Assembly (NCBI GenBank): GCA_021780755.1 | Contig: JAJXYF010000013.1 | Span: forward strand, 55,332 to 119,331 | DNA: 64,000 nt | Source of the DNA: Deltaproteobacteria bacterium | GTDB lineage: Bacteria; Desulfobacterota; Binatia; Binatales; Binataceae | Direction: 5' to 3' | Shown here: one piece after another, positions 1 to 64,000 of the stretch | Layout of the letters: every line of letters starts with the position of its first letter | How positions within the stretch are numbered: position 1 is the stretch's first letter | Notes under the pieces: model-generated | What the model was told of the DNA's origin: nothing | The model's input: only the letters and a program-made list of their open reading frames with translations | Database searches by the model: none | Position numbers and translations under genes: made by a program

Positions 1-20
1 CATCATTCAGGTTCCACAGG

Positions 21-105
21 GCGCAGCCCGCATCTTCACAAATGGGAAGTCTGAAACCTCTATGAGGTTTCAGAAAGCTATAGGTTTTGAGTTCCTCAAC
101 CACTG
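21..105 (-). repeat. Dispersed 3' hairpin repeat, copy A
   Basis: This is one of five related copies in the window (the others lie near 15362, 28974, 51002 and 54238). On the minus strand it begins with a TTGAGGAACTCAA-like motif. It continues with a hairpin at 51-73 whose arms are CTGAAACCTC and GAGGTTTCAG around a 3-nt loop, then GACTTCCC and GATGCGGGCT. It lies immediately 3' of the CoA-transferase gene in the same relative orientation as copies B, C and E have to their upstream genes. A REP-like element or an imprecise terminator is plausible; there is no T-tract. Confidence 0.75.
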
Positions 106-122
106 CCTCATGCTCCGATCGC

Positions 123-1361
123 CTATCCCGGATGGGTCTCGGTGACGACGCCTTCGCGCAGCAGCGTTTCGATCTTGTCGGCCGGATAGCCGCATACCGT
201 GCGCAGCACTTCGCTGGTGTTCTCGCCCAGTGCCGCCGCCGGCACCGGATCGGTCGGCGGCGTCTTCGAGAACTTGTGCGGCGACTTGAGCAGCAGCATC
301 TCGGTGCCGTCCGCCGTGGGCACTTTCGCGACCATGCGGCGGCTCAGAATCGGATCGCGCGCGAATTGCCCGACCGAGAGCACGCGCGCCGCGGGCAGCC
401 GCAACTCGTCGGCCATAATCCGGATCGCCGCGTCGTCGTCGGGCAGCGTCGCGAACCATTCCTCGATTATCTGCTTGAGCGCGGCCTGGTTCTCGAAACG
501 GCCGCCGGGCGTTTTGAACTCCTCGATTTCGAGCAGGTCCGCCCGCCCCATCCGCCGCACCAGCGCTTCCCATTGCGGCTCGGTGAAGATGCCGATGCCG
601 ATATAGCCGTCCTTCGACTTGAACACGCCGTAAGGGAACGCGCCGGTGCGCTGAGTGCCGCCGCGCTGCGGATCGAGTTCGCCGCCGGAGGTGCTGAACG
701 CCGCCAGTTGCCAGTCGTGCGAGTTGTAGGTGCAATCGACCAGCGCGAGATCGATATGCTGTCCCTCGCCGGTGCGCGCGCGATGGAACAGGGCCGCCGA
801 GATCGCGCCAAACGCGTTCACCGCCGTCATGTGGTCGGCGATCGCCGACGCCGGATATACCGGATGGCCGTCGGGTTCGCCGATCATGTGCAGGAAACCG
901 CCCGCCGCCAGCGCCACCAGGTCGTTGCCGATCCGCTGCGCGTGCGGACTGTCCTGCCCGTAGGTCGAGACCGAGCACATCACGATGTTCGGATTGACCG
1001 CCGCGATGTCGCCGTAGCCGAGCCCATAGCGCTGGAGCACGCCGGGCGTATAGTTCTCGAGCAGGACATCGGCGCTCTTCGCCAGGTCCTTGACCACGGC
1101 GGCGCCAGCGGCGCGTTTGAAGTCGATACAGACGCAGCGCTTGCCGCGATTGTGCATCGCGAAGTAGGTCGCCGCCGCGCCCTTGCGGCCGTCGCCCGCG
1201 CTGAAACGCAACCGTCGCGAGCCCTCGCCGCTCGGCGGCAGTTCGACCTTGATTACCTCGGCGCCGAGATCGACGAACAGCCGCGTCGCGACCGGCCCGG
1301 CGAGGTACTGCGTTACGTCAATTATCCGAACGCCTTCGAAGATGCGCTTGTGTGGGGCCAT
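123..1361 (-). CDS. CaiB/BaiF family III CoA-transferase
   Basis: The 412-residue protein is full length for a family III CoA-transferase, which moves CoA between acyl-CoA and free acid by a ping-pong mechanism in the cytoplasm. The N-terminal segment LAGPVATRLFVDLGAEVIKV, the NYTPGVLQRYGLGY stretch near residue 104 and the NDLVALAAGGF motif near 145, which should carry the catalytic Asp, are typical of the family. The start ATG near 1361 gives the expected N-terminus (MAPHKRIFEG...). It stands alone on the minus strand, followed by dispersed repeat copy A. The substrate cannot be read from sequence; formyl-, carnitine- or succinyl-CoA:acid transfer are family options. Confidence 0.92.
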   Translation of the reverse strand: MAPHKRIFEGVRIIDVTQYLAGPVATRLFVDLGAEVIKVELPPSGEGSRRLRFSAGDGRKGAAATYFAMHNRGKRCVCIDFKRAAGAAVVKDLAKSADVLLENYTPGVLQRYGLGYGDIAAVNPNIVMCSVSTYGQDSPHAQRIGNDLVALAAGGFLHMIGEPDGHPVYPASAIADHMTAVNAFGAISAALFHRARTGEGQHIDLALVDCTYNSHDWQLAAFSTSGGELDPQRGGTQRTGAFPYGVFKSKDGYIGIGIFTEPQWEALVRRMGRADLLEIEEFKTPGGRFENQAALKQIIEEWFATLPDDDAAIRIMADELRLPAARVLSVGQFARDPILSRRMVAKVPTADGTEMLLLKSPHKFSKTPPTDPVPAAALGENTSEVLRTVCGYPADKIETLLREGVVTETHPG

Positions 1362-1743
1362 CGCGAGGATCCTTTCATGCCGCGGCGATTGCCGCGCGCA
1401 CCGGCCTTGAATCGTTGAAACAGATCACTCGGCGGCGATGCGCGGCGGGTTGCGCCCACGGTTAACACAAATCCAAATGATTCGGTTAGCGCGTCGCCGA
1501 CGCTCGCGCGCGCCCCGCAGTGGTGCGCCGCCTTCATTGCGAAGTGCGGACGCGGCGCGGATGAGCATACGGACGAGGTGCGGATAAGAAGGACTTCATC
1601 CGTTCGCGATTTGCATCGGCGGACGGCCAGGGCGGGCGGCGCGGAGCGTAGCGTGGAGCGCGGCGGTGCGGGTGGTGGACCGATGCGAGAGGTTAGCCGG
1701 GCTTTACGCTAGAGCGGAAGGGTGTTGATGCGGCGGCGGGTAG
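1362..1743. other. Intergenic region, no gene seen
   Basis: About 380 bases between the CoA-transferase start and the left end of the first transposon. No ORF with plausible codon use and no RNA gene was recognised. It probably holds the CoA-transferase promoter and the left part of the original intergenic region that later received the insertion elements. Confidence 0.5.
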
Positions 1744-1751
1744 GAAACCTT
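1744..1751. repeat. Target site duplication, left copy, element 1
   Basis: GAAACCTT is repeated exactly at 5319-5326, just outside the opposite end of the element. An 8-bp duplication is the length known for IS1595-family insertions. Confidence 0.9.
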
Positions 1752-1787
1752 GGAGATTATGCTAATGTTGACTCCAAATCCCGAATT
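1752..1787 (+). repeat. Left terminal inverted repeat, element 1
   Basis: Begins GGAGATTATGCTAATG. Its inner 31 bp match the reverse complement of 5283-5313 perfectly; the outer 5 bp (GGAGA against GGGAG) match only partly. The pattern GGxGATTatgc...TTGAC is shared with the ends of elements 2 and 3. Confidence 0.92.
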
Positions 1788-1822
1788 TCATAAGGTTGTG
1801 CTACGTGACAGGCCGGTTAATC

Positions 1823-1894
1823 ATGGCAAAGCTGTTTATCGAAGGCGACGATGCTTCGACGGAGATGAGCCTGAAATTATGGCCAAACGTGTAA
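1823..1894 (+). other. Possible 23-aa leader ORF overlapping the HNH gene start
   Basis: An ATG at 1823 opens a 24-codon frame whose TAA at 1892-1894 overlaps the proposed HNH start at 1879. The peptide (MAKLFIEGDDASTEMSLKLW...) reads like ordinary protein. It could be a leader that couples translation, or the true N-terminus of the nuclease separated by a frameshift. Neither can be decided from this sequence. Confidence 0.25.
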
Positions 1895-3438
1895 CGCTTG
1901 ATGCGATGATCCCGCGCGAGGATTTTGCAGTCGAAGCAGAAGATCGGACCGCCGAAATTCTGTTCGGAGATTTCCCGATCAGTTATCTATTGCCGGAATC
2001 TCCGATTTTCAAATTGTTGCGTAAACCAGACTTTCAGAGAGAAACGAACCACTGGAGTCCAGAACAGGTTGCAACCTTTGTCGCGAGTTTTCTGGACAAT
2101 GAAGTAATACCCTCATTGATCCTTTGGAAGTCTAGGAGCTTTATTTTCGTAATCGATGGCGGTCATCGATTAAGCGCGCTTCGAGCTTGGGCGCTGGACG
2201 ATTATGGTGCGGGCGCTCATTCGAGCGTGTTCTTTGGCACCAACATTTCGAAACAGCAGATAGCTGTCGCTAAAAAGACCCAGAGGGCATTGGAAGATAG
2301 TGTCGGTCGTTATACAGCCCTGAGCGACCTAGTTGGCAAAAAGGTAGGCGACGAACTAAAGCAGAGTCGAGCTACGCGGCTATTTACCAGAAGTATCCCG
2401 GTACAGTGGATTCAGGGCAGTGCGGCAGTAGCTGAAACCTCGTTCTTCAAGATCAATACCCAGGGAACCCCACTTGACGAAACTGAAGAAATGCTCATCA
2501 GAAACAGAGACAAACCTATCGCGATCGCTGCAAGAGCGATAGTTCGCGGTGGGACGGGCCATCAGTACTGGTCGTCGTTTCCAGAACCGCAGAAGACGAC
2601 AATCGCAGATCTGGCGACTAGAGCCAATGAAATCCTTTTTGAACCCGAAGCGGACGTGCCCATCAAAACAATCGACGTTCCATTGGGCGGCTCTGCGTCT
2701 CCAGTAGACGCCTTGGCCCTCTTGATTGAATTTCTCACGTTAGCGGGAACTCGCGACCAGGTGCCTAAAGGCATCGCCGAATACGCCGCTGATGATAAGA
2801 ACGGTGCAGTAACAATTGGGGTTATCGAGAAATCGCTAGAAATCGTGAATCGGATAACCGGCAACGGCCCAGCAAGTTTAGGGCTCCATCCTGCGGTCTA
2901 CTTTTACAACGAGAAAGGAAAATATAGTCGATTCCTTTTCCTCGGAATGATTCGTCTGATAACAGAGCGTGTTCGTAACAACGATGATGGTTTCTTCAAA
3001 AAATTCACGTATGCGCGCGCTAAAGTCGAACGATTCTTGATTGAAAACAAATCTCTAATCGGCGTCATCTTGCAGAATTTGGGTAAATACAAACGCGTGC
3101 CCAAGATGCACGATCTCTTTGCCTTTCTCATAAAGGAAGTAACGGATGGGAAGGAATTGAAGCCAGAAGATGCCATCAAGGAATTGGGGCTCAAAGGACG
3201 AATTTTTGATATTGTAGGCTCGTCGACAAAAAAGGAATTTTCCGATGATGCCAAATCAATAATCCGAGTAAGAGAGGAGTTAAAGAAAGCCCTTATATGC
3301 CCCATTTGCCAGGGCCTTCTCGATATAAGAAAATCCGTGCAGTTCGATCACGTTGTGCGAGTTCGAGAAGGCGGACTGAGCGATCCTGAGAACGGTGCTC
3401 TAGTGCATCCATATTGTAATAGCGGAATCAAAAACTGA
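1879..3438 (+). CDS. HNH endonuclease with ParB/DUF262-like N-terminal domain (transposon cargo)
   Basis: About 519 residues from the preferred ATG at 1879. The ORF track opens at a TTG inside the terminal repeat, which is unlikely to be the real start. The N-terminal part has a short motif VIDGGHRLSALRAW, resembling the DGQQR/DGQHR signature of DUF262, DndB and ParB-like domains. The C-terminus is an HNH zinc-finger nuclease: CPIC, then FDHVVRVREGG, then HPYCN near the end. Such fusions are common in nucleic-acid-targeting defence proteins, so a role in degrading foreign DNA is an inference. It lies wholly between the inverted repeats of element 1 and is transcribed towards the other cargo genes. 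No partner subunit such as a GmrS/D mate is present. Confidence 0.75.
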   Translation: MAKRVTLDAMIPREDFAVEAEDRTAEILFGDFPISYLLPESPIFKLLRKPDFQRETNHWSPEQVATFVASFLDNEVIPSLILWKSRSFIFVIDGGHRLSALRAWALDDYGAGAHSSVFFGTNISKQQIAVAKKTQRALEDSVGRYTALSDLVGKKVGDELKQSRATRLFTRSIPVQWIQGSAAVAETSFFKINTQGTPLDETEEMLIRNRDKPIAIAARAIVRGGTGHQYWSSFPEPQKTTIADLATRANEILFEPEADVPIKTIDVPLGGSASPVDALALLIEFLTLAGTRDQVPKGIAEYAADDKNGAVTIGVIEKSLEIVNRITGNGPASLGLHPAVYFYNEKGKYSRFLFLGMIRLITERVRNNDDGFFKKFTYARAKVERFLIENKSLIGVILQNLGKYKRVPKMHDLFAFLIKEVTDGKELKPEDAIKELGLKGRIFDIVGSSTKKEFSDDAKSIIRVREELKKALICPICQGLLDIRKSVQFDHVVRVREGGLSDPENGALVHPYCNSGIKN

Positions 3439-3444
3439 ATCCCG

Positions 3445-3714
3445 TTATGGCGGCAAGTTGAAACCGAATTCTATCGGATCGATGCGAAGCTGATCGCAGA
3501 TTGACTGAATCTCGGAAGGTGCCATGAGGGCCGAATCATTCAATTCGTCCATTATGGCATCCCAAGGTAACGAGGAATCGGGATTGTCGCGCTCGAAATA
3601 GATTTTCGGGCGAGATGATTTGACGTTGACTAATTTGCCGTACCGACATCCTAGCCACAGGACATGATCGCGGAATTCCCGAAACGTGGTTTCGCGAGCG
3701 ACAGGGACGGGCAC
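3445..3714 (-). CDS. Small protein, possible HicA-like toxin
   Basis: An 89-residue protein starting from GTG at 3714, 11 bases after the stop of the upstream minus-strand gene. The pattern FREFRDHVLWLGCRYGKL ... RPKIYFERD ... ALMAPSEIQSICDQL loosely resembles short dsRBD-fold HicA proteins. The order HicB-like first, HicA-like second fits hicBA arrangements. No catalytic His is obvious, so the assignment is weak. If correct it would act as an mRNA interferase neutralised by the 106-aa neighbour. It is cargo of element 1. Confidence 0.45.
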   Translation of the reverse strand: MPVPVARETTFREFRDHVLWLGCRYGKLVNVKSSRPKIYFERDNPDSSLPWDAIMDELNDSALMAPSEIQSICDQLRIDPIEFGFNLPP

Positions 3715-3725
3715 GGCACGCGTAT

Positions 3726-4046
3726 CTACGCTGCCTGCGCGTACTGACGGGGGTGCACAGTAAGATCGCGCCCTAGTCCTTCTTCATCAAGAAAATCGAG
3801 AGGCAGAGGTTTAGCGTGTTCGTATGCTTGCCAATACCATTCGGGTGCGCGCCGCTTCCCCTCGAATGGCGAACGTCCGCGTTTGGCGTCCAATGCCAAT
3901 TGGCCCTCTACCGTGGCTTTGAGAGCGCGCCATGCAGCCTTGATGTTTTGTTCCTGAGCGGCAATGTTTGTCTCAAGCCAAAGCGCAACCCACAGATTGC
4001 CCTCTTTCAGGAAAAGGACGCTTCGTTGTCCGGGCAGATCGTCCAT
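3726..4046 (-). CDS. Small protein, possible HicB-like antitoxin
   Basis: 106 residues from an ATG with a clear AAGGAG site 7 bases upstream. The N-terminus (VLFLKEGNLWVALWLETNIA, then AAWRALKATVEGQL) resembles the HicB partial RNase-H-like fold, in which a strand, a surface segment and a helix precede the DNA-binding part. The C-terminal APEWYWQAYEHAKPLPLDF stretch recurs in HicB-type proteins as far as I recall. It is followed 11 bases later by the HicA-like ORF on the same strand, suggesting one bicistronic toxin-antitoxin unit that could stabilise the transposon. Confidence 0.5.
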   Translation of the reverse strand: MDDLPGQRSVLFLKEGNLWVALWLETNIAAQEQNIKAAWRALKATVEGQLALDAKRGRSPFEGKRRAPEWYWQAYEHAKPLPLDFLDEEGLGRDLTVHPRQYAQAA

Positions 4047-4133
4047 TTTTTGCGCTCCTTTGGATTGGGCTCACTTCATATCGTGATGCCCGTCTACCAC
4101 CATTATAGGGGATGGCGCAAGAAATGATGCAAA

Positions 4134-4280
4134 CTATTTGGAAGTCGGTTTAGCCTTAGGCTTCTTCTGACCAGCGGACGTTAGCACGTTGATTACCTTT
4201 TTTAGCTTTTCTGGATCGACGTGCTTTAGTTCTTCGCGCAACTTCTCGTCTGCTTCCCGTGTCTTTTCGGTAATAGCCAC
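4134..4280 (-). CDS. 48-aa charged small protein, unknown
   Basis: A GTG-initiated frame too short for the ORF track. It encodes a Lys/Glu-rich helix-forming peptide (VAITEKTREADEKLREELKH...) ending with a basic tail, KPKAKPTSK. It sits between the transposase and the HicB-like gene on the same strand. Element 2 carries a different 48-aa basic protein in its cargo, so tiny proteins may be a recurring feature of these elements. There is no recognised domain and start support is weak. Confidence 0.35.
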   Translation of the reverse strand: MAITEKTREADEKLREELKHVDPEKLKKVINVLTSAGQKKPKAKPTSK

Positions 4281-4312
4281 GCTTCCATTTTAGCGCGGCG
4301 AGGTTCGGCCGC

Positions 4313-5266
4313 CTAGCGATCGACAGATTGAAGCATTTTCTCGAACATCTCAGGGTCTTTCCTGTGGTTGAAGCGGAACGAGAATTCGTTCAGATAGAGC
4401 GGCAGATACGCATCCGAGACGTGGTGATATGAGCCGAGAATCCCGCGCTTGAGCAAGCTCCAGAACGATTCAATCGTGTTCGTGCCGACAGTGCCGACAA
4501 CGTACTGATGCTGCTTGTGGTTAACGGTCTTGTGCTCATAACCGTACTTCTTCAAATTCCGATAGCCCGGATGCTCATCGGTCGCGACCAGGCGGGCGCG
4601 CGTCGATACTGCCTGCTTCACGAAGTCTTCCTGAGTCCGGAAACCGAGTCCGTCAACGGCTTTGCAGATCACGTTCCCCTTGCGGGCGATCGCGCCGATG
4701 ACGGTCGCCTTCTGTGCGTGCGCGCCAGCCTTTCCAAGCCGCTTATCCCAATGTTTGTTTTCTTCGATTCCGCCAATGTAGGTTTCATCGATTTCAACTT
4801 CGCCGCCGTCGCTTCCCAAGGGCGGAATGACATCGCCCTGCATCGCGGCTCGCAAGCGCATCGCGACGTACCACGTCGTCCGATAGGCGTGCGTGGAATC
4901 TTCCCCGAAGATGACGCGATGAAGCTGTAGAGCGCTGATTCCTTTCTTCGCGGTCAGAATCAGATAGCCGATCTTAAACCACAGCTTGAGCGGGATTTTC
5001 GTATTCTCAAATATCGTGTGCGTGATGACTGAGAATCGATAGCCGCCGTTCTTCGCGCACGTCAGGACTTCGCCAGTCTGGTCGTCCATCGTCTGCGCGC
5101 CGCTCTTGCAGACCCAGTGATACGGCTTCGAGGGCATCGCCCAGACCTTGACGCTACCGCAGCGAGGGCATTTTACGACGCCATCCGGCCACCGCTGAGC
5201 CATTATCGCCTTCTTGCAGGCGTCTTCGTCGGGAAGCAGGGCATCGAATTCAGCTAACGTCTTCAT
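4313..5266 (-). CDS. IS1595 family (ISXO2-like) transposase, element 1
   Basis: 317 residues. An N-terminal zinc ribbon (CPRCGS near residue 34, second Cys pair interrupted by an insertion) precedes the ISXO2-like DDE domain. Visible catalytic landmarks are EIDETYIGG near 157, ATDEHPGY near 220 and NTIESFWSLLK near 265, giving the D-D-E plus Lys signature. It starts with ATG 17 bases inside the right terminal repeat, as expected if its promoter lies in the repeat. It should catalyse cut-and-paste movement of the whole 1752-5318 unit. About 40-50 percent similar by eye to the transposases of elements 2 and 3. Confidence 0.95.
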   Translation of the reverse strand: MKTLAEFDALLPDEDACKKAIMAQRWPDGVVKCPRCGSVKVWAMPSKPYHWVCKSGAQTMDDQTGEVLTCAKNGGYRFSVITHTIFENTKIPLKLWFKIGYLILTAKKGISALQLHRVIFGEDSTHAYRTTWYVAMRLRAAMQGDVIPPLGSDGGEVEIDETYIGGIEENKHWDKRLGKAGAHAQKATVIGAIARKGNVICKAVDGLGFRTQEDFVKQAVSTRARLVATDEHPGYRNLKKYGYEHKTVNHKQHQYVVGTVGTNTIESFWSLLKRGILGSYHHVSDAYLPLYLNEFSFRFNHRKDPEMFEKMLQSVDR

Positions 5267-5282
5267 GCCTTAAATAATAGCG

Positions 5283-5318
5283 AATTCGGGATTTGGAGTC
5301 AACATTAGCATAACTCCC
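5283..5318 (-). repeat. Right terminal inverted repeat, element 1
   Basis: Reverse complement begins GGGAGTTATGCTAATG and pairs with 1752-1787; 31 consecutive identical bases. It ends directly at the right GAAACCTT duplication. Confidence 0.92.
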
Positions 5319-5326
5319 GAAACCTT
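5319..5326. repeat. Target site duplication, right copy, element 1
   Basis: GAAACCTT, identical to 1744-1751. Confidence 0.9.
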
Positions 5327-5340
5327 TACACGAAGGAGAG

Positions 5341-5370
5341 GCGAAGATGTTTCACGTGAAACATCTTCGC
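5341..5370. other. parS-like centromere palindrome
   Basis: A perfect 30-bp palindrome (15-bp arms) whose centre is TGTTTCACGTGAAACA at 5348-5363, identical to the general bacterial parS consensus bound by ParB. Chromosomal parS sites normally cluster around oriC. It lies in the 67 bases of host DNA left between element 1 and element 2. No parA or parB gene is in this window, which is normal for a dispersed chromosomal site. An ordinary hairpin is the alternative, but exact agreement with all 16 consensus bases makes parS likely. Confidence 0.8.
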
Positions 5371-5385
5371 GGTCTGTTTGCCGTG

Positions 5386-5393
5386 AAACAGTT
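5386..5393. repeat. Target site duplication AAACAGTT, first of three copies
   Basis: AAACAGTT occurs at 5386-5393, 7581-7588 and 9688-9695, exactly at the outer and shared boundaries of elements 2 and 3. Confidence 0.9.
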
Positions 5394-5418
5394 GGCGATT
5401 GTAACGGACTTGACACCA
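5394..5418 (+). repeat. Left terminal inverted repeat, element 2
   Basis: Starts GGCGATTGTAACGGACTTG. Identical over 25 bp to the reverse complement of 7556-7580. Confidence 0.92.
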
Positions 5419-5432
5419 TTGCTCGGAAGTCC

Positions 5433-6353
5433 CTATTCTGGCTGCGACAGGCCGGTATTTATGGGGTCGTTATTCTGCTTGTGGTAGTTGTACTCTTTGG
5501 GACCGAGAAAAAAGGCTATGCCGTACCTCAACTGATAACGTCTGGGCAGATAGAACATCGCAAACCCGGTCTCATAGGAGTTCTCGAATATATCCGTATA
5601 ACGAATGATTCCGTACACAGCCAAGGTCACCAGCGATTCTTGGATGCGCGCGGCGTCGCGCTCCGGCAGAAAGAGGACGATTTTCCCGTCTCTATACCGA
5701 ATAAAGCAGTCCGCTGCGTCACCTGCGCCTATAACGGTCTGCTTGATTGGCATAGGGCTGCATTCTCGAAAGTCTGGCGGCAGCGGCAACTCGTCTACCA
5801 GCCGGAGGTCCCCTATAAATTCGGTTATTATCGCGGGACCCTTCCCGCAATTTCTAATTTTCAATTCCACGAGCGTCGCGTCCAAATAGTAATCCGCCCG
5901 GTCGTTGATGTTTCGTCCCACGAATGCCTCGGCGATCAGCAACGGCCTGTCGGCTTGCAGGGCCAATTTAGCGGCTTTCGCGCTGTCGTTCGCCGCCTGC
6001 GCCGCTTTACGGGTAGCCCATGCAGCGAGTCCGCTGGCACCGAATTGAAGGAAGGCCGCGAGGACAAGGAGCCTAGTCAGTCCGGCAATTTTCTCTTCTA
6101 TCCTTGTCTGCTCATCGGGCTTGGGGCTGAGGTTGTCGCGTATTGGGGTTTGTGTCTTTGGAGTGCTGGTAGACGTCGGATGGCTGGCATTCTGCTCAGT
6201 TACTCGCTGGGTAGTCTCTGGGTGGCTCTGAACGCCGCCGCCTTCAGTTCCTGGTGGGCTTGGATTTGGCCTTGGGCTTGGTTGTGGGGTTGGGCTTCCG
6301 GCGCTTAGGAGTAAGGCCGATGCGACAAGGATCGATGAGGCCAAACGCCTCAT
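5433..6353 (-). CDS. Membrane-anchored protein of unknown function (element 2 cargo)
   Basis: 306 residues. The N-terminus has a signal-like hydrophobic stretch (LASSILVASALLLSAG) and then a Pro/Ser/Thr-rich linker. A membrane segment follows near residues 92-110 (LLVLAAFLQFGASGLAAWAT), then a short Ala/Lys helix. The rest looks like a beta-rich domain (LVELKIRNCGKGPAIITEF..., residues about 155-270). Its ATG overlaps the stop of the upstream 48-aa gene (TAATG), so translation is probably coupled. No known family was recognised. The layout of membrane helix, short coil and beta-sandwich is also seen in the cargo of element 3. Confidence 0.7.
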   Translation of the reverse strand: MRRLASSILVASALLLSAGSPTPQPSPRPNPSPPGTEGGGVQSHPETTQRVTEQNASHPTSTSTPKTQTPIRDNLSPKPDEQTRIEEKIAGLTRLLVLAAFLQFGASGLAAWATRKAAQAANDSAKAAKLALQADRPLLIAEAFVGRNINDRADYYLDATLVELKIRNCGKGPAIITEFIGDLRLVDELPLPPDFRECSPMPIKQTVIGAGDAADCFIRYRDGKIVLFLPERDAARIQESLVTLAVYGIIRYTDIFENSYETGFAMFYLPRRYQLRYGIAFFLGPKEYNYHKQNNDPINTGLSQPE

Positions 6354-6499
6354 TAGGGCTTTCTCGTCTTTCCCCGTTTAGTGCGACGGGTCTTTCGTTG
6401 CGCTGGATTCACTGGCGGAGTCTTGAGCATGCGTTTCAGTGCATCCTCAAAGGTTAGCGGATGAAGCACGATAGGCTTGTCATCTTCTTTTTTTGGCAT
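6353..6499 (-). CDS. 48-aa basic small protein (element 2 cargo)
   Basis: Absent from the ORF track as a gene because it is short. It starts with ATG after a GGTGG site and reads MPKKEDDKPIVLHPLTFEDA, then a highly basic tail rich in Arg and Lys. The stop TAA overlaps the start of the 306-aa gene by one base, a classic coupling arrangement. The LTFEDALKRMLKTPP segment followed by a basic tail resembles small proteins I recall seeing beside insertion sequences. Function unknown; a nucleic-acid-binding or regulatory role is only a guess. Confidence 0.6.
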   Translation of the reverse strand: MPKKEDDKPIVLHPLTFEDALKRMLKTPPVNPAQRKTRRTKRGKTRKP

Positions 6500-6565
6500 G
6501 TTTCCACCAATGGCGTGGTCGTGCAAAGCCGAACTCCAATTGCTTTGGTCTGGTCTGGCGATGCA

Positions 6566-6591
6566 GAAGCGCCCGCCAGCTCGGGCGCTTC
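6566..6591 (-). terminator. Hairpin at the transposase stop, element 2
   Basis: A perfect 10-bp stem (arm GAAGCGCCCG on the minus strand) with a 6-nt loop, starting inside the TGA stop of the transposase. Element 3 has the matching hairpin with one compensatory change and one G-U pair. There is no T-run, so it may be a structural or stabilising element and not a factor-independent terminator. Confidence 0.55.
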
Positions 6592-7528
6592 AGCATCCTG
6601 CTATTGCTGCCTTGAAAATGTCAGGGTTCTTACGGTTATTGAAGCGCCACGCGAACTCATTCAGGTAGAGCGGCAGATATTTCTTGGAGACGTTGTGGTA
6701 CGTCCCAATGACGCCGCGCTTCAAGAGCGACCAGAAGTTTTCGATGTTGTTCGTGTGGACGGTGCCACGAACATATTCGCCCGCTTTGTGGTCAACTGTT
6801 TGATGCGGATAGAAGTGCTTCAAGTCGCGATAGCCACCGCTCTCATCGGTCGCGATCAGGCTGACCTTATCCGCGACGGCCTTTTCGACAAACGTGCTAA
6901 GGGTATCGGCGCTCGTATCCTCGATCATCTGGCAGACGACGTTCCCTTTGCGCGCGATCGCGCCGATGACCGTCAGCTTGCCAGTGTTGGCCGCGCCGCC
7001 GCCGTGATATTTGGCGCGCACCTTCGCGTGGCGATTCTTCTGCTTGCCACCGAGAAATGTCTCGTCAACTTCAACTTCGCCCGTCAATTGGGCTTCGTCG
7101 TTGCCGAGCATCGCACGGACGCGGTGGCAGATATAGAAAGCGGTCTTGTACGCGGTTGGCCTGCCGTCTTCTTTGAGCATTCGTTGGACTTGAAGGGCGC
7201 TCATTCCCTTCTTGCTCTGGCAAATCAGGTAGATGACCTCGAACCAGATCGGCAGCGGATAGTTAGTGTTCTCGAACACCGTGCCGACGAGAGCGGAAAA
7301 GCGATAGCCGTTCTTCTTGTGGCATACCGAGACAAGGCCGGTATCCTCGTTCACGCTTTCCTTGCCGCTCTTGCAGACCCAAGTCCAATTGCGCTTCGTG
7401 ATCTTGAATACCTTGTCATTGCCGCATCGCGGACAGCGCACGCCGTCAGGCCAGCGCATCTCAACGAGCAACCCCATGCAGGCTTCTTGAGTGTTGTACT
7501 GTTCGTGAATCTGTCGAAGGCTGATCAT
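6590..7528 (-). CDS. IS1595 family (ISXO2-like) transposase, element 2
   Basis: 312 residues with an N-terminal zinc ribbon (CPRCGND near residue 35 and a second, spread Cys pair) and a full ISXO2 DDE domain: EVDETFLGGKQKNRHA near 156, ATDESGGYRDLKHF near 225, and NNIENFWSLLKRG near 265. It starts 28 bases inside the right inverted repeat. It ends in IAGC and runs straight into a hairpin. The C-terminal third is nearly identical to the element 3 transposase, so the two elements are close relatives with different cargo. Confidence 0.95.
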   Translation of the reverse strand: MISLRQIHEQYNTQEACMGLLVEMRWPDGVRCPRCGNDKVFKITKRNWTWVCKSGKESVNEDTGLVSVCHKKNGYRFSALVGTVFENTNYPLPIWFEVIYLICQSKKGMSALQVQRMLKEDGRPTAYKTAFYICHRVRAMLGNDEAQLTGEVEVDETFLGGKQKNRHAKVRAKYHGGGAANTGKLTVIGAIARKGNVVCQMIEDTSADTLSTFVEKAVADKVSLIATDESGGYRDLKHFYPHQTVDHKAGEYVRGTVHTNNIENFWSLLKRGVIGTYHNVSKKYLPLYLNEFAWRFNNRKNPDIFKAAIAGC

Positions 7529-7555
7529 GAACTGACTTTACACCCATTTCGCGCG

Positions 7556-7580
7556 TGGTGTCAAGTCCGTTACAATCGCC
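7556..7580 (-). repeat. Right terminal inverted repeat, element 2
   Basis: Perfect 25-bp inverted copy of 5394-5418. Confidence 0.92.
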
Positions 7581-7588
7581 AAACAGTT
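7581..7588. repeat. AAACAGTT shared by elements 2 and 3
   Basis: The single 8-bp copy that separates two complete elements; it serves as right duplication of element 2 and left duplication of element 3. Confidence 0.9.
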
Positions 7589-7613
7589 GGCGATTATGCC
7601 AGACTTGACTAAC
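7589..7613 (+). repeat. Left terminal inverted repeat, element 3
   Basis: GGCGATTATGCC then a 4-base segment with three mismatches, then TTGACTAAC, against the reverse complement of 9663-9687. Confidence 0.88.
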
Positions 7614-7639
7614 AACCGTTCGTGCGCTATATCTTTTAT

Positions 7640-8575
7640 ATGGACACGAAAGTCGAGGCTGGCGAACCGAAAATCACCCGACAGATGACGCTGGCGGAGT
7701 TTGATCGGATGTTTCCCGATGAAACGTCCTGCAAGTCGTACCTGATGGCACAACGCTGGCCGAAAGGCGTGCGCTGCCCGCGCTGCGGCAATGAGAAGGT
7801 TTACGCCAACAAGACGCGGCCGTTTACTTGGCAGTGCATGAAGTGCGGAGCGGCGAAGCGGACGCCTTATCGGTTCTCGGTGACGGTCGGGACGATCTTT
7901 GAGAATACGAACTATCCGCTTCTGGTCTGGTTCAAGGTTCTCTACTTGATGCTGACGAGCAAGAAAGGCATCAGCGCGCTCCAAATCCATCGGATGATCG
8001 GAAGCGGCTCGTATCGCACCGCTTGGTTCATGTGCCATCGCTTGCGCGCCGGAATGGCCGAACCTGAGTTTCGTCAACTCATGGGAATCGTTGAAGTCGA
8101 TGAAACCTATATCGGCGGCAAGCAGAAGAATCGGCACGCGGACGTGCGCGCCAAGTATCACGGTGGTGGTGCGGCCAATACGGGCAAAGCTACAGTCATC
8201 GGCGCGATCTCGCGCAAGGGCAATGTCGTTTGCAAGATAATCGAGAACGCCACCGCTGAGACGCTTAGCCACTTTGTCGAAGATACTGTTTCGGATCGCG
8301 TCAGCTTGATAGCCACCGACGAGAGCGGCGGCTATCGCGACTTGAAGCACTTCTATCAGCACAAGTCGGTTGATCATAAGGCGCGCGAGTACGTGCGCGG
8401 CGAGGTTCACACGAACAACATCGAAAACTTCTGGTCGCTCTTGAAGCGCGGCGTCATCGGCACCTACCACAACGTAAGCAAGAAATATCTGCCGCTCTAC
8501 CTGAATGAGTTCGCGTTCCGCCACAACAATCGCAAGAACTCGGACATCTTCGGGAGCGCCGTAGCAGGATGCTGA
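7640..8575 (+). CDS. IS1595 family (ISXO2-like) transposase, element 3
   Basis: 311 residues from the ATG at 7640; the track begins at a GTG six codons earlier. The zinc ribbon here is a clean pair, CPRCG and CMKCG near residues 44 and 66. DDE landmarks are EVDETYIGGKQKNRHA, ATDESGGYRDLKHF and NNIENFWSLLKRG. It lies just inside the left terminal repeat and should mobilise 7589-9687. The 3' end and the following hairpin closely match those of element 2 at nucleotide level. Confidence 0.95.
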   Translation: MDTKVEAGEPKITRQMTLAEFDRMFPDETSCKSYLMAQRWPKGVRCPRCGNEKVYANKTRPFTWQCMKCGAAKRTPYRFSVTVGTIFENTNYPLLVWFKVLYLMLTSKKGISALQIHRMIGSGSYRTAWFMCHRLRAGMAEPEFRQLMGIVEVDETYIGGKQKNRHADVRAKYHGGGAANTGKATVIGAISRKGNVVCKIIENATAETLSHFVEDTVSDRVSLIATDESGGYRDLKHFYQHKSVDHKAREYVRGEVHTNNIENFWSLLKRGVIGTYHNVSKKYLPLYLNEFAFRHNNRKNSDIFGSAVAGC

Positions 8576-8599
8576 AGCGTCCGAACTGGCGGATGCTTC
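8574..8599 (+). terminator. Hairpin at the transposase stop, element 3
   Basis: The arms GAAGCGTCCG and CGGATGCTTC pair with one G-U. Compared with element 2, one C-G pair became T-A and one G-C became G-U, so pairing is conserved although the sequence has drifted. No T-tract follows. Confidence 0.55.
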
Positions 8600-8651
8600 T
8601 GCATCATTCCAGCAAGCCCACGCAGTTGGATTTGTTTCCGCGCGCACGGCG

Positions 8652-8816
8652 TTATTGCTGAGCCTCTTGCGCGGCTTTGGCTTCTTTTGCCTTGCGCCGG
8701 AGCGCCGCGCGACGCTTCATGGCACGATAGTGCGGGTGCGTTTTCAAGTGGTATTCGGCGCACGGTCGGCAATAGAAATGTATGATTCTCTTCTTCTGCT
8801 CGCCGATTTTAGACAT
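8652..8816 (-). CDS. 54-aa basic small protein with CxxC (element 3 cargo)
   Basis: Start chosen at ATG 8816 (MSKIGEQKKRIIHFYCRPCA...), because the track start lies inside the preceding gene. The peptide has one CRPC motif, several His residues and a Lys/Arg/Ala-rich helical tail, so a small zinc-binding or nucleic-acid-binding protein is conceivable. It overlaps the 3' end of the 266-aa gene by 8 bases (ATGTCTAA), implying coupled translation. It parallels the 48-aa basic protein of element 2, but there the small gene comes first. Confidence 0.6.
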   Translation of the reverse strand: MSKIGEQKKRIIHFYCRPCAEYHLKTHPHYRAMKRRAALRRKAKEAKAAQEAQQ

Positions 8817-9609
8817 TTTCTTTTTTCTCAGTGGGTACGTCACACGACCCGCCAGCCTTTAACACCAAGCAGAATAGCTGGGGGCCGTTGCGTAAGTCGG
8901 GGTCAGCAAATACTGAACCATATAAGATCACATCCGGCGCTTCGCCGCCCATTTCTGATCCCCACATGGACGTATATACAGCAGGGGTATCCTTGGGTCC
9001 GCGCTCGTTTGTCGAATATATGTGCCATTGGGCCGCTATCCACGGCTGCACTCTAAAATCCCAATCTAACTTCCCTAAGAGAATGCGACACGTCTGCGCC
9101 TTGACGATCCTTGTTTTGGGAGAATCCGTATGCGCCCAGCGACCAAAAAGAGCACTTCGTTCGCCAGAAACCAATCCATCGATATCGAACGTGATCCAAA
9201 ACTCAGCAGCGTCACCATCGTTTGTCACTTCGACACAGGGTTCGTTTCCATAAACGATCCGTAATCTAGCTATTGGGCCACTAGGAATCTTCGCGTCGGT
9301 CGCTGCACGCAAGCTCTGCGTCCGCATTTCCCGCGTAAGTTCTTCGAGTGCTTGAGTATGCCGTCGTCGGTCAATCAATTCCGGCGAATCGATCTCAAGC
9401 TGCTTAACCTTCTGGTGCTCATCGCGCCACGCCAGATACATGGCATAAAACACAAGTACAACCGTCGCCAACTCATAGATGCGCGGCGGAACTGTTATAC
9501 CCGTCAAATCCGAGATAAGCGCCAACGCGCCTATGAGCGCACCGCCTAGCAATTCTTTTTTCCAATTTCTAAGGACGGCGCGCAGCCACACTCTAACCAT
9601 GAGACGCAC
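8809..9609 (-). CDS. Membrane-anchored protein of unknown function (element 3 cargo)
   Basis: 266 residues. Two membrane segments lie near residues 20-40 (LLGGALIGALALISDLTGI) and 45-62 (IYELATVVLVFYAMYLAW). A charged helix (residues about 65-100) follows, then a probably cytoplasmic beta-rich domain with IVYGNEPCVEVTNDGDAAEF. This repeats the plan of the element 2 cargo protein (membrane helix, coil, beta domain with a comparable V/I-x-N-x-G-x-A/G segment), although the sequences are not clearly alignable. No named family was recognised. Its stop overlaps the start of the small basic gene. Confidence 0.68.
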   Translation of the reverse strand: MRLMVRVWLRAVLRNWKKELLGGALIGALALISDLTGITVPPRIYELATVVLVFYAMYLAWRDEHQKVKQLEIDSPELIDRRRHTQALEELTREMRTQSLRAATDAKIPSGPIARLRIVYGNEPCVEVTNDGDAAEFWITFDIDGLVSGERSALFGRWAHTDSPKTRIVKAQTCRILLGKLDWDFRVQPWIAAQWHIYSTNERGPKDTPAVYTSMWGSEMGGEAPDVILYGSVFADPDLRNGPQLFCLVLKAGGSCDVPTEKKENV

Positions 9610-9662
9610 CCCCGCGTCGCGACATTCAGCCGTTCACAAAGGGTGTAACATTTGGCCACCGT

Positions 9663-9687
9663 GTTAGTCAAATACGGCATAATCGCC
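9663..9687 (-). repeat. Right terminal inverted repeat, element 3
   Basis: Matches 22 of 25 bases of the left repeat at 7589-7613. Confidence 0.88.
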
Positions 9688-9695
9688 AAACAGTT
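9688..9695. repeat. AAACAGTT, third copy
   Basis: Right boundary of element 3. The following bases complete one arm of a long palindrome that the insertions interrupted. Confidence 0.9.
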
Positions 9696-9967
9696 CACCC
9701 GAAATGGGTGAACTGTTTCACCCGTTTTGGGGAAAGATTTCATCCTTGCGCGGAGGGGCCGAAGCGTGCGTCGCGGATGGTCGTTGGGATGCGCTTCGCC
9801 CCGCCAACGAGAAGGCAAACACGGGCGGGAACGGTAGTCGCCGCGGCGGCGGGTGCTAATGGAGGGGCGAGTCGCTGATGGTTTCGGGTGAGTCAGGTGA
9901 GATTGCAGTAGAACTCCACACAAAGCATTTGGCAATTAAATATAGTCAATATCATTTAACAACTTAA
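9696..9967. other. Intergenic region with half of an interrupted palindrome
   Basis: About 270 bases without a convincing gene. Its first bases (CACCC GAAAT GGGTGAACTGTTTCAC) pair with the GTG AAACAGTT left of element 2 to restore a palindrome with 16-bp arms. The remainder is GC-rich, then abruptly AT-rich towards 9968, where the direct repeat begins. Confidence 0.55.
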
Positions 9968-10139
9968 CAGATTCATCAAAACACACCGGAGTGTCATAAA
10001 ATACATTCGCTTTTTTTGGGTGAGCCAGGTGTCGGTCTCGGGTCATAAGCGGGGATGTGCGATGGGCAAACATTATGCTCGGGTCGGCGCAATAATTGGG
10101 ATTGCGTTTCTTCTCATGTGTCTTGGCTCGGGGTCGGTG
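9968..10139 (+). repeat. 172-bp direct repeat, copy 1
   Basis: Covers the upstream region, ribosome binding site and signal-peptide codons of the Cys-rich gene. Copy 2 is at 10570-10741, with only scattered differences. Both contain the near-palindrome ACAC(A)C(C/T)GGAGTGT in the upstream part. Confidence 0.9.
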
Positions 10140-10502
10140 GGGGCCGGACAGGGCGGCCTCGGAGCGAGTTGTAAGACTGAAGATGACTGTGTGGGTTCGC
10201 TTCAGTGCCAAAGCATTGAGGGCAAAAAAGTCTGCGACTTTCGTGAAATGCCGGCTTTCGCCGCCCCGCCGCCCGAGCCCAATTTCAAACGCTGCCATGT
10301 CGATGCCGACTGCGACCCCGGCTGGACTTGCGGTGGACCGGGGGCCGTCGTGCTCCCGAGTGGAGGAGACTGCGTTCTCATGGGCCGCGACTGCTTTACC
10401 CAAGCGGACTGCCCGGCGCCGCTGGTCTGCTATTGGCCGGCAGATTCGCCACGCCACGGCGACTGCACGGATGCTCGTTTCATCCCGAAATCCCACCAGT
10501 GA
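10062..10502 (+). CDS. Secreted Cys-rich protein, unknown function
   Basis: 146 residues from the ATG at 10062, which follows a GGGGAT site and starts a good Sec signal peptide (ARVGAIIGIAFLLMCLGSGSVGA). The mature part has about twelve Cys in repeated units of the form C-x4-DC-x4-LxC (ASCKTEDDCVGSLQC, CHVDADCDPGWTCGG, CFTQADCPAPLVC), resembling disulfide-rich Dickkopf-like or EB-type modules common in deltaproteobacterial exported proteins. It is probably exported to the periplasm or cell surface, with disulfides. Its promoter region and signal sequence are duplicated downstream. No enzymatic motif is visible. Confidence 0.75.
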   Translation: MGKHYARVGAIIGIAFLLMCLGSGSVGAGQGGLGASCKTEDDCVGSLQCQSIEGKKVCDFREMPAFAAPPPEPNFKRCHVDADCDPGWTCGGPGAVVLPSGGDCVLMGRDCFTQADCPAPLVCYWPADSPRHGDCTDARFIPKSHQ

Positions 10503-10569
10503 GAAGTGACATTTTAAGCCACCCGCGTTCGCGCACTGTGAACGCGCTGTGAAAAATAAGGGGGGATCC

Positions 10570-10741
10570 CAGATTCATCAAAACACACTGGAGTGTCATA
10601 AAATATATTCGCTTTTTTGGGTGGGCCAGGTGTCGGTCTCAGGTCATAAGCGGGGGATGTGCGATGGGCAAACATTATGCTCGGGTCGGTGCAATAATTG
10701 GGATTGCGTTTCTTCTCATGTGTCTTGGCTCGGGGTCGGTA
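10570..10741 (+). repeat. 172-bp direct repeat, copy 2
   Basis: Second copy of 9968-10139, about 95 percent identical by eye. It ends abruptly at the point where the monooxygenase gene begins on the other strand. Confidence 0.9.
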
Positions 10742-10756
10742 TGGGCGGGGGGTTAG
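10664..10756 (+). pseudogene. Truncated copy of the Cys-rich gene (signal peptide only)
   Basis: The duplicated start reads MGKHYARVGAIIGIAFLLMC and stops after 30 codons (…SVWAGG), just past the signal sequence. Its TAG overlaps the stop codon of the convergent monooxygenase gene. The result is either a dead fragment or a gene for a lone exported leader peptide. It shows that a duplication event reached exactly to the neighbouring gene. Confidence 0.7.
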
Positions 10757-11835
10757 CGCATGAGGGGCATGACCATTTCGGAGAAGTCGCGGAAGACCTT
10801 GCGCTGAAATTCGGCGGGCGGCAGCAGGCTGATGCCGTGAATGCCGATGCGTTCCAAATCATTAAGCTGATGGACGATCTCCTCGGGGGTGCCGACGAGG
10901 CAGGTGCCCTTGATGGCCTCGGGGGTCATGAACTTGCGCTCGCCGGGCTGCAGGAAGGTGCAGTGGCCCTCGTGGATTTGGCGGAAGCGCGCCTGCTCGG
11001 GCAGGCTCATGTCCTCGACGCGGGCGAGGTACTGATCCCAGACGTTGGCGAAGTACGGCGGAATCAGCGCGTCCTGCTTGCCCATGTCCTTCCAGATTTC
11101 GTAGGCGAAGTGGAGCACGGCGGAGACGAAGGAACCGGTCTCGTCGATGACGCGATCGTCGGTGAGCTTTTCGCCGGGCCTGAGGACACATCCGCCGATG
11201 AGGGCGGTGGTGACGAACGGGTTGGGCAGTTTGCGGCCGGCCTTGCGCGCGCCCGCGTCGATCATCGCACGCTGCGCGTTAACCTCGGCGGGACTGCCGA
11301 CGGCGGTGATCCATCCGTCACCGAATTCGCCGACGATTTCACAAGCCTTGGGGCCGTTGGCGGCAACGTAGATCGGGATGGGTTGTTCGAGGTTCAAGTA
11401 GTGGAGGTCTTGATGGAGGAACTGGATTTCGCGGGTGCGTCCGCCGTAGGTGTAGTCGACCGCGTCACCATTGAGGAGCGTGCGCACGATGCGGAGGTAC
11501 TCGTGGAAGTCCTTGATGCGCATCGGATGCTGGCCCATCACGCGCATCGCGGTGTGGCCGGTGCCGATGCCGAGGAAGGTGCGGCCGGGCGCGATTTGAT
11601 TGATGCTGGCGATGGAGTGGGCGGTAACGGGGGCGAGGCGGGTGCCGGGAATGGCGACGCCGGTGCCGATCTTGATGCGTTTGGTGGCTTGCGCCGCCAG
11701 CGCCATCACGGCGTAGCAATCCGACCAGATCATCTGCGAGTCGGGCACCCAGGCGCGCTCGTAGCCGAGTTCCTCGGCGTAGCGGACGAGTTCCCATTTG
11801 TCGATGTGGGTGTCGAAACAGATGCCGAATTCCAT
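10753..11835 (-). CDS. LLM class flavin-dependent oxidoreductase
   Basis: 360 residues from ATG 11835 (MEFGICFDTH...), which has a GGAG site eight bases upstream; the longer track start has no such support. The TIM-barrel luciferase-like family fold is indicated by AEELGYERAWVPDSQMIWSD, IGTGVAIPGTRLAPVTAHS and FLGIGTGHTAMRVMG. Such enzymes use FMNH2 or coenzyme F420 for monooxygenation or hydride transfer; the pattern near residue 70 is closest to F420-type (methylene-H4MPT reductase-like) members. Substrate unknown. One of four family members in this window. Confidence 0.88.
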   Translation of the reverse strand: MEFGICFDTHIDKWELVRYAEELGYERAWVPDSQMIWSDCYAVMALAAQATKRIKIGTGVAIPGTRLAPVTAHSIASINQIAPGRTFLGIGTGHTAMRVMGQHPMRIKDFHEYLRIVRTLLNGDAVDYTYGGRTREIQFLHQDLHYLNLEQPIPIYVAANGPKACEIVGEFGDGWITAVGSPAEVNAQRAMIDAGARKAGRKLPNPFVTTALIGGCVLRPGEKLTDDRVIDETGSFVSAVLHFAYEIWKDMGKQDALIPPYFANVWDQYLARVEDMSLPEQARFRQIHEGHCTFLQPGERKFMTPEAIKGTCLVGTPEEIVHQLNDLERIGIHGISLLPPAEFQRKVFRDFSEMVMPLMR

Positions 11836-12080
11836 GATCGATACTCCGCGAAGCGAACGACGTGAGACGCGGAACATTCCATAGCGTGGCGCGAGGGTCA
11901 ATCGCGCGCGCGGAAGGGGCGCGGGACAAAGATTTCGCGCGAGGCGGTTGCAACCCGGCGATTGTGATAATTTAATGTGAGGCTTCGCAGTTTGGGCGCA
12001 CGGACGGATTGGGTGTGACGCCCGAAGCGGCCGGACGCCGCAAGCGCGGAGCCGCGACGATTTGCAAATGATGAAACCCT
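11836..12080. other. Intergenic region
   Basis: No gene seen. Divergent spacer between the monooxygenase and the SRP RNA gene; it should contain promoters for both, but no confident boxes were found. Confidence 0.5.
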
Positions 12081-12203
12081 GCCCGCCGCTGATAGCCGGG
12101 TCCTGCGCAAGGGAAGGCCGCGAACCCCGCCAGGTCCGGAAGGAAGCAACGGTACCGGCTCAAACCCTGTGCCGCAGGGGTGCCTGGCTATCATTCGACG
12201 GGC
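12081..12203 (+). ncRNA. Bacterial signal recognition particle RNA (4.5S)
   Basis: The highly conserved domain IV is evident: GCCAGGTCCGGAAGGAAGCA with its internal loops, closed by GTCCTGCGC...GCCGCAGG and an outer helix in which GCCCGCCGCTGATAGCC pairs with GGCTATCATTCGACGGGC. This RNA binds Ffh and guides cotranslational membrane targeting. It lies directly upstream of dnaX, a placement seen in many bacteria. Ends are estimated from the outer helix. Confidence 0.93.
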
Positions 12204-12225
12204 AGAGTTTCTAGCAAGCGCAGGC

Positions 12226-14289
12226 ATGGCAGCGACCCCCTCATCTCATCTGGTATTGGCGCGCAAATGGCGGCCGGAACGCTTTGGCGAACTGGTCGGG
12301 CAGGAGCACGTGACGCGCACGCTGGCGCAGGCGCTGAAGAGCGGGCGAATCGCGCACGCGTTTTTGTTCACGGGGATTCGCGGGGTGGGCAAGACGACGG
12401 CGGCGCGGATCATGGCGCGGTGTCTCAACTGCGAGCAGGGGCCGACGCCGGAGCCGTGCGGGACGTGCGCGGCGTGCGTGGAGATACGCGGCGGGTCGGC
12501 GCTCGACGTGGTGGAGATCGACGGGGCGACGTATCGGAAGATCGACGACGCGCGGGCGATAATCGAGAACCTGAGCTATCGGCCGGCGCGCGACCGGTTC
12601 AAGATTTACATTATCGATGAGGCGCATCAGCTAACCGACCAGGCGTTCAACGCGCTGCTGAAGACGCTCGAGGAGCCGCCGGCGCACGTCAAGTTTATCC
12701 TGGCGACGACCGAGCCGCAGAAGATGCCCGAGACGATCCTGTCGCGGCTGCAGCGCTACGACTTCCGGCGCATCCCGTTCGCGGTGATCTTCGAGCGGCT
12801 GAAGGAACTCGGCGCGCGCGAGGGGATCGGCGCGGACGAAGCGGCCTTGCGAATGCTGGCGCGGGAGGCGGGCGGGAGCATGCGCGACGCCGAGCGGATG
12901 CTCGAGACGGCGATCGCGTCGTTGGACGGCAAGGTGGTGGAGAGCGAGGTCGCGGCGATCCTGGGGGTGGCGAGCCGCAGCCGGGTGTTCGGGATCGTCG
13001 AGGCGATACTGGGCAAGGACGCGGCAGGCGCGCTGGGCACGGTGCGCGAATTACATCGGAGCGGCGCGAATCTGGAATCGCTCGGCCGCGACATCCTGGA
13101 GTTGCTGCGCAATCTCGCGGTGGCGAAACTGCCGGACGCGAGCGGCCCGCAGAGTCCGCTGGCGGAGCTGCCGGATCAGGAAGCGGCGGAATTGAAACGG
13201 GTCGCCGCGACCACGAGCAATCGGGATCTGATGCGCCTGTTTCGCCTGATGGCGGACGCGCAGGAGCAGTTGATTCGATCGCCCTACCCCGACCTGCTGC
13301 TGGAAATGGCGGTGATCCGGATGGCGACGATCGCGCCGGTGATCGATGCGGACGAACTGCTACGCGCGATCGGCGCGGGGGGTTCCGGCGGTCCCGCGAG
13401 AGGGGCCGGCGGCGGCGGTAGCACGTCAGGCACGGCGGCGCATCCGGGGCCATCGGCGGGCGTCACCAGCCCGCTCGGCGGAGCGCTCAAGGCGGCGGCC
13501 AGCTCGGCGTTATCAGAATCGACGCTGGCGCCGGCAGCCTCGCGCCGAATCAAGGTGGAGGGCGAGGTCAAGGCGGAGGCACCGGCGCGTCGGAGCGAAG
13601 CGGGACAGACGGTCCATCGCGCCGCGCCGTCCCCAATCGCAGCAGCCCCCCCGGGCGCCTCGGCGACGGCAAACGCCTCGGCGGGACTGTCCGAGCTACG
13701 CGACTTTATTCGCAGCCGCCGCGCCGCGCTGTTCGGCTTCATGGAGCAAGGCGCCGCGCTCGAATTGAATGGCGACGTGCTGACGATCGTCCCGCGCAAC
13801 GATATTTATATCCGCTACCTGAGCGACAATCGCGGCACGATCGCCGAGTTGGCGTCCGAGCTGTACGGGCGGCGGATCCGCGCGGAGATCTCGGCGGTGG
13901 GCGCGCCGATGCCGTCGGCAAAGGCGGTGGCGACGGTGGCCGGCGACGCGCCGGTACGAGCGCAGGCGTCATCGGAAGGAGCGGCGGCCGGCGGGGTTAT
14001 CGATGCGGCCGAGGCCCGCGCGGAGCGCGCTGACGATACACAGCCGGGCGGCGCCGCGATCGACGGTGGAACGACGGCGCCTGCGGAACCGGCGCGATCA
14101 ACCGACGGCGCGACGGGAGCGGCGGTCAACGGCGGCGCGGCCGGAATGTCGCAAGCCGAACTCAAGCAAAGTGTGTATGGCGACCCGGTCGTCAAGCGTA
14201 TCTTCGATGAATTTCAGGCGCGGCTGGTCGAGGTGCGCGCGCATCCGGCCGACGCATCCGGCGCCGGCGCCCTCGGGCGCAAGCCTTAG
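12226..14289 (+). CDS. dnaX: DNA polymerase III subunit gamma/tau
   Basis: 687 residues from ATG 12226; the track start lies in the SRP RNA. This is the AAA+ clamp-loader ATPase that loads the beta clamp and organises the replisome. Visible motifs are Walker A GIRGVGKTT near residue 45, the four-Cys zinc module CLNCEQGPTPEPCGTCAAC near 64-82, and Walker B IIDEAHQL near 128. SRL arginine-finger sequence (ILSRLQRYDF) lies near 170. Residues about 380-520 are a low-complexity Ala/Gly/Pro linker before the C-terminal tau region. It is followed by ybaB and recR in the classic order. Confidence 0.97.
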   Translation: MAATPSSHLVLARKWRPERFGELVGQEHVTRTLAQALKSGRIAHAFLFTGIRGVGKTTAARIMARCLNCEQGPTPEPCGTCAACVEIRGGSALDVVEIDGATYRKIDDARAIIENLSYRPARDRFKIYIIDEAHQLTDQAFNALLKTLEEPPAHVKFILATTEPQKMPETILSRLQRYDFRRIPFAVIFERLKELGAREGIGADEAALRMLAREAGGSMRDAERMLETAIASLDGKVVESEVAAILGVASRSRVFGIVEAILGKDAAGALGTVRELHRSGANLESLGRDILELLRNLAVAKLPDASGPQSPLAELPDQEAAELKRVAATTSNRDLMRLFRLMADAQEQLIRSPYPDLLLEMAVIRMATIAPVIDADELLRAIGAGGSGGPARGAGGGGSTSGTAAHPGPSAGVTSPLGGALKAAASSALSESTLAPAASRRIKVEGEVKAEAPARRSEAGQTVHRAAPSPIAAAPPGASATANASAGLSELRDFIRSRRAALFGFMEQGAALELNGDVLTIVPRNDIYIRYLSDNRGTIAELASELYGRRIRAEISAVGAPMPSAKAVATVAGDAPVRAQASSEGAAAGGVIDAAEARAERADDTQPGGAAIDGGTTAPAEPARSTDGATGAAVNGGAAGMSQAELKQSVYGDPVVKRIFDEFQARLVEVRAHPADASGAGALGRKP

Positions 14290-14331
14290 AGCGAGCGGCA
14301 GTATGATCATCGCGCGAAGGAGCTAAAGCCC

Positions 14332-14676
14332 GTGTCAGACCCATCAGGATTCGATATTTCGGCATTGATGAAGCAGGCGCAGGCCATGCAGGAACAGCTC
14401 AAGCGGATGCAGGAGGAGGCGGCGCAGAAGACGGTCGAGGCGAATTCCGGCGGCGGGATGGTGCGGGCGGTGGTTGACGGCTCGATGCGGGTGCGCCGGA
14501 TCGAAATCGATCAGTCGCTGCTGGCGTCCAACGACAAGTCGATGATCGAGGACCTGGTGGTGGTGGCGGTCAACGACGGGCTGCGGCGGGTGCAGGAGAT
14601 GGTCGCCGAAGATATGCGCAAGCTCTCGCCGCTGGGCGGGCTGAATCTGCCGGGCCTGTTCGGCGGGAATCAGTAG
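14332..14676 (+). CDS. ybaB: YbaB/EbfC family nucleoid-associated protein
   Basis: 114 residues with a GTG start behind GGAG. The protein shows the family's N-terminal Met/Gln-rich amphipathic helix (ISALMKQAQAMQEQLKRMQE) and the central VEANSGGGMVRAVVDGSMRVRRIEID motif, ending in the glycine-rich LGGLNLPGLFGG. These dimeric proteins bind DNA and affect nucleoid structure. It sits between dnaX and recR, 42 bases after dnaX, so cotranscription is very likely. Confidence 0.95.
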   Translation: MSDPSGFDISALMKQAQAMQEQLKRMQEEAAQKTVEANSGGGMVRAVVDGSMRVRRIEIDQSLLASNDKSMIEDLVVVAVNDGLRRVQEMVAEDMRKLSPLGGLNLPGLFGGNQ

Positions 14677-14717
14677 GTCGGCGCGGAAGCCCCGGGCATC
14701 CCGATTACCGGCAGACG

Positions 14718-15344
14718 ATGGCGGAAAATCTCAAACGCAACGACGGTCTGCCGCCGGCGATGACGCGGCTGGTCAAGGAACTTTCGCGGCTGCCGGGGAT
14801 CGGAGAAAAGACCGCGTCGCGGCTCGCGTTCAATTTGCTCAACCGGCCGCGCGATGAAGTGATCGCGCTGGCCGAGTCGCTGCTCGAAATGAAGGAGCGG
14901 GTCGGACTGTGCGCCGAGTGCTTCGGGCTTTCCGACGCGCCGCGCTGCCGCATCTGCGACGATCCGCAGCGCGAGCACGACCTGATTTGCGTGGTTGAGG
15001 GGCCAGCCGATTTGATGGCGATCGAGCGCGCGCGGACCTTCGGCGGGGTGTATCACGTGCTGCACGGCGCGATTGCACCGCTGGACGGAATCGGCCCCGA
15101 CGACATCAAGATCGGCGAATTGCTGGCGCGGCTGCGCAACAGCGAAGCGGCGGTGCACGAAGTGATAATCGCAACCAATGCCACGGTCGAGGGCGAAGCG
15201 ACGGCGCTTTACCTGGCGAAGATGCTGAAGCCGATCGGGGTCATGGCGACGCGGCTGGCGCGGGGACTGCCGGCGGGCGGCGACCTGGAATACAGCGATT
15301 CGGCGACGCTCAGCAGCGCGCTCAGCGGACGGCGGGAGCTGTAG
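14718..15344 (+). CDS. recR: Recombination mediator RecR
   Basis: 208 residues, normal for RecR. It has an N-terminal helix-hairpin-helix (LSRLPGIGEKTASRLAFNLL), a C4 zinc finger (CAECFGLSDAPRCRIC, residues about 57-72), then a Toprim domain starting CVVEGPADLMAIER and including GGVYHVLHGAIAPLDGIGPD. With RecF/RecO it loads RecA onto SSB-coated gaps. It is last in the ffs-dnaX-ybaB-recR block and is followed by dispersed repeat copy B in the 3' position. Confidence 0.97.
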   Translation: MAENLKRNDGLPPAMTRLVKELSRLPGIGEKTASRLAFNLLNRPRDEVIALAESLLEMKERVGLCAECFGLSDAPRCRICDDPQREHDLICVVEGPADLMAIERARTFGGVYHVLHGAIAPLDGIGPDDIKIGELLARLRNSEAAVHEVIIATNATVEGEATALYLAKMLKPIGVMATRLARGLPAGGDLEYSDSATLSSALSGRREL

Positions 15345-15361
15345 AGCGATCAGTTAGAAAT

Positions 15362-15448
15362 CAGTTGTTGAAGAACTCAAAGCGGTAGTTTCTTCTGAGA
15401 CCTCACAGAGGTTTCAGACTTCCCTGTGGTAAAGATGCGGGCTTCGCC
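15362..15448 (+). repeat. Dispersed 3' hairpin repeat, copy B
   Basis: Starts 18 bases after the recR stop. The hairpin at 15395-15417 has arms CTGAGACCTC and GAGGTTTCAG (one G-U pair), preceded by TTGAAGAACTCAA and followed by GACTTCCC and GATGCGGGCTTCGCC. A further conserved box, GACGCTCGCGATGCTCGGGT, lies at about 15489-15509. Confidence 0.78.
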
Positions 15449-15541
15449 GTGAGAAAACGTGGTCATGATTGACATGTGTTTCGCCGATTGACGCTCGCGA
15501 TGCTCGGGTGAGAGGTCACGCGGAATTACGCGCAGACCGCA

Positions 15542-15747
15542 TTAGTGGGAAGCGGGGGCGAAGTGGGATTGCGCGATCGAGACCGTTGAGACGAAGGTTC
15601 CGGAGGCAGGGTTATACACTTCGGCTGACCACAGCACGCTGAACGGAACGCTAGCGCCGCCGATCGTGCCTTGGGCCGCGAGCACGCGGCGGCGAGCATT
15701 AGCGCGAGGGCCGCCGATAAGAAGACGCGGGCTTTGCTCGGATTCAT
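15542..15747 (-). pseudogene. Possible frameshifted remnant of an exported kelch-like protein
   Basis: One frame starts MNPSKARVFLSAALALMLAA, a good signal peptide. A neighbouring frame continues with LAAQGTIGGASVPFSVLW and AEVYNPASGTFVSTVSIAQS, which resembles one kelch/galactose-oxidase repeat (AEvYdPatGtF). The two halves join only by a frameshift and the repeat array ends immediately. It reads as a decayed fragment of a secreted beta-propeller, but an intact short ORF cannot be excluded. Confidence 0.4.
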
Positions 15748-15768
15748 CGGGCGGGGCCGCGGGGCCGG

Positions 15769-16989
15769 TCAGCGATCGCTGGTGGAGGAAATGCCGCGGC
15801 CGAACGCGGTAACCTCTGTTTGCCATTGAGAGCCGAAGGCGAGGATGAGCACCTGCTGATTGATGTGCTGGTCCTTGGTGAGGCTGTGCCAAGCGCCGCC
15901 GCCCGCCGAGGCCATCGCCTGGTAGGCATGCTGGGTCTGTAGATAGAAGCTCGGCAGGCCGGTGTCAGCGGGCAGGGCACCGCCGTGGCTTTTGGCCCAT
16001 TCCTCGAGGAAACGCTGGTGCTCCTCGACGGTCACATCGACGGTATTGAAGGCGCCGTTCTCCTCGTGGAATTGGCGAATCTCCTGCATGACCGGTTCGT
16101 TGTCCTCATCGAAGGGTGGCGTGTCACCGACCAGAATGATGACCTTGTGCGCCTGGGGCCGCCATCCCATCCGATCGACGGCGGTGCGCACGGCGCCGAG
16201 TGTATCCTCCTGCCATTCGCCGCCGTCGCGAGCGACAATACCGTTGAGGAAGGCAATCAGGCGTTCGGGCGAGACGGTCGGCGGTTCGGTCTCGATCGGT
16301 TCGCCGCGGCCGCCGAAGACCACGATGCCGATGCGGGCGGTCGGGACCAGCCGGTGAATCGAGAGCACCAACTGCTTCATGCGGTTCTTGACCGAGTCAA
16401 TGATGAGACTCATCGAGCCGGTGCCGTCGATGACGAGGACGACATCGAGACCGCTTTTGCGCAGGCCGCCGATGAAGCCGCCGAAGCCGGCGCCGACGCC
16501 GGCACCATAGCCGGAGCCGATGCCGCCGCCACGGCCGATGCCGATGCCGCCACCGCCGCTGATTTCGCGCATATAGTGAGTAGCGGTGGCGACGGCCTGG
16601 GTGCCCGCGGTGGCGATGACGGGCCGTTCGATCGGCAAGGGCGCGGCCATCTCGGGCAACGGCATTTCAGGGAGGTTGAGTTGCTTCAGCTCATCGCCGG
16701 CGCCGTGGCTGCCGCCACCGCCGGAGCGAAAGTCCACCGAGATGAGATTGCGGCCGGTCTCGAAATGAACGCCCCAGAGGAGGGCGAGCAAGAGGAGGGC
16801 GTGGAGGGCAATCGAGATCGGCAGCGGGCCTTCCATGAAACGCAGGGCGTTGCGGATCGCGCGCCATCGTTCGGCGGGTTGTCCGGATGCGTCGGCGATC
16901 GCATTACGATTTCGGGTGGTGAGCGCGAAGAGCACAAACGCCACCACGACGGTCGAGATACCGATCACGATGAGAATGGATTCGCTCAT
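15769..16989 (-). CDS. VWA-domain protein with TonB-like N-terminus
   Basis: 406 residues. A membrane segment comes first (ILIVIGISTVVVAFVLFAL), with a second at about 58-75 (SIALHALLLLALLWGVHF) resembling the TonB/TolA anchor. A Pro-rich stretch and an extreme Gly repeat (GIGIGRGGGIGSGYGAGV, around 150-180) lead to a von Willebrand A domain beginning DVVLVIDGTGSMSLI with a MIDAS-like D-x-T/S-x-S. It is the last gene of a minus-strand run after exbB and two exbD genes, which suggests that the proton-driven ExbBD motor acts on this protein. Partner and cargo are unknown. Confidence concerns the domain call. Confidence 0.8.
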   Translation of the reverse strand: MSESILIVIGISTVVVAFVLFALTTRNRNAIADASGQPAERWRAIRNALRFMEGPLPISIALHALLLLALLWGVHFETGRNLISVDFRSGGGGSHGAGDELKQLNLPEMPLPEMAAPLPIERPVIATAGTQAVATATHYMREISGGGGIGIGRGGGIGSGYGAGVGAGFGGFIGGLRKSGLDVVLVIDGTGSMSLIIDSVKNRMKQLVLSIHRLVPTARIGIVVFGGRGEPIETEPPTVSPERLIAFLNGIVARDGGEWQEDTLGAVRTAVDRMGWRPQAHKVIILVGDTPPFDEDNEPVMQEIRQFHEENGAFNTVDVTVEEHQRFLEEWAKSHGGALPADTGLPSFYLQTQHAYQAMASAGGGAWHSLTKDQHINQQVLILAFGSQWQTEVTAFGRGISSTSDR

Positions 16990-17085
16990 GACGTCCGATG
17001 CCTTCGACCAGACTTAATCCTACCGCGGGGAGACTTTAGAATCCCTTAGAGATTCGAGTTGCGCTTGTCGCGTAGTCATCACGGT

Positions 17086-17586
17086 TCAAGGCATGCCGCC
17101 TTCGGCGGGAGCCACCGATTCGGGCTCGGGCTCGGCCGGCGCCGTCTCTGGTTCACCGGCGGATTCCGATCGACCGCCGCTACCGGCGGCCACCGCGAGC
17201 GCGACTTTGTCGGCCCCGGCGCCCTTGGCGATATCGAGAATCCGGACCATATCGCCGAGAATCACGCGGGCGTCGCCGTCGAAGACCACGGTCTTGTCGG
17301 TCGCCGCGACGAGTGCGTCCTTGAGCGCCGGCCCGAGTTGTTCCTCGCTGACCGGTTTCGCGTTGAGGAAAATCTGATGCGTAGCAGTGTAGGTCACGGT
17401 GATGCCCTTGGGCTGACTGGTCGAGGGCGCCTGCAGTTTGGGCAGGTCAACATGGGCCGCGGATTCGATGGTGACGGCGGTCGCGACCATAAAGATAATG
17501 AGGAGGACGAGGAAGATATCGGTGAGCGGCGTGATGTTGATGGAAGCGAAGATGCCGCCCTGCTGGTTGCCCGCCTGAATCGCCAT
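17086..17586 (-). CDS. exbD: ExbD/TolR family protein (second copy)
   Basis: 166 residues. A single N-terminal membrane helix follows INITPLTDIFLVLLIIFMVA, with the conserved Asp of the proton path (LTDIFLVLLI). A periplasmic ExbD-type domain ends near residue 135 and a Pro/Glu-rich tail follows. It forms the motor stator with ExbB. It lies 9 bases from the previous exbD and 97 bases upstream of the VWA gene start. The two exbD genes are clearly paralogous, so a heteromeric motor is possible. Confidence 0.9.
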   Translation of the reverse strand: MAIQAGNQQGGIFASINITPLTDIFLVLLIIFMVATAVTIESAAHVDLPKLQAPSTSQPKGITVTYTATHQIFLNAKPVSEEQLGPALKDALVAATDKTVVFDGDARVILGDMVRILDIAKGAGADKVALAVAAGSGGRSESAGEPETAPAEPEPESVAPAEGGMP

Positions 17587-17595
17587 CGCGGTGCC

Positions 17596-18036
17596 TCAAC
17601 TCCCGGCGGGTGCGACGGCAGGTTGGCCGACGATCCGCTTGGCGGCGATCGCAATCTGGTCGGCGCCGGCCGCCTTGGCGACATCGAGAATCTTTACCAT
17701 GTCGCCCAGCAGCACGGTGCGGTCACCCTGGAAGATGACGATTTTGGCATCGACGCGCCCCAGCGCTTCGGACAGCGCGGGTTCGAGGTCGCGCTCGGGC
17801 ACGTCCTTGGAATTAACGAAAAGCTCGTGGTTGGCGGTATAGGTAACAATGACGCCTTTGTTTTCCGGCGAGGTATTTTGCGCCTGCGGCAGATCGACGT
17901 GGGTGGCGGATTCGATCATCACGGAGGCGGTGACCATGAAGATGATCAGCAGGACGAGGAAGATATCGGTAAGCGGCGTGATGTTGATTTCCCAAAACAT
18001 CCCGCCACCGCCGCCGGACGGCGTGCTAACTGCCAT
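17596..18036 (-). CDS. exbD: ExbD/TolR family protein (first copy)
   Basis: 146 residues with NITPLTDIFLVLLIIFMVTA as the membrane helix carrying the key Asp, then the periplasmic domain (VDLPQAQNTSPENKGVIVTY ... DRTVLLGDMVKILDVAKAAG). It overlaps the 3' end of exbB by 11 bases, so translation is coupled. Its closest paralog is the next gene, sharing the VxLGDMVxILDxAKxAGAD block. Confidence 0.92.
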   Translation of the reverse strand: MAVSTPSGGGGGMFWEINITPLTDIFLVLLIIFMVTASVMIESATHVDLPQAQNTSPENKGVIVTYTANHELFVNSKDVPERDLEPALSEALGRVDAKIVIFQGDRTVLLGDMVKILDVAKAAGADQIAIAAKRIVGQPAVAPAGS

Positions 18037-18667
18037 TGGACTTCTGGCCCTGGAGGGCGGCGTCGATCAGGCGGGCGGCGCAGATATGGATAGTGGCGTT
18101 GATGCGCTCGACCTTTTGCGAGAAGTAGTTGTAGAAAATGACGGCGATGATTGCGACGGCGAGGCCCAGCGCGGTCGAGATGAGCGCCTCGGAGATGCCG
18201 GCGGCGACCACTGAGAAGCCGCCGGTGCCCATGATGGCCATCGATTGGAAGGCGGCGAGGATGCCGACGACGGTGCCGAACAGGCCGATAAAGGGGGCGG
18301 ATGCACCGGAGGTCGCGAGGACCCAGATGAGGCCGCGCAACTGGAGCAGTTCGGCGAAGCGCCGTTCCTCGTCGACGTCTTCGAGCCGGCCGCGCTCAGA
18401 GGAAGCGGCCTCGGCGATCAAGTCGTGAAAGACGCGCTCGCCGGGGTTTCGGGGGCTTTCGACCTGCTTCAAGGCTTCGTTGAATTTGCCTTGGCGCAGC
18501 GGTCCGATGAGAGCTTCGGCCTTGCTGGAGGCGCGCGCGCCGAGGCCCCAGAGCGCCCAAATCCGCTCGATAATAATGGTAACGCAGACCACCGAGATCA
18601 GCAGCAACGGGTAGGTTGCGTACCATCCCTGCATGATCATCGTGATGATGCTGAACTGACTCTGCAT
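18026..18667 (-). CDS. exbB: MotA/TolQ/ExbB proton channel family protein
   Basis: 213 residues with three predicted membrane helices: YPLLLISVVCVTIIIERIWA near residue 20, APFIGLFGTVVGILAAFQSM near 125, and TALGLAVAIIAVIFYNYF near 170. The GLFGTVVGI and ALGLAVAI motifs are diagnostic of the channel. It would convert the proton gradient into motion with ExbD. First gene of the exbB-exbD-exbD-VWA operon. Confidence 0.93.
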   Translation of the reverse strand: MQSQFSIITMIMQGWYATYPLLLISVVCVTIIIERIWALWGLGARASSKAEALIGPLRQGKFNEALKQVESPRNPGERVFHDLIAEAASSERGRLEDVDEERRFAELLQLRGLIWVLATSGASAPFIGLFGTVVGILAAFQSMAIMGTGGFSVVAAGISEALISTALGLAVAIIAVIFYNYFSQKVERINATIHICAARLIDAALQGQKSNGS

Positions 18668-19054
18668 TCGATAGTCCCCGCGCGGAAGAAGATTTCGAGC
18701 GACGCTTGCGCATCGTTTTCCCCCAAGCTAGGTCAAGTGCTCTGAAATGGATGAACTTGTCAAGTACGTTTTTTTAACCGCGGGTGGCATTAACGAGGCC
18801 GGCGTACCGGGTATGCGCCCCACTCCAATTGACGCTTTGACGCGGCGAATATTCGGGATTGCGCCGACGCCGGGCAGCGGTACGACCGCGCAGCAGGGTT
18901 GACGTTAAACCAATGTTGCGGGAACACTGCATTGCCTTGACATTGGGTAGAGGGCGCTGCAAAGCTCGACGGACCCGATATTGCTGAGGTTAAAGACGGG
19001 CCCCGGCGGTCCGCAGAAGAATCGGAAACCCGAAAGAAAGAGGAACCATTCAAG
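18668..19054. other. Divergent intergenic region
   Basis: 387 bases between exbB (minus) and the SDR gene (plus). No ORF or RNA was recognised. An AAAGAGGAACC ribosome site precedes the SDR. A TTGACATTGGG box near 18936 could be a -35, but no matching -10 was found. Confidence 0.4.
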
Positions 19055-19996
19055 ATGGCATTACTAGAAGGCAAAGTCGCTGTTGTCACGGGCGCTGGCC
19101 GGGGAATTGGCCGGGAAGAGGCGTTGCTGCTGGCGAAGCAGGGCGCGAAAGTGGTGGTCAACGACCTGGGGGGGCATTTCGACGGCACCGGGCAGTCGCG
19201 TTCACCGGCCGAGGACGTGGTGAAGGAGATTCGCTCGGCGGGCGGCGAAGCGGTGGCGAACTTCGAGAGCGTGTCGGACTTCAAGTCGGCCAAGCGGATT
19301 ATCGATTGCGCGACGGACAATTTCGGCAAGATCAATATCGTGGTCAACAACGCGGGCATCCTGCGCGACCGCATGATCTTCAATATGAGCGAGGAAGATT
19401 TCGACGCGGTGCTCGCGGTACATCTGAAGGGCACGTTCAACCTGGCGCGTCATGCGTGCTCGTACTGGCGCGAGCAGCATAAGAATGGGAACCAGCTCAA
19501 CGGGCGGCTGATCAATACGAGCTCGGATTCCGGCCTGCTGGGCAACGCGGGACAGAGCAATTACGGGACGGCGAAGGCGGCGGTGGCGACCTTCGCGATC
19601 ATCGTGGATCGCGAAATGGCGCGCTACGGGGTGACCGCCAACGCGATCGCGCCGGTCGCGCGCACGCGGCTGACGATCGACGCGACTCCGCAGACCGCGG
19701 CGACGATGCCGACGCCGAAGACCGGCGAAGTCGATCGCTTCAGCCCGGCGCACGTGGCTCCGCTGGTCGCGTGGCTCGGCAGCGACGACGCCAAGGACGT
19801 GCACGGTGAAGTATTCCGCGTCGGCCTGGGCAACGTATGGCTGATGAAGGGATGGCATTCGGCGGCGAAAGTAACGCAGTCGGGACCGCTCAAGTACTGG
19901 GACCCGGCGGAGCTTGGCGCGCACATCAAGGAGCAGTTGGCCAAAGGCGTGACCAGCAAGGAAGGGCTGGCCGAGGTGTTGACCGGCAAGGTCTGA
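19055..19996 (+). CDS. Short-chain dehydrogenase/reductase (hydroxyacyl-CoA or HSD17B4-like)
   Basis: 313 residues. It has cofactor motif TGAGRGIG near residue 13, NNAG near 96, and the catalytic triad in INTSSDSGLLGNAGQSNYGTAK (Ser, Tyr, Lys near 150-170). The insertion VVNDLGGHFDGTGQS after the second beta strand is the signature of the D-3-hydroxyacyl-CoA dehydrogenase domain of peroxisomal multifunctional enzyme homologues. NAD-dependent oxidation of a 3-hydroxyacyl-CoA is therefore the best guess. It is followed three bases later by the phosphatase gene. Confidence 0.9.
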   Translation: MALLEGKVAVVTGAGRGIGREEALLLAKQGAKVVVNDLGGHFDGTGQSRSPAEDVVKEIRSAGGEAVANFESVSDFKSAKRIIDCATDNFGKINIVVNNAGILRDRMIFNMSEEDFDAVLAVHLKGTFNLARHACSYWREQHKNGNQLNGRLINTSSDSGLLGNAGQSNYGTAKAAVATFAIIVDREMARYGVTANAIAPVARTRLTIDATPQTAATMPTPKTGEVDRFSPAHVAPLVAWLGSDDAKDVHGEVFRVGLGNVWLMKGWHSAAKVTQSGPLKYWDPAELGAHIKEQLAKGVTSKEGLAEVLTGKV

Positions 19997-19999
19997 GGG

Positions 20000-20536
20000 G
20001 TGAGTTCCAGCAATTCAAACGGGAGCGCGGCCCACAGTCGGCCGCGCTTTCGATCCGTCCTCCTGATCTGCGCCGCGAACACGGCGCGCAGCGTGATGGC
20101 CGAACATCTGATGGTGCGCGAACTGGATGCGCGCGGTCTGACTGAGCACGTTCGCGTGCGATCGGCGGGAATCGCGCCGTATGCGCGTGACGGTGCGCTG
20201 GTGTCGCTCGATACGCGGATGACGCTGCGCGAAATCGGCATCGAGATCGGCGAGGAAGCGACCTCGACCGACCTCAAGCGCCATCCGGAGTTGCTCGAGG
20301 AGGCCGACCTGGTGATCGCGATGACCGATCAGCAGGCACGCGATCTCGCGGCGCGTTTTCCGATCGACGAAACGATCACGGTACACACGCTGCGATCATT
20401 TGCGGGCGAGGCGGGCGATATCGACGATCCGTTCGAGCAGGGCGACCTGGTGTTCAGCGAATGCCGGCGCGAAATCGAACGGCTGATACCGCGGGTGGTC
20501 GATCGGCTGGTCCGCGGGGCGCTTGAGGAGATATAG
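20000..20536 (+). CDS. Low-molecular-weight protein-tyrosine phosphatase family protein
   Basis: 178 residues from GTG at 20000. The active-site loop CAANTARS (C-x5-R-S) lies near residue 23 and the acid-catalyst region DDPFEQGD near 142. The family also includes arsenate reductases; the DPF motif favours the phosphatase branch. It acts in the cytoplasm on phosphotyrosine or related substrates. It is packed between the SDR and the CoA-binding-protein gene (9-base gap), suggesting one transcript. Confidence 0.88.
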   Translation: MSSSNSNGSAAHSRPRFRSVLLICAANTARSVMAEHLMVRELDARGLTEHVRVRSAGIAPYARDGALVSLDTRMTLREIGIEIGEEATSTDLKRHPELLEEADLVIAMTDQQARDLAARFPIDETITVHTLRSFAGEAGDIDDPFEQGDLVFSECRREIERLIPRVVDRLVRGALEEI

Positions 20537-20545
20537 AGGGCATCG

Positions 20546-20974
20546 ATGGAAGACGTCAATCCACCGGACAGCGAGATTCGCGCGATATTGGCGCGGCCGA
20601 CGACGGTCGCGGTGATGGGCTGTTCGGACAATCCGGCACGCGACAGCCTGATGATCGCGAGGTTGCTGCGGGAGAAGGGCTTTCGCGTGATCCCGGTGAA
20701 TCCGCAACTACGACCCGATGCGCTGATGAGTACGCTCGGCGAGCGCTGCTACCCGGACCTGGCGTCGATACCGGACGCGGTGGAAATCGTCGATGTGTTT
20801 CGGCGATCCGAGTTCGTCGCCGAGATTGCCGAGCAGGCGATCGCGAAGGGCGCGCGGGTACTCTGGTGCCAACTGGGCGTAATCGATCTCGAGGCGGCGC
20901 GACACGCGCGGGCGGCGGGATTGACGGTGGTGATGGACCGCTGTCCAGCGATCGAGTATCGCCGCTTATTTTAA
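20546..20974 (+). CDS. CoA-binding protein (YccU-like)
   Basis: 142 residues forming a single Rossmann-type CoA-binding domain: VAVMGCSDNPARDSLMIARL, VIPVNPQL, and GARVLWCQLGV near the end. Members bind CoA through the N-terminal loop; most have no known reaction. GTG/ATG choice is settled by the ATG after AGAGGGC. It closes the SDR-phosphatase cluster and is followed by a partial copy of the GCTCGCGATGCT box. Confidence 0.88.
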   Translation: MEDVNPPDSEIRAILARPTTVAVMGCSDNPARDSLMIARLLREKGFRVIPVNPQLRPDALMSTLGERCYPDLASIPDAVEIVDVFRRSEFVAEIAEQAIAKGARVLWCQLGVIDLEAARHARAAGLTVVMDRCPAIEYRRLF

Positions 20975-21260
20975 TGATTGACGAGCAGCCCAACATTCTT
21001 GACCTGACTTTTCGGACTGCTCGCGATGCTTGGGTAAGCGGCTAAGTTACGCGGGGCCGAGAAAGCGAGCGATAAAAGACCTTACCCCCTGGCCCCCACC
21101 CTACTTTGAACGCACCTCGGAGACTCATTTGCTCGCCTGGTTGAAGCGCGGAGGTTTCGTAGTGAGTTTCCTCGAAGGCGGAAACCGGCGAGAATCATCC
21201 CACGACTGAACGGGCGGCCGCTCATCGCGCGGCCGCCGCGGTTGGGGAGGACGAAATTCG
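20975..21260. other. Intergenic region with repeat box and hairpin
   Basis: No gene seen. A GACTGCTCGCGATGCTTGGGTA box (21015-21036) matches the tail of dispersed repeats B and C. A strong GC hairpin (arms GGCGGCCGC and GCGGCCGCC, 21213-21237) lies just upstream of the Nudix gene. Confidence 0.5.
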
Positions 21261-21833
21261 TTGAAAGCGCGCAAATGGCGGATGCTCGGCACCGAGCGGG
21301 TGTACGCGACTCCGATCTTCGATCTGCATAAACGGCGTTCGGCCCATCCCCGGCGCGGCGAGCGCGACTTTTTCGTGATCGACCCGTCGGACTGGGTCAA
21401 TATCATTCCGGTAACGGCCAAGCGCGAGGTCGTGATGGTGCGCCAGTTCCGGCACGGGATCGACGCGTTCACGCTCGAGATACCGGGCGGGATGATCGAT
21501 CCGGAAGATGCGAACCCAGCGGCGGCGGGGCGGCGCGAGATGCAGGAGGAATGCGGCTACGACACCGAGGAAATCATTCCGCTGGGGCGAGTCCATCCGA
21601 ATCCGGCGATACAGCCGAATTTTTGTTACTCGTTCCTGGCGCGCAACGTGAAGAAGGTGCGCGAGCCGCACTCGAATCCGGGTGGTTCGGAAGAGACCGA
21701 GGTGGTGACGGTGCCGCTCAAGGGCGTGAAGGAGTTAATCGCGAGCGGTAAGATCACGCATGCGCTGGTGATCGCGGCGTTTTCATTTCTGGATGTATAT
21801 AATCCGCCGCCGCGTGCGGTGCGCCGCCGCTGA
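21261..21833 (+). CDS. Nudix hydrolase (ADP-ribose pyrophosphatase-like)
   Basis: 190 residues from a TTG behind GGGGAGG; an ATG seven codons in (21282) is an alternative. The Nudix box is recognisable as IPGGMIDPED...GRREMQEECGY (residues about 75-100), with a slightly lengthened spacer. The N-terminal strand arrangement (VYATPIFDLHKRR...FFVIDPSDWVNIIPVTA) resembles ADP-ribose/NDP-sugar pyrophosphatases, which hydrolyse diphosphates linked to a moiety X. Monocistronic; convergent with the permease gene. Confidence 0.9.
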   Translation: MKARKWRMLGTERVYATPIFDLHKRRSAHPRRGERDFFVIDPSDWVNIIPVTAKREVVMVRQFRHGIDAFTLEIPGGMIDPEDANPAAAGRREMQEECGYDTEEIIPLGRVHPNPAIQPNFCYSFLARNVKKVREPHSNPGGSEETEVVTVPLKGVKELIASGKITHALVIAAFSFLDVYNPPPRAVRRR

Positions 21834-21875
21834 TCGACGTGCGCACAAAGGGAGCGCGTGCGTGCGAGGCGATAT

Positions 21876-23252
21876 CTAGAGAGTGGCGGGAGGGCCGCCA
21901 TAGCGGCGGCGCAGAATCGCATAGGCGGGCCACGCGCCGGCCGCGAGCACGATCGAAACGATCAGGCTGCGCGCGCCATCGTTATGCGAGACGGCGAGTC
22001 CGAAGGTCGCGAGCCAGGTGAGGATTGGCGCAGCGACGACGGCGAGTATCGCCGGGCGTCCGCCAGCGACGACGAACAGGCCCGCGCGATCGGGGCGTAA
22101 TTTTCGCAGGCGCACGAGCGCCCACATCTCGAGCACGAGCGCGCCCATATAGAAGAACACGTCGAGCACGACGAGGGCGACGAAGCCGAGCGGCATCAGG
22201 AGCGAAAAGACCACGCAGCAGGCGACGATGGAGGTGGCGGGGGTCGCGCGATCGGCCCAGACGCGGGCGAGTTGCGGCGGCAGGTAGCCCTCGCGCGCGA
22301 GGACATAGGGCATCCGCGAGACCCAGAGCATCGCGGCGTCGAAGATCGAGAAGGCGGAGACCGCGCCGCCAGCGGCCAAGGCGAAGCCGAGTATTGGGCC
22401 GCCGAGATGGCGTCCGACGTCAACGAAGTAGCCGAGACGCCAGGCGGCGGTCGAGCCGGCGCCCGAGAGCGCGACGGTCAGCGGCATCAGATAGCCGAGG
22501 GTGACGAGCGGCAAGGCGATGGCGATGGCGCGCGCATAGTTGCGGCGCGGATTTTCGATTTCGCCGGCGACCATGCTCAGATTTTCCCATCCGCTGAAGT
22601 TCCAGATGACCACGGTGAGGGCGCCGCCGAGCGCGCCGAGCAGATCGCCGCCGTGCGGCGACGGTGCCGGCACGGTCCAATGGAGGAGCCGGGGAAACCC
22701 GGCGATGACGAGCGCCGCGAAAGGGACGGTGATCGCGGCCATCAGGGCGATAGAAGTATTACCGACCGGACGCGCGCCGAAGATATTGAGCGCCCCCGAG
22801 AGCCAAATCAGCGCGACGCCGACGGCCACTTGCGCCGCTGGTCCGAGCGGCAGGACGAAGGCGAGGTAGGCCGCGATCAGTACCGGATAAATCGCCATGT
22901 CGGTCGCGGTATAGAGGATCGTCAGGTAGGCTTCGACGAAGGCCGCGAAGGGGCCGAGCGCCTCTTTGACCCAGTAGTAGAAGCCGCCCTCGACGGGCAT
23001 CAGCGCGGTCAACTCGGCGGCCATCAGGGCGGTGGGCAGGCTGAGCGTGAGCGGGACGATGAGACAGAGGGCGAGCGTGAGGCGCGCGCCCGCGATCCCG
23101 ACCGCATCCTCGAGACCGTAGGCCCCACCGCTGACGACGAGGTAAACGAGGGCGACGAGAGCGAGGAGTCCGACGCGGCGGGAGGCGACCGGCGCGAGCG
23201 TATCGAAATGAGAGGGCCGATCGGTCGGGGCGGGCTCGCCGGAGAGGTTCAA
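21876..23252 (-). CDS. APC superfamily amino-acid permease
   Basis: 458 residues with about twelve hydrophobic segments. The first segments read LLALVALVYLVVSGGAYGLE and LTLALCLIVPLTLSLPTALM, then AELTALMPVEGGFYYWVKEALG, the hallmark loop of amino acid-polyamine-organocation transporters. It imports an amino acid or amine by proton or Na symport in the inner membrane; substrate not predictable. The start is a TTG without a strong ribosome site. Transcribed convergently with the Nudix gene. Confidence 0.9.
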   Translation of the reverse strand: MNLSGEPAPTDRPSHFDTLAPVASRRVGLLALVALVYLVVSGGAYGLEDAVGIAGARLTLALCLIVPLTLSLPTALMAAELTALMPVEGGFYYWVKEALGPFAAFVEAYLTILYTATDMAIYPVLIAAYLAFVLPLGPAAQVAVGVALIWLSGALNIFGARPVGNTSIALMAAITVPFAALVIAGFPRLLHWTVPAPSPHGGDLLGALGGALTVVIWNFSGWENLSMVAGEIENPRRNYARAIAIALPLVTLGYLMPLTVALSGAGSTAAWRLGYFVDVGRHLGGPILGFALAAGGAVSAFSIFDAAMLWVSRMPYVLAREGYLPPQLARVWADRATPATSIVACCVVFSLLMPLGFVALVVLDVFFYMGALVLEMWALVRLRKLRPDRAGLFVVAGGRPAILAVVAAPILTWLATFGLAVSHNDGARSLIVSIVLAAGAWPAYAILRRRYGGPPATL

Positions 23253-23490
23253 TTGGGAGCATTCCGAGGCGGCATTTCAGGCGCGTAACCGGGGCCGCGA
23301 AAGCAGGAGCGTGTCGGGATTATCGCCGCGGGGGATTGCGCCATAGCGGCAAGCGGCGCAAGACTAATGATCGCAGCGGGCCGCTCGTTATTGAGATCGC
23401 GTCGCGCAGTGCTCAAACCTGTTACGTTGACGGTCAGAAGTCGCTATGTTAGCTAGATCGCGCGCACACTCGCAAGGTTCTCATCCCCAT

Positions 23491-25263
23491 ATGAAGTTTT
23501 CCGCCAAATTGGCGCTGGCGATAATTGCGGCGGTGGCAACGTCACTGACCGGATGCGCCGCAGGCTCGTCGAAAAGGCAATTGATTCAGGCCGACAGCGA
23601 TGACGGTGGTCGTCCATTTGGAGGGAGGCCGGCGGTCAATATCCCGTCCGCGGCCTACGCGATGGGCGCCTATCTGAAGGCCGAGGTGGCGAGCGAGAAC
23701 GGCGATCGCAAAGAGGCGCTGAAACGATACGAGGAAGCGGCGAAGTTCGACCCGCATAACGCGGCCCTGCACGTTCAAATCGCGACGCTGTACGTTCGCG
23801 ATGGACGGCTCAAGGAGGCGCTCGATCAGTCGCAGGATGCGATCGCGCTCGATCCAAAATACGTGCGGGCGCGGCTGCTGGCGGCCGGAATCGAGACCGC
23901 GCAGGGCGACGATGGGGCGGCGGTCGCGCAATACCAGGAAGTGATGACGCTCGCGCCGAAGAACCAGGAGTCGTACCTGTTTCTCGGCACGCTTTACGCT
24001 AAGCAGGGCGACTATCCGAAGGCTGAAGCGACCTTCAAACAGCTAATCGCTCTCGACCCGACCTCGTTCCTTGGCTACTACTACGCGGGCCGCGTGATGG
24101 TGGGCGCGAAAGATTACGCGGGGGCGGACGCCTATTATCAGAAGGCGCTGAACCTCAATCCGAACTCGCCGCTGGTGCTGCTGGATATCGCGGTGCTGCG
24201 CGAATTGCAGGGTCAGCCGAAAGAGGCGATCGCGCTGTACGAAAAGATCCTTCAAGTCGATCCCAACAACAGCGAAGTGCATAAGCGGCTGGCCGTGCTA
24301 TACGGGGGCGACAAGAGCGTGGATACGGCGGTGGGCCAGCAGTTGCAGCGCGAGGAGCAGCTCGAGACCAATCCGGCGGACACGCGGACGAAAATCGGGC
24401 TGCTGTTTTTCGAGCGCGGCGATTTCGACCGGGCGGCGACCGAGTTCAACCTGGTGCTGGGATCGGAGCCGAAGAACTACCGGGTGCATTACTACCTGGG
24501 CACGGTTTATACCGAGCTGAATGAAAACGACAAGGCGCTGGACGAGTTCAAAGCGATACCCGACACCGACGAGCATTATGTGGAAGCGCAGTTGCAGCTC
24601 GCGTATCTGTACGACAAGCAGAGCGATTACAACGCGGCGATCACGAGTCTGAACCTGGCGCTGGCGAAGAAGCCCAACGATCCGGAAATCATGGGCTACC
24701 TGGTCGGCGTGTACGAGGAAAAGAAGGATTATCCTAACGCGATCGATCTGGCGAAGAAGATGGTCGCGCTGGAGCCGCGCAACGACAAGTATCATTTCAC
24801 GCTGGGCGCGCTCTACGACGAAGACAAGCAGAAGCAGATGGGCGTCGAAGAGATGCATAAGGCGATTGCGATCAATCCGAGCAATGCGCCTGCGCTCAAC
24901 TACCTGGGCTACTCGTATGCGGAGTCCGGGAAGCATCTGGATGAGGCCGAAAAGCTGATCCGGCGCGCACTGATAATTGAGCCCGAGGACGGTTTCTACG
25001 TTGACAGTCTCGGCTGGGTTTACTACCAGAGAGGCGAATATCAAAAGGCGGTCGATCAATTGGAGCGCGCGGTCAACCTGACCGGCAGCGACCCGACGAT
25101 CACAGAGCACCTGGGCGACGCTTACGCCAAGATCGGCAAGGGTCGCGATGCCCTGCACCAGTACGAGGATGCGCTCAAAAAGGCCCAGGATGCGGAACAG
25201 ATCGAACGCCTCAAGCTCAAGATTGCAGCTCCAATCGCGAACGAACAGCACGCGCAGCATTAG
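23491..25263 (+). CDS. TPR-repeat lipoprotein
   Basis: 590 residues from ATG 23491 (MKFSAKLALAIIAAVATS); the upstream track start has no lipobox logic. The lipobox SLTGC directs lipidation and outer-membrane anchoring. Behind a short Ser/Asp linker come about a dozen tetratricopeptide units, with consensus positions such as GRLKEALDQSQDAIALDPKY and DYPKAEATFKQLIALDP. The protein is likely a periplasmic scaffold. Its stop is followed at once by a second lipoprotein and then a solute-binding lipoprotein, so the three envelope genes probably form an operon. Confidence 0.9.
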   Translation: MKFSAKLALAIIAAVATSLTGCAAGSSKRQLIQADSDDGGRPFGGRPAVNIPSAAYAMGAYLKAEVASENGDRKEALKRYEEAAKFDPHNAALHVQIATLYVRDGRLKEALDQSQDAIALDPKYVRARLLAAGIETAQGDDGAAVAQYQEVMTLAPKNQESYLFLGTLYAKQGDYPKAEATFKQLIALDPTSFLGYYYAGRVMVGAKDYAGADAYYQKALNLNPNSPLVLLDIAVLRELQGQPKEAIALYEKILQVDPNNSEVHKRLAVLYGGDKSVDTAVGQQLQREEQLETNPADTRTKIGLLFFERGDFDRAATEFNLVLGSEPKNYRVHYYLGTVYTELNENDKALDEFKAIPDTDEHYVEAQLQLAYLYDKQSDYNAAITSLNLALAKKPNDPEIMGYLVGVYEEKKDYPNAIDLAKKMVALEPRNDKYHFTLGALYDEDKQKQMGVEEMHKAIAINPSNAPALNYLGYSYAESGKHLDEAEKLIRRALIIEPEDGFYVDSLGWVYYQRGEYQKAVDQLERAVNLTGSDPTITEHLGDAYAKIGKGRDALHQYEDALKKAQDAEQIERLKLKIAAPIANEQHAQH

Positions 25264-26092
25264 TGCGGCGCCGCCTGGCGCAAGGCTGGCGAAAAGGGCG
25301 ATCGTCGCCTTGTTCGCGGTGAACATCTGGGCCTGCGCGACCAGTCACGCGGTGAACGTACCGCTGATGGAGGCGCACGATCTGACGGCATTTCTGAGCG
25401 ACCGCGACACCGCGATTCATTCGATGGAATCGGCGGCGTTGATGGAATATAGCGGCGGCGGGGAGCATTTCAAGGCGCGCGAAAATATTATCGTGCGCCG
25501 CCCCGCGAGCATGCGCGTCGAAGTGATGTCGGCGCTGGGTGTCGCGCTGGTGGTCGCGGCGGACGCGGGGCAGGTCGCGGTATTCGACCCCGGCAAGAAT
25601 ACGCTGATGCGGGGGCCGGCCAGCGAAGCGACGCTGCAACGCTACGCGCGTATCCCGATGACGCCCGACGCGGCCGTGCGCCTGATGCTCGCGCTCGCGC
25701 CGGACAGTGCGATGCTGGCGTTCGCGCCGAATTCGATGACCGAGGTCGGCGGCGGCAAAGTGCTCACCTATCACGAGCCGGGCGGCGTGATTGACGAGTT
25801 GGGATTCAGCGGGGAAGGGAATCTCGAGATGGTCCGCGAGCGGCTGGCCGACGGGCGTATCGGCTACGAGGTGCATTACAGCGACTATCGCAAGCTCGGT
25901 GACGGCTTCATTTTTCCGGGGCAGGTTGACGCGAGTTTTCCGAAGACCGGCGCCACGGTGAAGTTTCGTTACGAGAATCCGTCGCTTAACCAGGATGTTC
26001 CAGATTCGACGTTCGTGCTCGCGCCCGCCCCGGGCACGAGGAAACTCGACCTGGGGATGGATAGCGGCGCGGGCGGCGCCGCGCGGGGTTGA
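25223..26092 (+). CDS. Outer-membrane lipoprotein, LolB/DUF4292-like
   Basis: About 290 residues. The start is uncertain: the track ATG at 25148 lies deep in the TPR gene, while TTG 25223 still overlaps its end. The lipobox appears as FAVNIWAC. The mature part (ADAGQVAVFDPGKNTLMRGP, then AAVRLMLALAP, then KTGATVKFRYENPSLNQDVP near the end) has the pattern of a half-barrel LolB/LppX-like lipoprotein-handling domain. It is sandwiched between the TPR lipoprotein and the peptide-binding lipoprotein, with a 6-base gap to the latter. Confidence 0.7.
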   Translation: MQLQSRTNSTRSISAAPPGARLAKRAIVALFAVNIWACATSHAVNVPLMEAHDLTAFLSDRDTAIHSMESAALMEYSGGGEHFKARENIIVRRPASMRVEVMSALGVALVVAADAGQVAVFDPGKNTLMRGPASEATLQRYARIPMTPDAAVRLMLALAPDSAMLAFAPNSMTEVGGGKVLTYHEPGGVIDELGFSGEGNLEMVRERLADGRIGYEVHYSDYRKLGDGFIFPGQVDASFPKTGATVKFRYENPSLNQDVPDSTFVLAPAPGTRKLDLGMDSGAGGAARG

Positions 26093-26098
26093 GCACGC

Positions 26099-27811
26099 GT
26101 GAGGGTTTTCGGCACGCGGCTGGCGACGGCGATCGCCGCGTTCGCCGTGACCTCGGCGATGGCGCTGGCGGGATGCCGGGTAAATCGACCGCCCAACGAT
26201 CACGCGACGACGCAGACGCTGTATCAATCGACGATCAGCGATCCGCGCACCTTCAATCCGATCCTGGTGACGGATAGCGCTTCGGCGCAGGCGGTCGGCG
26301 ATCTGTTCGAAGGCCTGATCCGCATCAATCCGGTGACGACGCTGCCGGAACCCGGGCTCGCGCAGAGCTGGGAGCTGGGCGACGGCGGCAAGACGATCAC
26401 GTTTCATTTGCGGCGCGACGTGAAATGGTCAGACGGCGTACCGTTTACCGCGCGCGACGTGCTCTTCACGATGCGGGTGATTTACGATCCGAAAATTCCC
26501 AACAGCTCGGTGTTTTCGATGACCGTGGACGGCCAGCCGATCAAGGCCGAGGCGCCCGATGACTACACGGTGGTAATGCGCTTGCCACGGCCGTTCGCGC
26601 CGATTTTCTATTCGATCGGGTTCGGCATAATTCCCGCGCACGCGCTCGAGGCGGCGTACGCGGCGGGCAACTTCAATCACACCTGGGGGATCGACACGCC
26701 GGCGGACAAGCTGGTTTCGATCGGCGCTTACCGGATGGATCGCTACGTCGCGGCGCAGTTGATCGCGTTCAAGCGCAATCCGAGGTATTGGATGCGCGAC
26801 GAGCACGGGGGCCAATTGCCGCGGCTGCATGGACAGGTGCTGTTGATCGTGCCGGATCAAAACGCGCAATACCTGCGCTTCAAGGGCGGACAGACCGATG
26901 TTTATTCGCCGCGGCCCGAGGAGGTGTACGGCCTGCGCGAGGACGCCGACCGCCTGAAAGTGACGCTGAAGAAAGTCGGAATCGATACGGGGTCGCTGTT
27001 CTTCGCCTTCAATCGCAACCCGCGGCATTACATTCAAAAGGGCGTAACGGACCCGCGCTACCGGTGGTTCACCGATCTCAACTTCATGCGGGCGATGGCG
27101 CACGCGATCGACAAGCGCGGGATTATCAACCTGTGCTTTCGCGGGCTGGCGGTGCCGGCGGTCTCGGACGTATCGCCGGAGAACAAAATATTTTACGACC
27201 CCAACCTGAAGGACTACGACTACGATCTCGATTTGGCGCGCAAGATTCTGGACGAGGCCGGCTACCGGATGCTGCGACCGGGCGTGCGCGGCGATCCTGA
27301 GGGACATCCGCTGGTCTTCAACCTGACGACCAACAGCGGCGTCGCGGTGCGCGATCAGATGTGCGCGATCTTCAAGCAGGACCTGGCGAGCCTGGGGATA
27401 ACAGTGAACTACCGTCCGCTCGAATTCGTCACCCTGGTCAAGGCGCTCGATTCGTCCTTTGACTGGGACTGCGTACTGATTGGATTCACGGGCGGGCTGG
27501 AACCGAACGACGGGGGGGACTTCCTGCGCTCCTCCGGCAATCTGCATCTGTGGAATCCGTCGCAGCCGAAACCCGCGACGCCGTGGGAGGCCGAGATCGA
27601 TCACCTGATGGATGAGGGGACCACGGTGATGGACCAGCATCAGCGCGCGCCGTATTACTGGCGAATCCAGGAGATCCTGCACGACCAGCTGCCGATAATC
27701 GAAACGGTGCGGCAAATCGATTACGTTGCGTATCGGAACACCCTGGAGAATTACGATCCAACGGTGTGGGGACTCGACAAACCGGAATGGGTTCAGTTTC
27801 GCGCGCAATAG
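26099..27811 (+). CDS. ABC transporter substrate-binding lipoprotein, family 5
   Basis: 570 residues starting from GTG, with lipobox ALAGC and the family 5 opening LYQSTISDPRTFNPIL ... LFEGLIRINP. Later motifs are SWELGDGGKTITFHLRRDVKWSDG and PFTARDVLFTM, as in oligopeptide/dipeptide/nickel-binding proteins (OppA, DppA). It would capture peptides or similar ligands in the periplasm. No permease or ATPase genes follow, so it may use components encoded elsewhere. Last gene of the envelope-lipoprotein run. Confidence 0.92.
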   Translation: MRVFGTRLATAIAAFAVTSAMALAGCRVNRPPNDHATTQTLYQSTISDPRTFNPILVTDSASAQAVGDLFEGLIRINPVTTLPEPGLAQSWELGDGGKTITFHLRRDVKWSDGVPFTARDVLFTMRVIYDPKIPNSSVFSMTVDGQPIKAEAPDDYTVVMRLPRPFAPIFYSIGFGIIPAHALEAAYAAGNFNHTWGIDTPADKLVSIGAYRMDRYVAAQLIAFKRNPRYWMRDEHGGQLPRLHGQVLLIVPDQNAQYLRFKGGQTDVYSPRPEEVYGLREDADRLKVTLKKVGIDTGSLFFAFNRNPRHYIQKGVTDPRYRWFTDLNFMRAMAHAIDKRGIINLCFRGLAVPAVSDVSPENKIFYDPNLKDYDYDLDLARKILDEAGYRMLRPGVRGDPEGHPLVFNLTTNSGVAVRDQMCAIFKQDLASLGITVNYRPLEFVTLVKALDSSFDWDCVLIGFTGGLEPNDGGDFLRSSGNLHLWNPSQPKPATPWEAEIDHLMDEGTTVMDQHQRAPYYWRIQEILHDQLPIIETVRQIDYVAYRNTLENYDPTVWGLDKPEWVQFRAQ

Positions 27812-27915
27812 TGTATTTCACATATCGAGAAACCGCTGAATTATAGATCGCGGCGAAACATCCGCGCGGACCGTGTCGGACACCCGTCCACGCGTAGCGG
27901 TGAAGGAGAAAGTTC

Positions 27916-28959
27916 ATGAAGCTGGCATTGGCGATTGGCTATTCAGGGGCGAGTCTGCGGCTGCCGGTCGAGCGTATCCTGAGGGCGGAAGAGTTGGGCT
28001 ACGACTCGATCTGGACGGCGGAGAGTTATGGCTCCGACGCGGTCACCCCGCTGGCGTATATCGCGGCGCTGACGAAGCGAATCCGGCTGGGCACCGGGGT
28101 GATGCAGCTGGCGGCGCGCACGGCGGCAAATGCGGCGATGTGTGCGGCGACGGTTGACGCGCTGGCGGGTGGCAACCGGTTTATCGCGGGGCTCGGCGTG
28201 AGCGGGCCGCAGATCGTGGAGGGATGGTACGGGCAGCCGTGGGGACGGCCGTACTATCGCCTGCGCGATTACGTCGCGATCATGCGCAAGATCTTTCGGC
28301 GCGACGAACCGGTTAGCCATGCGGGCAAGGAAATCTCGTTGCCGTACACAGGACCGGGATCGGTGGGACTGGGTAAGCCGCTCAAATCGATTCTGCATAC
28401 CAACCCGAACATTCCAATTTTCCTCGGCTGCGAGAACGAAGCGACGGTCAAGCTGTGCGCGGAGGTATGCGACGGGTGGCTGCCGCTCGGCCTGATCCCG
28501 GGCACGTTTTCGCGCTACCGGCCGTGGCTCGAAGAGGGATTTCGGCGCAGCGGCGGCGGCAAATCGCTCGATCGCTTCGAGATCTTCGCGATGTTGCCGG
28601 TCGTGATCGACAACGATGTGCAGGCCGCGCTGGATCGTATGAAGCCCGAGATCGCGCTGTACGTGGGCGGGATGGGCGCGCGCTCGAAGAACTTCCATAA
28701 CGACCTGATGATCCAGCAGGGCTTTCCCGAGGCCGCGGCGCGGATTCAGGAGTTGTATCTCGCGGGCCGCAAGCAGGAGGCGACCGCGGCGGTGCCGGAC
28801 GAACTGGTTGACCTGCGCGCGCTGGTCGGTCCGCCCGAGCGGATCAAGGCACGCTATCGCGGATGGGAGAACTCCGGGGCGACCGGCCTGCTGCTGCGCA
28901 CCAACGACGATCGCGCGGTCGATTTGATGGCGGAAGTGGCGGGCCTCGAGCGCGGTTGA
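27916..28959 (+). CDS. LLM class F420- or flavin-dependent oxidoreductase
   Basis: 347 residues from ATG with AAGGAG upstream. The luciferase-like TIM barrel is shown by AEELGYDSIWTAESYGSDAV, RIRLGTGVMQLAARTAANAA and NRFIAGLGVSGPQIVEGWYG. The last motif, with the G-W-Y/H-G pattern, is typical of F420-dependent family members. The reaction and substrate are unknown. It is followed at once by dispersed repeat copy C in the 3' position. Confidence 0.9.
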   Translation: MKLALAIGYSGASLRLPVERILRAEELGYDSIWTAESYGSDAVTPLAYIAALTKRIRLGTGVMQLAARTAANAAMCAATVDALAGGNRFIAGLGVSGPQIVEGWYGQPWGRPYYRLRDYVAIMRKIFRRDEPVSHAGKEISLPYTGPGSVGLGKPLKSILHTNPNIPIFLGCENEATVKLCAEVCDGWLPLGLIPGTFSRYRPWLEEGFRRSGGGKSLDRFEIFAMLPVVIDNDVQAALDRMKPEIALYVGGMGARSKNFHNDLMIQQGFPEAAARIQELYLAGRKQEATAAVPDELVDLRALVGPPERIKARYRGWENSGATGLLLRTNDDRAVDLMAEVAGLERG

Positions 28960-28973
28960 GCGTGCGACAGATC

Positions 28974-29050
28974 GAGGAAGTTGTTCAAGAACGCGGAACT
29001 ATAGTTTTTCCGGACACTGAAACCTCATAGAGGTTTCACGGCATTCCATG
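28974..29050 (+). repeat. Dispersed 3' hairpin repeat, copy C
   Basis: Begins 15 bases after the monooxygenase stop. The hairpin at 29018-29038 has arms TGAAACCTC and GAGGTTTCA with ATA loop, preceded by a degenerate TTGTTCAAGAAC motif. Boxes CTACGCTCGCGATGCTCG (29062-29079) and GACGTTCGCGTTGCTCGGGT (about 29118-29137) follow. Confidence 0.75.
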
Positions 29051-29111
29051 CCATCGGTCGGCTACGCTCGCGATGCTCGATTGTCGGCACAGACGCGCGG
29101 GCTTCGCCATC

Positions 29112-29810
29112 ATGATTGACGTTCGCGTTGCTCGGGTAGGCCGCCAGAACTTGAGACTCGCCACACTAGCGGGGTTGCTGATCGTGATGGCGATTGCTTC
29201 GTGCGTGCTGGCCGACCAACGGCAGACGATGGCCGGCGAACGGGAACCGTTGACGATCGAGTTGGTGAACCAGGCGGGCGACGTGCCGGGCGTATGGGAC
29301 GCGAAGATTCGCGCACGCGCAGTGGAGGCGCTGACGCGCAACGCGAACGACGTCAGCCGCTATTGGATGGGCGGAAAGCCGGTGAAGGTCGAGCGCGGCA
29401 GGCCGGCCGGGTTTCGGCTGATCGCGGTGAATCGGCGCCTCGATTACGGGGGCATCCCCGCCAGCGGCTATCACGATCACGATCAAACCGGCCCGTATGG
29501 GATAGTCAATATCGGGGCCGCGCACGGCAACGTCGTGATGGTTTACCTGCTGCTCAGCCACGAGCTGGCGGAAGCGATGGTGAATCCGGATGACGATCGC
29601 ACGCTCAACGGCTATGCGCTCGAGATCGTCGATCCGGCGGTGTGTTGCAGCTACGAAATTGGCCTGAGCGACGGCAGCCGGGTCCGGCTCAACACCTTCG
29701 TGTTGCCGCATTGGTTTACCGGGGGCGCGGGGCCTTATAGCTATCCCCCCACTAAATATATCGACGCACCGTTACGGACCGGTCCGGGCGGGTTCAAATC
29801 TCCACCATGA
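29112..29810 (+). CDS. Exported protein with HELAEA zinc-binding-like motif
   Basis: About 232 residues from ATG 29112; a TTG near 29150 is possible because 29112 falls in a dispersed repeat tail. The N-terminal hydrophobic segment (LATLAGLLIVMAIASCVLA) would act as a signal or lipid-anchor sequence. The mature part has YLLLSHELAEAMVNPDDD near residue 160, in which HE-x2-E resembles a metallopeptidase or Zn-site signature also seen in uncharacterised exported proteins, followed by a conserved CCSYEIGLSDG. No family assigned. A metal-binding enzyme is an inference only. Confidence 0.65.
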   Translation: MIDVRVARVGRQNLRLATLAGLLIVMAIASCVLADQRQTMAGEREPLTIELVNQAGDVPGVWDAKIRARAVEALTRNANDVSRYWMGGKPVKVERGRPAGFRLIAVNRRLDYGGIPASGYHDHDQTGPYGIVNIGAAHGNVVMVYLLLSHELAEAMVNPDDDRTLNGYALEIVDPAVCCSYEIGLSDGSRVRLNTFVLPHWFTGGAGPYSYPPTKYIDAPLRTGPGGFKSPP

Positions 29811-29994
29811 GAATGGCGGGTGCCGCTGACGGTGAACCGCGGAAGCCGACCCGCACGGCGGGTTGCGTCGGCCGGCGGGGCGCGGCGTTTCACATTATGC
29901 ACTCCGCTGTTACATCTGATACGGATCACGCAAGAATAAGGCTCTCAGGGCAGATCATTCGATCGGCGACGAAAATCGAGAGCAGGAGAAAGTC

Positions 29995-31227
29995 ATGAGT
30001 GAAGCATGGATTATCGATTGTGTTCGGACTCCGCGAGGCCGCGGCAAGAAGGACGCGGGTGCGTTGTACAACATCCATCCGCAGGAACTGTTTGCGCAGA
30101 CGCTCAACGCACTGGTCGATCGCAATAGCCTGGATCCGCGCGACGTCGAGGACGTGGTGGTGGGCACGGTGAGCGAGATCGAGGACCAGGGCGGATGTAT
30201 CGCGCGGATGTCGGTGCTGGCGGCGGGATGGCCGGCGGAAGCGACGGGAGTATCGCTCAATCGATTTTGCGGTTCGGGACTGCAGGCGGTGAATTTCGCC
30301 GCGATGGGAGTGTTGTCAGGTCAGCAGGAACTGGTCATCGGGGGCGGCGTCGAGAGCATGTCGCGGGTGCCGCTGGGTTCCGACAAGTCGGGCCTGGACG
30401 GCCACAATCGCCATCTGCGCGAACTGCATCCACTGGTGCCGCAAGGCGTATCGGCCGACCTGATCGCCACGCTCGAGGGGTTCTCGCGAGAGGACTGCGA
30501 TCGCTTCGCGCTGGAATCGCAGAAGCGCTGCGACCACGCGATCAAAAGCGGCTACTTCAAAAAGAGCGTCGTGCCGGTCAAGGATCTTGATGGCAAGGTC
30601 GTACTCGATCGCGAGGAATATCCGCGTCCGGAAACCACGCTGGAGGGGCTCGGCAAACTGGAACCGTCGTTCCTCGGGATGGGCGCGTATCGGATGAAGG
30701 ACGGCCCGCTGACTTTCGACCAGAAGGCCAAATCGCGCTATCCGCAAATCGAATCGGTCGATCACGTGCATACGGCGGGCAACTCGAGCGGAATCGTGGA
30801 TGGCGCGGGGGTGGTGCTGCTCGCGTCGCCGGAGTATGCGAAGAGCCGGGGATGGAAGCCGCGCGCGCGGATAATCGCGACCGCGACTTACGGTGACGAG
30901 CCGATTATCATGCTGACGGCGCCGGTTCCGGCGACGCGCCGGGTGCTGAAGAAGGCGGGGATGTCGGTCGGTGACATAGACCTGTTCGAGATCAACGAGG
31001 CCTTTTCGGCGGTGCCGCTGAAGGTGATGAAGGACCTGGAAATCCCGCACGAGAAGGTCAATGTGAACGGCGGCGCGATCGCGATGGGCCATCCGCTGGG
31101 GGCGACGGGCGCGATGCTGGTGGGCACGGTGCTCGACGAACTCGAACGGCGCGACAAGCGCACGGCGCTGGTGACGATGTGCATCGGCGGCGGGATGGGA
31201 ATTTCGACGATCCTCGAACGCATTTAA
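29995..31227 (+). CDS. Thiolase family acetyl-CoA acyltransferase
   Basis: 410 residues. The active-site Cys is in [12 protein letters not shown] near residue 87. The two C-terminal motifs are [20 protein letters not shown] (His) and CIGGGMGI (second Cys). It catalyses thiolytic cleavage of 3-ketoacyl-CoA or the reverse condensation. ATG with AGGAGAAAG upstream. It fits a beta-oxidation role with the enoyl-CoA hydratases and hydroxyacyl-CoA SDR in this window, although these are not in one operon. Confidence 0.95.
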
Positions 31228-31468
31228 AACGATGCGGCGCCGCGGCAATTGAAGCCCGGACGCCGCGGTCTTCGACCGCATCGGGCACCCTGCCGTGTCG
31301 CATTCGCGGCGCGGCGGGGTGCGGAGCCATCACGGACTTGATCGGGGAACAATAACGGTTCCCGTTCCACTACCGGAATACTCAGTTGTAGGCCGGAACC
31401 CCCAGTCGTTCACATAATCTCAGTTCGCGCGACGATCTCAAGCAATAGTCATAAGCGCGCGTTCGCGA
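31228..31468. other. Intergenic region
   Basis: No gene or clear signal seen in these 241 bases; it has several short GC-rich inverted repeats downstream of the thiolase. Confidence 0.4.
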
Positions 31469-31717
31469 TTACCAGATGAACCAGCTACTACGTGCGGTGG
31501 TAGTGTGCTCGCAATTATTGCTGTTCGCGTCGCAGGTGGTGCAATGGTAACCATTGCTGTCGCAGAGCGTACGGTCGGAGGAATTATTATATCCATACTG
31601 GGGATCGGCGGATTGATAACCCTGACCGCCCCAGCGGCCGGGGCCACTATAGAAACAGGCCTGTAGACCCGTCATCGCGAGAGCCAACCCGACCACCAGA
31701 AGCGTTTTTGTGTACAT
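31469..31717 (-). CDS. Small Cys-containing lipoprotein
   Basis: 82 residues. The start (MYTKTLLVVGLALAMTGLQAC) is a textbook lipoprotein signal with lipobox LQAC. The mature peptide is Gly/Tyr-rich and then carries CDSNGYHCTTCDANSNNC, four regularly spaced Cys that suggest disulfides or a small metal site. No homologue recognised. It stands alone, with flanking intergenic DNA on both sides. Confidence 0.7.
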   Translation of the reverse strand: MYTKTLLVVGLALAMTGLQACFYSGPGRWGGQGYQSADPQYGYNNSSDRTLCDSNGYHCTTCDANSNNCEHTTTARSSWFIW

Positions 31718-32042
31718 AGCCTTATACGAACCTCAGTTTCATGGTGGTCGCATAGGCGGATAGTACAAAGGGCAGGAGCGGGAAATCGGACCGTGCGGTG
31801 CCGCGAAGCACGAAATAGATAAGAGCGAATATAATCCCGAGCCTGCAACCGACTCATCTCTGGCAGGGTAATTTTGGAGTCCTAATAGATAGTCAAGTCC
31901 CGGGAATGGTTCGTGGTGCTTGAACGGGGAGCCGCGCGAGAGTCTTCATTTCGTTCAGGATGCGGTGCGGGCCGCTGATGAAGTTGGTAGCCGATTAATA
32001 CTCGGGACGTTGGAGCAGGCCTGTGGAATTAGTCGGCGCAGG
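31718..32042. other. Intergenic region
   Basis: About 325 bases with no convincing ORF on either strand; presumably the lipoprotein promoter plus the 3' region of the epimerase gene. Confidence 0.4.
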
Positions 32043-33140
32043 CTATGACCATCGCGCGGAGCGGGGCTTGCCGCCGGGACCGCTGTAGGTAGCGGTGAAG
32101 CCCGGTTCGCGGACGAACTTGACGTGGGGCATTTGAGCGCGGAGGGATTTCCAGGCGGCGATAAGTTCGTCTTCCGCGCGATAATCGAACGGGTCTTGCA
32201 GGATTTTTTCGTCGGGACCGTTGGGTTCCGGGGGATGATCCTTGAGCCATTGGGCAGTGATAGCGAGGCCGCGTTCGGGTGAGACGACGTCGGCGTAGCC
32301 CAATTGGGTACGGACTTTGGAGAGGTCGAGGACGCGATGAGTGGTCCACGGCTGAGCCATCAGGGGGCGCGCGGGGACGGCGAATTCGGCGGGCATCGAG
32401 ACAATTTCCAATTCGTGGCCGAGGGCGTGCGCGATAATTTCGATGACCTGGCGCAGGGTGAGGAGGCGTTCGTCGCCGCAATTGTAGATCTGACCGCGCG
32501 AGGCGTCCGGGCGATCGACGGCGAGCAGGATGGCATGGGCGGCGTTTTCGACGTAGCAGGAATGATTAAGTGAGAGGCCGTCTTCGGGGACGATGATCGA
32601 GCGGCGGCCGTCGAGAATACGGCGCACGACACACCATTCGCGCGGCGCGATCTGGTAGGCGCCGTAGAGAAACGGATAGCGAAAGTGGGCCGCGCCGGGG
32701 TGTCGTTCAAAGACGGCGCGTTCGGTTTGGGCGACACGCCAGCCCTTGGCATCTTCCTCTTCGACGGGAACGACGGGGGCATCCTCGGCGGTCGGCACCG
32801 GCATGCCAGGCGGCTGCAAAACGGTGGGGTTCATGTAGCCGCGATAGGCGGGGACGCCGCCGATCGAGATGAAGCGGGCGGTGCGGCCGACCATGATTTC
32901 CGCGATACGCCGGAGGCGGCCATAGGCGGCGATAGTCAGATCGAAAGTACGATTACCGAGTGCGCCGCGCAGCGCGTCTTCGGAAAACGGGTCGGTGTGA
33001 AGGTGTTCGACGGTGGCGGGGATCTCGTCGAGTTCGTGGCGGCCGCTGTGGAGCATCGCGACCTGATAGCCGCGGCGCAGGAGACCGTTGACGATGTAAT
33101 GGCCGCTGGGTCCGGTGCCGCCGATGACGAGGGCTTTCAA
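32043..33140 (-). CDS. NAD-dependent epimerase/dehydratase family protein
   Basis: 365 residues. The extended-SDR cofactor motif is GGTGPSGHYIVNGLLRRG at the N-terminus, and the C-terminal half has FRYPFLYGAYQ...PEDGLSLNHSCYVENAAHAI, typical of NAD(P)-dependent sugar or isoflavone-like epimerases. A Tyr-x3-Lys pair is not obvious at the usual place, so it may be an atypical reductase. It lies just downstream of an enoyl-CoA hydratase gene on the same strand (35-base gap). Confidence 0.82.
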   Translation of the reverse strand: MKALVIGGTGPSGHYIVNGLLRRGYQVAMLHSGRHELDEIPATVEHLHTDPFSEDALRGALGNRTFDLTIAAYGRLRRIAEIMVGRTARFISIGGVPAYRGYMNPTVLQPPGMPVPTAEDAPVVPVEEEDAKGWRVAQTERAVFERHPGAAHFRYPFLYGAYQIAPREWCVVRRILDGRRSIIVPEDGLSLNHSCYVENAAHAILLAVDRPDASRGQIYNCGDERLLTLRQVIEIIAHALGHELEIVSMPAEFAVPARPLMAQPWTTHRVLDLSKVRTQLGYADVVSPERGLAITAQWLKDHPPEPNGPDEKILQDPFDYRAEDELIAAWKSLRAQMPHVKFVREPGFTATYSGPGGKPRSARWS

Positions 33141-33175
33141 TGTTACCTACCTCGCTGAGAATTAACGAATCGCGA

Positions 33176-33991
33176 TCATTTGTCGCGTTTGGTGCCGATT
33201 TTGGATTTAGCATAGGCCGCCCCGGCGGCCTTGGCCTCTTCTTCGGCGGCGACACCGCGCGCGAGGTCGCCGTCGGCGTATGAGGTAGTGCCGGCGCTCA
33301 TCACGCGGGTGATGGCGTTGACGTGATCCTTGGTGATCATCATGGGAACGGAGGGCTTGGCGGCGAGTTCGCGAGCGAGCTGAGCGACCTCGGTGTCGAG
33401 GCGATCGAGCGGGACGACCCGATTGATCCATCGCCACTCCCTGGCTTCCTCGGGGGTGAAGCGGCGGCAGGTCATCACGAGTTCGCGAGTAAGGGCGGGA
33501 CCGATTTCGCGGACCATGCGGGGGATAGCGCCCCACGAATAAGGCGCGCCGAGATCGACCTCGGGGATGAACATGACGGTGCCGAGCGCGACGATGCGCA
33601 GGTCGCAAGCGACCATCAGGAGGACACCGCCGCCAACGGCGGCACCGTGGACCTGGGCGATGGTGACGGCCTGCATCTGCTCGATCGCGTCGAGGAGGCG
33701 AGCGCCAATTTGCCCTGCCCTGCGCCGCGCGAGCCAACTTTTGCCGCTTTCGACGCGGGTATCGGCGCCGGGAAGACTCTTCAAGTCGGCACCCGCGCTG
33801 AAGGCGCGACCGAAGCCCTTGAAAATGACCACGCGGAGTTCGGGATGGCTATCGAGCCAGCCGATCGCTTCGAGCATCTCGGACATGAAAGCGTCGTTAA
33901 TCGCGTTGAGGCGCTCGGGCCGATTAAACACGAGATGGCCGATGGGGCCGTTTACTTCGGCATATAAGGTAGTGAATTCGCGCTTTTCCAT
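33176..33991 (-). CDS. Enoyl-CoA hydratase/isomerase family protein
   Basis: 271 residues from ATG 33991 with AAAGGT upstream; the longer frame in the track lacks support. Crotonase-fold landmarks are FSAGADLKSLPG near residue 65 and the oxyanion-hole region VHGAAVGGGVLLMVACDLRI near 110-130. It hydrates or isomerises an enoyl-CoA in the cytoplasm. It is first in a two-gene minus-strand unit with the epimerase. Confidence 0.9.
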   Translation of the reverse strand: MEKREFTTLYAEVNGPIGHLVFNRPERLNAINDAFMSEMLEAIGWLDSHPELRVVIFKGFGRAFSAGADLKSLPGADTRVESGKSWLARRRAGQIGARLLDAIEQMQAVTIAQVHGAAVGGGVLLMVACDLRIVALGTVMFIPEVDLGAPYSWGAIPRMVREIGPALTRELVMTCRRFTPEEAREWRWINRVVPLDRLDTEVAQLARELAAKPSVPMMITKDHVNAITRVMSAGTTSYADGDLARGVAAEEEAKAAGAAYAKSKIGTKRDK

Positions 33992-34401
33992 TTTACCTTT
34001 TTCAGTATCGTCGTTGCCAACGGCCCCGGCGATGGTGCTGGCGCTGGACCTCAAGAGACTTGGTTCTATGCCGGTTTGAGAATTTCCTCAACCTCAGCGG
34101 GGCGGGGTGGGCAGGAGATTTTTGCGCGGGCGGGCGCAACCTGAAACGCATTGCGAGCACAGACGTCGATGAAATGCGGATTATGCGCCAGAGTTTTGCG
34201 CAGGGCAGGCTTTCGGGACGCCGCAAGAGGCGGCGGTTCTCCGCGGAACATAACTCGCCATTTGCTGATCCGGCGCCGAGAGCGATTCGGCGGAAGCGCC
34301 GGTCGGTGGGCGCATTGACCGGCCGACTCAGCGCGAAACAGGTATAAATAGTTACACGGAAAAAGTCTCACCATGCGACGCGCAGCTTCCGCAAATGACC
34401 G
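33992..34401. other. Divergent intergenic region
   Basis: 410 bases between enoyl-CoA hydratase (minus) and the RND operon (plus). No ORF judged real. TTGACC near 34315 with TATAAAT near 34343 is too widely spaced (22 bp) to call a promoter. Confidence 0.4.
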
Positions 34402-35640
34402 ATGTTAAAATCAGACGAAATGATGGATACAAGCACGGTGCCGGAAGGGGAAGCGAAGAGTGTAGCGGCCCCACGCCGGCCCGGATTAGGGCGGTGGGTG
34501 TGGGTCGCGACAATCGCGGTACTGGTCATCGGCGGATATGCATTAGTCAGTCGGCTAGTCGGAGAGCATAGCGCGACGGCGCGAACGGCCGCGGCCCATC
34601 CGGGAGTGCCGGTAGGGGCGGTGGCGGCGAAGCGCGGCGATTTGAACCGCTATCTGTCGGCGATCGGGACGGTGACCGCGTTCAACACGGTGACGGTAAA
34701 GACGCGGGTGGACGGTCAGATCGTGAAGGTGGCGTTCAAGGAAGGGCAGACGGTCAAGCAGGGCGACGAGTTGGTGGAAATCGATCCGCGGCCATACGCG
34801 GCGGCATTGTCGCAAGCCGAGGGGACGTTGGCGAAGGATCGGGCGACGCTGAAGAACGCGCAGATCACGCTGGAGCGGGACCGATCGTTGTTCAGCCAGG
34901 GCGTAATCGCGGCGCAGGACTATGACAATCAGCAGGCGCTGGTGGGCCAATCGGAGGGAGCGGTAGAGAGCGACCAGGCGAACATCGAGGCGGCGAAGGT
35001 GCAGGTGGACTATACGCGAATCACGGCGCCGATCACCGGGCGGATCGGGCTCCGGCTGGTGGACGTGGGGAACATCGTGCATGCGGCGGACACGACGGGC
35101 CTGGCGGTGATTACGCAGTTGGAACCGATCGCGGTGGACTTCAGCATCCCGCAGGACGATCTGCAGCAGGTGATCCAGGACATGCGGAAGGGGCAGGAGC
35201 TGCCGGTGTATGCGTACGATCGGGAGCTGAAGGCGCGGCTCGCGACAGGATCGCTGGAGACCTTCGATAGCCAGATCGATCAGACGACCGGGACAATCAA
35301 GCTGAAGGCGATATTTCCGAACACTGACTATTCGTTGTTCCCCAACCAATTCGTCAATGTGAGATTGCTGGTCGATACGCTGCGCGATGCGGTACTGGCG
35401 CCGGCGGTGGCGATCCAGCGGAATACGCAGAACGCGTATGTGTACGTGGTAAAGCCGGACCATACGGTCGAGGTGCGAGTGGTGACGGTGGCGGCGACGC
35501 AAGGGGACGTCGTGGCGCTGGAATCCGGGGTGGCGGCCGGGGATCTGCTGGTGACGGACGGGGTGGACAAGCTGTCGGCGGGGACCAAGGTGATCGTGCA
35601 GGTGGCGTCGAACGCGCCGGCGCGAAAGAGCAGTCCGTGA
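34402..35640 (+). CDS. RND efflux periplasmic adaptor (MdtA-like)
   Basis: 412 residues. A single N-terminal anchor ([20 protein letters not shown]) is followed by membrane-fusion-protein landmarks: [19 protein letters not shown] and [20 protein letters not shown] for the biotinyl-lipoyl half, a hairpin with [18 protein letters not shown], and [20 protein letters not shown]. It bridges the inner-membrane pumps to an outer-membrane TolC-type channel, not encoded here. Its end overlaps the first pump gene by 4 bases. Confidence 0.94.
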
Positions 35641-38600
35641 ACCCATCGCGCGTGTTCATCCTGCGGCCCGTGGCGACGTCGCTAATGATGGCGGCGATCA
35701 TGCTGGCGGGGATCGTGGCGTACCGGCAGTTGCCGGTGTCGGCGCTGCCGGAGGTGGACTACCCGACCATCGAGGTGCTGACGTTTTACCCGGGTGCAAG
35801 CCCCGACGTGGTCGCGTCGTCGGTAACGTCGCCGTTGGAGCGCCAATTCGGCCAGGTGCCGGGGCTGAACCAGATGACGTCGAACAGTTCGTTCGGCTGT
35901 TCGGTAATCACGCTGCAGTTCGTGCTCACGCTGAACATCGATGTGGCGGAGCAGGAGGTGCAGGCGGCGATCAATTCGGCGTCAACGTATCTGCCGGCGG
36001 ACCTGCCGAATCCGCCGATATACAGCAAGACCAATCCGGCGGACGCGCCGATTCTGACGCTGGCGCTGACGTCAACGGAAGTGCCGCTGACGCAGGTGGA
36101 GGACCTGGCGGACACGCGGCTGGCGCAGAAGATATCGCAGGTGTCGGGAGTCGGGCTGGTCAGTATCAGCGGCGGGCAAAAGCCGGCGGTGCGGGTGCAG
36201 GCGAACCCGACCACGCTGGCGTCTTACGGGCTGAGCCTGGAGAACCTGCGCAGCGCGATCGCGGCGGCGAACGTGGACGAGGCGAAGGGGAACTTCGACG
36301 GCGCGCATCAGGCGTACACGATCGGGGCGAACGACCAGTTGCTATCGAGCGCGGCCTATCGGCCGTTGATCGTGGCGTATCACAATGGCGCGCCGGTGCG
36401 GCTGAGCGACGTGGCGAACGTGATCGACGACGCGGAGAACGTGAAGCAGGCGGCGTGGATGAATACGGTGCCGGCGGTGATCCTGAACGTTCAGCGGCAG
36501 CCGGGCGCCAATATCATCACGGTGGTGGACAAGGTGAAGGCGCTGCTGCCGCGGCTGCGGAGTTCGCTGCCGTCGTCGGTGCAGGTGACGGTGCTGACGG
36601 ATCGCACGACGACGATCCGGGCGTCGGTGCAGGACGTGGAATTCGAGCTGATGCTGACGATCGCGCTGGTGGTGATGGTGATCTTCGTGTTCCTGCGCAG
36701 CGTATCGGCGACGATCATCCCGAGCATCGCGGTGCCACTGTCGCTAGTCGGAACATTCGGCGTGATGTACCTGCTGGGGTACAGCCTGAACAACCTGACG
36801 CTGATGGCGCTGACGATCTCGACCGGATTCGTGGTGGACGACGCGATCGTGATGATCGAGAACATCACACGGTATATCGAGGCGGGCGAGGCGCCGCTGG
36901 CAGCGGCGCTGAAGGGCGCGGAACAGATCGGCTTCACGATCGTGTCGTTGACGGTGTCGCTGATCGCGGTGCTGATCCCGCTGCTGTTCATGGGCGACAT
37001 CGTGGGGCGGCTGTTTCGGGAATTCGCGGTGACGCTGGCGGTAACGATCCTGGTATCGGCGTTCGTGTCGCTGACGCTGACGCCGATGATGTGCGCGAAG
37101 CTGCTGAAACATACGCCGGCGGCAGAGCAAGGGCGGTTTTATCGCGCGACCGAGCGGATGTTCGAGGCCACGATCGAGCGCTACGGGAGGACGCTGCGAT
37201 GGGTGCTGCGCCATGAGAACGCGACGCTGCTGGTAGCGGTGGGCACGCTGGTGTTGACGGTGGTGCTCTATATCATCGCACCCAAGGGCTTTTTTCCGGT
37301 GCAGGACACGGGAGTGATCCAGGGGGTATCGGAATCGCCGTCGTCGGTTTCGTTTCCAGCGATGGTGCAGCGTCAGCAGGCGTTGGCGCGGGTGATCCTG
37401 AAGGATCCGGCGGTGGAGAGTCTGTCGTCATTCATCGGCATCGACGGGACCAACACGACGATCAATAGCGGCCGCTTCCTGATCAACCTGAAGCCGCTGG
37501 CGGAGCGCAAAGCAAGTATCAGCGCGGTAATCCGCCGCTTGCAGCCGGAACTGGGGAAGGTCCCGGACATCACGCTGTTTCTGCAACCGGTGCAGGACCT
37601 GACGGTGGAGGACCGGGTCAGCCGGACGCAATATCAGTACAGCCTGGAAGATCCGAACATCGAGGAATTGAACACGTGGACGGCGAAGCTGCTGGCGAAG
37701 CTGCGCACACTGCCGCAACTGAGCGACGTCGCGAGCGATCAGCAGGACGACGGTTCGCAGATTGAGCTGGTGATCGATCGGGCGACGGCCTCGCGGCTGG
37801 GGATCACGCCGCAGATGATCGACGATACGCTGTACGACGCGTTTGGACAGCGGCAGGTATCGACGATGTTCACTCAGTTGAACCAGTATCACGTGGTGCT
37901 CGAAGCGGATCCGGCGTTCCAGAAGAATCCGCAGGCGCTCAACGAGATTTACCTGCCTTCGACGACCGGGGGCGAAGTGCCGCTGGCGACCTTCGTGCAG
38001 TTCCAGCCGAGCAAGGTGCCGTTGATGGTGAGCCATCAGGGGCAATTTCCGGCGGTCACGATCTCGTTCAACCTGGCGCCGGGATACGCGCTGGGCGACG
38101 CGGTGAACGCGATCGAAGCGGCAAGCCGGGAGATTGGGATGCCGGCGAGTATCGCGACGGCGTTTCAGGGCACGGCGCAGGCGTTTCAGGCTTCGTTGAG
38201 CAATGAACCGCTTTTGATCCTGGCGGCGCTGGTCACGGTGTACATAGTTCTGGGCGTGCTGTACGAAAGCTACGTCCATCCGATCACGATTTTATCGACG
38301 CTGCCATCGGCGGGCGTGGGAGCGATTCTCGCATTGCTGCTGTGCGGCAATGACCTCAACGTAATCGCGCTAATCGGTATCATTCTGCTGATTGGGATCG
38401 TGAAGAAGAACGGAATCATGATGGTTGACTTTGCGCTGGAAGCGCAGCGCAAGGAGGGCAAGCCGGCGCGCGAAGCGATTTACCAGGCCTGCCTGTTGCG
38501 GTTTCGGCCGATCATGATGACGACGATGGCGGCGCTGCTGGCGGGTCTGCCGTTGGCGCTGGGGACCGGCACGGGCTCCGAGTTGCGCCGGCCGCTCGGG

Positions 38601-38750
38601 ATCGCGATGGTCGGAGGGTTACTCCTCAGTCAACTTTTGACGCTGTACACGACGCCGGTGATCTATCTCGCGTTTGAGCGGCTGGCGGAACGGACGGCGG
38701 GACCGTCGGATGACGCGGAATACCAGGAACCGGTTGCGGCGCGGGCCTGA
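35637..38750 (+). CDS. RND efflux permease subunit 1 (MdtB/MuxB-like)
   Basis: 1037 residues, the usual size for an AcrB-type pump. GTG start overlaps the adaptor stop (GTGA). The proton-relay helix TM4 carries DD in [20 protein letters not shown] near residue 400. The periplasmic porter domains and the second TM set ([18 protein letters not shown], then [16 protein letters not shown]) are intact. Two pumps encoded together indicate an MdtBC-type heterotrimer for drugs or lipophilic compounds. Confidence 0.95.
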
Positions 38751-41700
38751 TGAACTTTTCCGAGATCTTCATTCGCAGGCCGGTCGCGACCACGCTGTTG
38801 ACGGTGGCAATCGCGCTGGCGGGCGCGGTCGCGTTTCGACTGCTGCCGGTGGCGCCGCTGCCGGAGGTCGATTTTCCGACGATCCAGGTTAGCAGCAGTC
38901 TGCCCGGCGCGAGTCCCGAGACGATGGCGTCATCGGTGGCGACTCCATTGGAGCGCCAGTTCGGGCGCATCGCGGGACTGACCGAATTGACGTCAACGAG
39001 TTCGCTCGGATCGACCAACATCGTGCTGCAGTTCGATTTGAACCGGAATATCGATGCGGCGGCGCGCGACGTGCAGGCCGCGATCAACGCGGCGCGGAGC
39101 GAACTGCCGACGAATCTGCCGAGCAACCCGAGTTACAAAAAGGTGAATCCGGCGGACGCGCCGATCCTGATCCTGGCGCTCACGTCGAAAACCCTACGGC
39201 GCGGCCTGATTTACGATGCGGCGTCGTCGATCCTGGCGCAGAAGCTGGCGCAAATCCAGGGCGTCGGGCAGGTTACGGTGGGCGGCAGCGCGCTGCCCGG
39301 GGTCCGCGTTGAGCTGAATCTAACCGCGCTGAACAACTATGGAATCGGACTCGAGCAGGTTCGCACGGCGCTCAGCAACGCCAACGCGAACCGACCCAAG
39401 GGCGAGGTGGCCGATGCGACCACATCGTGGGCGCTCAGTACGACCGACCAGCTCCTGAGCGCCGACCAGTACCGACCGCTGATCGTGGCGTACAACAACG
39501 GCGCCCCGGTGCGCCTGGGTGACATCGCGGATGTGCAGGATTCGGTCGAAGACGTGCGCAACGCGGGGATGGTCGATGGCGTCGCGTCGGTAATGATCAT
39601 CATTTTCCGGCAGCCGGGCGCCAATATCATCGACGCGGTCGATCGGGTGTTGGCGGACCTGCCGCAATTGCAGGCCGCGATCGCGCCGGCGATCAGGATG
39701 TCGGTAGTGCTCGATCGCACGACGACGATCCGGGCGTCGGTGCATGACGTGGAGGTTACGCTGCTCATCTCGATCGTACTGGTCATCCTGGTGGTTTTTC
39801 TTTTTCTGCGGAACTGGCGCGCGACGCTGATTCCCGGGGTGGTAGTCCCGGTTTCGCTGATCGGCACCTTCGGCGTGATGTACTTGTGCGGATACAGCCT
39901 GGACAACCTGTCGTTGATGGCGCTGACGATCTCGACCGGCTTCGTGGTTGACGACGCGATCGTGGTAATCGAAAACGTCTCGCGGTATCGGGAACAGGGC
40001 ATGGCGCCGTTCGAGGCGGCGGTGCGCGGGGCGCGCGAAATCGGCTTCACGGTGGTGTCGATCAGCGTCTCGCTAGTGGCAGTGTTCATCCCGATATTGA
40101 TGATGGGCGGAATCGTCGGCCGCCTGTTCCGCGAATTCGCGGTCACGCTGTCAACGGCGGTCGCGGTCTCGCTGGTGGTATCGCTGACGACGACGCCAAT
40201 GATGTGCGCCCGGCTGTTGCGGCCGGAAGCGGAGGAGCGGCGCGGGCGCTTTTACCGGATGAGCCAGGGGATTTTCGACCGAGCGCTAAGTGGCTATTCG
40301 GCGGGTCTTGAATGGGTACTGCGGCATTCGCGCCTGACGTTGGGAGTGGCGCTGGCCACGCTGGGATTGAGCGTGTATCTGTTCGCGGTCATTCCCAAAG
40401 GATTTTTCCCGCAGCAGGACACCGGGCGCCTGATGGGCGCGATTCAGGCGGACCAGGACACCTCCTTTCAGGCGATGCGCGATCGGCTTACCCAATTCGT
40501 TGGAGTGATTAAAGACGACCCGGCGGTCGATCACGTGATTGGATTTGCGGGGGGCAGCGGTGGCGCCAGCAGCACCAATTCGGCACGGATGTTTATCGCG
40601 CTGAAACCGCTGGCGCAGAGGAAGATCGGCGCCGACCTGGTGATCGCGCGGTTGCACAAAGAGACCTCGCACATCGCGGGGGCGACGCTGTATCTCCAGG
40701 CCGTGCAGGACCTGCGGATCGGTGGCCGAGCGAGCAACGCGCTCTATCAATACACCGTGCAGGGATCCGATTTGGCGGAACTGAATCTATGGGCGCCGCG
40801 GCTGCTGCAGAAAATGCGGAGAATGCCGACACTGACCGACGTAAATAGCGATCAGCAGAACAGCGGCCTGCAGGCCGCGCTGGTGATGGACCGCGACGTG
40901 GCCTCGCGGCTCGGCCTGACGCAGCAGGTCATTGACGATACCCTGTACGACGCGTTCGGCCAGCGGCAGGTCTCGACCATGTACACGCCGTTGAACCAAT
41001 ATCACGTGGTGATGGAGGCGGCACCGCAGTATTGGCAGAACCCGGCGTCGCTCTCACAGCTATACGTGCGATCGCCGACCAACGCCGAGGTGCAGCTGAG
41101 TACATTTACGCATTACGCGCTGGACACCACAGCGCTTTCGGTGAACCACCAGGGGCAGTTTCCGAGCGTAACGATCTCGTTCAACCTGGCGCCGGGCGTG
41201 GCGTTGGGGCAGGCAGTCGAAGCGATCGATGCGATGCAGCGCAAGATCGGGCTGCCGAGCGGCATTCACGGCAGTTTTGCTGGAACGGCACAGGCCTTTC
41301 AGGACTCGCTGGCAAACGAGCCGATGCTGGTGTTGGCCGCATTGTGCGCGGTGTACATCGTGTTGGGGATTCTGTACGAGAGCTACGTTCATCCGATAAC
41401 GATTCTCTCGACGCTGCCGTCGGCAGGGGTGGGGGCGCTGCTGGCGCTGATGATTTGCCGCATCGACCTGACCGTCATCGCGCTGATTGGAATCATCCTG
41501 CTGATCGGTATCGTCAAGAAAAACGCGATCATGATGATCGACTTCGCACTGGAGGCGGAGCGCAAGCATGGCAAGTCTTCGCTGGAAGCTATCGAGGAGG
41601 CGTGCCGCTTGCGATTTCGGCCGATCATGATGACGACGATGGCGGCGCTGCTCGGGGCGTTACCGCTGGCGATCGGGATCGGCACCGGATCCGAACTGCG

Positions 41701-41869
41701 GCGGCCGCTCGGAATCGCGATTGTCGGCGGTTTGATCGTGAGCCAGATGCTCACGCTTTTTACTACGCCAGTGATTTACTTATACATGGACCGGCTTCGC
41801 CTATGGGGCGAGAACCTGCGCCGGCGACCTTCACGAAAGCCAGCGATCGCGCCGGGGATCGCGACCTAA
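38750..41869 (+). CDS. RND efflux permease subunit 2 (MdtC/MuxC-like)
   Basis: 1039 residues; its ATG overlaps the TGA of subunit 1 by one base. The same architecture is present, with [17 protein letters not shown] for the proton relay and KKNAIMMIDFALEAERK in the second half. It is roughly half identical to subunit 1 over its length by eye. It ends the three-gene operon; a TolC gene is missing. Confidence 0.95.
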   Translation: MNFSEIFIRRPVATTLLTVAIALAGAVAFRLLPVAPLPEVDFPTIQVSSSLPGASPETMASSVATPLERQFGRIAGLTELTSTSSLGSTNIVLQFDLNRNIDAAARDVQAAINAARSELPTNLPSNPSYKKVNPADAPILILALTSKTLRRGLIYDAASSILAQKLAQIQGVGQVTVGGSALPGVRVELNLTALNNYGIGLEQVRTALSNANANRPKGEVADATTSWALSTTDQLLSADQYRPLIVAYNNGAPVRLGDIADVQDSVEDVRNAGMVDGVASVMIIIFRQPGANIIDAVDRVLADLPQLQAAIAPAIRMSVVLDRTTTIRASVHDVEVTLLISIVLVILVVFLFLRNWRATLIPGVVVPVSLIGTFGVMYLCGYSLDNLSLMALTISTGFVVDDAIVVIENVSRYREQGMAPFEAAVRGAREIGFTVVSISVSLVAVFIPILMMGGIVGRLFREFAVTLSTAVAVSLVVSLTTTPMMCARLLRPEAEERRGRFYRMSQGIFDRALSGYSAGLEWVLRHSRLTLGVALATLGLSVYLFAVIPKGFFPQQDTGRLMGAIQADQDTSFQAMRDRLTQFVGVIKDDPAVDHVIGFAGGSGGASSTNSARMFIALKPLAQRKIGADLVIARLHKETSHIAGATLYLQAVQDLRIGGRASNALYQYTVQGSDLAELNLWAPRLLQKMRRMPTLTDVNSDQQNSGLQAALVMDRDVASRLGLTQQVIDDTLYDAFGQRQVSTMYTPLNQYHVVMEAAPQYWQNPASLSQLYVRSPTNAEVQLSTFTHYALDTTALSVNHQGQFPSVTISFNLAPGVALGQAVEAIDAMQRKIGLPSGIHGSFAGTAQAFQDSLANEPMLVLAALCAVYIVLGILYESYVHPITILSTLPSAGVGALLALMICRIDLTVIALIGIILLIGIVKKNAIMMIDFALEAERKHGKSSLEAIEEACRLRFRPIMMTTMAALLGALPLAIGIGTGSELRRPLGIAIVGGLIVSQMLTLFTTPVIYLYMDRLRLWGENLRRRPSRKPAIAPGIAT

Positions 41870-41975
41870 CGCCGAGCGACGCAACATGGGCCGATCGTCC
41901 TCGACCACGATCGGACTATACATTCAGTATTATCGATAACCTTCAGTTCCGCATGCCGAGTGGCTAATCAGAAAA

Positions 41976-41996
41976 CCGCGACGGGATTCGTCGCGG
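41976..41996 (+). terminator. Candidate hairpin after the RND operon
   Basis: The arms CCGCGACG and CGTCGCGG enclose a 5-nt loop about 105 bases after the operon stop; a short A-run precedes it and no T-run follows on the plus strand. Weak support. Confidence 0.35.
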
Positions 41997-42197
41997 CCTC
42001 ATAACGGATCGATCTTCCACTTACCTGTGAAGTAATTGCGGGCGCGGAGGAATCGGCGACATTTCACGGTGGGGCCGGGTGCGAGCTTTTGCGACCTTGT
42101 AGTGTGCCCAGAAATTATGCAACTGAGTTAGTAGCACGAGTCTACTGCGGTGGATAACCGGCGGCCCGAGGCGTTCGGTGGCCAGTTGGAGGTTATG

Positions 42198-42995
42198 ATG
42201 CAGCGCGCACGCATAAACGGAACTGAACTCGCCTACGAAATCCGCGGAGCGGGTGACCCACTGGTGATGATTCACGGCGCGCAAGGCGATCAAACGATGT
42301 TCACCGGCCTCGCATCCGCGTATGCGAGTCACTTTCGTGTGCTCACATTCGATCAACGCGGTTCGGGACTGAGCGAGAAGCCGGACATGGACTACAGCAT
42401 CGCGATGCTGGCGGATGACACCGCGGCACTGATGGAGCATGCGGGGTTCAGCGCCGCGCACGTAATTGGGGTCTCGATGGGCGGAATGATCGCGCAAGAG
42501 TTTGCGCTTCGTCATCCGCACAAGGTCAGATCGCTGGTGCTGGGATGCACCACGGCGGGTGGCCCCCGGGCAATTCGGATGGGCGGTGAGGCGTTGGCGG
42601 CGGCCTATTCGACCGCAGCGATTTCAGCCGAAGAGCGCGGCCGAGCGTTGGCCGAAGCGGCGTTTACGAAAGGCTATATCGAGCGCCATCCGGAGTTGAT
42701 TCCGGCGATGATCGAGGCGCGCCGTCAGCGGCCAATCGATCCGGTGGCGCTGGAACATCGGATGCAGGCGGTGTTGAAGCATGACACCTACGATCGACTT
42801 CCGCGGATTAGCTGCCGCACCCTGGTCATTACCGGCAGGGACGATTTGCTCATCTCGTGGGAAAACTCGCGGATGCTGGCGCAACGGATTCCCGGCGCGG
42901 AACTGATAATACTCGAACCGGCGGGACATTGTTTCTGGCTCGAGCAACCCGCGGAGGCGTCGGCGGCGATTCTGCATTTTCTGCAAGCGGACTGA
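42198..42995 (+). CDS. Alpha/beta hydrolase
   Basis: 265 residues from ATG 42198 (GGAGG five bases upstream); the track GTG is further up. It has the oxyanion region MIHGAQGDQ near residue 35, the nucleophile elbow GVSMGGMIAQ near 93, an Asp candidate in TGRDDLLI near 214 and a His in PAGHCFWLEQ near 245. That is a complete triad for an esterase, lactonase or C-C bond hydrolase. Convergent with an MFS pump gene; no operon partners. Confidence 0.9.
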   Translation: MQRARINGTELAYEIRGAGDPLVMIHGAQGDQTMFTGLASAYASHFRVLTFDQRGSGLSEKPDMDYSIAMLADDTAALMEHAGFSAAHVIGVSMGGMIAQEFALRHPHKVRSLVLGCTTAGGPRAIRMGGEALAAAYSTAAISAEERGRALAEAAFTKGYIERHPELIPAMIEARRQRPIDPVALEHRMQAVLKHDTYDRLPRISCRTLVITGRDDLLISWENSRMLAQRIPGAELIILEPAGHCFWLEQPAEASAAILHFLQAD

Positions 42996-43175
42996 GAAAG
43001 CGGCAAGCAGTCAGCGCAGACGCGGATGATCACATTCAGAACGGCGACCGCATTCCACGCCGGGGCCGGACCACGAATCCGCATGTCACACGCGTGGGTT
43101 CATCGCCCCGGTTAGGTGAGGTCGGGACGCGCCGCTGCCGTCGCGCGGCACGCAGCGCCGCGGCAAACACGACGG

Positions 43176-44792
43176 TCAATGGCCGGAAATACCGTCCGCT
43201 GCGCGATTGCGCTGCAACAGCAGGAAGGATGGGATCAGGAATATCATGACGATGGCCAGCATCCGGTAAATATCGTTGAACGAGAGCATCGCCGCCTGCG
43301 CCTGGATGGCGCCGTAGATCATCCCGAGTCCCTGTTTTTGTCCGGACACGATTTGCGGCAGGTAGTTGAAACTCGGCGACCCCGCCTGGGGCCGCGCCAT
43401 GTTACTCAGTCGCCAGGCGTCGAATACCGAGAAGTGTTCGACGAGGGTCGATTGATGGATCTGTTGTTGGCTGATTAGTACGTTCGTCATGTAGGCAATT
43501 CCGACGGCTGCGCCGGTATTGCGCATCATGTTGAAGAGACTGGAGGCATAGCCCATCCGCTCGCGCGCCACGCATGAGAGGGCGGCCGCGGACGCGGTGG
43601 GGAAAATCATGCCGAGGCCCAGGCCCATGATCGCATTCGGCCAGATCACCGCCCACATGCTGACCTGCAAGTTCCATCCGGACATCGCCCAGAGTGATAT
43701 AGCCACGAAGGTGAATCCGACGCCGATAAACTTGCGGGTGTCGATGCGAGTGCGGGCCAATTGCCCCACCATCATCATCGAGAACATCGAGCCGAGACCG
43801 CGTGGGGCCTGGACCAGGCCGGCCCTCCAGGCGTTGTAGCCCATCAGTTCCTGCAGAAAGACGGGATTGAGCAAGAGGCTGCCGAAGAGCACGAAACTCA
43901 TACCGACGATAACCACGACCGCGATCGTAAAGGAGCGCTCGCCGAGGATGCGCAGGTCAACGATCGGATCGGAGAAGTGCAACTCACGGTGGGCGAGCGT
44001 GATAAATGAGAGCGCCGATATCGCGGTCGCATAGACCACCCAGGGGGACGCGAACCAATCGGCGCGCTGGCCGCGGTCGAGCACGATCTGGAGCAACCCG
44101 AGGCTGAGCACCAGTGAAATAATTCCGAGATAGTCAACGTGGCCGCCGCGGGCTCGGCGTTCGCGGAGGAAGGGCGGATCGTGGACGAAGACGAAGACCA
44201 TCAGGAAGGCGATCGCGCCGAGGGGCAGGTTGATGTAAAAATTCCAGCGCCAGTTCCAATTGTCGGTGATCCAGCCGCCGAGCGTGGGACCGAGAATCGG
44301 CGCGGTCATCAGCCCCATCCCCCACACGGCCATGCCCATCTGCTGCTCTTCGGGCGGAAAGGTCTCCATCAGGATGGCTTGCGAGGAGGGAATCATGGCG
44401 GCGCCGGCGGCGCCCTGGAGCAGGCGAAAAATCACCATCTGGGTGAGCGAGTGGGCCGCGCCGCAAAGCGCGGAGGCACCGACGAATACGGACATGGAGA
44501 ACAGGAAATAACGCTTGCGGCCGAAGCGCGAGGAAATCCAGCCGGTCATCGGAATCATGACGCCGTTGGCGACGAGATAGCTGGTGAGTACCCATGCAAT
44601 CTCATCGACGCTGGCGGAAAACGTCCCCTGCATGTGGGGCAGCGCGACATTGATTATCGAAGTATCGAGCACCTCGAGCGTGGTGCCGAGCATGACCGCG
44701 AGCGCGATTAGCCATTTGTGCGGCGATGCGGCATGCGCCGCGGCCGTGAGACCAGGATCCGGCGCCTGCGCTGCCATATCATTCAATTCCAT
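43176..44792 (-). CDS. MFS efflux pump, DHA2 (EmrB/QacA) family
   Basis: 538 residues from the ATG at 44792, followed by 14 hydrophobic segments. Motif C-like TSIINVALPHMQGTFSAS near 35 and the motif A loop GWISSRFGRKRYFLF near 85 define the drug:H+ antiporter 2 family. It exports toxic compounds across the inner membrane. EmrA-type adaptor genes are absent nearby. Confidence 0.93.
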   Translation of the reverse strand: MELNDMAAQAPDPGLTAAAHAASPHKWLIALAVMLGTTLEVLDTSIINVALPHMQGTFSASVDEIAWVLTSYLVANGVMIPMTGWISSRFGRKRYFLFSMSVFVGASALCGAAHSLTQMVIFRLLQGAAGAAMIPSSQAILMETFPPEEQQMGMAVWGMGLMTAPILGPTLGGWITDNWNWRWNFYINLPLGAIAFLMVFVFVHDPPFLRERRARGGHVDYLGIISLVLSLGLLQIVLDRGQRADWFASPWVVYATAISALSFITLAHRELHFSDPIVDLRILGERSFTIAVVVIVGMSFVLFGSLLLNPVFLQELMGYNAWRAGLVQAPRGLGSMFSMMMVGQLARTRIDTRKFIGVGFTFVAISLWAMSGWNLQVSMWAVIWPNAIMGLGLGMIFPTASAAALSCVARERMGYASSLFNMMRNTGAAVGIAYMTNVLISQQQIHQSTLVEHFSVFDAWRLSNMARPQAGSPSFNYLPQIVSGQKQGLGMIYGAIQAQAAMLSFNDIYRMLAIVMIFLIPSFLLLQRNRAADGISGH

Positions 44793-44911
44793 GGCACCGG
44801 ATCCAATTTGCGTTTCGCCGCCTGGGTTGGGTAGCCGACAAATGAGATACACGGGCGCGGATGCGCCGCCGGTAGCACACGGTCGATGCGAATCTCACTC
44901 CGACGACGTGC

Positions 44912-45988
44912 TTACAATCCCGCGAAATGCGGCATGACCTCTTCCATCAGCATGCGCTGCGAATTCGCCCACCCCTCGGAATTTTCCAATTGATCGAAAG
45001 TGAGTACGAGCAGGCATCCGAAGCCGCCGGTATCCTGGTGCATTCTGCCGAGCTTCTCAACCACGGTATTGGGCGAACCGACGAGCCAGCAGTGGTCGGC
45101 CATGTACTCAATAGTCACATCGGAATCCGGCACTTCAGGATGATGTTTGAACAAACTGACCATGCCGAAGGAGCGGAATAGCGGGAGCAGGTACTCGCGA
45201 TAGACGCGGCCGAGCATGCCGTTGACGGCCTGCTTTCGCGCCTCCTTGTCAGTCTCCGCAATATATACTTCACGCGAGACCCGCCAATCGGCGCGCGACG
45301 GCGTGCGGCCGGCTTTTTCGGCACCGGCAACTACCGCCTGCCAGTGAGTCTTCAAATAGCTATCGCTAAGCGCGACGCTCATCGGCATGAAGCCGCGTTC
45401 GCCGGCGAATTTCAGAGTATCCGAGCCCGGCGTCAGACCGGCAATTCCGATCGGCGGATGCGGTTTCTGAAACGGGCGGATGTGGAACTTCAAGACGTCG
45501 AGCATCGTATCGATGCGGTTTACGGTCCAATACTTGCCGACGTATTCGAAGGGCTCGGTGCTTTCCCATAGGCGCAGGATGATGTCGAGGGCCTCGATCA
45601 TCATACGGCGATTTTCACCGCCGACGCCATCGACGTTGAAGAGCTTCCAATCGCTCGGCAGCCCGCTGGTGCCGACACCGAACATGAATCGTCCCTGCGC
45701 CAGGTGGTCGAGGAACGCGACGCGATGGGCGAGTTCGACCGGGTGATGATAAGGGAGCAAGTGGGCACCGGGGCAAAGCTTGATCTGTTTGGTACGGAGC
45801 AAGCCCTGCGCAATGAGCAAATCGGGAGCCGGATTGGGCTCCCACGGGGCGGTGAAGTGTTCGCCCATCCAGGCTTCATGGAAGCCGAGCTGGTCGCAGA
45901 GTTCGAGATGTTGAAGGTCCCACTGATGACCCGCGTAAAGATCCCTCTCCGGCGGATGGGAGGGCATCATGAAGACACCGGCTTTCAT
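44912..45988 (-). CDS. LLM class flavin-dependent oxidoreductase
   Basis: 358 residues from ATG 45988 behind AAAGGAG (the longer frame is unsupported). The luciferase-like barrel shows in HEAWMGEHFTAPWEPNPAPD, IKLCPGAHLLPYHHPVELAH and GRFMFGVGTSGLPSDW. The HxPxxLA segment and G-x-G-x-S are close to FMNH2-dependent bacterial-luciferase alpha-type enzymes, possibly acting on an aromatic or terpenoid substrate. Next to the MFS gene, same strand, 119-base gap. Confidence 0.9.
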   Translation of the reverse strand: MKAGVFMMPSHPPERDLYAGHQWDLQHLELCDQLGFHEAWMGEHFTAPWEPNPAPDLLIAQGLLRTKQIKLCPGAHLLPYHHPVELAHRVAFLDHLAQGRFMFGVGTSGLPSDWKLFNVDGVGGENRRMMIEALDIILRLWESTEPFEYVGKYWTVNRIDTMLDVLKFHIRPFQKPHPPIGIAGLTPGSDTLKFAGERGFMPMSVALSDSYLKTHWQAVVAGAEKAGRTPSRADWRVSREVYIAETDKEARKQAVNGMLGRVYREYLLPLFRSFGMVSLFKHHPEVPDSDVTIEYMADHCWLVGSPNTVVEKLGRMHQDTGGFGCLLVLTFDQLENSEGWANSQRMLMEEVMPHFAGL

Positions 45989-46216
45989 ATCAGGCTCCTT
46001 TCGACAACTCCTTTTTGCATAGCACATCGACCGGGAAAGATCGTGGCGCGGGCGAAGATCGGCAGGCGCCCCCAGCCGGGCGGTTTTATCGAGGATTCCC
46101 TTTTGGCTCGGAGGCGGACTTAACTTCCTGTTGCAAACGGGGCGCGGTCCGCGCGAGTCTAAGTCGGTTTCGAGAGGGAAAATATCGGTTCATTTCGACA
46201 TAGGACGGAAACAATC
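45989..46216. other. Divergent intergenic region
   Basis: 228 bases between the monooxygenase (minus) and the SDR pair (plus). No gene seen. Confidence 0.4.
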
Positions 46217-46978
46217 ATGGCAGGAATAATGAAAGGCAAAGTCGCACTGGTTACCGGCGGGGGCTCGGGTATCGGACGCGCGACCGCACTGCGCCTGGCG
46301 CGGGAAGGCGCGAAGGTGATGATCGCGGATTACGTGCCCGAGGGCGCGGAGCGCACCGTCAAACTGATTAAGGACGCGGGCGGCGAGGCGAGCTGCCTGG
46401 TGGCCGATGTGGCGGTGACGCGGCAGGTCGAGATGATGGTCAACAAGACCGTCGAGACCTATGGCCGCATCGACGGCGCATTCAACAACGCCGGCATCGA
46501 GGGCGCGATGGGCGATACGGCGGCGTGCACGGAGGAGAATTTCGACCGCGTAATCGCGATCGATCTCAAGGCAGTCTGGCTGTGCATGAAGTACGAGATT
46601 CCCCAGATGCTCAAGCAGGGCGGCGGCGCGATCGTCAATACCGCCTCGATCGCGGGGCTGCTCGGCTTCAATAACATCCCGGCCTACGTCGCGGCGAAGC
46701 ATGGGGTGGTGGGTCTAACGCGGACCGCGGCGCTGGAATTCGCGCAGAAGAACATCCGCGTGAATTGCGTATGTCCGGGGGTCATCCGAACGCCGATGGT
46801 CGAACGGGCGATCGACAAGGGCGGCTTTACCGAGGCGGAAGTGATCGCCGGGGAGCCGATCGGGCGCCTTGGACAACCCGAGGAGATCGCCGAGGGCGTG
46901 CTGTGGCTGCTCTCCGACGCGTCTTCATTTGTCACCGGCCATCCGTTGACGATCGACGGCGGCTGGGCGGCGCGATAG
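46217..46978 (+). CDS. SDR family oxidoreductase (tandem copy 1)
   Basis: 253 residues. [20 protein letters not shown] carries the Gly motif, NNAG lies near 92, and the active-site segment is [22 protein letters not shown] (Ser, Tyr, x3, Lys). The family reduces or oxidises alcohols with NAD(P)H. The following gene is a close paralog with the same length, so a local duplication is evident; the YVAAK against YNASK change and substrate-loop differences suggest diverged specificity. Confidence 0.92.
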
Positions 46979-47015
46979 TTCGGCACCCAATCGAAAGGGA
47001 CACGGAGAAAAAATC

Positions 47016-47777
47016 ATGGCGGGAACGTTGCAGGGTAAAGTTGTACTAGTCACCGGCGGCGGATCGGGAATCGGCCGCGCGACGTCGCTCAGGCTCGCGC
47101 AGGAAGGGGCGAAGGTCATGATCGCCGACTACGTCGCCACGGGCGCGGAACGGACGGTAGCGATGATCAGGGAAGCCGGCGGCATCGCGAGCTGCGTGGC
47201 CGCGGACGTCTCGGTGACCAGCCAGGTCGAGATGATGGTCAACAAGACGGTCGAGACTTACGGCCGCATCGACGGAGCGTTCAACAACGCCGGGGTTGAG
47301 GGTCGCATGGCGGATACGGTCGCCGCAACCGAGGAAAATTTCGATCGGATAATCGCGATCAACCTCAAGGGCGTGTGGCTCTGCATGAAGTACGAAATTC
47401 CGCAGATGCTCAAGCAGGGCGGCGGCGCGATCGTCAACACCGCGTCGGCGGCGGGACTGGTGGGGGTGGAGGGGCTGTCAGCCTATAACGCCTCGAAGCA
47501 CGGCGTGATCGGCTTGACCAAGACGGCGGCGCTCGAGTTTGCGCAGAAGAACATTCGCGTGAATTGCGTCTGCCCGGGGCTAATCAACACGCCGATGGTC
47601 GCCCGCATGATCGATAGCGGCGGGATGAACGAGCAGGATTTCGTGGCGGCCGAGCCGGTCGGGCGGATGGGCAAGCCCGAAGAGATCGGCGAGGGGGTGG
47701 TGTGGCTGCTGTCGGATGCGGCGTCGTTCGTCACGGGCCATTCGATGGCGATCGACGGGGGCTGGGTCGCGCGTTAG
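47016..47777 (+). CDS. SDR family oxidoreductase (tandem copy 2)
   Basis: 253 residues, 37 bases after copy 1. Shared blocks include [20 protein letters not shown] and [20 protein letters not shown]. Its own active site is NTASAAGLVGVEGLSAYNAS followed by Lys. About 75 percent identical to copy 1 by eye. Both ribosome sites are modest and the two are probably cotranscribed. Confidence 0.92.
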   Translation: MAGTLQGKVVLVTGGGSGIGRATSLRLAQEGAKVMIADYVATGAERTVAMIREAGGIASCVAADVSVTSQVEMMVNKTVETYGRIDGAFNNAGVEGRMADTVAATEENFDRIIAINLKGVWLCMKYEIPQMLKQGGGAIVNTASAAGLVGVEGLSAYNASKHGVIGLTKTAALEFAQKNIRVNCVCPGLINTPMVARMIDSGGMNEQDFVAAEPVGRMGKPEEIGEGVVWLLSDAASFVTGHSMAIDGGWVAR

Positions 47778-48193
47778 GCATTTCCGGGTTCCCGCGTCGA
47801 GCGGCGCGGGAATCCGCCTGGGCGTCACAATCCGAGGCCGCCACCTTCAAACACTTCAGCAACGGCACGTTGGGCATCGGTACCGTGCCGACGGCGTGGA
47901 CGGTAGCGGCGCTAGCGGTAAGCAGGTCGGCGGTTGACTGGATCATGGTGTAGCGCGCATTGGCGAGAATACAACTCGCTGATCGAATTGCGCGTGGTAC
48001 TCGAATTCCCCGTCGCAAGGGGACTGAAACCAAGTCCTTACAGACCTGTTGTTGCGAGGATTTTCATGAATCTTCGATCAGCTTTGAACGCTTGAAGCGC
48101 GGATCGTCCGCTTCGTTTCAGGCGCTCACCGGATGCGCCGTTTCTATGCTAGCCTCGCGACCGCCTCGATCACTTTTGAGGAGGGATTTGGTT
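47778..48193. other. Intergenic region with solitary CRISPR-repeat-like sequence
   Basis: 416 bases with no supported gene. It contains one stretch at 47994-48030 that looks like a CRISPR repeat (see repeat entry), but no second copy and no cas genes. Confidence 0.45.
47994..48030. repeat. Solitary CRISPR-repeat-like sequence (not an array)
   Basis: A 37-base stretch contains CCCCGTCGCAAGGGGACTG and ends in the GAAAC typical of many CRISPR repeats, with a 4-bp GGGG/CCCC hairpin in the middle. No further copy was seen in the window, so it cannot be called an array; an orphan relic or chance similarity are both possible. Confidence 0.3.
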
Positions 48194-49501
48194 ATGGCGG
48201 CAAACGACGCTGTTGACTATGACGCCCTCGTGCGGGAAGACCGTGTACATTCACGCGTCTATACCGACCCTCGCGTCTTCGAAGACGAAATGGAGCGGGT
48301 CTTTCATCGCGGCTGGGTCTTTGTCGGCCACGCGAGCGAAATCCCCGAACCCGGCGATTACCGGCTGGCCTGGGTCGGACGCTATCCGATCATCATGGTG
48401 CGCGGCGACGACGGCGAGGTGAAGCTGCTGTCGAACCGCTGCCGACATCGCGCGAACACGGTGTGCCAGATCGAGCGGGGCAACGCGCGGTTCTTCCGCT
48501 GCGATTACCATGGGTGGATCTATCGCAACAACGGCGATCTCGCTTCGGTCAGCTACGCGGAAGCCTACGATCGATCTTTCCGCAAAGAGGATTACGGACT
48601 GATACCGCTGCCGCGGATGGACAGCTATCGCGGCTTCGTCTTCGGCAGCATAGCGCCGTCGGGGATGAGCCTGCGGGACTACCTGGGCAAGGCCGCCGAA
48701 CAGATCGATTTGTTCGTTGACCTTTCGCCGGAGGGTGAGATCGACGCACGCGGCGGCATCCACAAGTACAGCTATCGCGGCAACTGGAAGCTCCAGATCG
48801 AAAATTCGATGGATGGGTATCATCCGAACTTCGTGCACAAGACCTTTTTCGGGATGCTACGGCGCAAGGGCATGCAGAACGCGACCGCGAATTTCGGCGG
48901 GCGCTCGATCGCGGTCACGCGCGATTTTGGCCACGGGCATGTGATGCTCGATTACCGCGAATGTAATCGCAAGGCGCCGATTCTGAGCGTTGCGCCGGGC
49001 GCGCCGGAATACCGCGCGAGCATGGTGGCGCGCTACGGTGCCGAACGTGCCGCGGAAATTATCAGCAGCGGCGGCACGCATCTGCTGGTCTTTCCCAACC
49101 TGGTCATGATCGGCGTGCAGCTCCGTGTGGTGCGGCCGATCAGCGCCGACCAGACCGAAGTCTATCTGTATCCGACGCTGCTCAAAGGCGTCAGCCCGGA
49201 TCTGAACCAATGGCGCCTGCGCGGCCATGAGAGCTTTTTCGGGCCGGCCGGCTTTGGCGCGCCTGACGATCTCGAGATGTTCGAGCGGCTGCAGATGGGA
49301 CTCAAGAACGAACTCGATCCGTGGCTGATTCTTTCGCGCGGAATGCATCGCGAACACCGCGAGCCCGACGGCACGCGCGTCGGCCATGTCACCGACGAGG
49401 TCACGCAGCGCGGCATCTTCAGGGAATGGAAACGGGTGATGACCGGACGCGAGGACGAAACGGAGCACGCTGAGAACGCGCGGCTGGCGGCCGTCGATTG
49501 A
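48194..49501 (+). CDS. Rieske aromatic-ring-hydroxylating dioxygenase, alpha subunit
   Basis: 435 residues from ATG 48194 after GAGGG. The Rieske [2Fe-2S] ligands are in CRHRANTVC (Cys/His) and CDYHGW (Cys/His), about residues 84-105. The mononuclear Fe site appears in SMDGYHPNFVHKTFFG with Asp and two His. It oxidises an aromatic substrate in the cytoplasm; aniline, benzoate or biphenyl-type substrates cannot be told apart. Cotranscribed with a beta subunit; ferredoxin and reductase are not in the window. Confidence 0.93.
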   Translation: MAANDAVDYDALVREDRVHSRVYTDPRVFEDEMERVFHRGWVFVGHASEIPEPGDYRLAWVGRYPIIMVRGDDGEVKLLSNRCRHRANTVCQIERGNARFFRCDYHGWIYRNNGDLASVSYAEAYDRSFRKEDYGLIPLPRMDSYRGFVFGSIAPSGMSLRDYLGKAAEQIDLFVDLSPEGEIDARGGIHKYSYRGNWKLQIENSMDGYHPNFVHKTFFGMLRRKGMQNATANFGGRSIAVTRDFGHGHVMLDYRECNRKAPILSVAPGAPEYRASMVARYGAERAAEIISSGGTHLLVFPNLVMIGVQLRVVRPISADQTEVYLYPTLLKGVSPDLNQWRLRGHESFFGPAGFGAPDDLEMFERLQMGLKNELDPWLILSRGMHREHREPDGTRVGHVTDEVTQRGIFREWKRVMTGREDETEHAENARLAAVD

Positions 49502-49515
49502 GCGGGGGCAGCGCG

Positions 49516-49986
49516 GTGGATAGTCAACGCGAGCGCATCGAGTCGTTCCTCTATTATGAGGCGCGGCTGATCGACGAACATAAGTACGACGAGTGGCTAT
49601 CGCTCTGGACGAAGGATGCGCTCTACTGGATACCGTGCAATTCCGACGACGCGGATCCCGCCCGGCAGGCGATGATCATTTACGATAATCGCGATCGGCT
49701 GGAAGAGCGCGTGCTGCGCCTGACCAGCACGGCGGCGTGGGCGCAACAGCCGCGCTCGCGCACGCGGCGGCTGCTATCGAATATCGAGTTCCGCCCGATC
49801 GAGAGCGGTTACGCGGTCGAAGCGAATTTCATCCTGGCGGAATTGCGTCGTTCGACGCAGGACATCTTTGCGGGCCGCGTGATTTATACGTTGCGCGCCA
49901 ACGGCGACAGTTTCAGCATCGCGCTCAAGAAGGTGCTGCTGCTGAACAATGACGAGGCCATCGGTAATCTTACATTCCTCGTTTGA
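49516..49986 (+). CDS. Ring-hydroxylating dioxygenase beta subunit
   Basis: About 156 residues from GTG 49516, preceded by GGGGG; the track start TTG would overlap the alpha stop. It has the family features ESFLYYEARLIDEHKYDEWL, WTKDALYWIPC near residue 40, and VEANFILAELRRSTQDIFAGR. This SnoaL-like cone fold subunit stabilises the alpha trimer and can affect substrate range. Operon with the alpha subunit. Confidence 0.9.
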   Translation: MDSQRERIESFLYYEARLIDEHKYDEWLSLWTKDALYWIPCNSDDADPARQAMIIYDNRDRLEERVLRLTSTAAWAQQPRSRTRRLLSNIEFRPIESGYAVEANFILAELRRSTQDIFAGRVIYTLRANGDSFSIALKKVLLLNNDEAIGNLTFLV

Positions 49987-50055
49987 ACGGCCGCGGCGCG
50001 CCAATAGTCACTGGCGTTCCGGGTTCATCAAATGAGTGATGGGCGGCGGTGAATG

Positions 50056-50577
50056 TTAGCCGCGCGCCATCATCCGGTTCGACGGCAGTTTCGGATCGAG
50101 CACCTTGCGCGCGGTCTCGATACCGGCGACCGGCAGCGTGGTGGAATCGAGCAATCCAAGCTGCACCAGCACCGACGCCTGGTCCCAGTAGATGTGTTCG
50201 TGCGCGAGCTTGCCGTCGCGGAAATTCACGATCACGACGGTCGGAATCTCGACGCGCTTGCCGGTCGGCGCGACCCCCGGCAGCATCCAGTCCATCGCGA
50301 TCGTGTGGGTGAACGTAAAGACCATCTCGTCAACGATCCGATCGTCGCCAACCGTGCGCGAAATCAGTGTGATATTCGTGTCCGGGGGCATGTGCGGAAT
50401 GAAGTGATGGCCATAGAATTCGCGCAGTTCCTGCTTGCCGACGCCGCCGGTGAGCACCGGGACGTGGTTCACATACGCGTCCTCGACCATGGTGGTGAGC
50501 GTGGCTTCGGTGTCTCGCGTCGCGAATTCGAAATCAAGATGTTTTTCCCAGATATCGATCAGCGCGGATTTGTCCAT
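50056..50577 (-). CDS. NTF2-like (SnoaL/ester cyclase-type) protein
   Basis: 173 residues from ATG 50577; AGGGA lies about nine bases upstream. The cone-fold pattern is recognisable: TEATLTTMVEDAYVNHVPVL, ELREFYGHHFIPHM, and DGKLAHEHIYWDQASVLVQL near 130. Members include polyketide cyclases and ester cyclase-like proteins, but many are of unknown function. Convergent with the dioxygenase operon and possibly part of the same catabolic locus. Confidence 0.8.
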   Translation of the reverse strand: MDKSALIDIWEKHLDFEFATRDTEATLTTMVEDAYVNHVPVLTGGVGKQELREFYGHHFIPHMPPDTNITLISRTVGDDRIVDEMVFTFTHTIAMDWMLPGVAPTGKRVEIPTVVIVNFRDGKLAHEHIYWDQASVLVQLGLLDSTTLPVAGIETARKVLDPKLPSNRMMARG

Positions 50578-51538
50578 TTGCGCACCGTCCCTTCGAGAAT
50601 TGTCTCCGGCATCGGTCTCAACTCTGCATTTCGCCGCGGGTTGCCGCAAACGCATTCGACCAAGGAGACCTCACCCTGCCCTCTCCATGGACAAGTAGAG
50701 GGTCGCCCGGCAGCCCTATCGCACTACACCAGATTGAAAGAGGCAAGGTCATTGGTTCCCACCTTCGGTCGTTCGCCCGTATCGCCTATTCGCTGCCACT
50801 CCCGGGTGCTCCTTCGCGAATTCACGCGCCATCGCGGTTGTTGAAGGGTTTAGAGGAGTTCGTTTTGTAAAAAAAATATTTTGCAGGATTACGCTGTATG
50901 AGGTGTCTGAGCGGTTCAAGGGTCGCCCAGGGGCAGAATATCGGAATTGGCGCGTGTGAAATTTGCCACATTGGCGACGACCTTCAGAGCGCAGAGAGGA
51001 AAGTGGTTGAGGAACGCGGAAGCACGGTTTTCAGGAGCACAGAAACCTTTGAAAGGTTTCTGACTTCCCACGGGGTGAAGCCGGTAAGCAGGTCATACGG
51101 ATCGCGTCCTCGAGACCTCAGGTGGCCGCGTACGCAGCGTTGGCCAGAGCAGGGCGGCACATCGAGGGGTGGCCTTTGAGTCGCGAGATGGTGTGGCCAT
51201 GATGTAGCAGTGTACTCCTTTTGGGAGGCGCGCGGTATCGACCGGGTCGTCCTGAACGCAGCGCAGAATCCGAGGAACGCTCGCGCGGCGGGCGCAACGA
51301 GCCGGCATATCGGCTGCGCAAAATTCGCATGCGCTTGGCGCAATAGCTCTCCGCATAGACGAGAACACCTCGCTAATGCTGGGGAATTAGGGCGACCCGA
51401 CGATTCATTGTCTTCGTGTCGAGCGACTAAATGCGCGGGAGGGCGACGCGCCCGACGAAGGGTTGGCTGACTGATTTGCCTCTTGATAAACGACTTCATT
51501 TCGTTCGAGGCAGGTGAACGAATCCGATAATATCGCAC
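50578..51538. other. Long intergenic region (about 960 bases)
   Basis: No supported gene on either strand; the track ORFs here have atypical codon use and run through repeat D. It contains dispersed repeat copy D and, near 50860, an A/T-rich tract. It separates the aromatic-oxidation locus from the restriction island. Confidence 0.5.
51002..51084 (+). repeat. Dispersed 3' hairpin repeat, copy D
   Basis: The hairpin at 51040-51062 (arms CAGAAACCTTT and AAAGGTTTCTG) is the most diverged copy. Where other copies pair C-G it pairs T-A, so pairing is kept by double changes. GTGGTTGAGGAACGCGG precedes it and GACTTCCCACGGGG follows. No gene ends directly before it. It is inverted relative to copy E on the far side of the restriction island. 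Confidence 0.7.
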
Positions 51539-52351
51539 TTGATGGAAGCGGTTGCGGATTTGGTGGTGTCTCGAACGACACCGAAACCCCCTCTCAAGTG
51601 GGCGGGCGGGAAGCGTTGGCTCGTTCCATACCTCGCGCGGCTGTGGAAGCCGCATGGACACAATCGGCTCGTGGAACCCCTTTGCGGAGGCCTCGCGATT
51701 TCGCTGGGATTGACGCCTCAAGTGGCGCTCATCAACGACATAAACCCGCACGCCATAAATTTCTATTCTTGGTTAAGGAAGGGCCTGAAAATAAGCATCA
51801 AGATGAAAAACGAGGCGACCTACTATTACACGCGCAGGGTCCGCTTCAATCTGCTTATCCGTTCGGGTAGGGCTCAAAGTAAAGAGGCCGCAAGTCTCTT
51901 CTATTATTTGAATCGAACGTGTTTCAATGGTCTTTGTCGATTTAATCGGAAGGGCGAGTTCAACGTCCCTTTTGGCAAATACAAGAAGATCAATTATAAG
52001 ACTGATTTTAGCGAATATGTCGATGCCTTCGCCAACTGGGAATTTAGCTGCAAGGATTTTGAGCGCCTTGACATTCGAGCCGACGATTTCATCTACGCCG
52101 ACCCACCCTACGATGTTGAATTCACTCAGTATTCTATGGAGAACTTCGACTGGGACGATCAGGTCCGGCTCGCGAATTGGTTAGCGCACCATACAGGTCC
52201 GGTTGTCCTATCAAACCAGGCGACGCAACGAATTCAGGAACTATATGCCGGACTTGGATTCAAGGTCATAATTCTCAATGCACCGCGATTAATAAGCTGC
52301 ACCGGCGATCGCACCCCGGCAAAGGAAGTATTGGCACTTAGGAATTTGTAG
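51539..52351 (+). CDS. D12-class N6-adenine DNA methyltransferase (Dam/DpnM-like)
   Basis: 270 residues. N-terminal PPLKWAGGKRWLVPYLARLW and VEPLCGGLAISL (SAM-binding), YYLNRTCFNGLCRFN, and catalytic DPPYDVEF near 196 identify the alpha-class adenine methylase family that includes Dam and DpnM, often recognising GATC. It is followed within four bases by a PD-(D/E)XK-like gene, which suggests a type II restriction-modification pair. Less GC-rich than flanking DNA, consistent with horizontal acquisition. Confidence 0.93.
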   Translation: MMEAVADLVVSRTTPKPPLKWAGGKRWLVPYLARLWKPHGHNRLVEPLCGGLAISLGLTPQVALINDINPHAINFYSWLRKGLKISIKMKNEATYYYTRRVRFNLLIRSGRAQSKEAASLFYYLNRTCFNGLCRFNRKGEFNVPFGKYKKINYKTDFSEYVDAFANWEFSCKDFERLDIRADDFIYADPPYDVEFTQYSMENFDWDDQVRLANWLAHHTGPVVLSNQATQRIQELYAGLGFKVIILNAPRLISCTGDRTPAKEVLALRNL

Positions 52352-52355
52352 AAAC

Positions 52356-52769
52356 GTGGCCCGAGATACAGGGACCGGCGCAGTTTTAGAACGGATGATA
52401 CTTCCGGCCTTGGAAATGGGTGGGTATTCCTACCAAACTCAAGTGCGCATCGGAACCCGAATCGGCGGTGGATCTCATGTGGTTGACCTCATAGCCAGCA
52501 AGAATGCCGCGACTTTCTTGATTTCAGTTAAGTGGCAACAGGTATCGGGAACCGCTGAGCAAAAGGTCCCCTTTGAAGTGATTTGCCTTGAAGAAGCTCT
52601 GAGAACGGGGAAATACGACAAAGCCTATGTGGTTTTGGGGGGCGATGGGTGGAAGCTCCGAACTTTTTATGCGTCCGGGGGTCTGACCCAATATCTCCGA
52701 ATGTCTGGAAAAGTGCAGATTCTGACATTAGAATCTTTCATTGCGAAGGTAAATATGGCTAATCTGTAG
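52356..52769 (+). CDS. Possible PD-(D/E)XK restriction endonuclease
   Basis: 137 residues from GTG 52356, four bases after the methylase stop. The core GGGSHVVDLIASKN then TFLISVKWQQVSGTAEQKV resembles a PD-(D/E)XK nuclease: an Asp at the start of one strand and x-VK at the next. The usual acidic residue before x-K is Ser here, so the catalytic site is atypical. The position next to a methylase supports a restriction role. Confidence 0.7.
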   Translation: MARDTGTGAVLERMILPALEMGGYSYQTQVRIGTRIGGGSHVVDLIASKNAATFLISVKWQQVSGTAEQKVPFEVICLEEALRTGKYDKAYVVLGGDGWKLRTFYASGGLTQYLRMSGKVQILTLESFIAKVNMANL

Positions 52770-52771
52770 CA

Positions 52772-53629
52772 ATGGGGAATACCGAGAACCAGCGTAAAGT
52801 TTTCGATTTCTTTGTAGCCCACTTCAAGTCCCAAGAGCCTTTCAAAAAAAGTGACGTTGAGGACGAAACTGACTGGAGCGGCGCCTCATTCGGCACCTAT
52901 TGGTCCAAGCAGTTCAAGCAATTCGTCCTCCCGGCCGGTACAAATTCTTTCAGAGTTAGCGATGCGTTCCGACCCTTCGCGAAATGGGAGGCCTTTCAGC
53001 GACACGTGACGCAGGTTCGTCGCGTTTCCTCCGACTATACGCTCTTTCGTCACGACGCGGTCCTGGTCTTCGAGTTCTTCATGCCGCTGACGAACGAGAC
53101 CCATCTTAGAACGGCTCTTGATGCTCTATTTTATGAAGATACTATCCGCTCGCGATTGCGGGCGATTGGGCGAAATACCCTGACCGTTCATTTCCCGGAA
53201 GATCGGGGTGAGACTGAGGATAGATACTTCGCAAGATTATGTGAGTGGCTCGCTACCCGATTCCAAGGGTATTCCGTTAGCAATGTCAGCGGGCGCTTTC
53301 GAGCGCAGAATTTGATGACGATAACCGATGCGGCGATCATTGAGGAGAATGGCGATCGGTACTTGATTGATGAGACCACGGCCATCGTAAGATTCATTTT
53401 TCCTTGCGGCACGCCAGTCAAAAGTGCGGTAGGCGCGGCCGACTCCTTTGAAGATCTGGACTCAGATCCGAACGATAAAAGCGGCGAAGAAGAAGCCAAG
53501 AGAATCCGTTGGTTTTTTAATGCCCTTTTCGTTCAAAGCATCATACAAGTGGTCAACGGCGAAGCTGAGATCTGGATGGTCGAAAGCGGAATACGGACAA
53601 GACTTCATATCTGGAGAGTTGAGGGCTGA
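52772..53629 (+). CDS. Unknown protein of the restriction island
   Basis: 285 residues, starting 2 bases after the nuclease gene stop. The N-terminus (VFDFFVAHFKSQEPFKKSDV...) looks like a winged helix with a basic region. The middle contains RYLIDETTAIVRFIFPCG and the C-terminus RIRWFFNALFVQSIIQVVNG. No family recognised. Tight spacing with the methylase and nuclease suggests an accessory or specificity role in one operon. Confidence 0.7.
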   Translation: MGNTENQRKVFDFFVAHFKSQEPFKKSDVEDETDWSGASFGTYWSKQFKQFVLPAGTNSFRVSDAFRPFAKWEAFQRHVTQVRRVSSDYTLFRHDAVLVFEFFMPLTNETHLRTALDALFYEDTIRSRLRAIGRNTLTVHFPEDRGETEDRYFARLCEWLATRFQGYSVSNVSGRFRAQNLMTITDAAIIEENGDRYLIDETTAIVRFIFPCGTPVKSAVGAADSFEDLDSDPNDKSGEEEAKRIRWFFNALFVQSIIQVVNGEAEIWMVESGIRTRLHIWRVEG

Positions 53630-53647
53630 CAACAACGAATAAAGCCT

Positions 53648-54043
53648 ATGGCTGAACATGACCTTCGACAGTGGTTGCGCGATAGCGGTTACGATCAGAT
53701 CGCGGACTCAATTGATGGGATTATCGAGAAATGGAAGGTCGAGGGAAAGCGAACTCGAAGAAATTGGTGGGAAATTCTCGCCGGCGGAAAGTCAGGCCGA
53801 CCGCGGACCATTGATGGTATCGTCTTTCCCGTACTCAAAGCCGCGCAAGAGCGGCAACGGGTACCAATCACCGCCAATGCGCTTTCGCGCAGCGGGGAAA
53901 AAGCGCCGCCCCCAGTTCTCGAATCCGGCCGTTGGCCGAAGCGGCGCCGGAAGGTTACCCTTCGGTCTGTAAAGAAAAAAAAGGACGTTCTCAAGGCGCG
54001 GAGCACCGGTAGAGTGATGGGAGATTTTCCACGCAGCGCCTAG
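53648..54043 (+). CDS. Small basic protein of the restriction island
   Basis: 131 residues from ATG 53648. The N-terminal half (LRQWLRDSGYDQIADSIDGI, then NWWEILAGGKSGRPRTIDG) is predicted helical with a compact, probably folded core. The C-terminal half is Lys/Arg-rich (WPKRRRKVTLRSVKKKKDVL) and suggests DNA binding. It follows the 285-aa gene by 18 bases. Function unknown. Confidence 0.62.
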   Translation: MAEHDLRQWLRDSGYDQIADSIDGIIEKWKVEGKRTRRNWWEILAGGKSGRPRTIDGIVFPVLKAAQERQRVPITANALSRSGEKAPPPVLESGRWPKRRRKVTLRSVKKKKDVLKARSTGRVMGDFPRSA

Positions 54044-54346
54044 CACTTGATAAAGGCAATTTTTGGCGATGCCGAAACGCGTGCGCAGGTCGCCCGATTT
54101 ATGGGAGCTATGCACTCAACTATGCAGTGATTATGCACCCGCATCTGCATAATCGCGCGTTTTCGACGGTCCCCTTGTCCCGGAAACGCCTTGATTTGTT
54201 GAGATCATCCGCAATGGCCACGGATTGAGTACCCTGGGCGCAGCCCGCATCTGATTAAAAGGGAAGTCTGAAACCTGTGTGAGGTTTCAGAAAAACTTAA
54301 GTTTTGAGTTCCTCGACGACTGATTGTTTCGGCGGCGGTTGGGCGC
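54044..54346. other. Intergenic region with repeat copy E
   Basis: 303 bases with no gene; repeat copy E fills its right half. Confidence 0.5.
54238..54322 (-). repeat. Dispersed 3' hairpin repeat, copy E
   Basis: Hairpin at 54268-54290 with CTGAAACCT/AGGTTTCAG arms around a 5-nt loop. Lies just 3' of the D-2-hydroxyacid dehydrogenase gene, in the same relative orientation as A, B and C. Inverted relative to copy D. Confidence 0.78.
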
Positions 54347-55351
54347 TCATGACCCGCGCTGTTTCGGATGGGCTAACGCGTCGGGGTTCGCCACCCGGAT
54401 TGGCGCGCCGTCCGCGAAGGCGACCACCGCCTCCAGCGTATCGGTATAGAAGGCGACCAGGGTCTCGCGCGTGACGTAGCCGAGATGGGGCGTGAGCGTG
54501 ACGTTATCCATCGAGCGGAAAGGATGATCGGCCGGCAGCGGTTCGAGATCGAAGACGTCGATACCTGCGCCCGCGATGCGGCCGGCGCGCAGCGCCGCTA
54601 TCAGATCGGCCTCGACCACGATCGGTCCACGCGACGTATTGATGAGATAGGCGGTCGGCTTCATCAGGGCGAGTTCGCGCGCCGTGACCAGACCGCGCGT
54701 ACGATCGCTAAGCTGCACATGGACTGACAGCACGTCGGCCTGGCGGAACAGATAGTCTTTTTCGACGCGCCGCGCGCCGACGGCCGTGGCAGTTTCATCG
54801 GTGAGATTCTGGCTCCACGCGATCACCGGCATCCCGAAGGCGTGCGCGTAGGCGGCCATCCGCTTGCCGATGCGACCGAGGCCCAACAGGCCGAGCGTGC
54901 GTCCGGCCAGGATGGTGCCCACCGTGCTCTGCCATTCCCCGGCGCGCATCCGCCGGCCCTCGAGCGCCATGTGGCGAACCGTCGCGATCATCAGGCCCCA
55001 GGTCAGTTCCGGAGTCGCATTGAAGACGTTGGCGTAGATCGGGTTGGCGAAATTGGAATGCGCGACGATCACACCATGGGCAGTGGCCGCCGCCATGTCC
55101 AGGTTGGGCAGCGACATCCCGATGATGGTGACCAGTTTCAACTGGGGCAATCGCTCGAAGAGGCTGCGCGGCAGACTCATGCGCTCGCGCACGGTGCAGA
55201 GGACGTCGAACGGTTGGAGCAGCGCTGCCGCCTCGTCGTGCGACAAATGCCGATCGAAGACCGTGATCTCCGCCCTACCCTTAAGCACGGACCAGTCGGC
55301 CGACCGCAGAGCGATGTTGGCATAATCGTCGAGGATGGCAATTTTGAGCAT
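54347..55351 (-). CDS. D-2-hydroxyacid dehydrogenase family protein
   Basis: 334 residues from ATG 55351. The nucleotide-binding motif is LGLLGLGRIGKRMAAYAHA, near residue 150. Arg, Glu and His of the active site lie in INTSRGPIV, AGIDVFDLEPLP and LTPHLGYVT (His near 290). It catalyses NAD(P)-dependent interconversion of 2-oxo and D-2-hydroxy acids. Divergent from nothing close; the next minus gene is an enoyl-CoA hydratase after a 141-base gap. Confidence 0.92.
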   Translation of the reverse strand: MLKIAILDDYANIALRSADWSVLKGRAEITVFDRHLSHDEAAALLQPFDVLCTVRERMSLPRSLFERLPQLKLVTIIGMSLPNLDMAAATAHGVIVAHSNFANPIYANVFNATPELTWGLMIATVRHMALEGRRMRAGEWQSTVGTILAGRTLGLLGLGRIGKRMAAYAHAFGMPVIAWSQNLTDETATAVGARRVEKDYLFRQADVLSVHVQLSDRTRGLVTARELALMKPTAYLINTSRGPIVVEADLIAALRAGRIAGAGIDVFDLEPLPADHPFRSMDNVTLTPHLGYVTRETLVAFYTDTLEAVVAFADGAPIRVANPDALAHPKQRGS

Positions 55352-55492
55352 TGGAGGAGTCCTTGGGGTCAGGTTGTCAATAGCCGCAGACCTTTCAAGC
55401 GGCAATCCCGCGTGCGCGAAATCGGGTTACGCGAACCGCACGACCTCGAGGAACCCGGCGGCGAAGGTCCCCGCTGATGGTCGCCGCGCGCG

Positions 55493-56281
55493 TCAACGTC
55501 CCTTGAACTCAGGCTTGCGGCGCTCGCGCCACGCGCGATGACCCTCGACTTTGTCTTCCGTCATCTCGAGCGCCATGAAGCGATATAAATCGGCGTGCGC
55601 GGCGTCGTCGAGCGGCAGGTTCAGCCCCGAGTTGAGCGACTCCTTGGCCACGCGCGCCGCCAAGGGCGAGAGGCCAGCGATGTGATCCGCCACCTGGAGT
55701 GCCTGCGTCATCAGATCCGCGTGCGGCACGAGCCATTGCGCCAGCCCGATGCGATAGGCCTCCTCAGCCGGCAGCGGAAATCCCAATGCGAGGCGCATGG
55801 CCTGCCCCTTGCCAATCCATCGCGAAGCTCGCAGCGCCCCGCCCTGCGCCGGGATGATGCCGAGCGCGACTTGCGGCAAACGCCATTCGGCCCGCTCCGA
55901 CGCGACGATCAGGTCGCAGCAGAAGGTGAGAATGCAGCCGATGCCAATCGCGTAACCGTTGACCGCCGCCACGATCGGCTTGGCGAACTCCGAGATCATA
56001 ACGATCGGACTCGAACGGCGGCGCCGCGGGAGTCCCTCGATAAAATTCGCCACGGAACTTTCGGTGTGTGTGCGCGGATTCTTGAGGTCGGCGCCCGCGC
56101 TGAACGCGCCGCCCCGCTCGTCTCCGGTGAGCACGACGCAGCGCACGTCTTTGTCGTCCTCGATTTCGGGCAGCCGTTGCTGCAGGCCGGTCGCGAAATC
56201 ATTGCTCCAGGCGTTGCGTGCTTCCGGCCGGCTCAAGGTCAGGACAGCGACCTGACCACGCTTCTCGTACAACAATGGCAT
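55493..56281 (-). CDS. Enoyl-CoA hydratase/isomerase family protein
   Basis: 262 residues from ATG 56281, with GGAGG seven bases upstream. SAGADLKNPRTHTESSVANF and YAIGIGCILTFCCDLIVASE give the crotonase fold and oxyanion hole. RLPQVALGIIPAQGGALRAS is in the usual place for Glu-type catalytic residues, although the canonical acidic pair is not obvious (ALGIIPA). It could be an isomerase or dehydratase variant. Divergent from the SDR on the other side. Confidence 0.88.
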   Translation of the reverse strand: MPLLYEKRGQVAVLTLSRPEARNAWSNDFATGLQQRLPEIEDDKDVRCVVLTGDERGGAFSAGADLKNPRTHTESSVANFIEGLPRRRRSSPIVMISEFAKPIVAAVNGYAIGIGCILTFCCDLIVASERAEWRLPQVALGIIPAQGGALRASRWIGKGQAMRLALGFPLPAEEAYRIGLAQWLVPHADLMTQALQVADHIAGLSPLAARVAKESLNSGLNLPLDDAAHADLYRFMALEMTEDKVEGHRAWRERRKPEFKGR

Positions 56282-56445
56282 CGAAGTTCCTCCCCGGGTT
56301 ATTCGGCCGTCGATTGACCGCCGTGGCGCGTTGATGGGCGTTCGTCGGGCGGCGTCTTTTTCCGGTGTCATCTTTTTGTTGTCAATTTTCAAGCAAGTCG
56401 CATAGATTCCGTGACCACGCATCTTTCGATAAATGAGGTGAAGTC

Positions 56446-57276
56446 ATGGGCAAGCTCGACGGAAAAGTCGCCGTTATAACCGGTGCCGCCAGTGGCATGG
56501 GGCGCGCAACCGCTCTGCGCTTCGCGAAGGAAGGCGCCGCAATCGTGGTCGCCGATCTGAATTCGCAGGCGGGTGAAGCAACCGTCTCGGAAATCGCGGC
56601 GAGCGGCGGTCGCGCGGTTTTTCAGCATACCGACGTCGCCAGCGACGCTGCCATCAAGGCGCTAATCAATCGCGCCGTGAGCGAGTACGGCCGCCTCGAC
56701 ATCACGTACAATAACGCCGGCATCGGCGGCGCTACTGGCCGTCTCGAGGATCTCACCGCGCCCGATTGGGACAAGAGCTTCGTCATCCTCACGCGTGCCG
56801 TATTCTTGGGCATCAAGTACTCGGTCGCGCCGATGCGCAAGGTCGGCGGCGGCTCGATTATCTCGACCTCTTCGGTGGCCGGTCTCCGTGGAGTTGCCGG
56901 ACTGCACGCCTACAGCGCCGCCAAAGCGGCGGTCGTCAGCCTGACCGAAAGCGCCGCGATCGAACTCGGCCACGATCGCATTCGGGTCAACTGCATCTGT
57001 CCGGGCGGCGTCGTCACGCCGCTGGTTTACCGCGGGATGCGTGGTGGCGAGGACGCGGCGCGTAGCGCGATGGCGCGGTCGCAGCCGATTCCGCGCGCGG
57101 GCCGTCCCGAGGACATCGCGGCGATGGCGCTGTTTCTGGCGAGCGACGACGCCGAATGGATCACCGGCACCGCGATGGTGGTTGACGGCGGAATGAACAC
57201 CGGCAACACCCGCATCAAGTTCGGCAGTGGTTTCTCGGGTCCCTCTTTCGAACGGCCCGATCGAACCAATAGCTAG
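56446..57276 (+). CDS. SDR family oxidoreductase
   Basis: 276 residues. The start GAGGTGAAGTC-ATG gives MGKLDGKVAVITGAASGMGR. NNAG is near 90 and the active-site segment is STSSVAGLRGVAGLHAYSAAK. The tail after the last strand is extended (about 20 residues). It oxidises or reduces an alcohol or ketone with NAD(P). It is convergent with the MarR-type regulator and may be its target, but regulation is not shown by this sequence. Confidence 0.92.
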   Translation: MGKLDGKVAVITGAASGMGRATALRFAKEGAAIVVADLNSQAGEATVSEIAASGGRAVFQHTDVASDAAIKALINRAVSEYGRLDITYNNAGIGGATGRLEDLTAPDWDKSFVILTRAVFLGIKYSVAPMRKVGGGSIISTSSVAGLRGVAGLHAYSAAKAAVVSLTESAAIELGHDRIRVNCICPGGVVTPLVYRGMRGGEDAARSAMARSQPIPRAGRPEDIAAMALFLASDDAEWITGTAMVVDGGMNTGNTRIKFGSGFSGPSFERPDRTNS

Positions 57277-57290
57277 TGGCGGTTGCGGTT

Positions 57291-57914
57291 CTAAGTCGCC
57301 GCGCGGTTTGGACTGGTCGCTGCTCGAGACCCGCTGCTTGCGCTCGCCGGTGTCCGCGTTCGATTTCCGCCGTGGAGTCGCGGCGGATGCCGGTGCGGAT
57401 GGATCCGTTGGAAGAAGGCAACCGCCAGCCGCAGAAAATCCACCCCCGCGAGAATCTGGGCTTCGGATAGATGGTGCCTCAGGTCTCCGATTAGCTCCTG
57501 CACGACCTGCCGGCCGCGGGCCGTCATGGCAAGGACAAAGCGCTCGCCCTTCGCGGTCAGCAGCACCCGCTTTTCCCGCCCGGAATCCGCGCTCTCGATC
57601 AACCGCACCAGCCCGAGCGGCGGCCGCGCCATCGATTGCAGCGCACTGGTGATCGCGGGACTACTCAGTTCGAACCAATCATGCAGCCGTTGAGCAATTT
57701 GCTTGCGCGGCAGACTGCGGCCATGCTCGCCCTCTGCCCGAATCAGCCACAGGATCCCCGATTGTGTCCGCGTCAGTTCCGCGCGCATCACGTCTCCAAG
57801 CGCCGAGATGCCCTTGTCGTAAACGAAATAGATCAGTTCGAGTAGCTCAGCCGCGTGCTCCTCGACCTGCATCTTGCGAGCTTGCGCTGTCGTCTCGTTT
57901 GCGGAATTCTTCAA
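57291..57914 (-). CDS. MarR-type transcriptional regulator
   Basis: 207 residues from TTG 57914 (ATG 57872 is an alternative). The winged-helix core has FELSSPAITSALQSMARPPLG, then the wing region ESADSGREKRVLLTAKGERF, as in MarR/SlyA proteins. The C-terminal 40 residues are low complexity (HPHRHPPRLHGGN...). It is divergent from the exported Ycf48-like gene across a region with candidate operators, so it could control itself and the transporter pair. Confidence 0.85.
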   Translation of the reverse strand: MKNSANETTAQARKMQVEEHAAELLELIYFVYDKGISALGDVMRAELTRTQSGILWLIRAEGEHGRSLPRKQIAQRLHDWFELSSPAITSALQSMARPPLGLVRLIESADSGREKRVLLTAKGERFVLAMTARGRQVVQELIGDLRHHLSEAQILAGVDFLRLAVAFFQRIHPHRHPPRLHGGNRTRTPASASSGSRAATSPNRAAT

Positions 57915-57960
57915 TCGCCGCCCCCTGCCGGAAGGAACCTGTCCTTGACAAACTCACCGG

Positions 57961-57999
57961 TTGTTCATTAGCAATGAAAAACTTTTTATGACTGAACAA
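57961..57999. promoter_or_regulatory. Candidate MarR operator
   Basis: TTGTTCA (57961-57967) and TGAACAA (57993-57999) form an inverted repeat with a 25-base spacer, and TCATTAGCAATGA (57965-57977) is a perfect short palindrome. Both lie between the regulator gene and the divergent Ycf48-like gene. MarR proteins bind such palindromes; the assignment is inference. Confidence 0.45.
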
Positions 58000-58245
58000 T
58001 TAAACCGCTTAACAGTTTGCCGGAATTAACACGAGCGAGTGGCAAATGAAAATGCGCCGGAGACTCCACGGATTTGGCGAACGATCGTCATCGTCGCGCG
58101 CGACTCGCGAAATATTCCATTCGCGGAGCGGAGATGGCGAGCCACATGTATGGACGCGGCGGCCTCAATTGAATTACGGTCAAGCGCGGCTTGCGACGAG
58201 TGCGGGCCGACCCGCGGGAATTGCGGCGGTTAGAAGGAAGGGAGC

Positions 58246-59301
58246 ATGAACAGGGGACAATTTCGGGGGATTCTGGGCTTGACGTCGGCCTGGTTGGCGG
58301 TTTGTGCCTGCCTTGGTTTCGCCGCCCTCTCCAGCACGGCAGCCGCAGCACCGGCCGCGCCGCAAGCGACGACGCAGCCGGCGAGGTCCTGGGAGAACTA
58401 CTTCGGCGTCGCGATCCTGCCCTCGGGTCGCGCGGTGGTGGTGGGCGATAAGGGCGTGGTTATGGTCTCCGACGATCAAGGCAAGACCTGGGCGCGCCGG
58501 CAACTCAGGCAGGGCGTCCGCTACGACAACCTGTACAGCGTCGCATTTGCCCCCGACGGCGCCAGCGGATGGGCGGTCGGCGACAACGGTGCGATTTTCC
58601 GCACCACCGATCGTGGCGCCACCTGGACCGAACAAAAGGCCCCCGCGAACAGCGCCCTGATGACGGTTGCGGTGATCGACGCGCAAAAGGCCTGCGCGGC
58701 TGGCGATCACGGCAACATCGTCTGCACCACTGATGGCGGCGCCACCTGGAACCTGCACAATGTTGGTGGGGATATCGGAATTTTCGATCTGACCTTTACC
58801 GATGCGAACAACGGCTGGGCGGTAGGTGAGTTTCAGACCGTGCTCCATTCAAGCGACGGGGGCGCGAGTTGGAAGATCGCCCTCGGCGGCGACCGCATGA
58901 AGGCCTCCGATCCCTATTTCGCGATCGCTTTCGGTGGCGGACACGACGGCTTGGCGTTAGGACTGTCGGGCACTGCCCTTCAAACCAGCGACGGCGGCGT
59001 GACTTGGAAACCGATCAGGCTCGCGATCGCGCAGAGTTCGTTTTATGCGGTGGCGACGGTTCCTGCTCGTGCTGACTCCTACTATGCGGCCGGCGAGAAC
59101 GGCGTCGCGGCGCTGCTGGCCGGCGGCCAGTTGTCGCAAGTCCAAAGCGGCACCTCAAATGCAATCGCCGCGCTCGCGTTCTCGGACCATTTCGCGATGG
59201 CCGTTGGTTTATACGGTACCCTCCTGCTTAGTGACGATGGCGGCCAACATTGGCATTCGCTAAATAACTCGGAGCTGGCGCTCCAAAACCAGGCGCAATA
59301 A
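58246..59301 (+). CDS. Ycf48/BNR-repeat exported protein
   Basis: 351 residues. A signal peptide (AWLAVCACLGFAALSSTAAA) is followed by six Asp-box repeats such as SDDQGKTWARRQ, TTDRGATWTEQ, TTDGGATWNLH and SSDGGASWKIA, forming a beta-propeller like the photosystem II assembly factor Ycf48. It is periplasmic. It lies 8 bases upstream of an MMPL-type transporter, an arrangement common near lipid or steroid uptake genes. It probably assists the transporter by binding a ligand or partner; exact role unknown. Confidence 0.88.
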   Translation: MNRGQFRGILGLTSAWLAVCACLGFAALSSTAAAAPAAPQATTQPARSWENYFGVAILPSGRAVVVGDKGVVMVSDDQGKTWARRQLRQGVRYDNLYSVAFAPDGASGWAVGDNGAIFRTTDRGATWTEQKAPANSALMTVAVIDAQKACAAGDHGNIVCTTDGGATWNLHNVGGDIGIFDLTFTDANNGWAVGEFQTVLHSSDGGASWKIALGGDRMKASDPYFAIAFGGGHDGLALGLSGTALQTSDGGVTWKPIRLAIAQSSFYAVATVPARADSYYAAGENGVAALLAGGQLSQVQSGTSNAIAALAFSDHFAMAVGLYGTLLLSDDGGQHWHSLNNSELALQNQAQ

Positions 59302-59309
59302 GCGGTCAA

Positions 59310-61751
59310 ATGAAAACTTCGTTCAACGTTGGCAAAACGATTCTTCGTTTCCGCGCGCCGATCGGCGCTGTCCTCGTGTTGATCACCGTGTTCATGATCT
59401 ACGCGTCGTCAAAGGTGCAGGTCGGAACCCGTTTCGTCGATTTCTTCCCGAGCTATCATCCCTACGTCCAGCTCAACGGCAGGTACGCCCGCTCCTTCGG
59501 CGGCGCCGAAACTCTCGCGATCATGATCCGGGTAAAGGACGGCGACATCTTCAACCCCACTACGCTGCAGAAGATCCAGGACCTTACCCGCGCGATGGAC
59601 GGGTTGCCGGGTGTCAATCACGAAGAAGTCTTCTCGCTCGCGTCGTTTCGCGTGACCTTCGTACAAGCGCAATCGGGGGCCCTGATCACTACTCCGTATA
59701 TGTTCCCTGATGTGCCGAAAACGGCGGCTGGGATCGCGCTCTTAAAGGCCAACGCGGTCGCGCATTGGGACGCGCTCCGCCAACTGATCAGCTCGAATTA
59801 CAAGAGCGCGATGGTCACGGCGTCGTTCAACGACCAGCAGATCAACTACAAGGAATTTTTCCAGGACGTACAGCGTATCGTCCAGCAGAACCAGGACGAC
59901 AATAATCAAATCTTTGTCGCCGGCGAACCGATGGTGCGCGGCTGGGGATATCATTATCTCCCGCGACTGCTCACCATCATCTTCGTTTCGCTCTTAGTAA
60001 TCGTTCTCATTCACTACTATGGCATTCGCGGGATCGCCCGCTGGTGGGCGCCGCTGATGACCGGAACCTTCTCGGCCTTGTGGGGCATGGGTTTCACCGG
60101 CGTCATCGGCTATCAGCTCGACCCGGTGATGTTGGTCATCCCGTTTATTCTCACTGCGCGCGACGTCAGTCACGGTATTCAGTGGCAAAGGCGCTTCTAT
60201 AGTGAGATCGAACGATCGGGCGGCGATGTCCATGCCTCCGTTGTATCCACCACCAACCTCATGTTACCGCCGGGCCTGGTTTCGATCCTGGCCGACATCT
60301 TCGGCATTATCTTCGTCTCCTTCAGCGGCATCCCGGTACTGCACCATATAGCCCTCACCGGCGCGGTGTGGGTCGCGGCGAGCCTGCTGATGGTCTTCGT
60401 CTTTCAGCCGATCGTAATGAGCTATCTGCCGCCGCCCAAGGCCGAGCTCAAGACCGACGAGTACCTGGCGGCGGGGTTCGAAGGGATGCTCGAGCGATCA
60501 ATCGAGCGCTTCGTCGAATTTCCAATCCGGCCCGGTCGGGCGCGCACGCTGATCCTCACGGGCGCTGCCGCGTTCATTATTTTCGGCCTGTTGTCAGGCC
60601 AGCGCGCGGCAATTGGCTATCGCACGATCGGCACCCCGCTCTATCGGTCCAACGCGAAGGTGAACACGGACATCCAGGCGATCGCCCAGGACTTCCCGGT
60701 TGACGAGGCCTGGGTCGTGCTCGAAACGCCATCGTTTCCGAGTAACCAATCCGTTTTGGGTCCGAATCCGTTGCAGGTCGCGGACGATCTTCGTTACTAC
60801 CTGCGCGAACGCGATCCGAACGTAATCCAGGTGGTGTCGTTCGCCTCCGACATCGAAAAGCCCTTCAATCAGATGTTCCATTACGGGCATCCGAAGTTCC
60901 AGCGCATTCCCGAAAGTACAATCCTGTCTGGCAACCTGTGGTACCTGTACCTGTCCGGGACGGCGCCCGGCGAGATGGAACGGTATATCCCGACCTCGGC
61001 GGCCGAATCCACTTGCATCCGCGTACTATTGCGCAACCACACTTACGATACCCTGAACCATCTGCTAGCCGAGATCGATGAGTTCAAGAACTCGCGAGTG
61101 CGTCCGGATTCTTCGGTGAGCCAGGTTAAAGTACTGGTGCTCGGCGGTATTGGCGGACTGTACGCCGCTGCCAATCAGGTTCTGAAATATACTGACTTCT
61201 TCAACCTGACACTGACCCTGATCGCGGTCGGCATCTGCTGCGCCTTCGAGTTCCGTTCGATTCCCGCGGGACTCCTGTTCATCGCCGCCAGCGTACTCGG
61301 CAACTTCGGGGCGTTCATCTACATGAACCTCCGCGGACTTACACTGACTATTGATACTATCCCGGTCGTCTCCCTCGGTATCGGTCTCGGAATCGATTAC
61401 GGCATTTATACGATGGCCGCGATTCGCGATGAGGTGATCAGAGGAAAGGATGTCGAGGATGCTATCACGACCGCAATGAGAGGCACGGGAGGGGCCGTTC
61501 TCAATACTCTGTTCGTGATGATCGGCGGTCTCTCGGTGTGGTTGTTCTCGCCGGTCGAGTTCCATGTGCGCATGGCGCAGTTGCTGATCTTCCTGATGAT
61601 CACCAACGCGATCACGGGCGTGGTTATCCTGCCGAGCTTCGTCTCGGCGTTTCGGCCGTGGTTCATCCGCCGCTACGTGCCGGTCAACGGCGGTGCAGCC
61701 GCGGGGAACCACCACGACGCGACGGCCTCAACTGGAGGTGGCGGCGCATAA
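59310..61751 (+). CDS. MMPL/RND-family transporter
   Basis: 813 residues with about twelve membrane helices in two halves. RFVDFFPSYHPYVQLNGRYA and AETLAIMIRVKDGDIFNP begin the periplasmic loops, and GIGLGIDYGIYTMAAIRDEV lies in the second sterol-sensing-like domain. The family moves hydrophobic molecules such as hopanoids, mycolates or sterols across the envelope. It is close in type to hopanoid transporter HpnN. Its partner is the Ycf48-like propeller upstream. Confidence 0.92.
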   Translation: MKTSFNVGKTILRFRAPIGAVLVLITVFMIYASSKVQVGTRFVDFFPSYHPYVQLNGRYARSFGGAETLAIMIRVKDGDIFNPTTLQKIQDLTRAMDGLPGVNHEEVFSLASFRVTFVQAQSGALITTPYMFPDVPKTAAGIALLKANAVAHWDALRQLISSNYKSAMVTASFNDQQINYKEFFQDVQRIVQQNQDDNNQIFVAGEPMVRGWGYHYLPRLLTIIFVSLLVIVLIHYYGIRGIARWWAPLMTGTFSALWGMGFTGVIGYQLDPVMLVIPFILTARDVSHGIQWQRRFYSEIERSGGDVHASVVSTTNLMLPPGLVSILADIFGIIFVSFSGIPVLHHIALTGAVWVAASLLMVFVFQPIVMSYLPPPKAELKTDEYLAAGFEGMLERSIERFVEFPIRPGRARTLILTGAAAFIIFGLLSGQRAAIGYRTIGTPLYRSNAKVNTDIQAIAQDFPVDEAWVVLETPSFPSNQSVLGPNPLQVADDLRYYLRERDPNVIQVVSFASDIEKPFNQMFHYGHPKFQRIPESTILSGNLWYLYLSGTAPGEMERYIPTSAAESTCIRVLLRNHTYDTLNHLLAEIDEFKNSRVRPDSSVSQVKVLVLGGIGGLYAAANQVLKYTDFFNLTLTLIAVGICCAFEFRSIPAGLLFIAASVLGNFGAFIYMNLRGLTLTIDTIPVVSLGIGLGIDYGIYTMAAIRDEVIRGKDVEDAITTAMRGTGGAVLNTLFVMIGGLSVWLFSPVEFHVRMAQLLIFLMITNAITGVVILPSFVSAFRPWFIRRYVPVNGGAAAGNHHDATASTGGGGA

Positions 61752-61883
61752 GTTTAACGTTCGTGGGAACAAAGGGCTGGCCGCGGTAGAGTCGCGAAGG
61801 GAAAAAGGCGAGACCGCCAATTTCCCACAAGAGGTGCAACACGATGGCCGCGACATATCTGTACGCAGAATGATAGAAAGACC

Positions 61884-61909
61884 ACGGCCCGCCATCGCTG
61901 GCGGGCCGT
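61884..61909. terminator. Bidirectional hairpin terminator
   Basis: Arms ACGGCCCGCC and GGCGGGCCGT (perfect 10 bp, 6-nt loop) lie between the MMPL gene (plus) and the monooxygenase (minus). A weak T-run (TTATCC) follows on the plus strand. Confidence 0.7.
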
Positions 61910-61940
61910 TATCCTGATTAGACAGTGATTGAGTTGCGCG

Positions 61941-63068
61941 CTACTTGCTCGCTCCCGCGTGTGTTTGACCGATCTTATCGTGCGGATAGGCGAAGGCCGG
62001 ATCGTTCTTCAATACCGGCAGCACCTTCTCGGAAAAGAGCTTGAAGCTGCGCTCGAGTTTCGGGAACGGCAATCCACCGAAGGCGAACGTCCCGATGACA
62101 TGCTCAAGCGCGACGGTCTGGTGGATGTAGCGCAATTTTTCGAGGACCTGTTCAGGGGTTCCCGCCGCGTGCAGGCTCCGGAAGAACTCGATAGCCTTTA
62201 CCTTCGCCTCGGCATCGGCCTGCAACTTACTATAGGTCTTCTCCAACTTGGCATAAAACTCATAACCCTTAACGCCCCTCAAGTGGCCGTCGGAGAAGTG
62301 ATAGTGGGTATCAATCGAGTCCCACATCGCTTCGAGATGGGTACTTCCCAGCTCGGCAGCCTCACGCGCATCGTCAGAGACCAGGATGTTGAGCAAACCG
62401 ATCGGAGGCCTCGGCCTGATGTTGTTCGCGATCGCGGTTTCACGATACCGCGCATAATCCGCGGCCGTGTCTTCCCAACTGCGCTGCGCGATGATCAATA
62501 CGCCCAACCCGAGTTTCGCCATGATCTCAGCTGATTCGGGACTCACGCTGGACGCATAGAAGCGATTCTCCGGATGGGAGATCGGCCGTGGGCGGATTTG
62601 GATTTCCGGAATCTTGTAGTACTTGCCGTCGAACGAAAAGCTGGGCTGCGTCAGACCCTTACGAATGATAATCGCGCTTTCAACGAACCGATCGCGCGCC
62701 TCTTCCATGTTGATCCGGAAGCCATTGTACTCGACCGTCGCCGCGCCACGGCCGAACCCAAAGATCGTCCGGCCACCCGAGACCACGTCCAGCAGAGCGA
62801 TCTTTTCCGCGATCGCGACCGGGTCATGCCAGGGCAGCACGATGACCGCGGTGCCGAGCTGCACGCGCTTGGTGCGGCCCGCAACATAGGACAACAGTTG
62901 AGTTGGATCGGGCGACATCACGTAGCCGGTGAAGTGATGGTCGAGCGCCCACACCGAATCGAAGCCGACCGCTTCGGACATCTCCATCAGGGACAATTCG
63001 TCCTGATAGGTCTCGATATCCGGCTTATCGCCGAAACTGGTCAATTGGAGCGTCATGCCGACTTTCAT
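61941..63068 (-). CDS. LLM class flavin-dependent oxidoreductase
   Basis: 375 residues, ATG 63068 after AAAGGAGACG. The barrel signature is VGFDSVWALDHHFTGYVMSP, VQLGTAVIVLPWHDPVAIAE and RTIFGFGRGAATVEYNGF. HHFTGY with two His residues is the luciferase-alpha-like motif of FMNH2-dependent enzymes. It may be a monooxygenase acting on an alkane-, terpene- or ketone-like compound. Convergent with the MMPL gene. Confidence 0.92.
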   Translation of the reverse strand: MKVGMTLQLTSFGDKPDIETYQDELSLMEMSEAVGFDSVWALDHHFTGYVMSPDPTQLLSYVAGRTKRVQLGTAVIVLPWHDPVAIAEKIALLDVVSGGRTIFGFGRGAATVEYNGFRINMEEARDRFVESAIIIRKGLTQPSFSFDGKYYKIPEIQIRPRPISHPENRFYASSVSPESAEIMAKLGLGVLIIAQRSWEDTAADYARYRETAIANNIRPRPPIGLLNILVSDDAREAAELGSTHLEAMWDSIDTHYHFSDGHLRGVKGYEFYAKLEKTYSKLQADAEAKVKAIEFFRSLHAAGTPEQVLEKLRYIHQTVALEHVIGTFAFGGLPFPKLERSFKLFSEKVLPVLKNDPAFAYPHDKIGQTHAGASK

Positions 63069-63269
63069 TTGCGTCTCCTTTTATCTGCCCCACCGAATTT
63101 CCCCACTCTAGAGGCGGGGCAATCCAAAAAGCAAAGCGCCTCCACCTCGAAATGAACGAGGGTTCACGAAGCGATGTGGTCGGCCAAGTTCATCCGTGGG
63201 CCGATTGAATACCTCGACCGGGAGCGCAACGGATCGGGAAGACCCCGGCAATCGGAGTCCCGTTAAATA

Positions 63270-63830
63270 CTATTTCGACTGTCGTGATGTACCCTCGAGT
63301 ATATTAACCTTTCCAGCAAAATCCTCCAGATCGACTTCAATCGTTTCGAGAATACTCGCGGTCTGCCGCCAGTGGCCGATTACTATGAGCAATTCGATTA
63401 TTTCGCCCGGGCTCACATGCCTCTTCAGGCCTTCGACGATTTCGCGACTACCCTTGACGTTGAGGTTGACCTCGTCCGTCAATCGCAGCACGAGGCGTTC
63501 AAGCTCGCTGAAGCAGTTCGCATTGGACCACTTCTCGATCGCCGCAATCTGTTCGTCGGTCACTCCGACATGCTTCGCCGCCGGCACATGCTGCGTCCAT
63601 TCGTAGATTGAACGGCAAACCTTCGCGGTGCGCAGTATCGCGATCTCGCGCAGCCTCGGATCGAGCTTGATCTTCGTAAAGAGCGCATTACTCAGTTTGC
63701 TGCGAAACGGAAAGATGCCCTGCGCATTGGCGGTCATCCGCTGAACGTTGAGCACCAGCGAACGGGCATCGAGGATTTCCAGCACCTCGGGCGAGGCGTC
63801 CTTGTTGTCGAGATATGGTAATAGCGCCAT
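63270..63830 (-). CDS. Carboxymuconolactone decarboxylase/AhpD-like protein
   Basis: 186 residues from ATG 63830. The key helix is ILRTAKVCRSIYEWTQHVPA, with one Cys (CRSIYEW..H); the AhpD CxxC pair is missing, so a redox-active site is unlikely and the CMD-type role is favoured. It decarboxylates or otherwise handles small aromatic ring-cleavage intermediates, or is a peroxidase-related protein. It follows the monooxygenase on the same strand after about 200 bases. Confidence 0.85.
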   Translation of the reverse strand: MALLPYLDNKDASPEVLEILDARSLVLNVQRMTANAQGIFPFRSKLSNALFTKIKLDPRLREIAILRTAKVCRSIYEWTQHVPAAKHVGVTDEQIAAIEKWSNANCFSELERLVLRLTDEVNLNVKGSREIVEGLKRHVSPGEIIELLIVIGHWRQTASILETIEVDLEDFAGKVNILEGTSRQSK

Positions 63831-63927
63831 TTCCGTTCCTCCCCGCGGTATCAGCCAAGCTGCCTGGCGCGGCGCGACTAGTGGCTTGTAACAGTGACAT
63901 TGGTATCGCATTCATGTATCATGAGGC

Positions 63928-64000
63928 ATGCGTGAAGGGGAGTTTCGATTGACGGCGAGCGAGCGCAGAGAACTGAGGGACAGGCTGCGCTCGCGCACGT
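63928..64000 (+). CDS. Partial ORF at window edge, possible IS630-like transposase N-terminus
   Basis: ATG at 63928 opens a frame running off the right edge (MREGEFRLTASERRELRDRL...). The motif LTxxERxELRxRLRSRT resembles the N-terminal helix-turn-helix of IS630-type transposases. Only 24 codons are visible, so this is weak. Confidence 0.4.
   Translation, partial: MREGEFRLTASERRELRDRLRSRT

Follow-up and report, generated by a model that had tools for sequence, protein, structure and literature searches.

Organization of the two elements

The window, which is the whole stretch of 64,000 nucleotides analysed here, was found to contain two passenger elements of the IS1595 family, element 2 (5394..7580; 2187 bp) and element 3 (7589..9687; 2099 bp), delimited by the inverted repeats I7 and I9, respectively, and by an 8-bp duplication. 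Element 2 contained the inverted repeat GGCGATTGTAACGGACTTGACACC at each end, and element 3 contained the inverted repeats GGCGATTATGCC and TTGACTAACA. The terminal inverted repeats of the two elements were 27/28 bp long with the ends GGCGATT. The target duplication AAACAGTT was found to the left of element 2 (5386..5393), at the site common to both elements (7581..7588) and to the right of element 3 (9688..9695); the two elements are intact and are inserted in tandem with a common 8-bp target duplication. An 8-bp duplication was also found in the related copy L011. Mobility within the genome was seen from other contigs, where each transposase type recurs in a further copy flanked by inverted repeats of its own.

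The element 2 transposase (312 aa; 6590..7528, minus strand) matched the Pfam families DDE_Tnp_IS1595 (E 1.7e-42) and Zn_ribbon_IS1595 (E 3.6e-11), and the element 3 transposase (317 aa; 7622..8575, plus strand) matched the same families (E 2.6e-41 and 3.2e-12, respectively), all well above the cut-off, which places both in the IS1595 family. The short inverted repeats starting with GG and the 8-bp target duplication are also traits of this family. The transposase dN/dS was 0.02-0.03 in the sibling comparison.

A promoter-like TTGACA-18-TAAAGT site (7535..7564, minus strand), with the -35 hexamer within the inverted repeat, was found to point into the element 2 transposase, and a like arrangement was found in other elements. 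The TTGAC nucleotides were present in nearly all inverted repeats, at both ends, with a -10-like, A/T-rich hexamer lying about 17 nt inward. The right end of element 3 contained a leader shared by sibling elements (9597..9687, minus strand), which includes the inverted repeat, the promoter and the cargo start codon.

Tiny genes SmA and SmB

Each element was found to contain one tiny gene. In element 2, SmB (48 aa, basic-tailed; 6353..6499, minus strand) starts about 90 bp beyond the transposase stop codon, and its own stop overlaps the start of the 306-aa cargo ORF as TAATG. A remnant of a second SmB frame, LIDPCRIGLTPKRRKPNPTT, was identified by the SmB profile (E 3e-3) and by translation (6253..6352, minus strand); it lies inside the start of the element 2 cargo gene. 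In element 3, SmA (54 aa, Cys/basic; 8652..8816, minus strand) contains the motifs C-x2-C and K-x2-P-H, and is convergent with the transposase, its end lying 76-79 bp from the transposase stop. The 266-aa ORF overlaps SmA by ATGTCTAA, and both overlaps were as the first-pass annotation had described them.

Purifying selection was found in the small genes, with a dN/dS of 0.10 for SmB against the L011 copy, 0.08 for SmA against the L012 copy and 0.08-0.14 across the pairs that include these two genes. Basic tails set the small families apart from background ORFs (Mann-Whitney P = 6e-24), and the Cys, His and Pro residues of SmA were invariant. Shared ancestry of SmA and SmB was rejected (hhalign probability <1%), and SmA had no relative among solved structures in sequence and fold searches.

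Membrane cargo proteins

The element 2 passenger, of class I, is a membrane-anchored protein of 306 aa (5433..6353, minus strand), and its presence, like that of the 266-aa protein of element 3, within the inverted repeats of an insertion sequence places both elements among the passenger-carrying members (tIS). The AlphaFold2 model of the 306-aa protein contained a signal-like helix, a disordered stretch, a long helix forming the membrane segment and the coil, and a C-terminal beta-rich domain (mean pLDDT 70.5; domain blocks mostly 76-93). The element 3 passenger, of class III, was predicted to contain two membrane helices and a coil (266 aa; 8809..9609, minus strand), and its start is probably the conserved ATG at 9600, giving 263 aa. 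Its model had a mean pLDDT of 48.9, with the two N-terminal membrane helices and the coil at moderate confidence, and the C-terminal beta region was not resolved. The two large proteins were unrelated in sequence, as had been noted earlier, whereas the membrane helix, coil and beta domain ascribed earlier to both were found in full in the 306-aa protein only.

No match to the 306-aa protein was found in Pfam, NCBIfam, PADLOC or PHROGs, and none to the 266-aa protein in Pfam or PADLOC; in the PADLOC defence models this held at E 0.1 for both, and none of the membrane cargoes tested matched a defence family. None of the genes of the two pairs, the small ones included, matched any Pfam family, and no toxin or antitoxin family was thus recognised in them there. 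The 306-aa protein had no relatives in the viral contigs or plasmids searched, and a distant class I relative gave weak matches to Bradyrhizobium plasmid proteins only, with no phage. The 266-aa protein had no relative among solved structures by sequence or fold. Among solved structures, class I gave weak matches only, to ApaG-like beta-sandwich folds (E 2e-3) and to a pair of uncharacterised viral proteins (E 2e-5 and 6e-5), which do not suffice to assign a function.

A long antisense ORF with membrane-like helices was found opposite the 306-aa gene, and it is present in several relatives too. It was rejected as a gene because its frame is codon-aligned with the sense frame and conservation was confined to the latter (25 of 66 pairs above 40 bits in the sense frame versus 2 in the antisense frame).

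Cargo exchange between sibling elements

Near-identical transposases with the same tiny gene type and different membrane cargo were found within one genome. The transposases of element 2 and L011 were 99% identical, and L011 contained an SmB gene with an unrelated, oppositely oriented membrane cargo of 372 aa; those of element 3 and L012 were 98% identical, and L012 contained an SmA gene with a cargo only 30% identical to that of element 3. The homology between element 3 and L012 covered the inverted repeat and the leader, stopped just past the ATGG of the cargo start and was picked up again at the ATGTC of SmA. The homology between element 2 and L011 continued through SmB and took in roughly the first 13 nt of the old cargo. 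The small-gene dS of sibling pairs was about 1.4-1.5 versus 0.13-0.38 for the transposase, so the histories of the two genes are not always shared; occasional transfer of the small gene together with the cargo, or homogenisation of the transposase through conversion, might account for this.

Survey of related elements

About 70 related elements were annotated. Of the 41 main-clade elements, 37 had a basic-tailed gene of 42-62 aa shortly after the transposase, at a median distance from the transposase stop of 32 nt for SmC and 81.5 nt for SmA. On the tree of 21 elements the small-gene family changed 6 times versus 12 changes of cargo class; the small-gene family follows the transposase lineage. 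Basic small genes were also found with soluble restriction-like and antitoxin-like cargo, and travel with the transposases whatever the cargo.

The cargo families of sister elements are a defence and toxin-antitoxin repertoire. They were found to include DUF3800 (six), SocA/Panacea (three), GmrSD (two), PIN_10 with DUF433 (two), Eco29kI and PycTM-like proteins (two, L170 and L176), together with a RelA/SpoT protein corresponding to PADLOC PDC-S33 (2.5e-119) and a HEC-06 match (3.7e-163). By analogy with this repertoire, a role in defence, or in conflict with phages or other mobile elements, is probable for the membrane passengers.

Interpretation of the element structure

The two elements are likely to be three-module passenger elements, made of a transposase, a lineage-bound tiny gene and an exchangeable passenger, and not carriers of a dedicated pair. 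The first module is the DDE transposase between short inverted repeats, the second the tiny basic-tailed gene, fixed behind the transposase and belonging to its lineage, and the third a single exchangeable passenger gene. The tiny gene most likely serves the element as an accessory or as a regulator. Expression of the passenger may start from the inward promoter with its -35 inside the inverted repeat, or may result from transposase-operon read-through. The passenger is replaced at the cargo start codon beside the kept leader and at the tiny-gene edge or the transposase 3' flank. With replacement at such sharp boundaries, the gene overlaps would mark cassette junctions and not a specific protein pair, and some of them may have been elaborated into long overprints. 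In this transposase clade the passenger is nearly always membrane-anchored with a variable soluble domain. Four observations count against the three-module reading, namely membrane cargo in every SmA/SmB element scored, which is unexpected for a cargo-blind small gene barring phylogenetic confounding, the greater divergence of the small gene than of the transposase between siblings, the joint occurrence of SmB and class I in loci without a transposase, and the failure of the tested membrane cargoes to match a defence family.

The first-pass annotation had proposed a functional two-component cargo module of the small and the membrane protein. Such a module could, for instance, pair a sensor with a regulator or an effector with an antidote, the ratio of SmA or SmB to the membrane protein being kept by translational coupling. 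The recurrence of the layout beyond chance was borne out, with the small genes under selection and membrane cargo in all 20 SmA/SmB elements scored versus 0 of 14 SmC/SmH elements (P = 7e-10), but this association is confounded by phylogeny and comes down to two independent evolutionary contrasts. Overlaps of the small gene and the cargo also recur, of 4-8 nt (element 3, L038, L126 and L139) or of about 115 nt (L068, L070, L073, L191, L194 and others), and SmB and class I were still found together in several transposase-less loci, some of which retain one inverted repeat or a transposase end. Against a specific pair, the same small families accompany at least three unrelated cargo classes, in the opposite orientation in L011 and L153, and one cargo class occurs with either of the two unrelated small families, SmA (L038, L041 and L126) or SmB (element 2, L070 and L073). 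Membrane cargo without any small gene was found in L143, L147 and L150, and in L076/L183 the N-terminus of SmB is degenerate while the class I frame is still open. Of the 37 loci with class I cargo, 21 had no small gene nearby (within 1.5 kb), so that membrane proteins occurring alone in most relatives, the finding named beforehand as speaking against a pair, were encountered for class I. Joint exchange of both genes, as expected of a dedicated two-component system, was not observed, because the small gene is kept while the cargo is replaced and the cargo class occurs with unrelated or no small genes. The two-component module is therefore considered unlikely, the tiny gene most likely belonging to the transposition machinery and the membrane gene being swapped.

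That the membrane passengers hitchhike as neutral genes, picked up by chance and about to decay, is very unlikely. The cargo does differ between nearly identical transposases and broken copies exist (L039 frameshifted, L040 fragmented), but the class I frames are intact in most distant copies, with the residues N168, G170 and Y252 conserved, the conservation lies in the sense frame alone and intact copies persist after loss of the transposase. It is also very unlikely that the tiny ORFs are non-working leader or spacer ORFs setting the translation of their neighbours, as their constant distance from the transposase and their often overlapping the cargo would allow, since selection acts on their amino acids (dN/dS about 0.1), SmA has its invariant residues and the small gene of elements of the element 3 type lies downstream of the cargo, convergent with the transposase, where it cannot act as a leader.

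Extending the three-module reading, it is conceivable, though on balance doubtful, that this large IS1595 clade is a miniature cargo-exchange platform. Its parts would be the transposase, the tiny basic accessory proteins (SmA to SmH), a lineage-specific class not yet described, and a slot for one gene between the promoter-bearing end and the tiny gene, and conflict genes would circulate through this slot. The membrane proteins would form a class of conflict genes not described before, with SmA and SmB possibly adapted to membrane cargo.

Comparison with known systems and significance

Passenger genes in insertion sequences are a named category (PMC7986276), and passenger-carrying IS1595 members (tIS) are attributed to Siguier, Gagnevin and Chandler 2009, as cited in that source. 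Members of the IS1595 family contain a zinc-ribbon DDE transposase, short inverted repeats and an 8-bp duplication (PMC8101967), and elements 2 and 3 share the N-terminal zinc ribbon, the short repeats and the duplication. The members usually contain a single transposase gene (PMC8101967), whereas the present clade adds a tiny gene and a swapped passenger. The swapped passengers of the clade have defined junctions, and a tiny basic gene is present in nearly every element.

The decoupling of cargo from core, with related cores carrying unrelated cargo, and the enrichment of defence and toxin-antitoxin genes are shared with Tn7-like elements (Benler et al. 2021, PMC8649781). However, those elements have a median of 14-29 kb and a multi-gene core (PMC8649781), whereas those described here are of 2-3 kb with one transposase, unrelated to the Tn7-like ones, and usually one passenger. 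The Pycsar and CBASS effectors (PycTM, 2TM) are likewise small membrane-anchored proteins, and the PycTM-like cargo of L170 and L176 resembles them, but the membrane cargoes of the window matched no PycTM or 2TM model and no cyclase gene adjoins them.

If this interpretation is true, some of the smallest transposable elements would be delivery cartridges in which the transposase and a tiny gene are constant and the payload is swapped, exchanged at fixed joints and supplied with a ready promoter. The combination of an IS1595 transposase with a tiny basic gene would then provide a simple search handle for uncharacterised conflict genes, and the part played by the small accessory protein in transposition would be directly testable.

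Organization of the adjoining elements

Three IS1595-family elements were found to adjoin one another in the region. Element 1 (1757-5313) contained 31-bp perfect inverted repeats, an IS1595 transposase, a small gene of family SmC (4134-4280) and a 562-aa GmrSD_N and HNH protein (1750-3438), whose ORF started inside the inverted repeat and which gave a weak NsnA match in PADLOC. Elements 2 (5394-7580) and 3 (7589-9687) were intact and inserted in tandem; the inverted repeats of both began with GGCGATT, and the 8-bp AAACAGTT bordered the pair on its left and right sides and also lay between its two members. Both transposases matched DDE_Tnp_IS1595 and a zinc ribbon. On the minus strand of element 2 the transposase was followed by the 48-aa gene (family SmB) and the 306-aa gene (membrane cargo class I); the 266-aa (class III) and 54-aa (family SmA) genes of element 3 both pointed towards the transposase. 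The overlaps of small and large genes described in the first-pass annotation were present in both elements.

An inward TTGAC was found in almost all inverted repeats at both ends, followed by an A/T-rich -10-like hexamer about 17 nt further on; a consensus scan, which alone did not rise above chance, placed two such promoter-like sites at the ends of element 2. The intergenic palindromes GCGAAGATGTTTCACGTGAAACATCTTCGC and GTTCACCCGAAATGGGTGAAC (5341-5370 and 9693-9713) occupied both outer flanks of the tandem, and similar palindromes adjoined the copies L011 and L012 of the same genome and L215 and L216, which suggests a target preference. The subterminal motif GACAGGCCGG (5438-5455, near the right end), which other loci have downstream of their class I cargo, was common to class I elements and copies without transposase. 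A 97-bp direct repeat, with near-identical copies at 10051-10147 and 10653-10749, comprised the start of a gene encoding a short, Cys-rich secreted protein, together with a truncated copy of this gene.

Replacement of cargo in sibling copies

Transposase-domain matches were found at ten places in the same genome; L011 and L012 are wide versions of the loci L002 and L004, respectively. The L011 transposase was 99% identical to that of element 2 and its small gene was a 50-aa relative, but the cargo was an oppositely oriented gene for an unrelated membrane protein of 372 aa. L012 contained a transposase 98% identical to that of element 3 and a small protein 81% identical, along with a different, 302-aa membrane cargo. 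By alignment, one element 3/L012 joint fell on the cargo start codon, the right-end leader being common up to ATGG, and a second where the 54-aa reading frame begins; the element 2/L011 joint was located about 13 bases beyond the overlap, and L011 retained the opening codons of the cargo that it had lost. These joints indicate that cargo is replaced while transposase, element ends and small gene type remain. Passenger genes in IS elements and closely related transposons with unrelated cargo were already known (PMC7986276; PMC8649781).

The identity of the element 3 and L012 transposases was uneven (78-98% in 60-base steps), and the patchy identity in both sibling pairs looks like gene conversion between copies. 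Pairwise dN/dS was 0.02-0.03 for transposases, 0.08 (SmA, element 3/L012), 0.10 (SmB, element 2/L011) and 0.14 (SmA, element 3/L033) for the small genes of the window, and 0.08-0.39 for the remaining SmA pairs. Synonymous divergence between siblings was higher in small genes (1.4-1.5) than in transposases (0.13-0.38), so the two have at times undergone separate exchange or conversion.

Small genes behind the transposase

Annotation covered about 70 IS1595 elements of the bacterial family plus some outgroups, and the small basic genes behind the transposase fell into seven profile families. A small gene was found behind the transposase in 37/41 main-clade elements and in 17/29 more distant ones, three of these at the far end. 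SmC, SmD, SmE, SmF and SmH were partially related to one another; SmA and SmB were mutually unrelated. SmA homologues occurred in 9 of the 57 related genomes; others came from contigs of further Deltaproteobacteria MAGs and from MAGs of Terriglobia and Acidobacteria. In intact elements SmA was co-directional or convergent with the transposase, 64-89 bp from its end. Among the open-access papers found on IS1595 passengers or cargo, a set that does not include Siguier 2009, the source paper on IS1595 passenger elements, none described these tiny genes in its title or abstract.

Association of small genes with membrane cargo

The small basic gene and the membrane gene had been proposed as a functional two-component module. 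Cargo labels, set manually on the basis of hydropathy and ORF maps, gave membrane cargo in 20/20 scored SmA/SmB elements versus 0/14 SmC/SmH elements. On the transposase tree, 6 changes were needed for small family, 2 for membrane versus soluble cargo and 12 among 21 rows for cargo class. Because the labels were assigned by hand and only two contrasts were independent, the association fits a functional link or common descent alike. Several observations spoke against a specific pairing: SmA was found with classes I, II and III, SmB with class I, class II or a further membrane protein, and class I with SmA, SmB or neither (neither in 21/37 loci), and L143, L147 and L150 contained membrane cargo without a small gene. 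SmB had a degenerate N-terminus, and class I an open frame, in the derived copy L076, which occupies the same place as L183. In L194 (1332-2397) a left inverted repeat preceded SmB by about 126 bp, and the interval contained no transposase; this unit is probably a non-autonomous derivative with only SmB and class I cargo.

In many SmB elements class I started within SmB (overlap of about 115 nt), so that its signal peptide overprinted the SmB 3′ half. Element 2 contained an intact SmB ending in TAATG, followed just beyond, in another frame of the cargo start, by a second SmB-like stretch, LIDPCRIGLTPKRRKPNPTT (profile match E 3e-3). We infer that this cargo descends from an overprinted ancestor and was attached, at a recombination junction, behind a different SmB. 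In L068 a hypF-like gene start flanked the SmB and cargo unit on both sides (5680-5767 and 6932-7019), as if the flank had been duplicated, which could be an assembly artefact.

Likely role of the cargo

The membrane proteins of the window gave no match in the libraries, PADLOC included, that were applied to sister-element cargo. The 306-aa model was fair (pLDDT 70.5), with an ApaG/immunoglobulin-like beta-rich domain and weak fold matches, and the 266-aa model was poor. Sister-element cargo matched DUF3800 (6), SocA/Panacea antitoxin (3), GmrSD (2) and PIN_10 with DUF433 (2), as well as Eco29kI, RelA/SpoT, P63C, proteases and others; PADLOC gave full-length matches to HEC-06 and PDC-S33 (candidate defence) and a weak one to PycTM. 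By guilt by association, the membrane proteins of the window may have a defence or conflict function.
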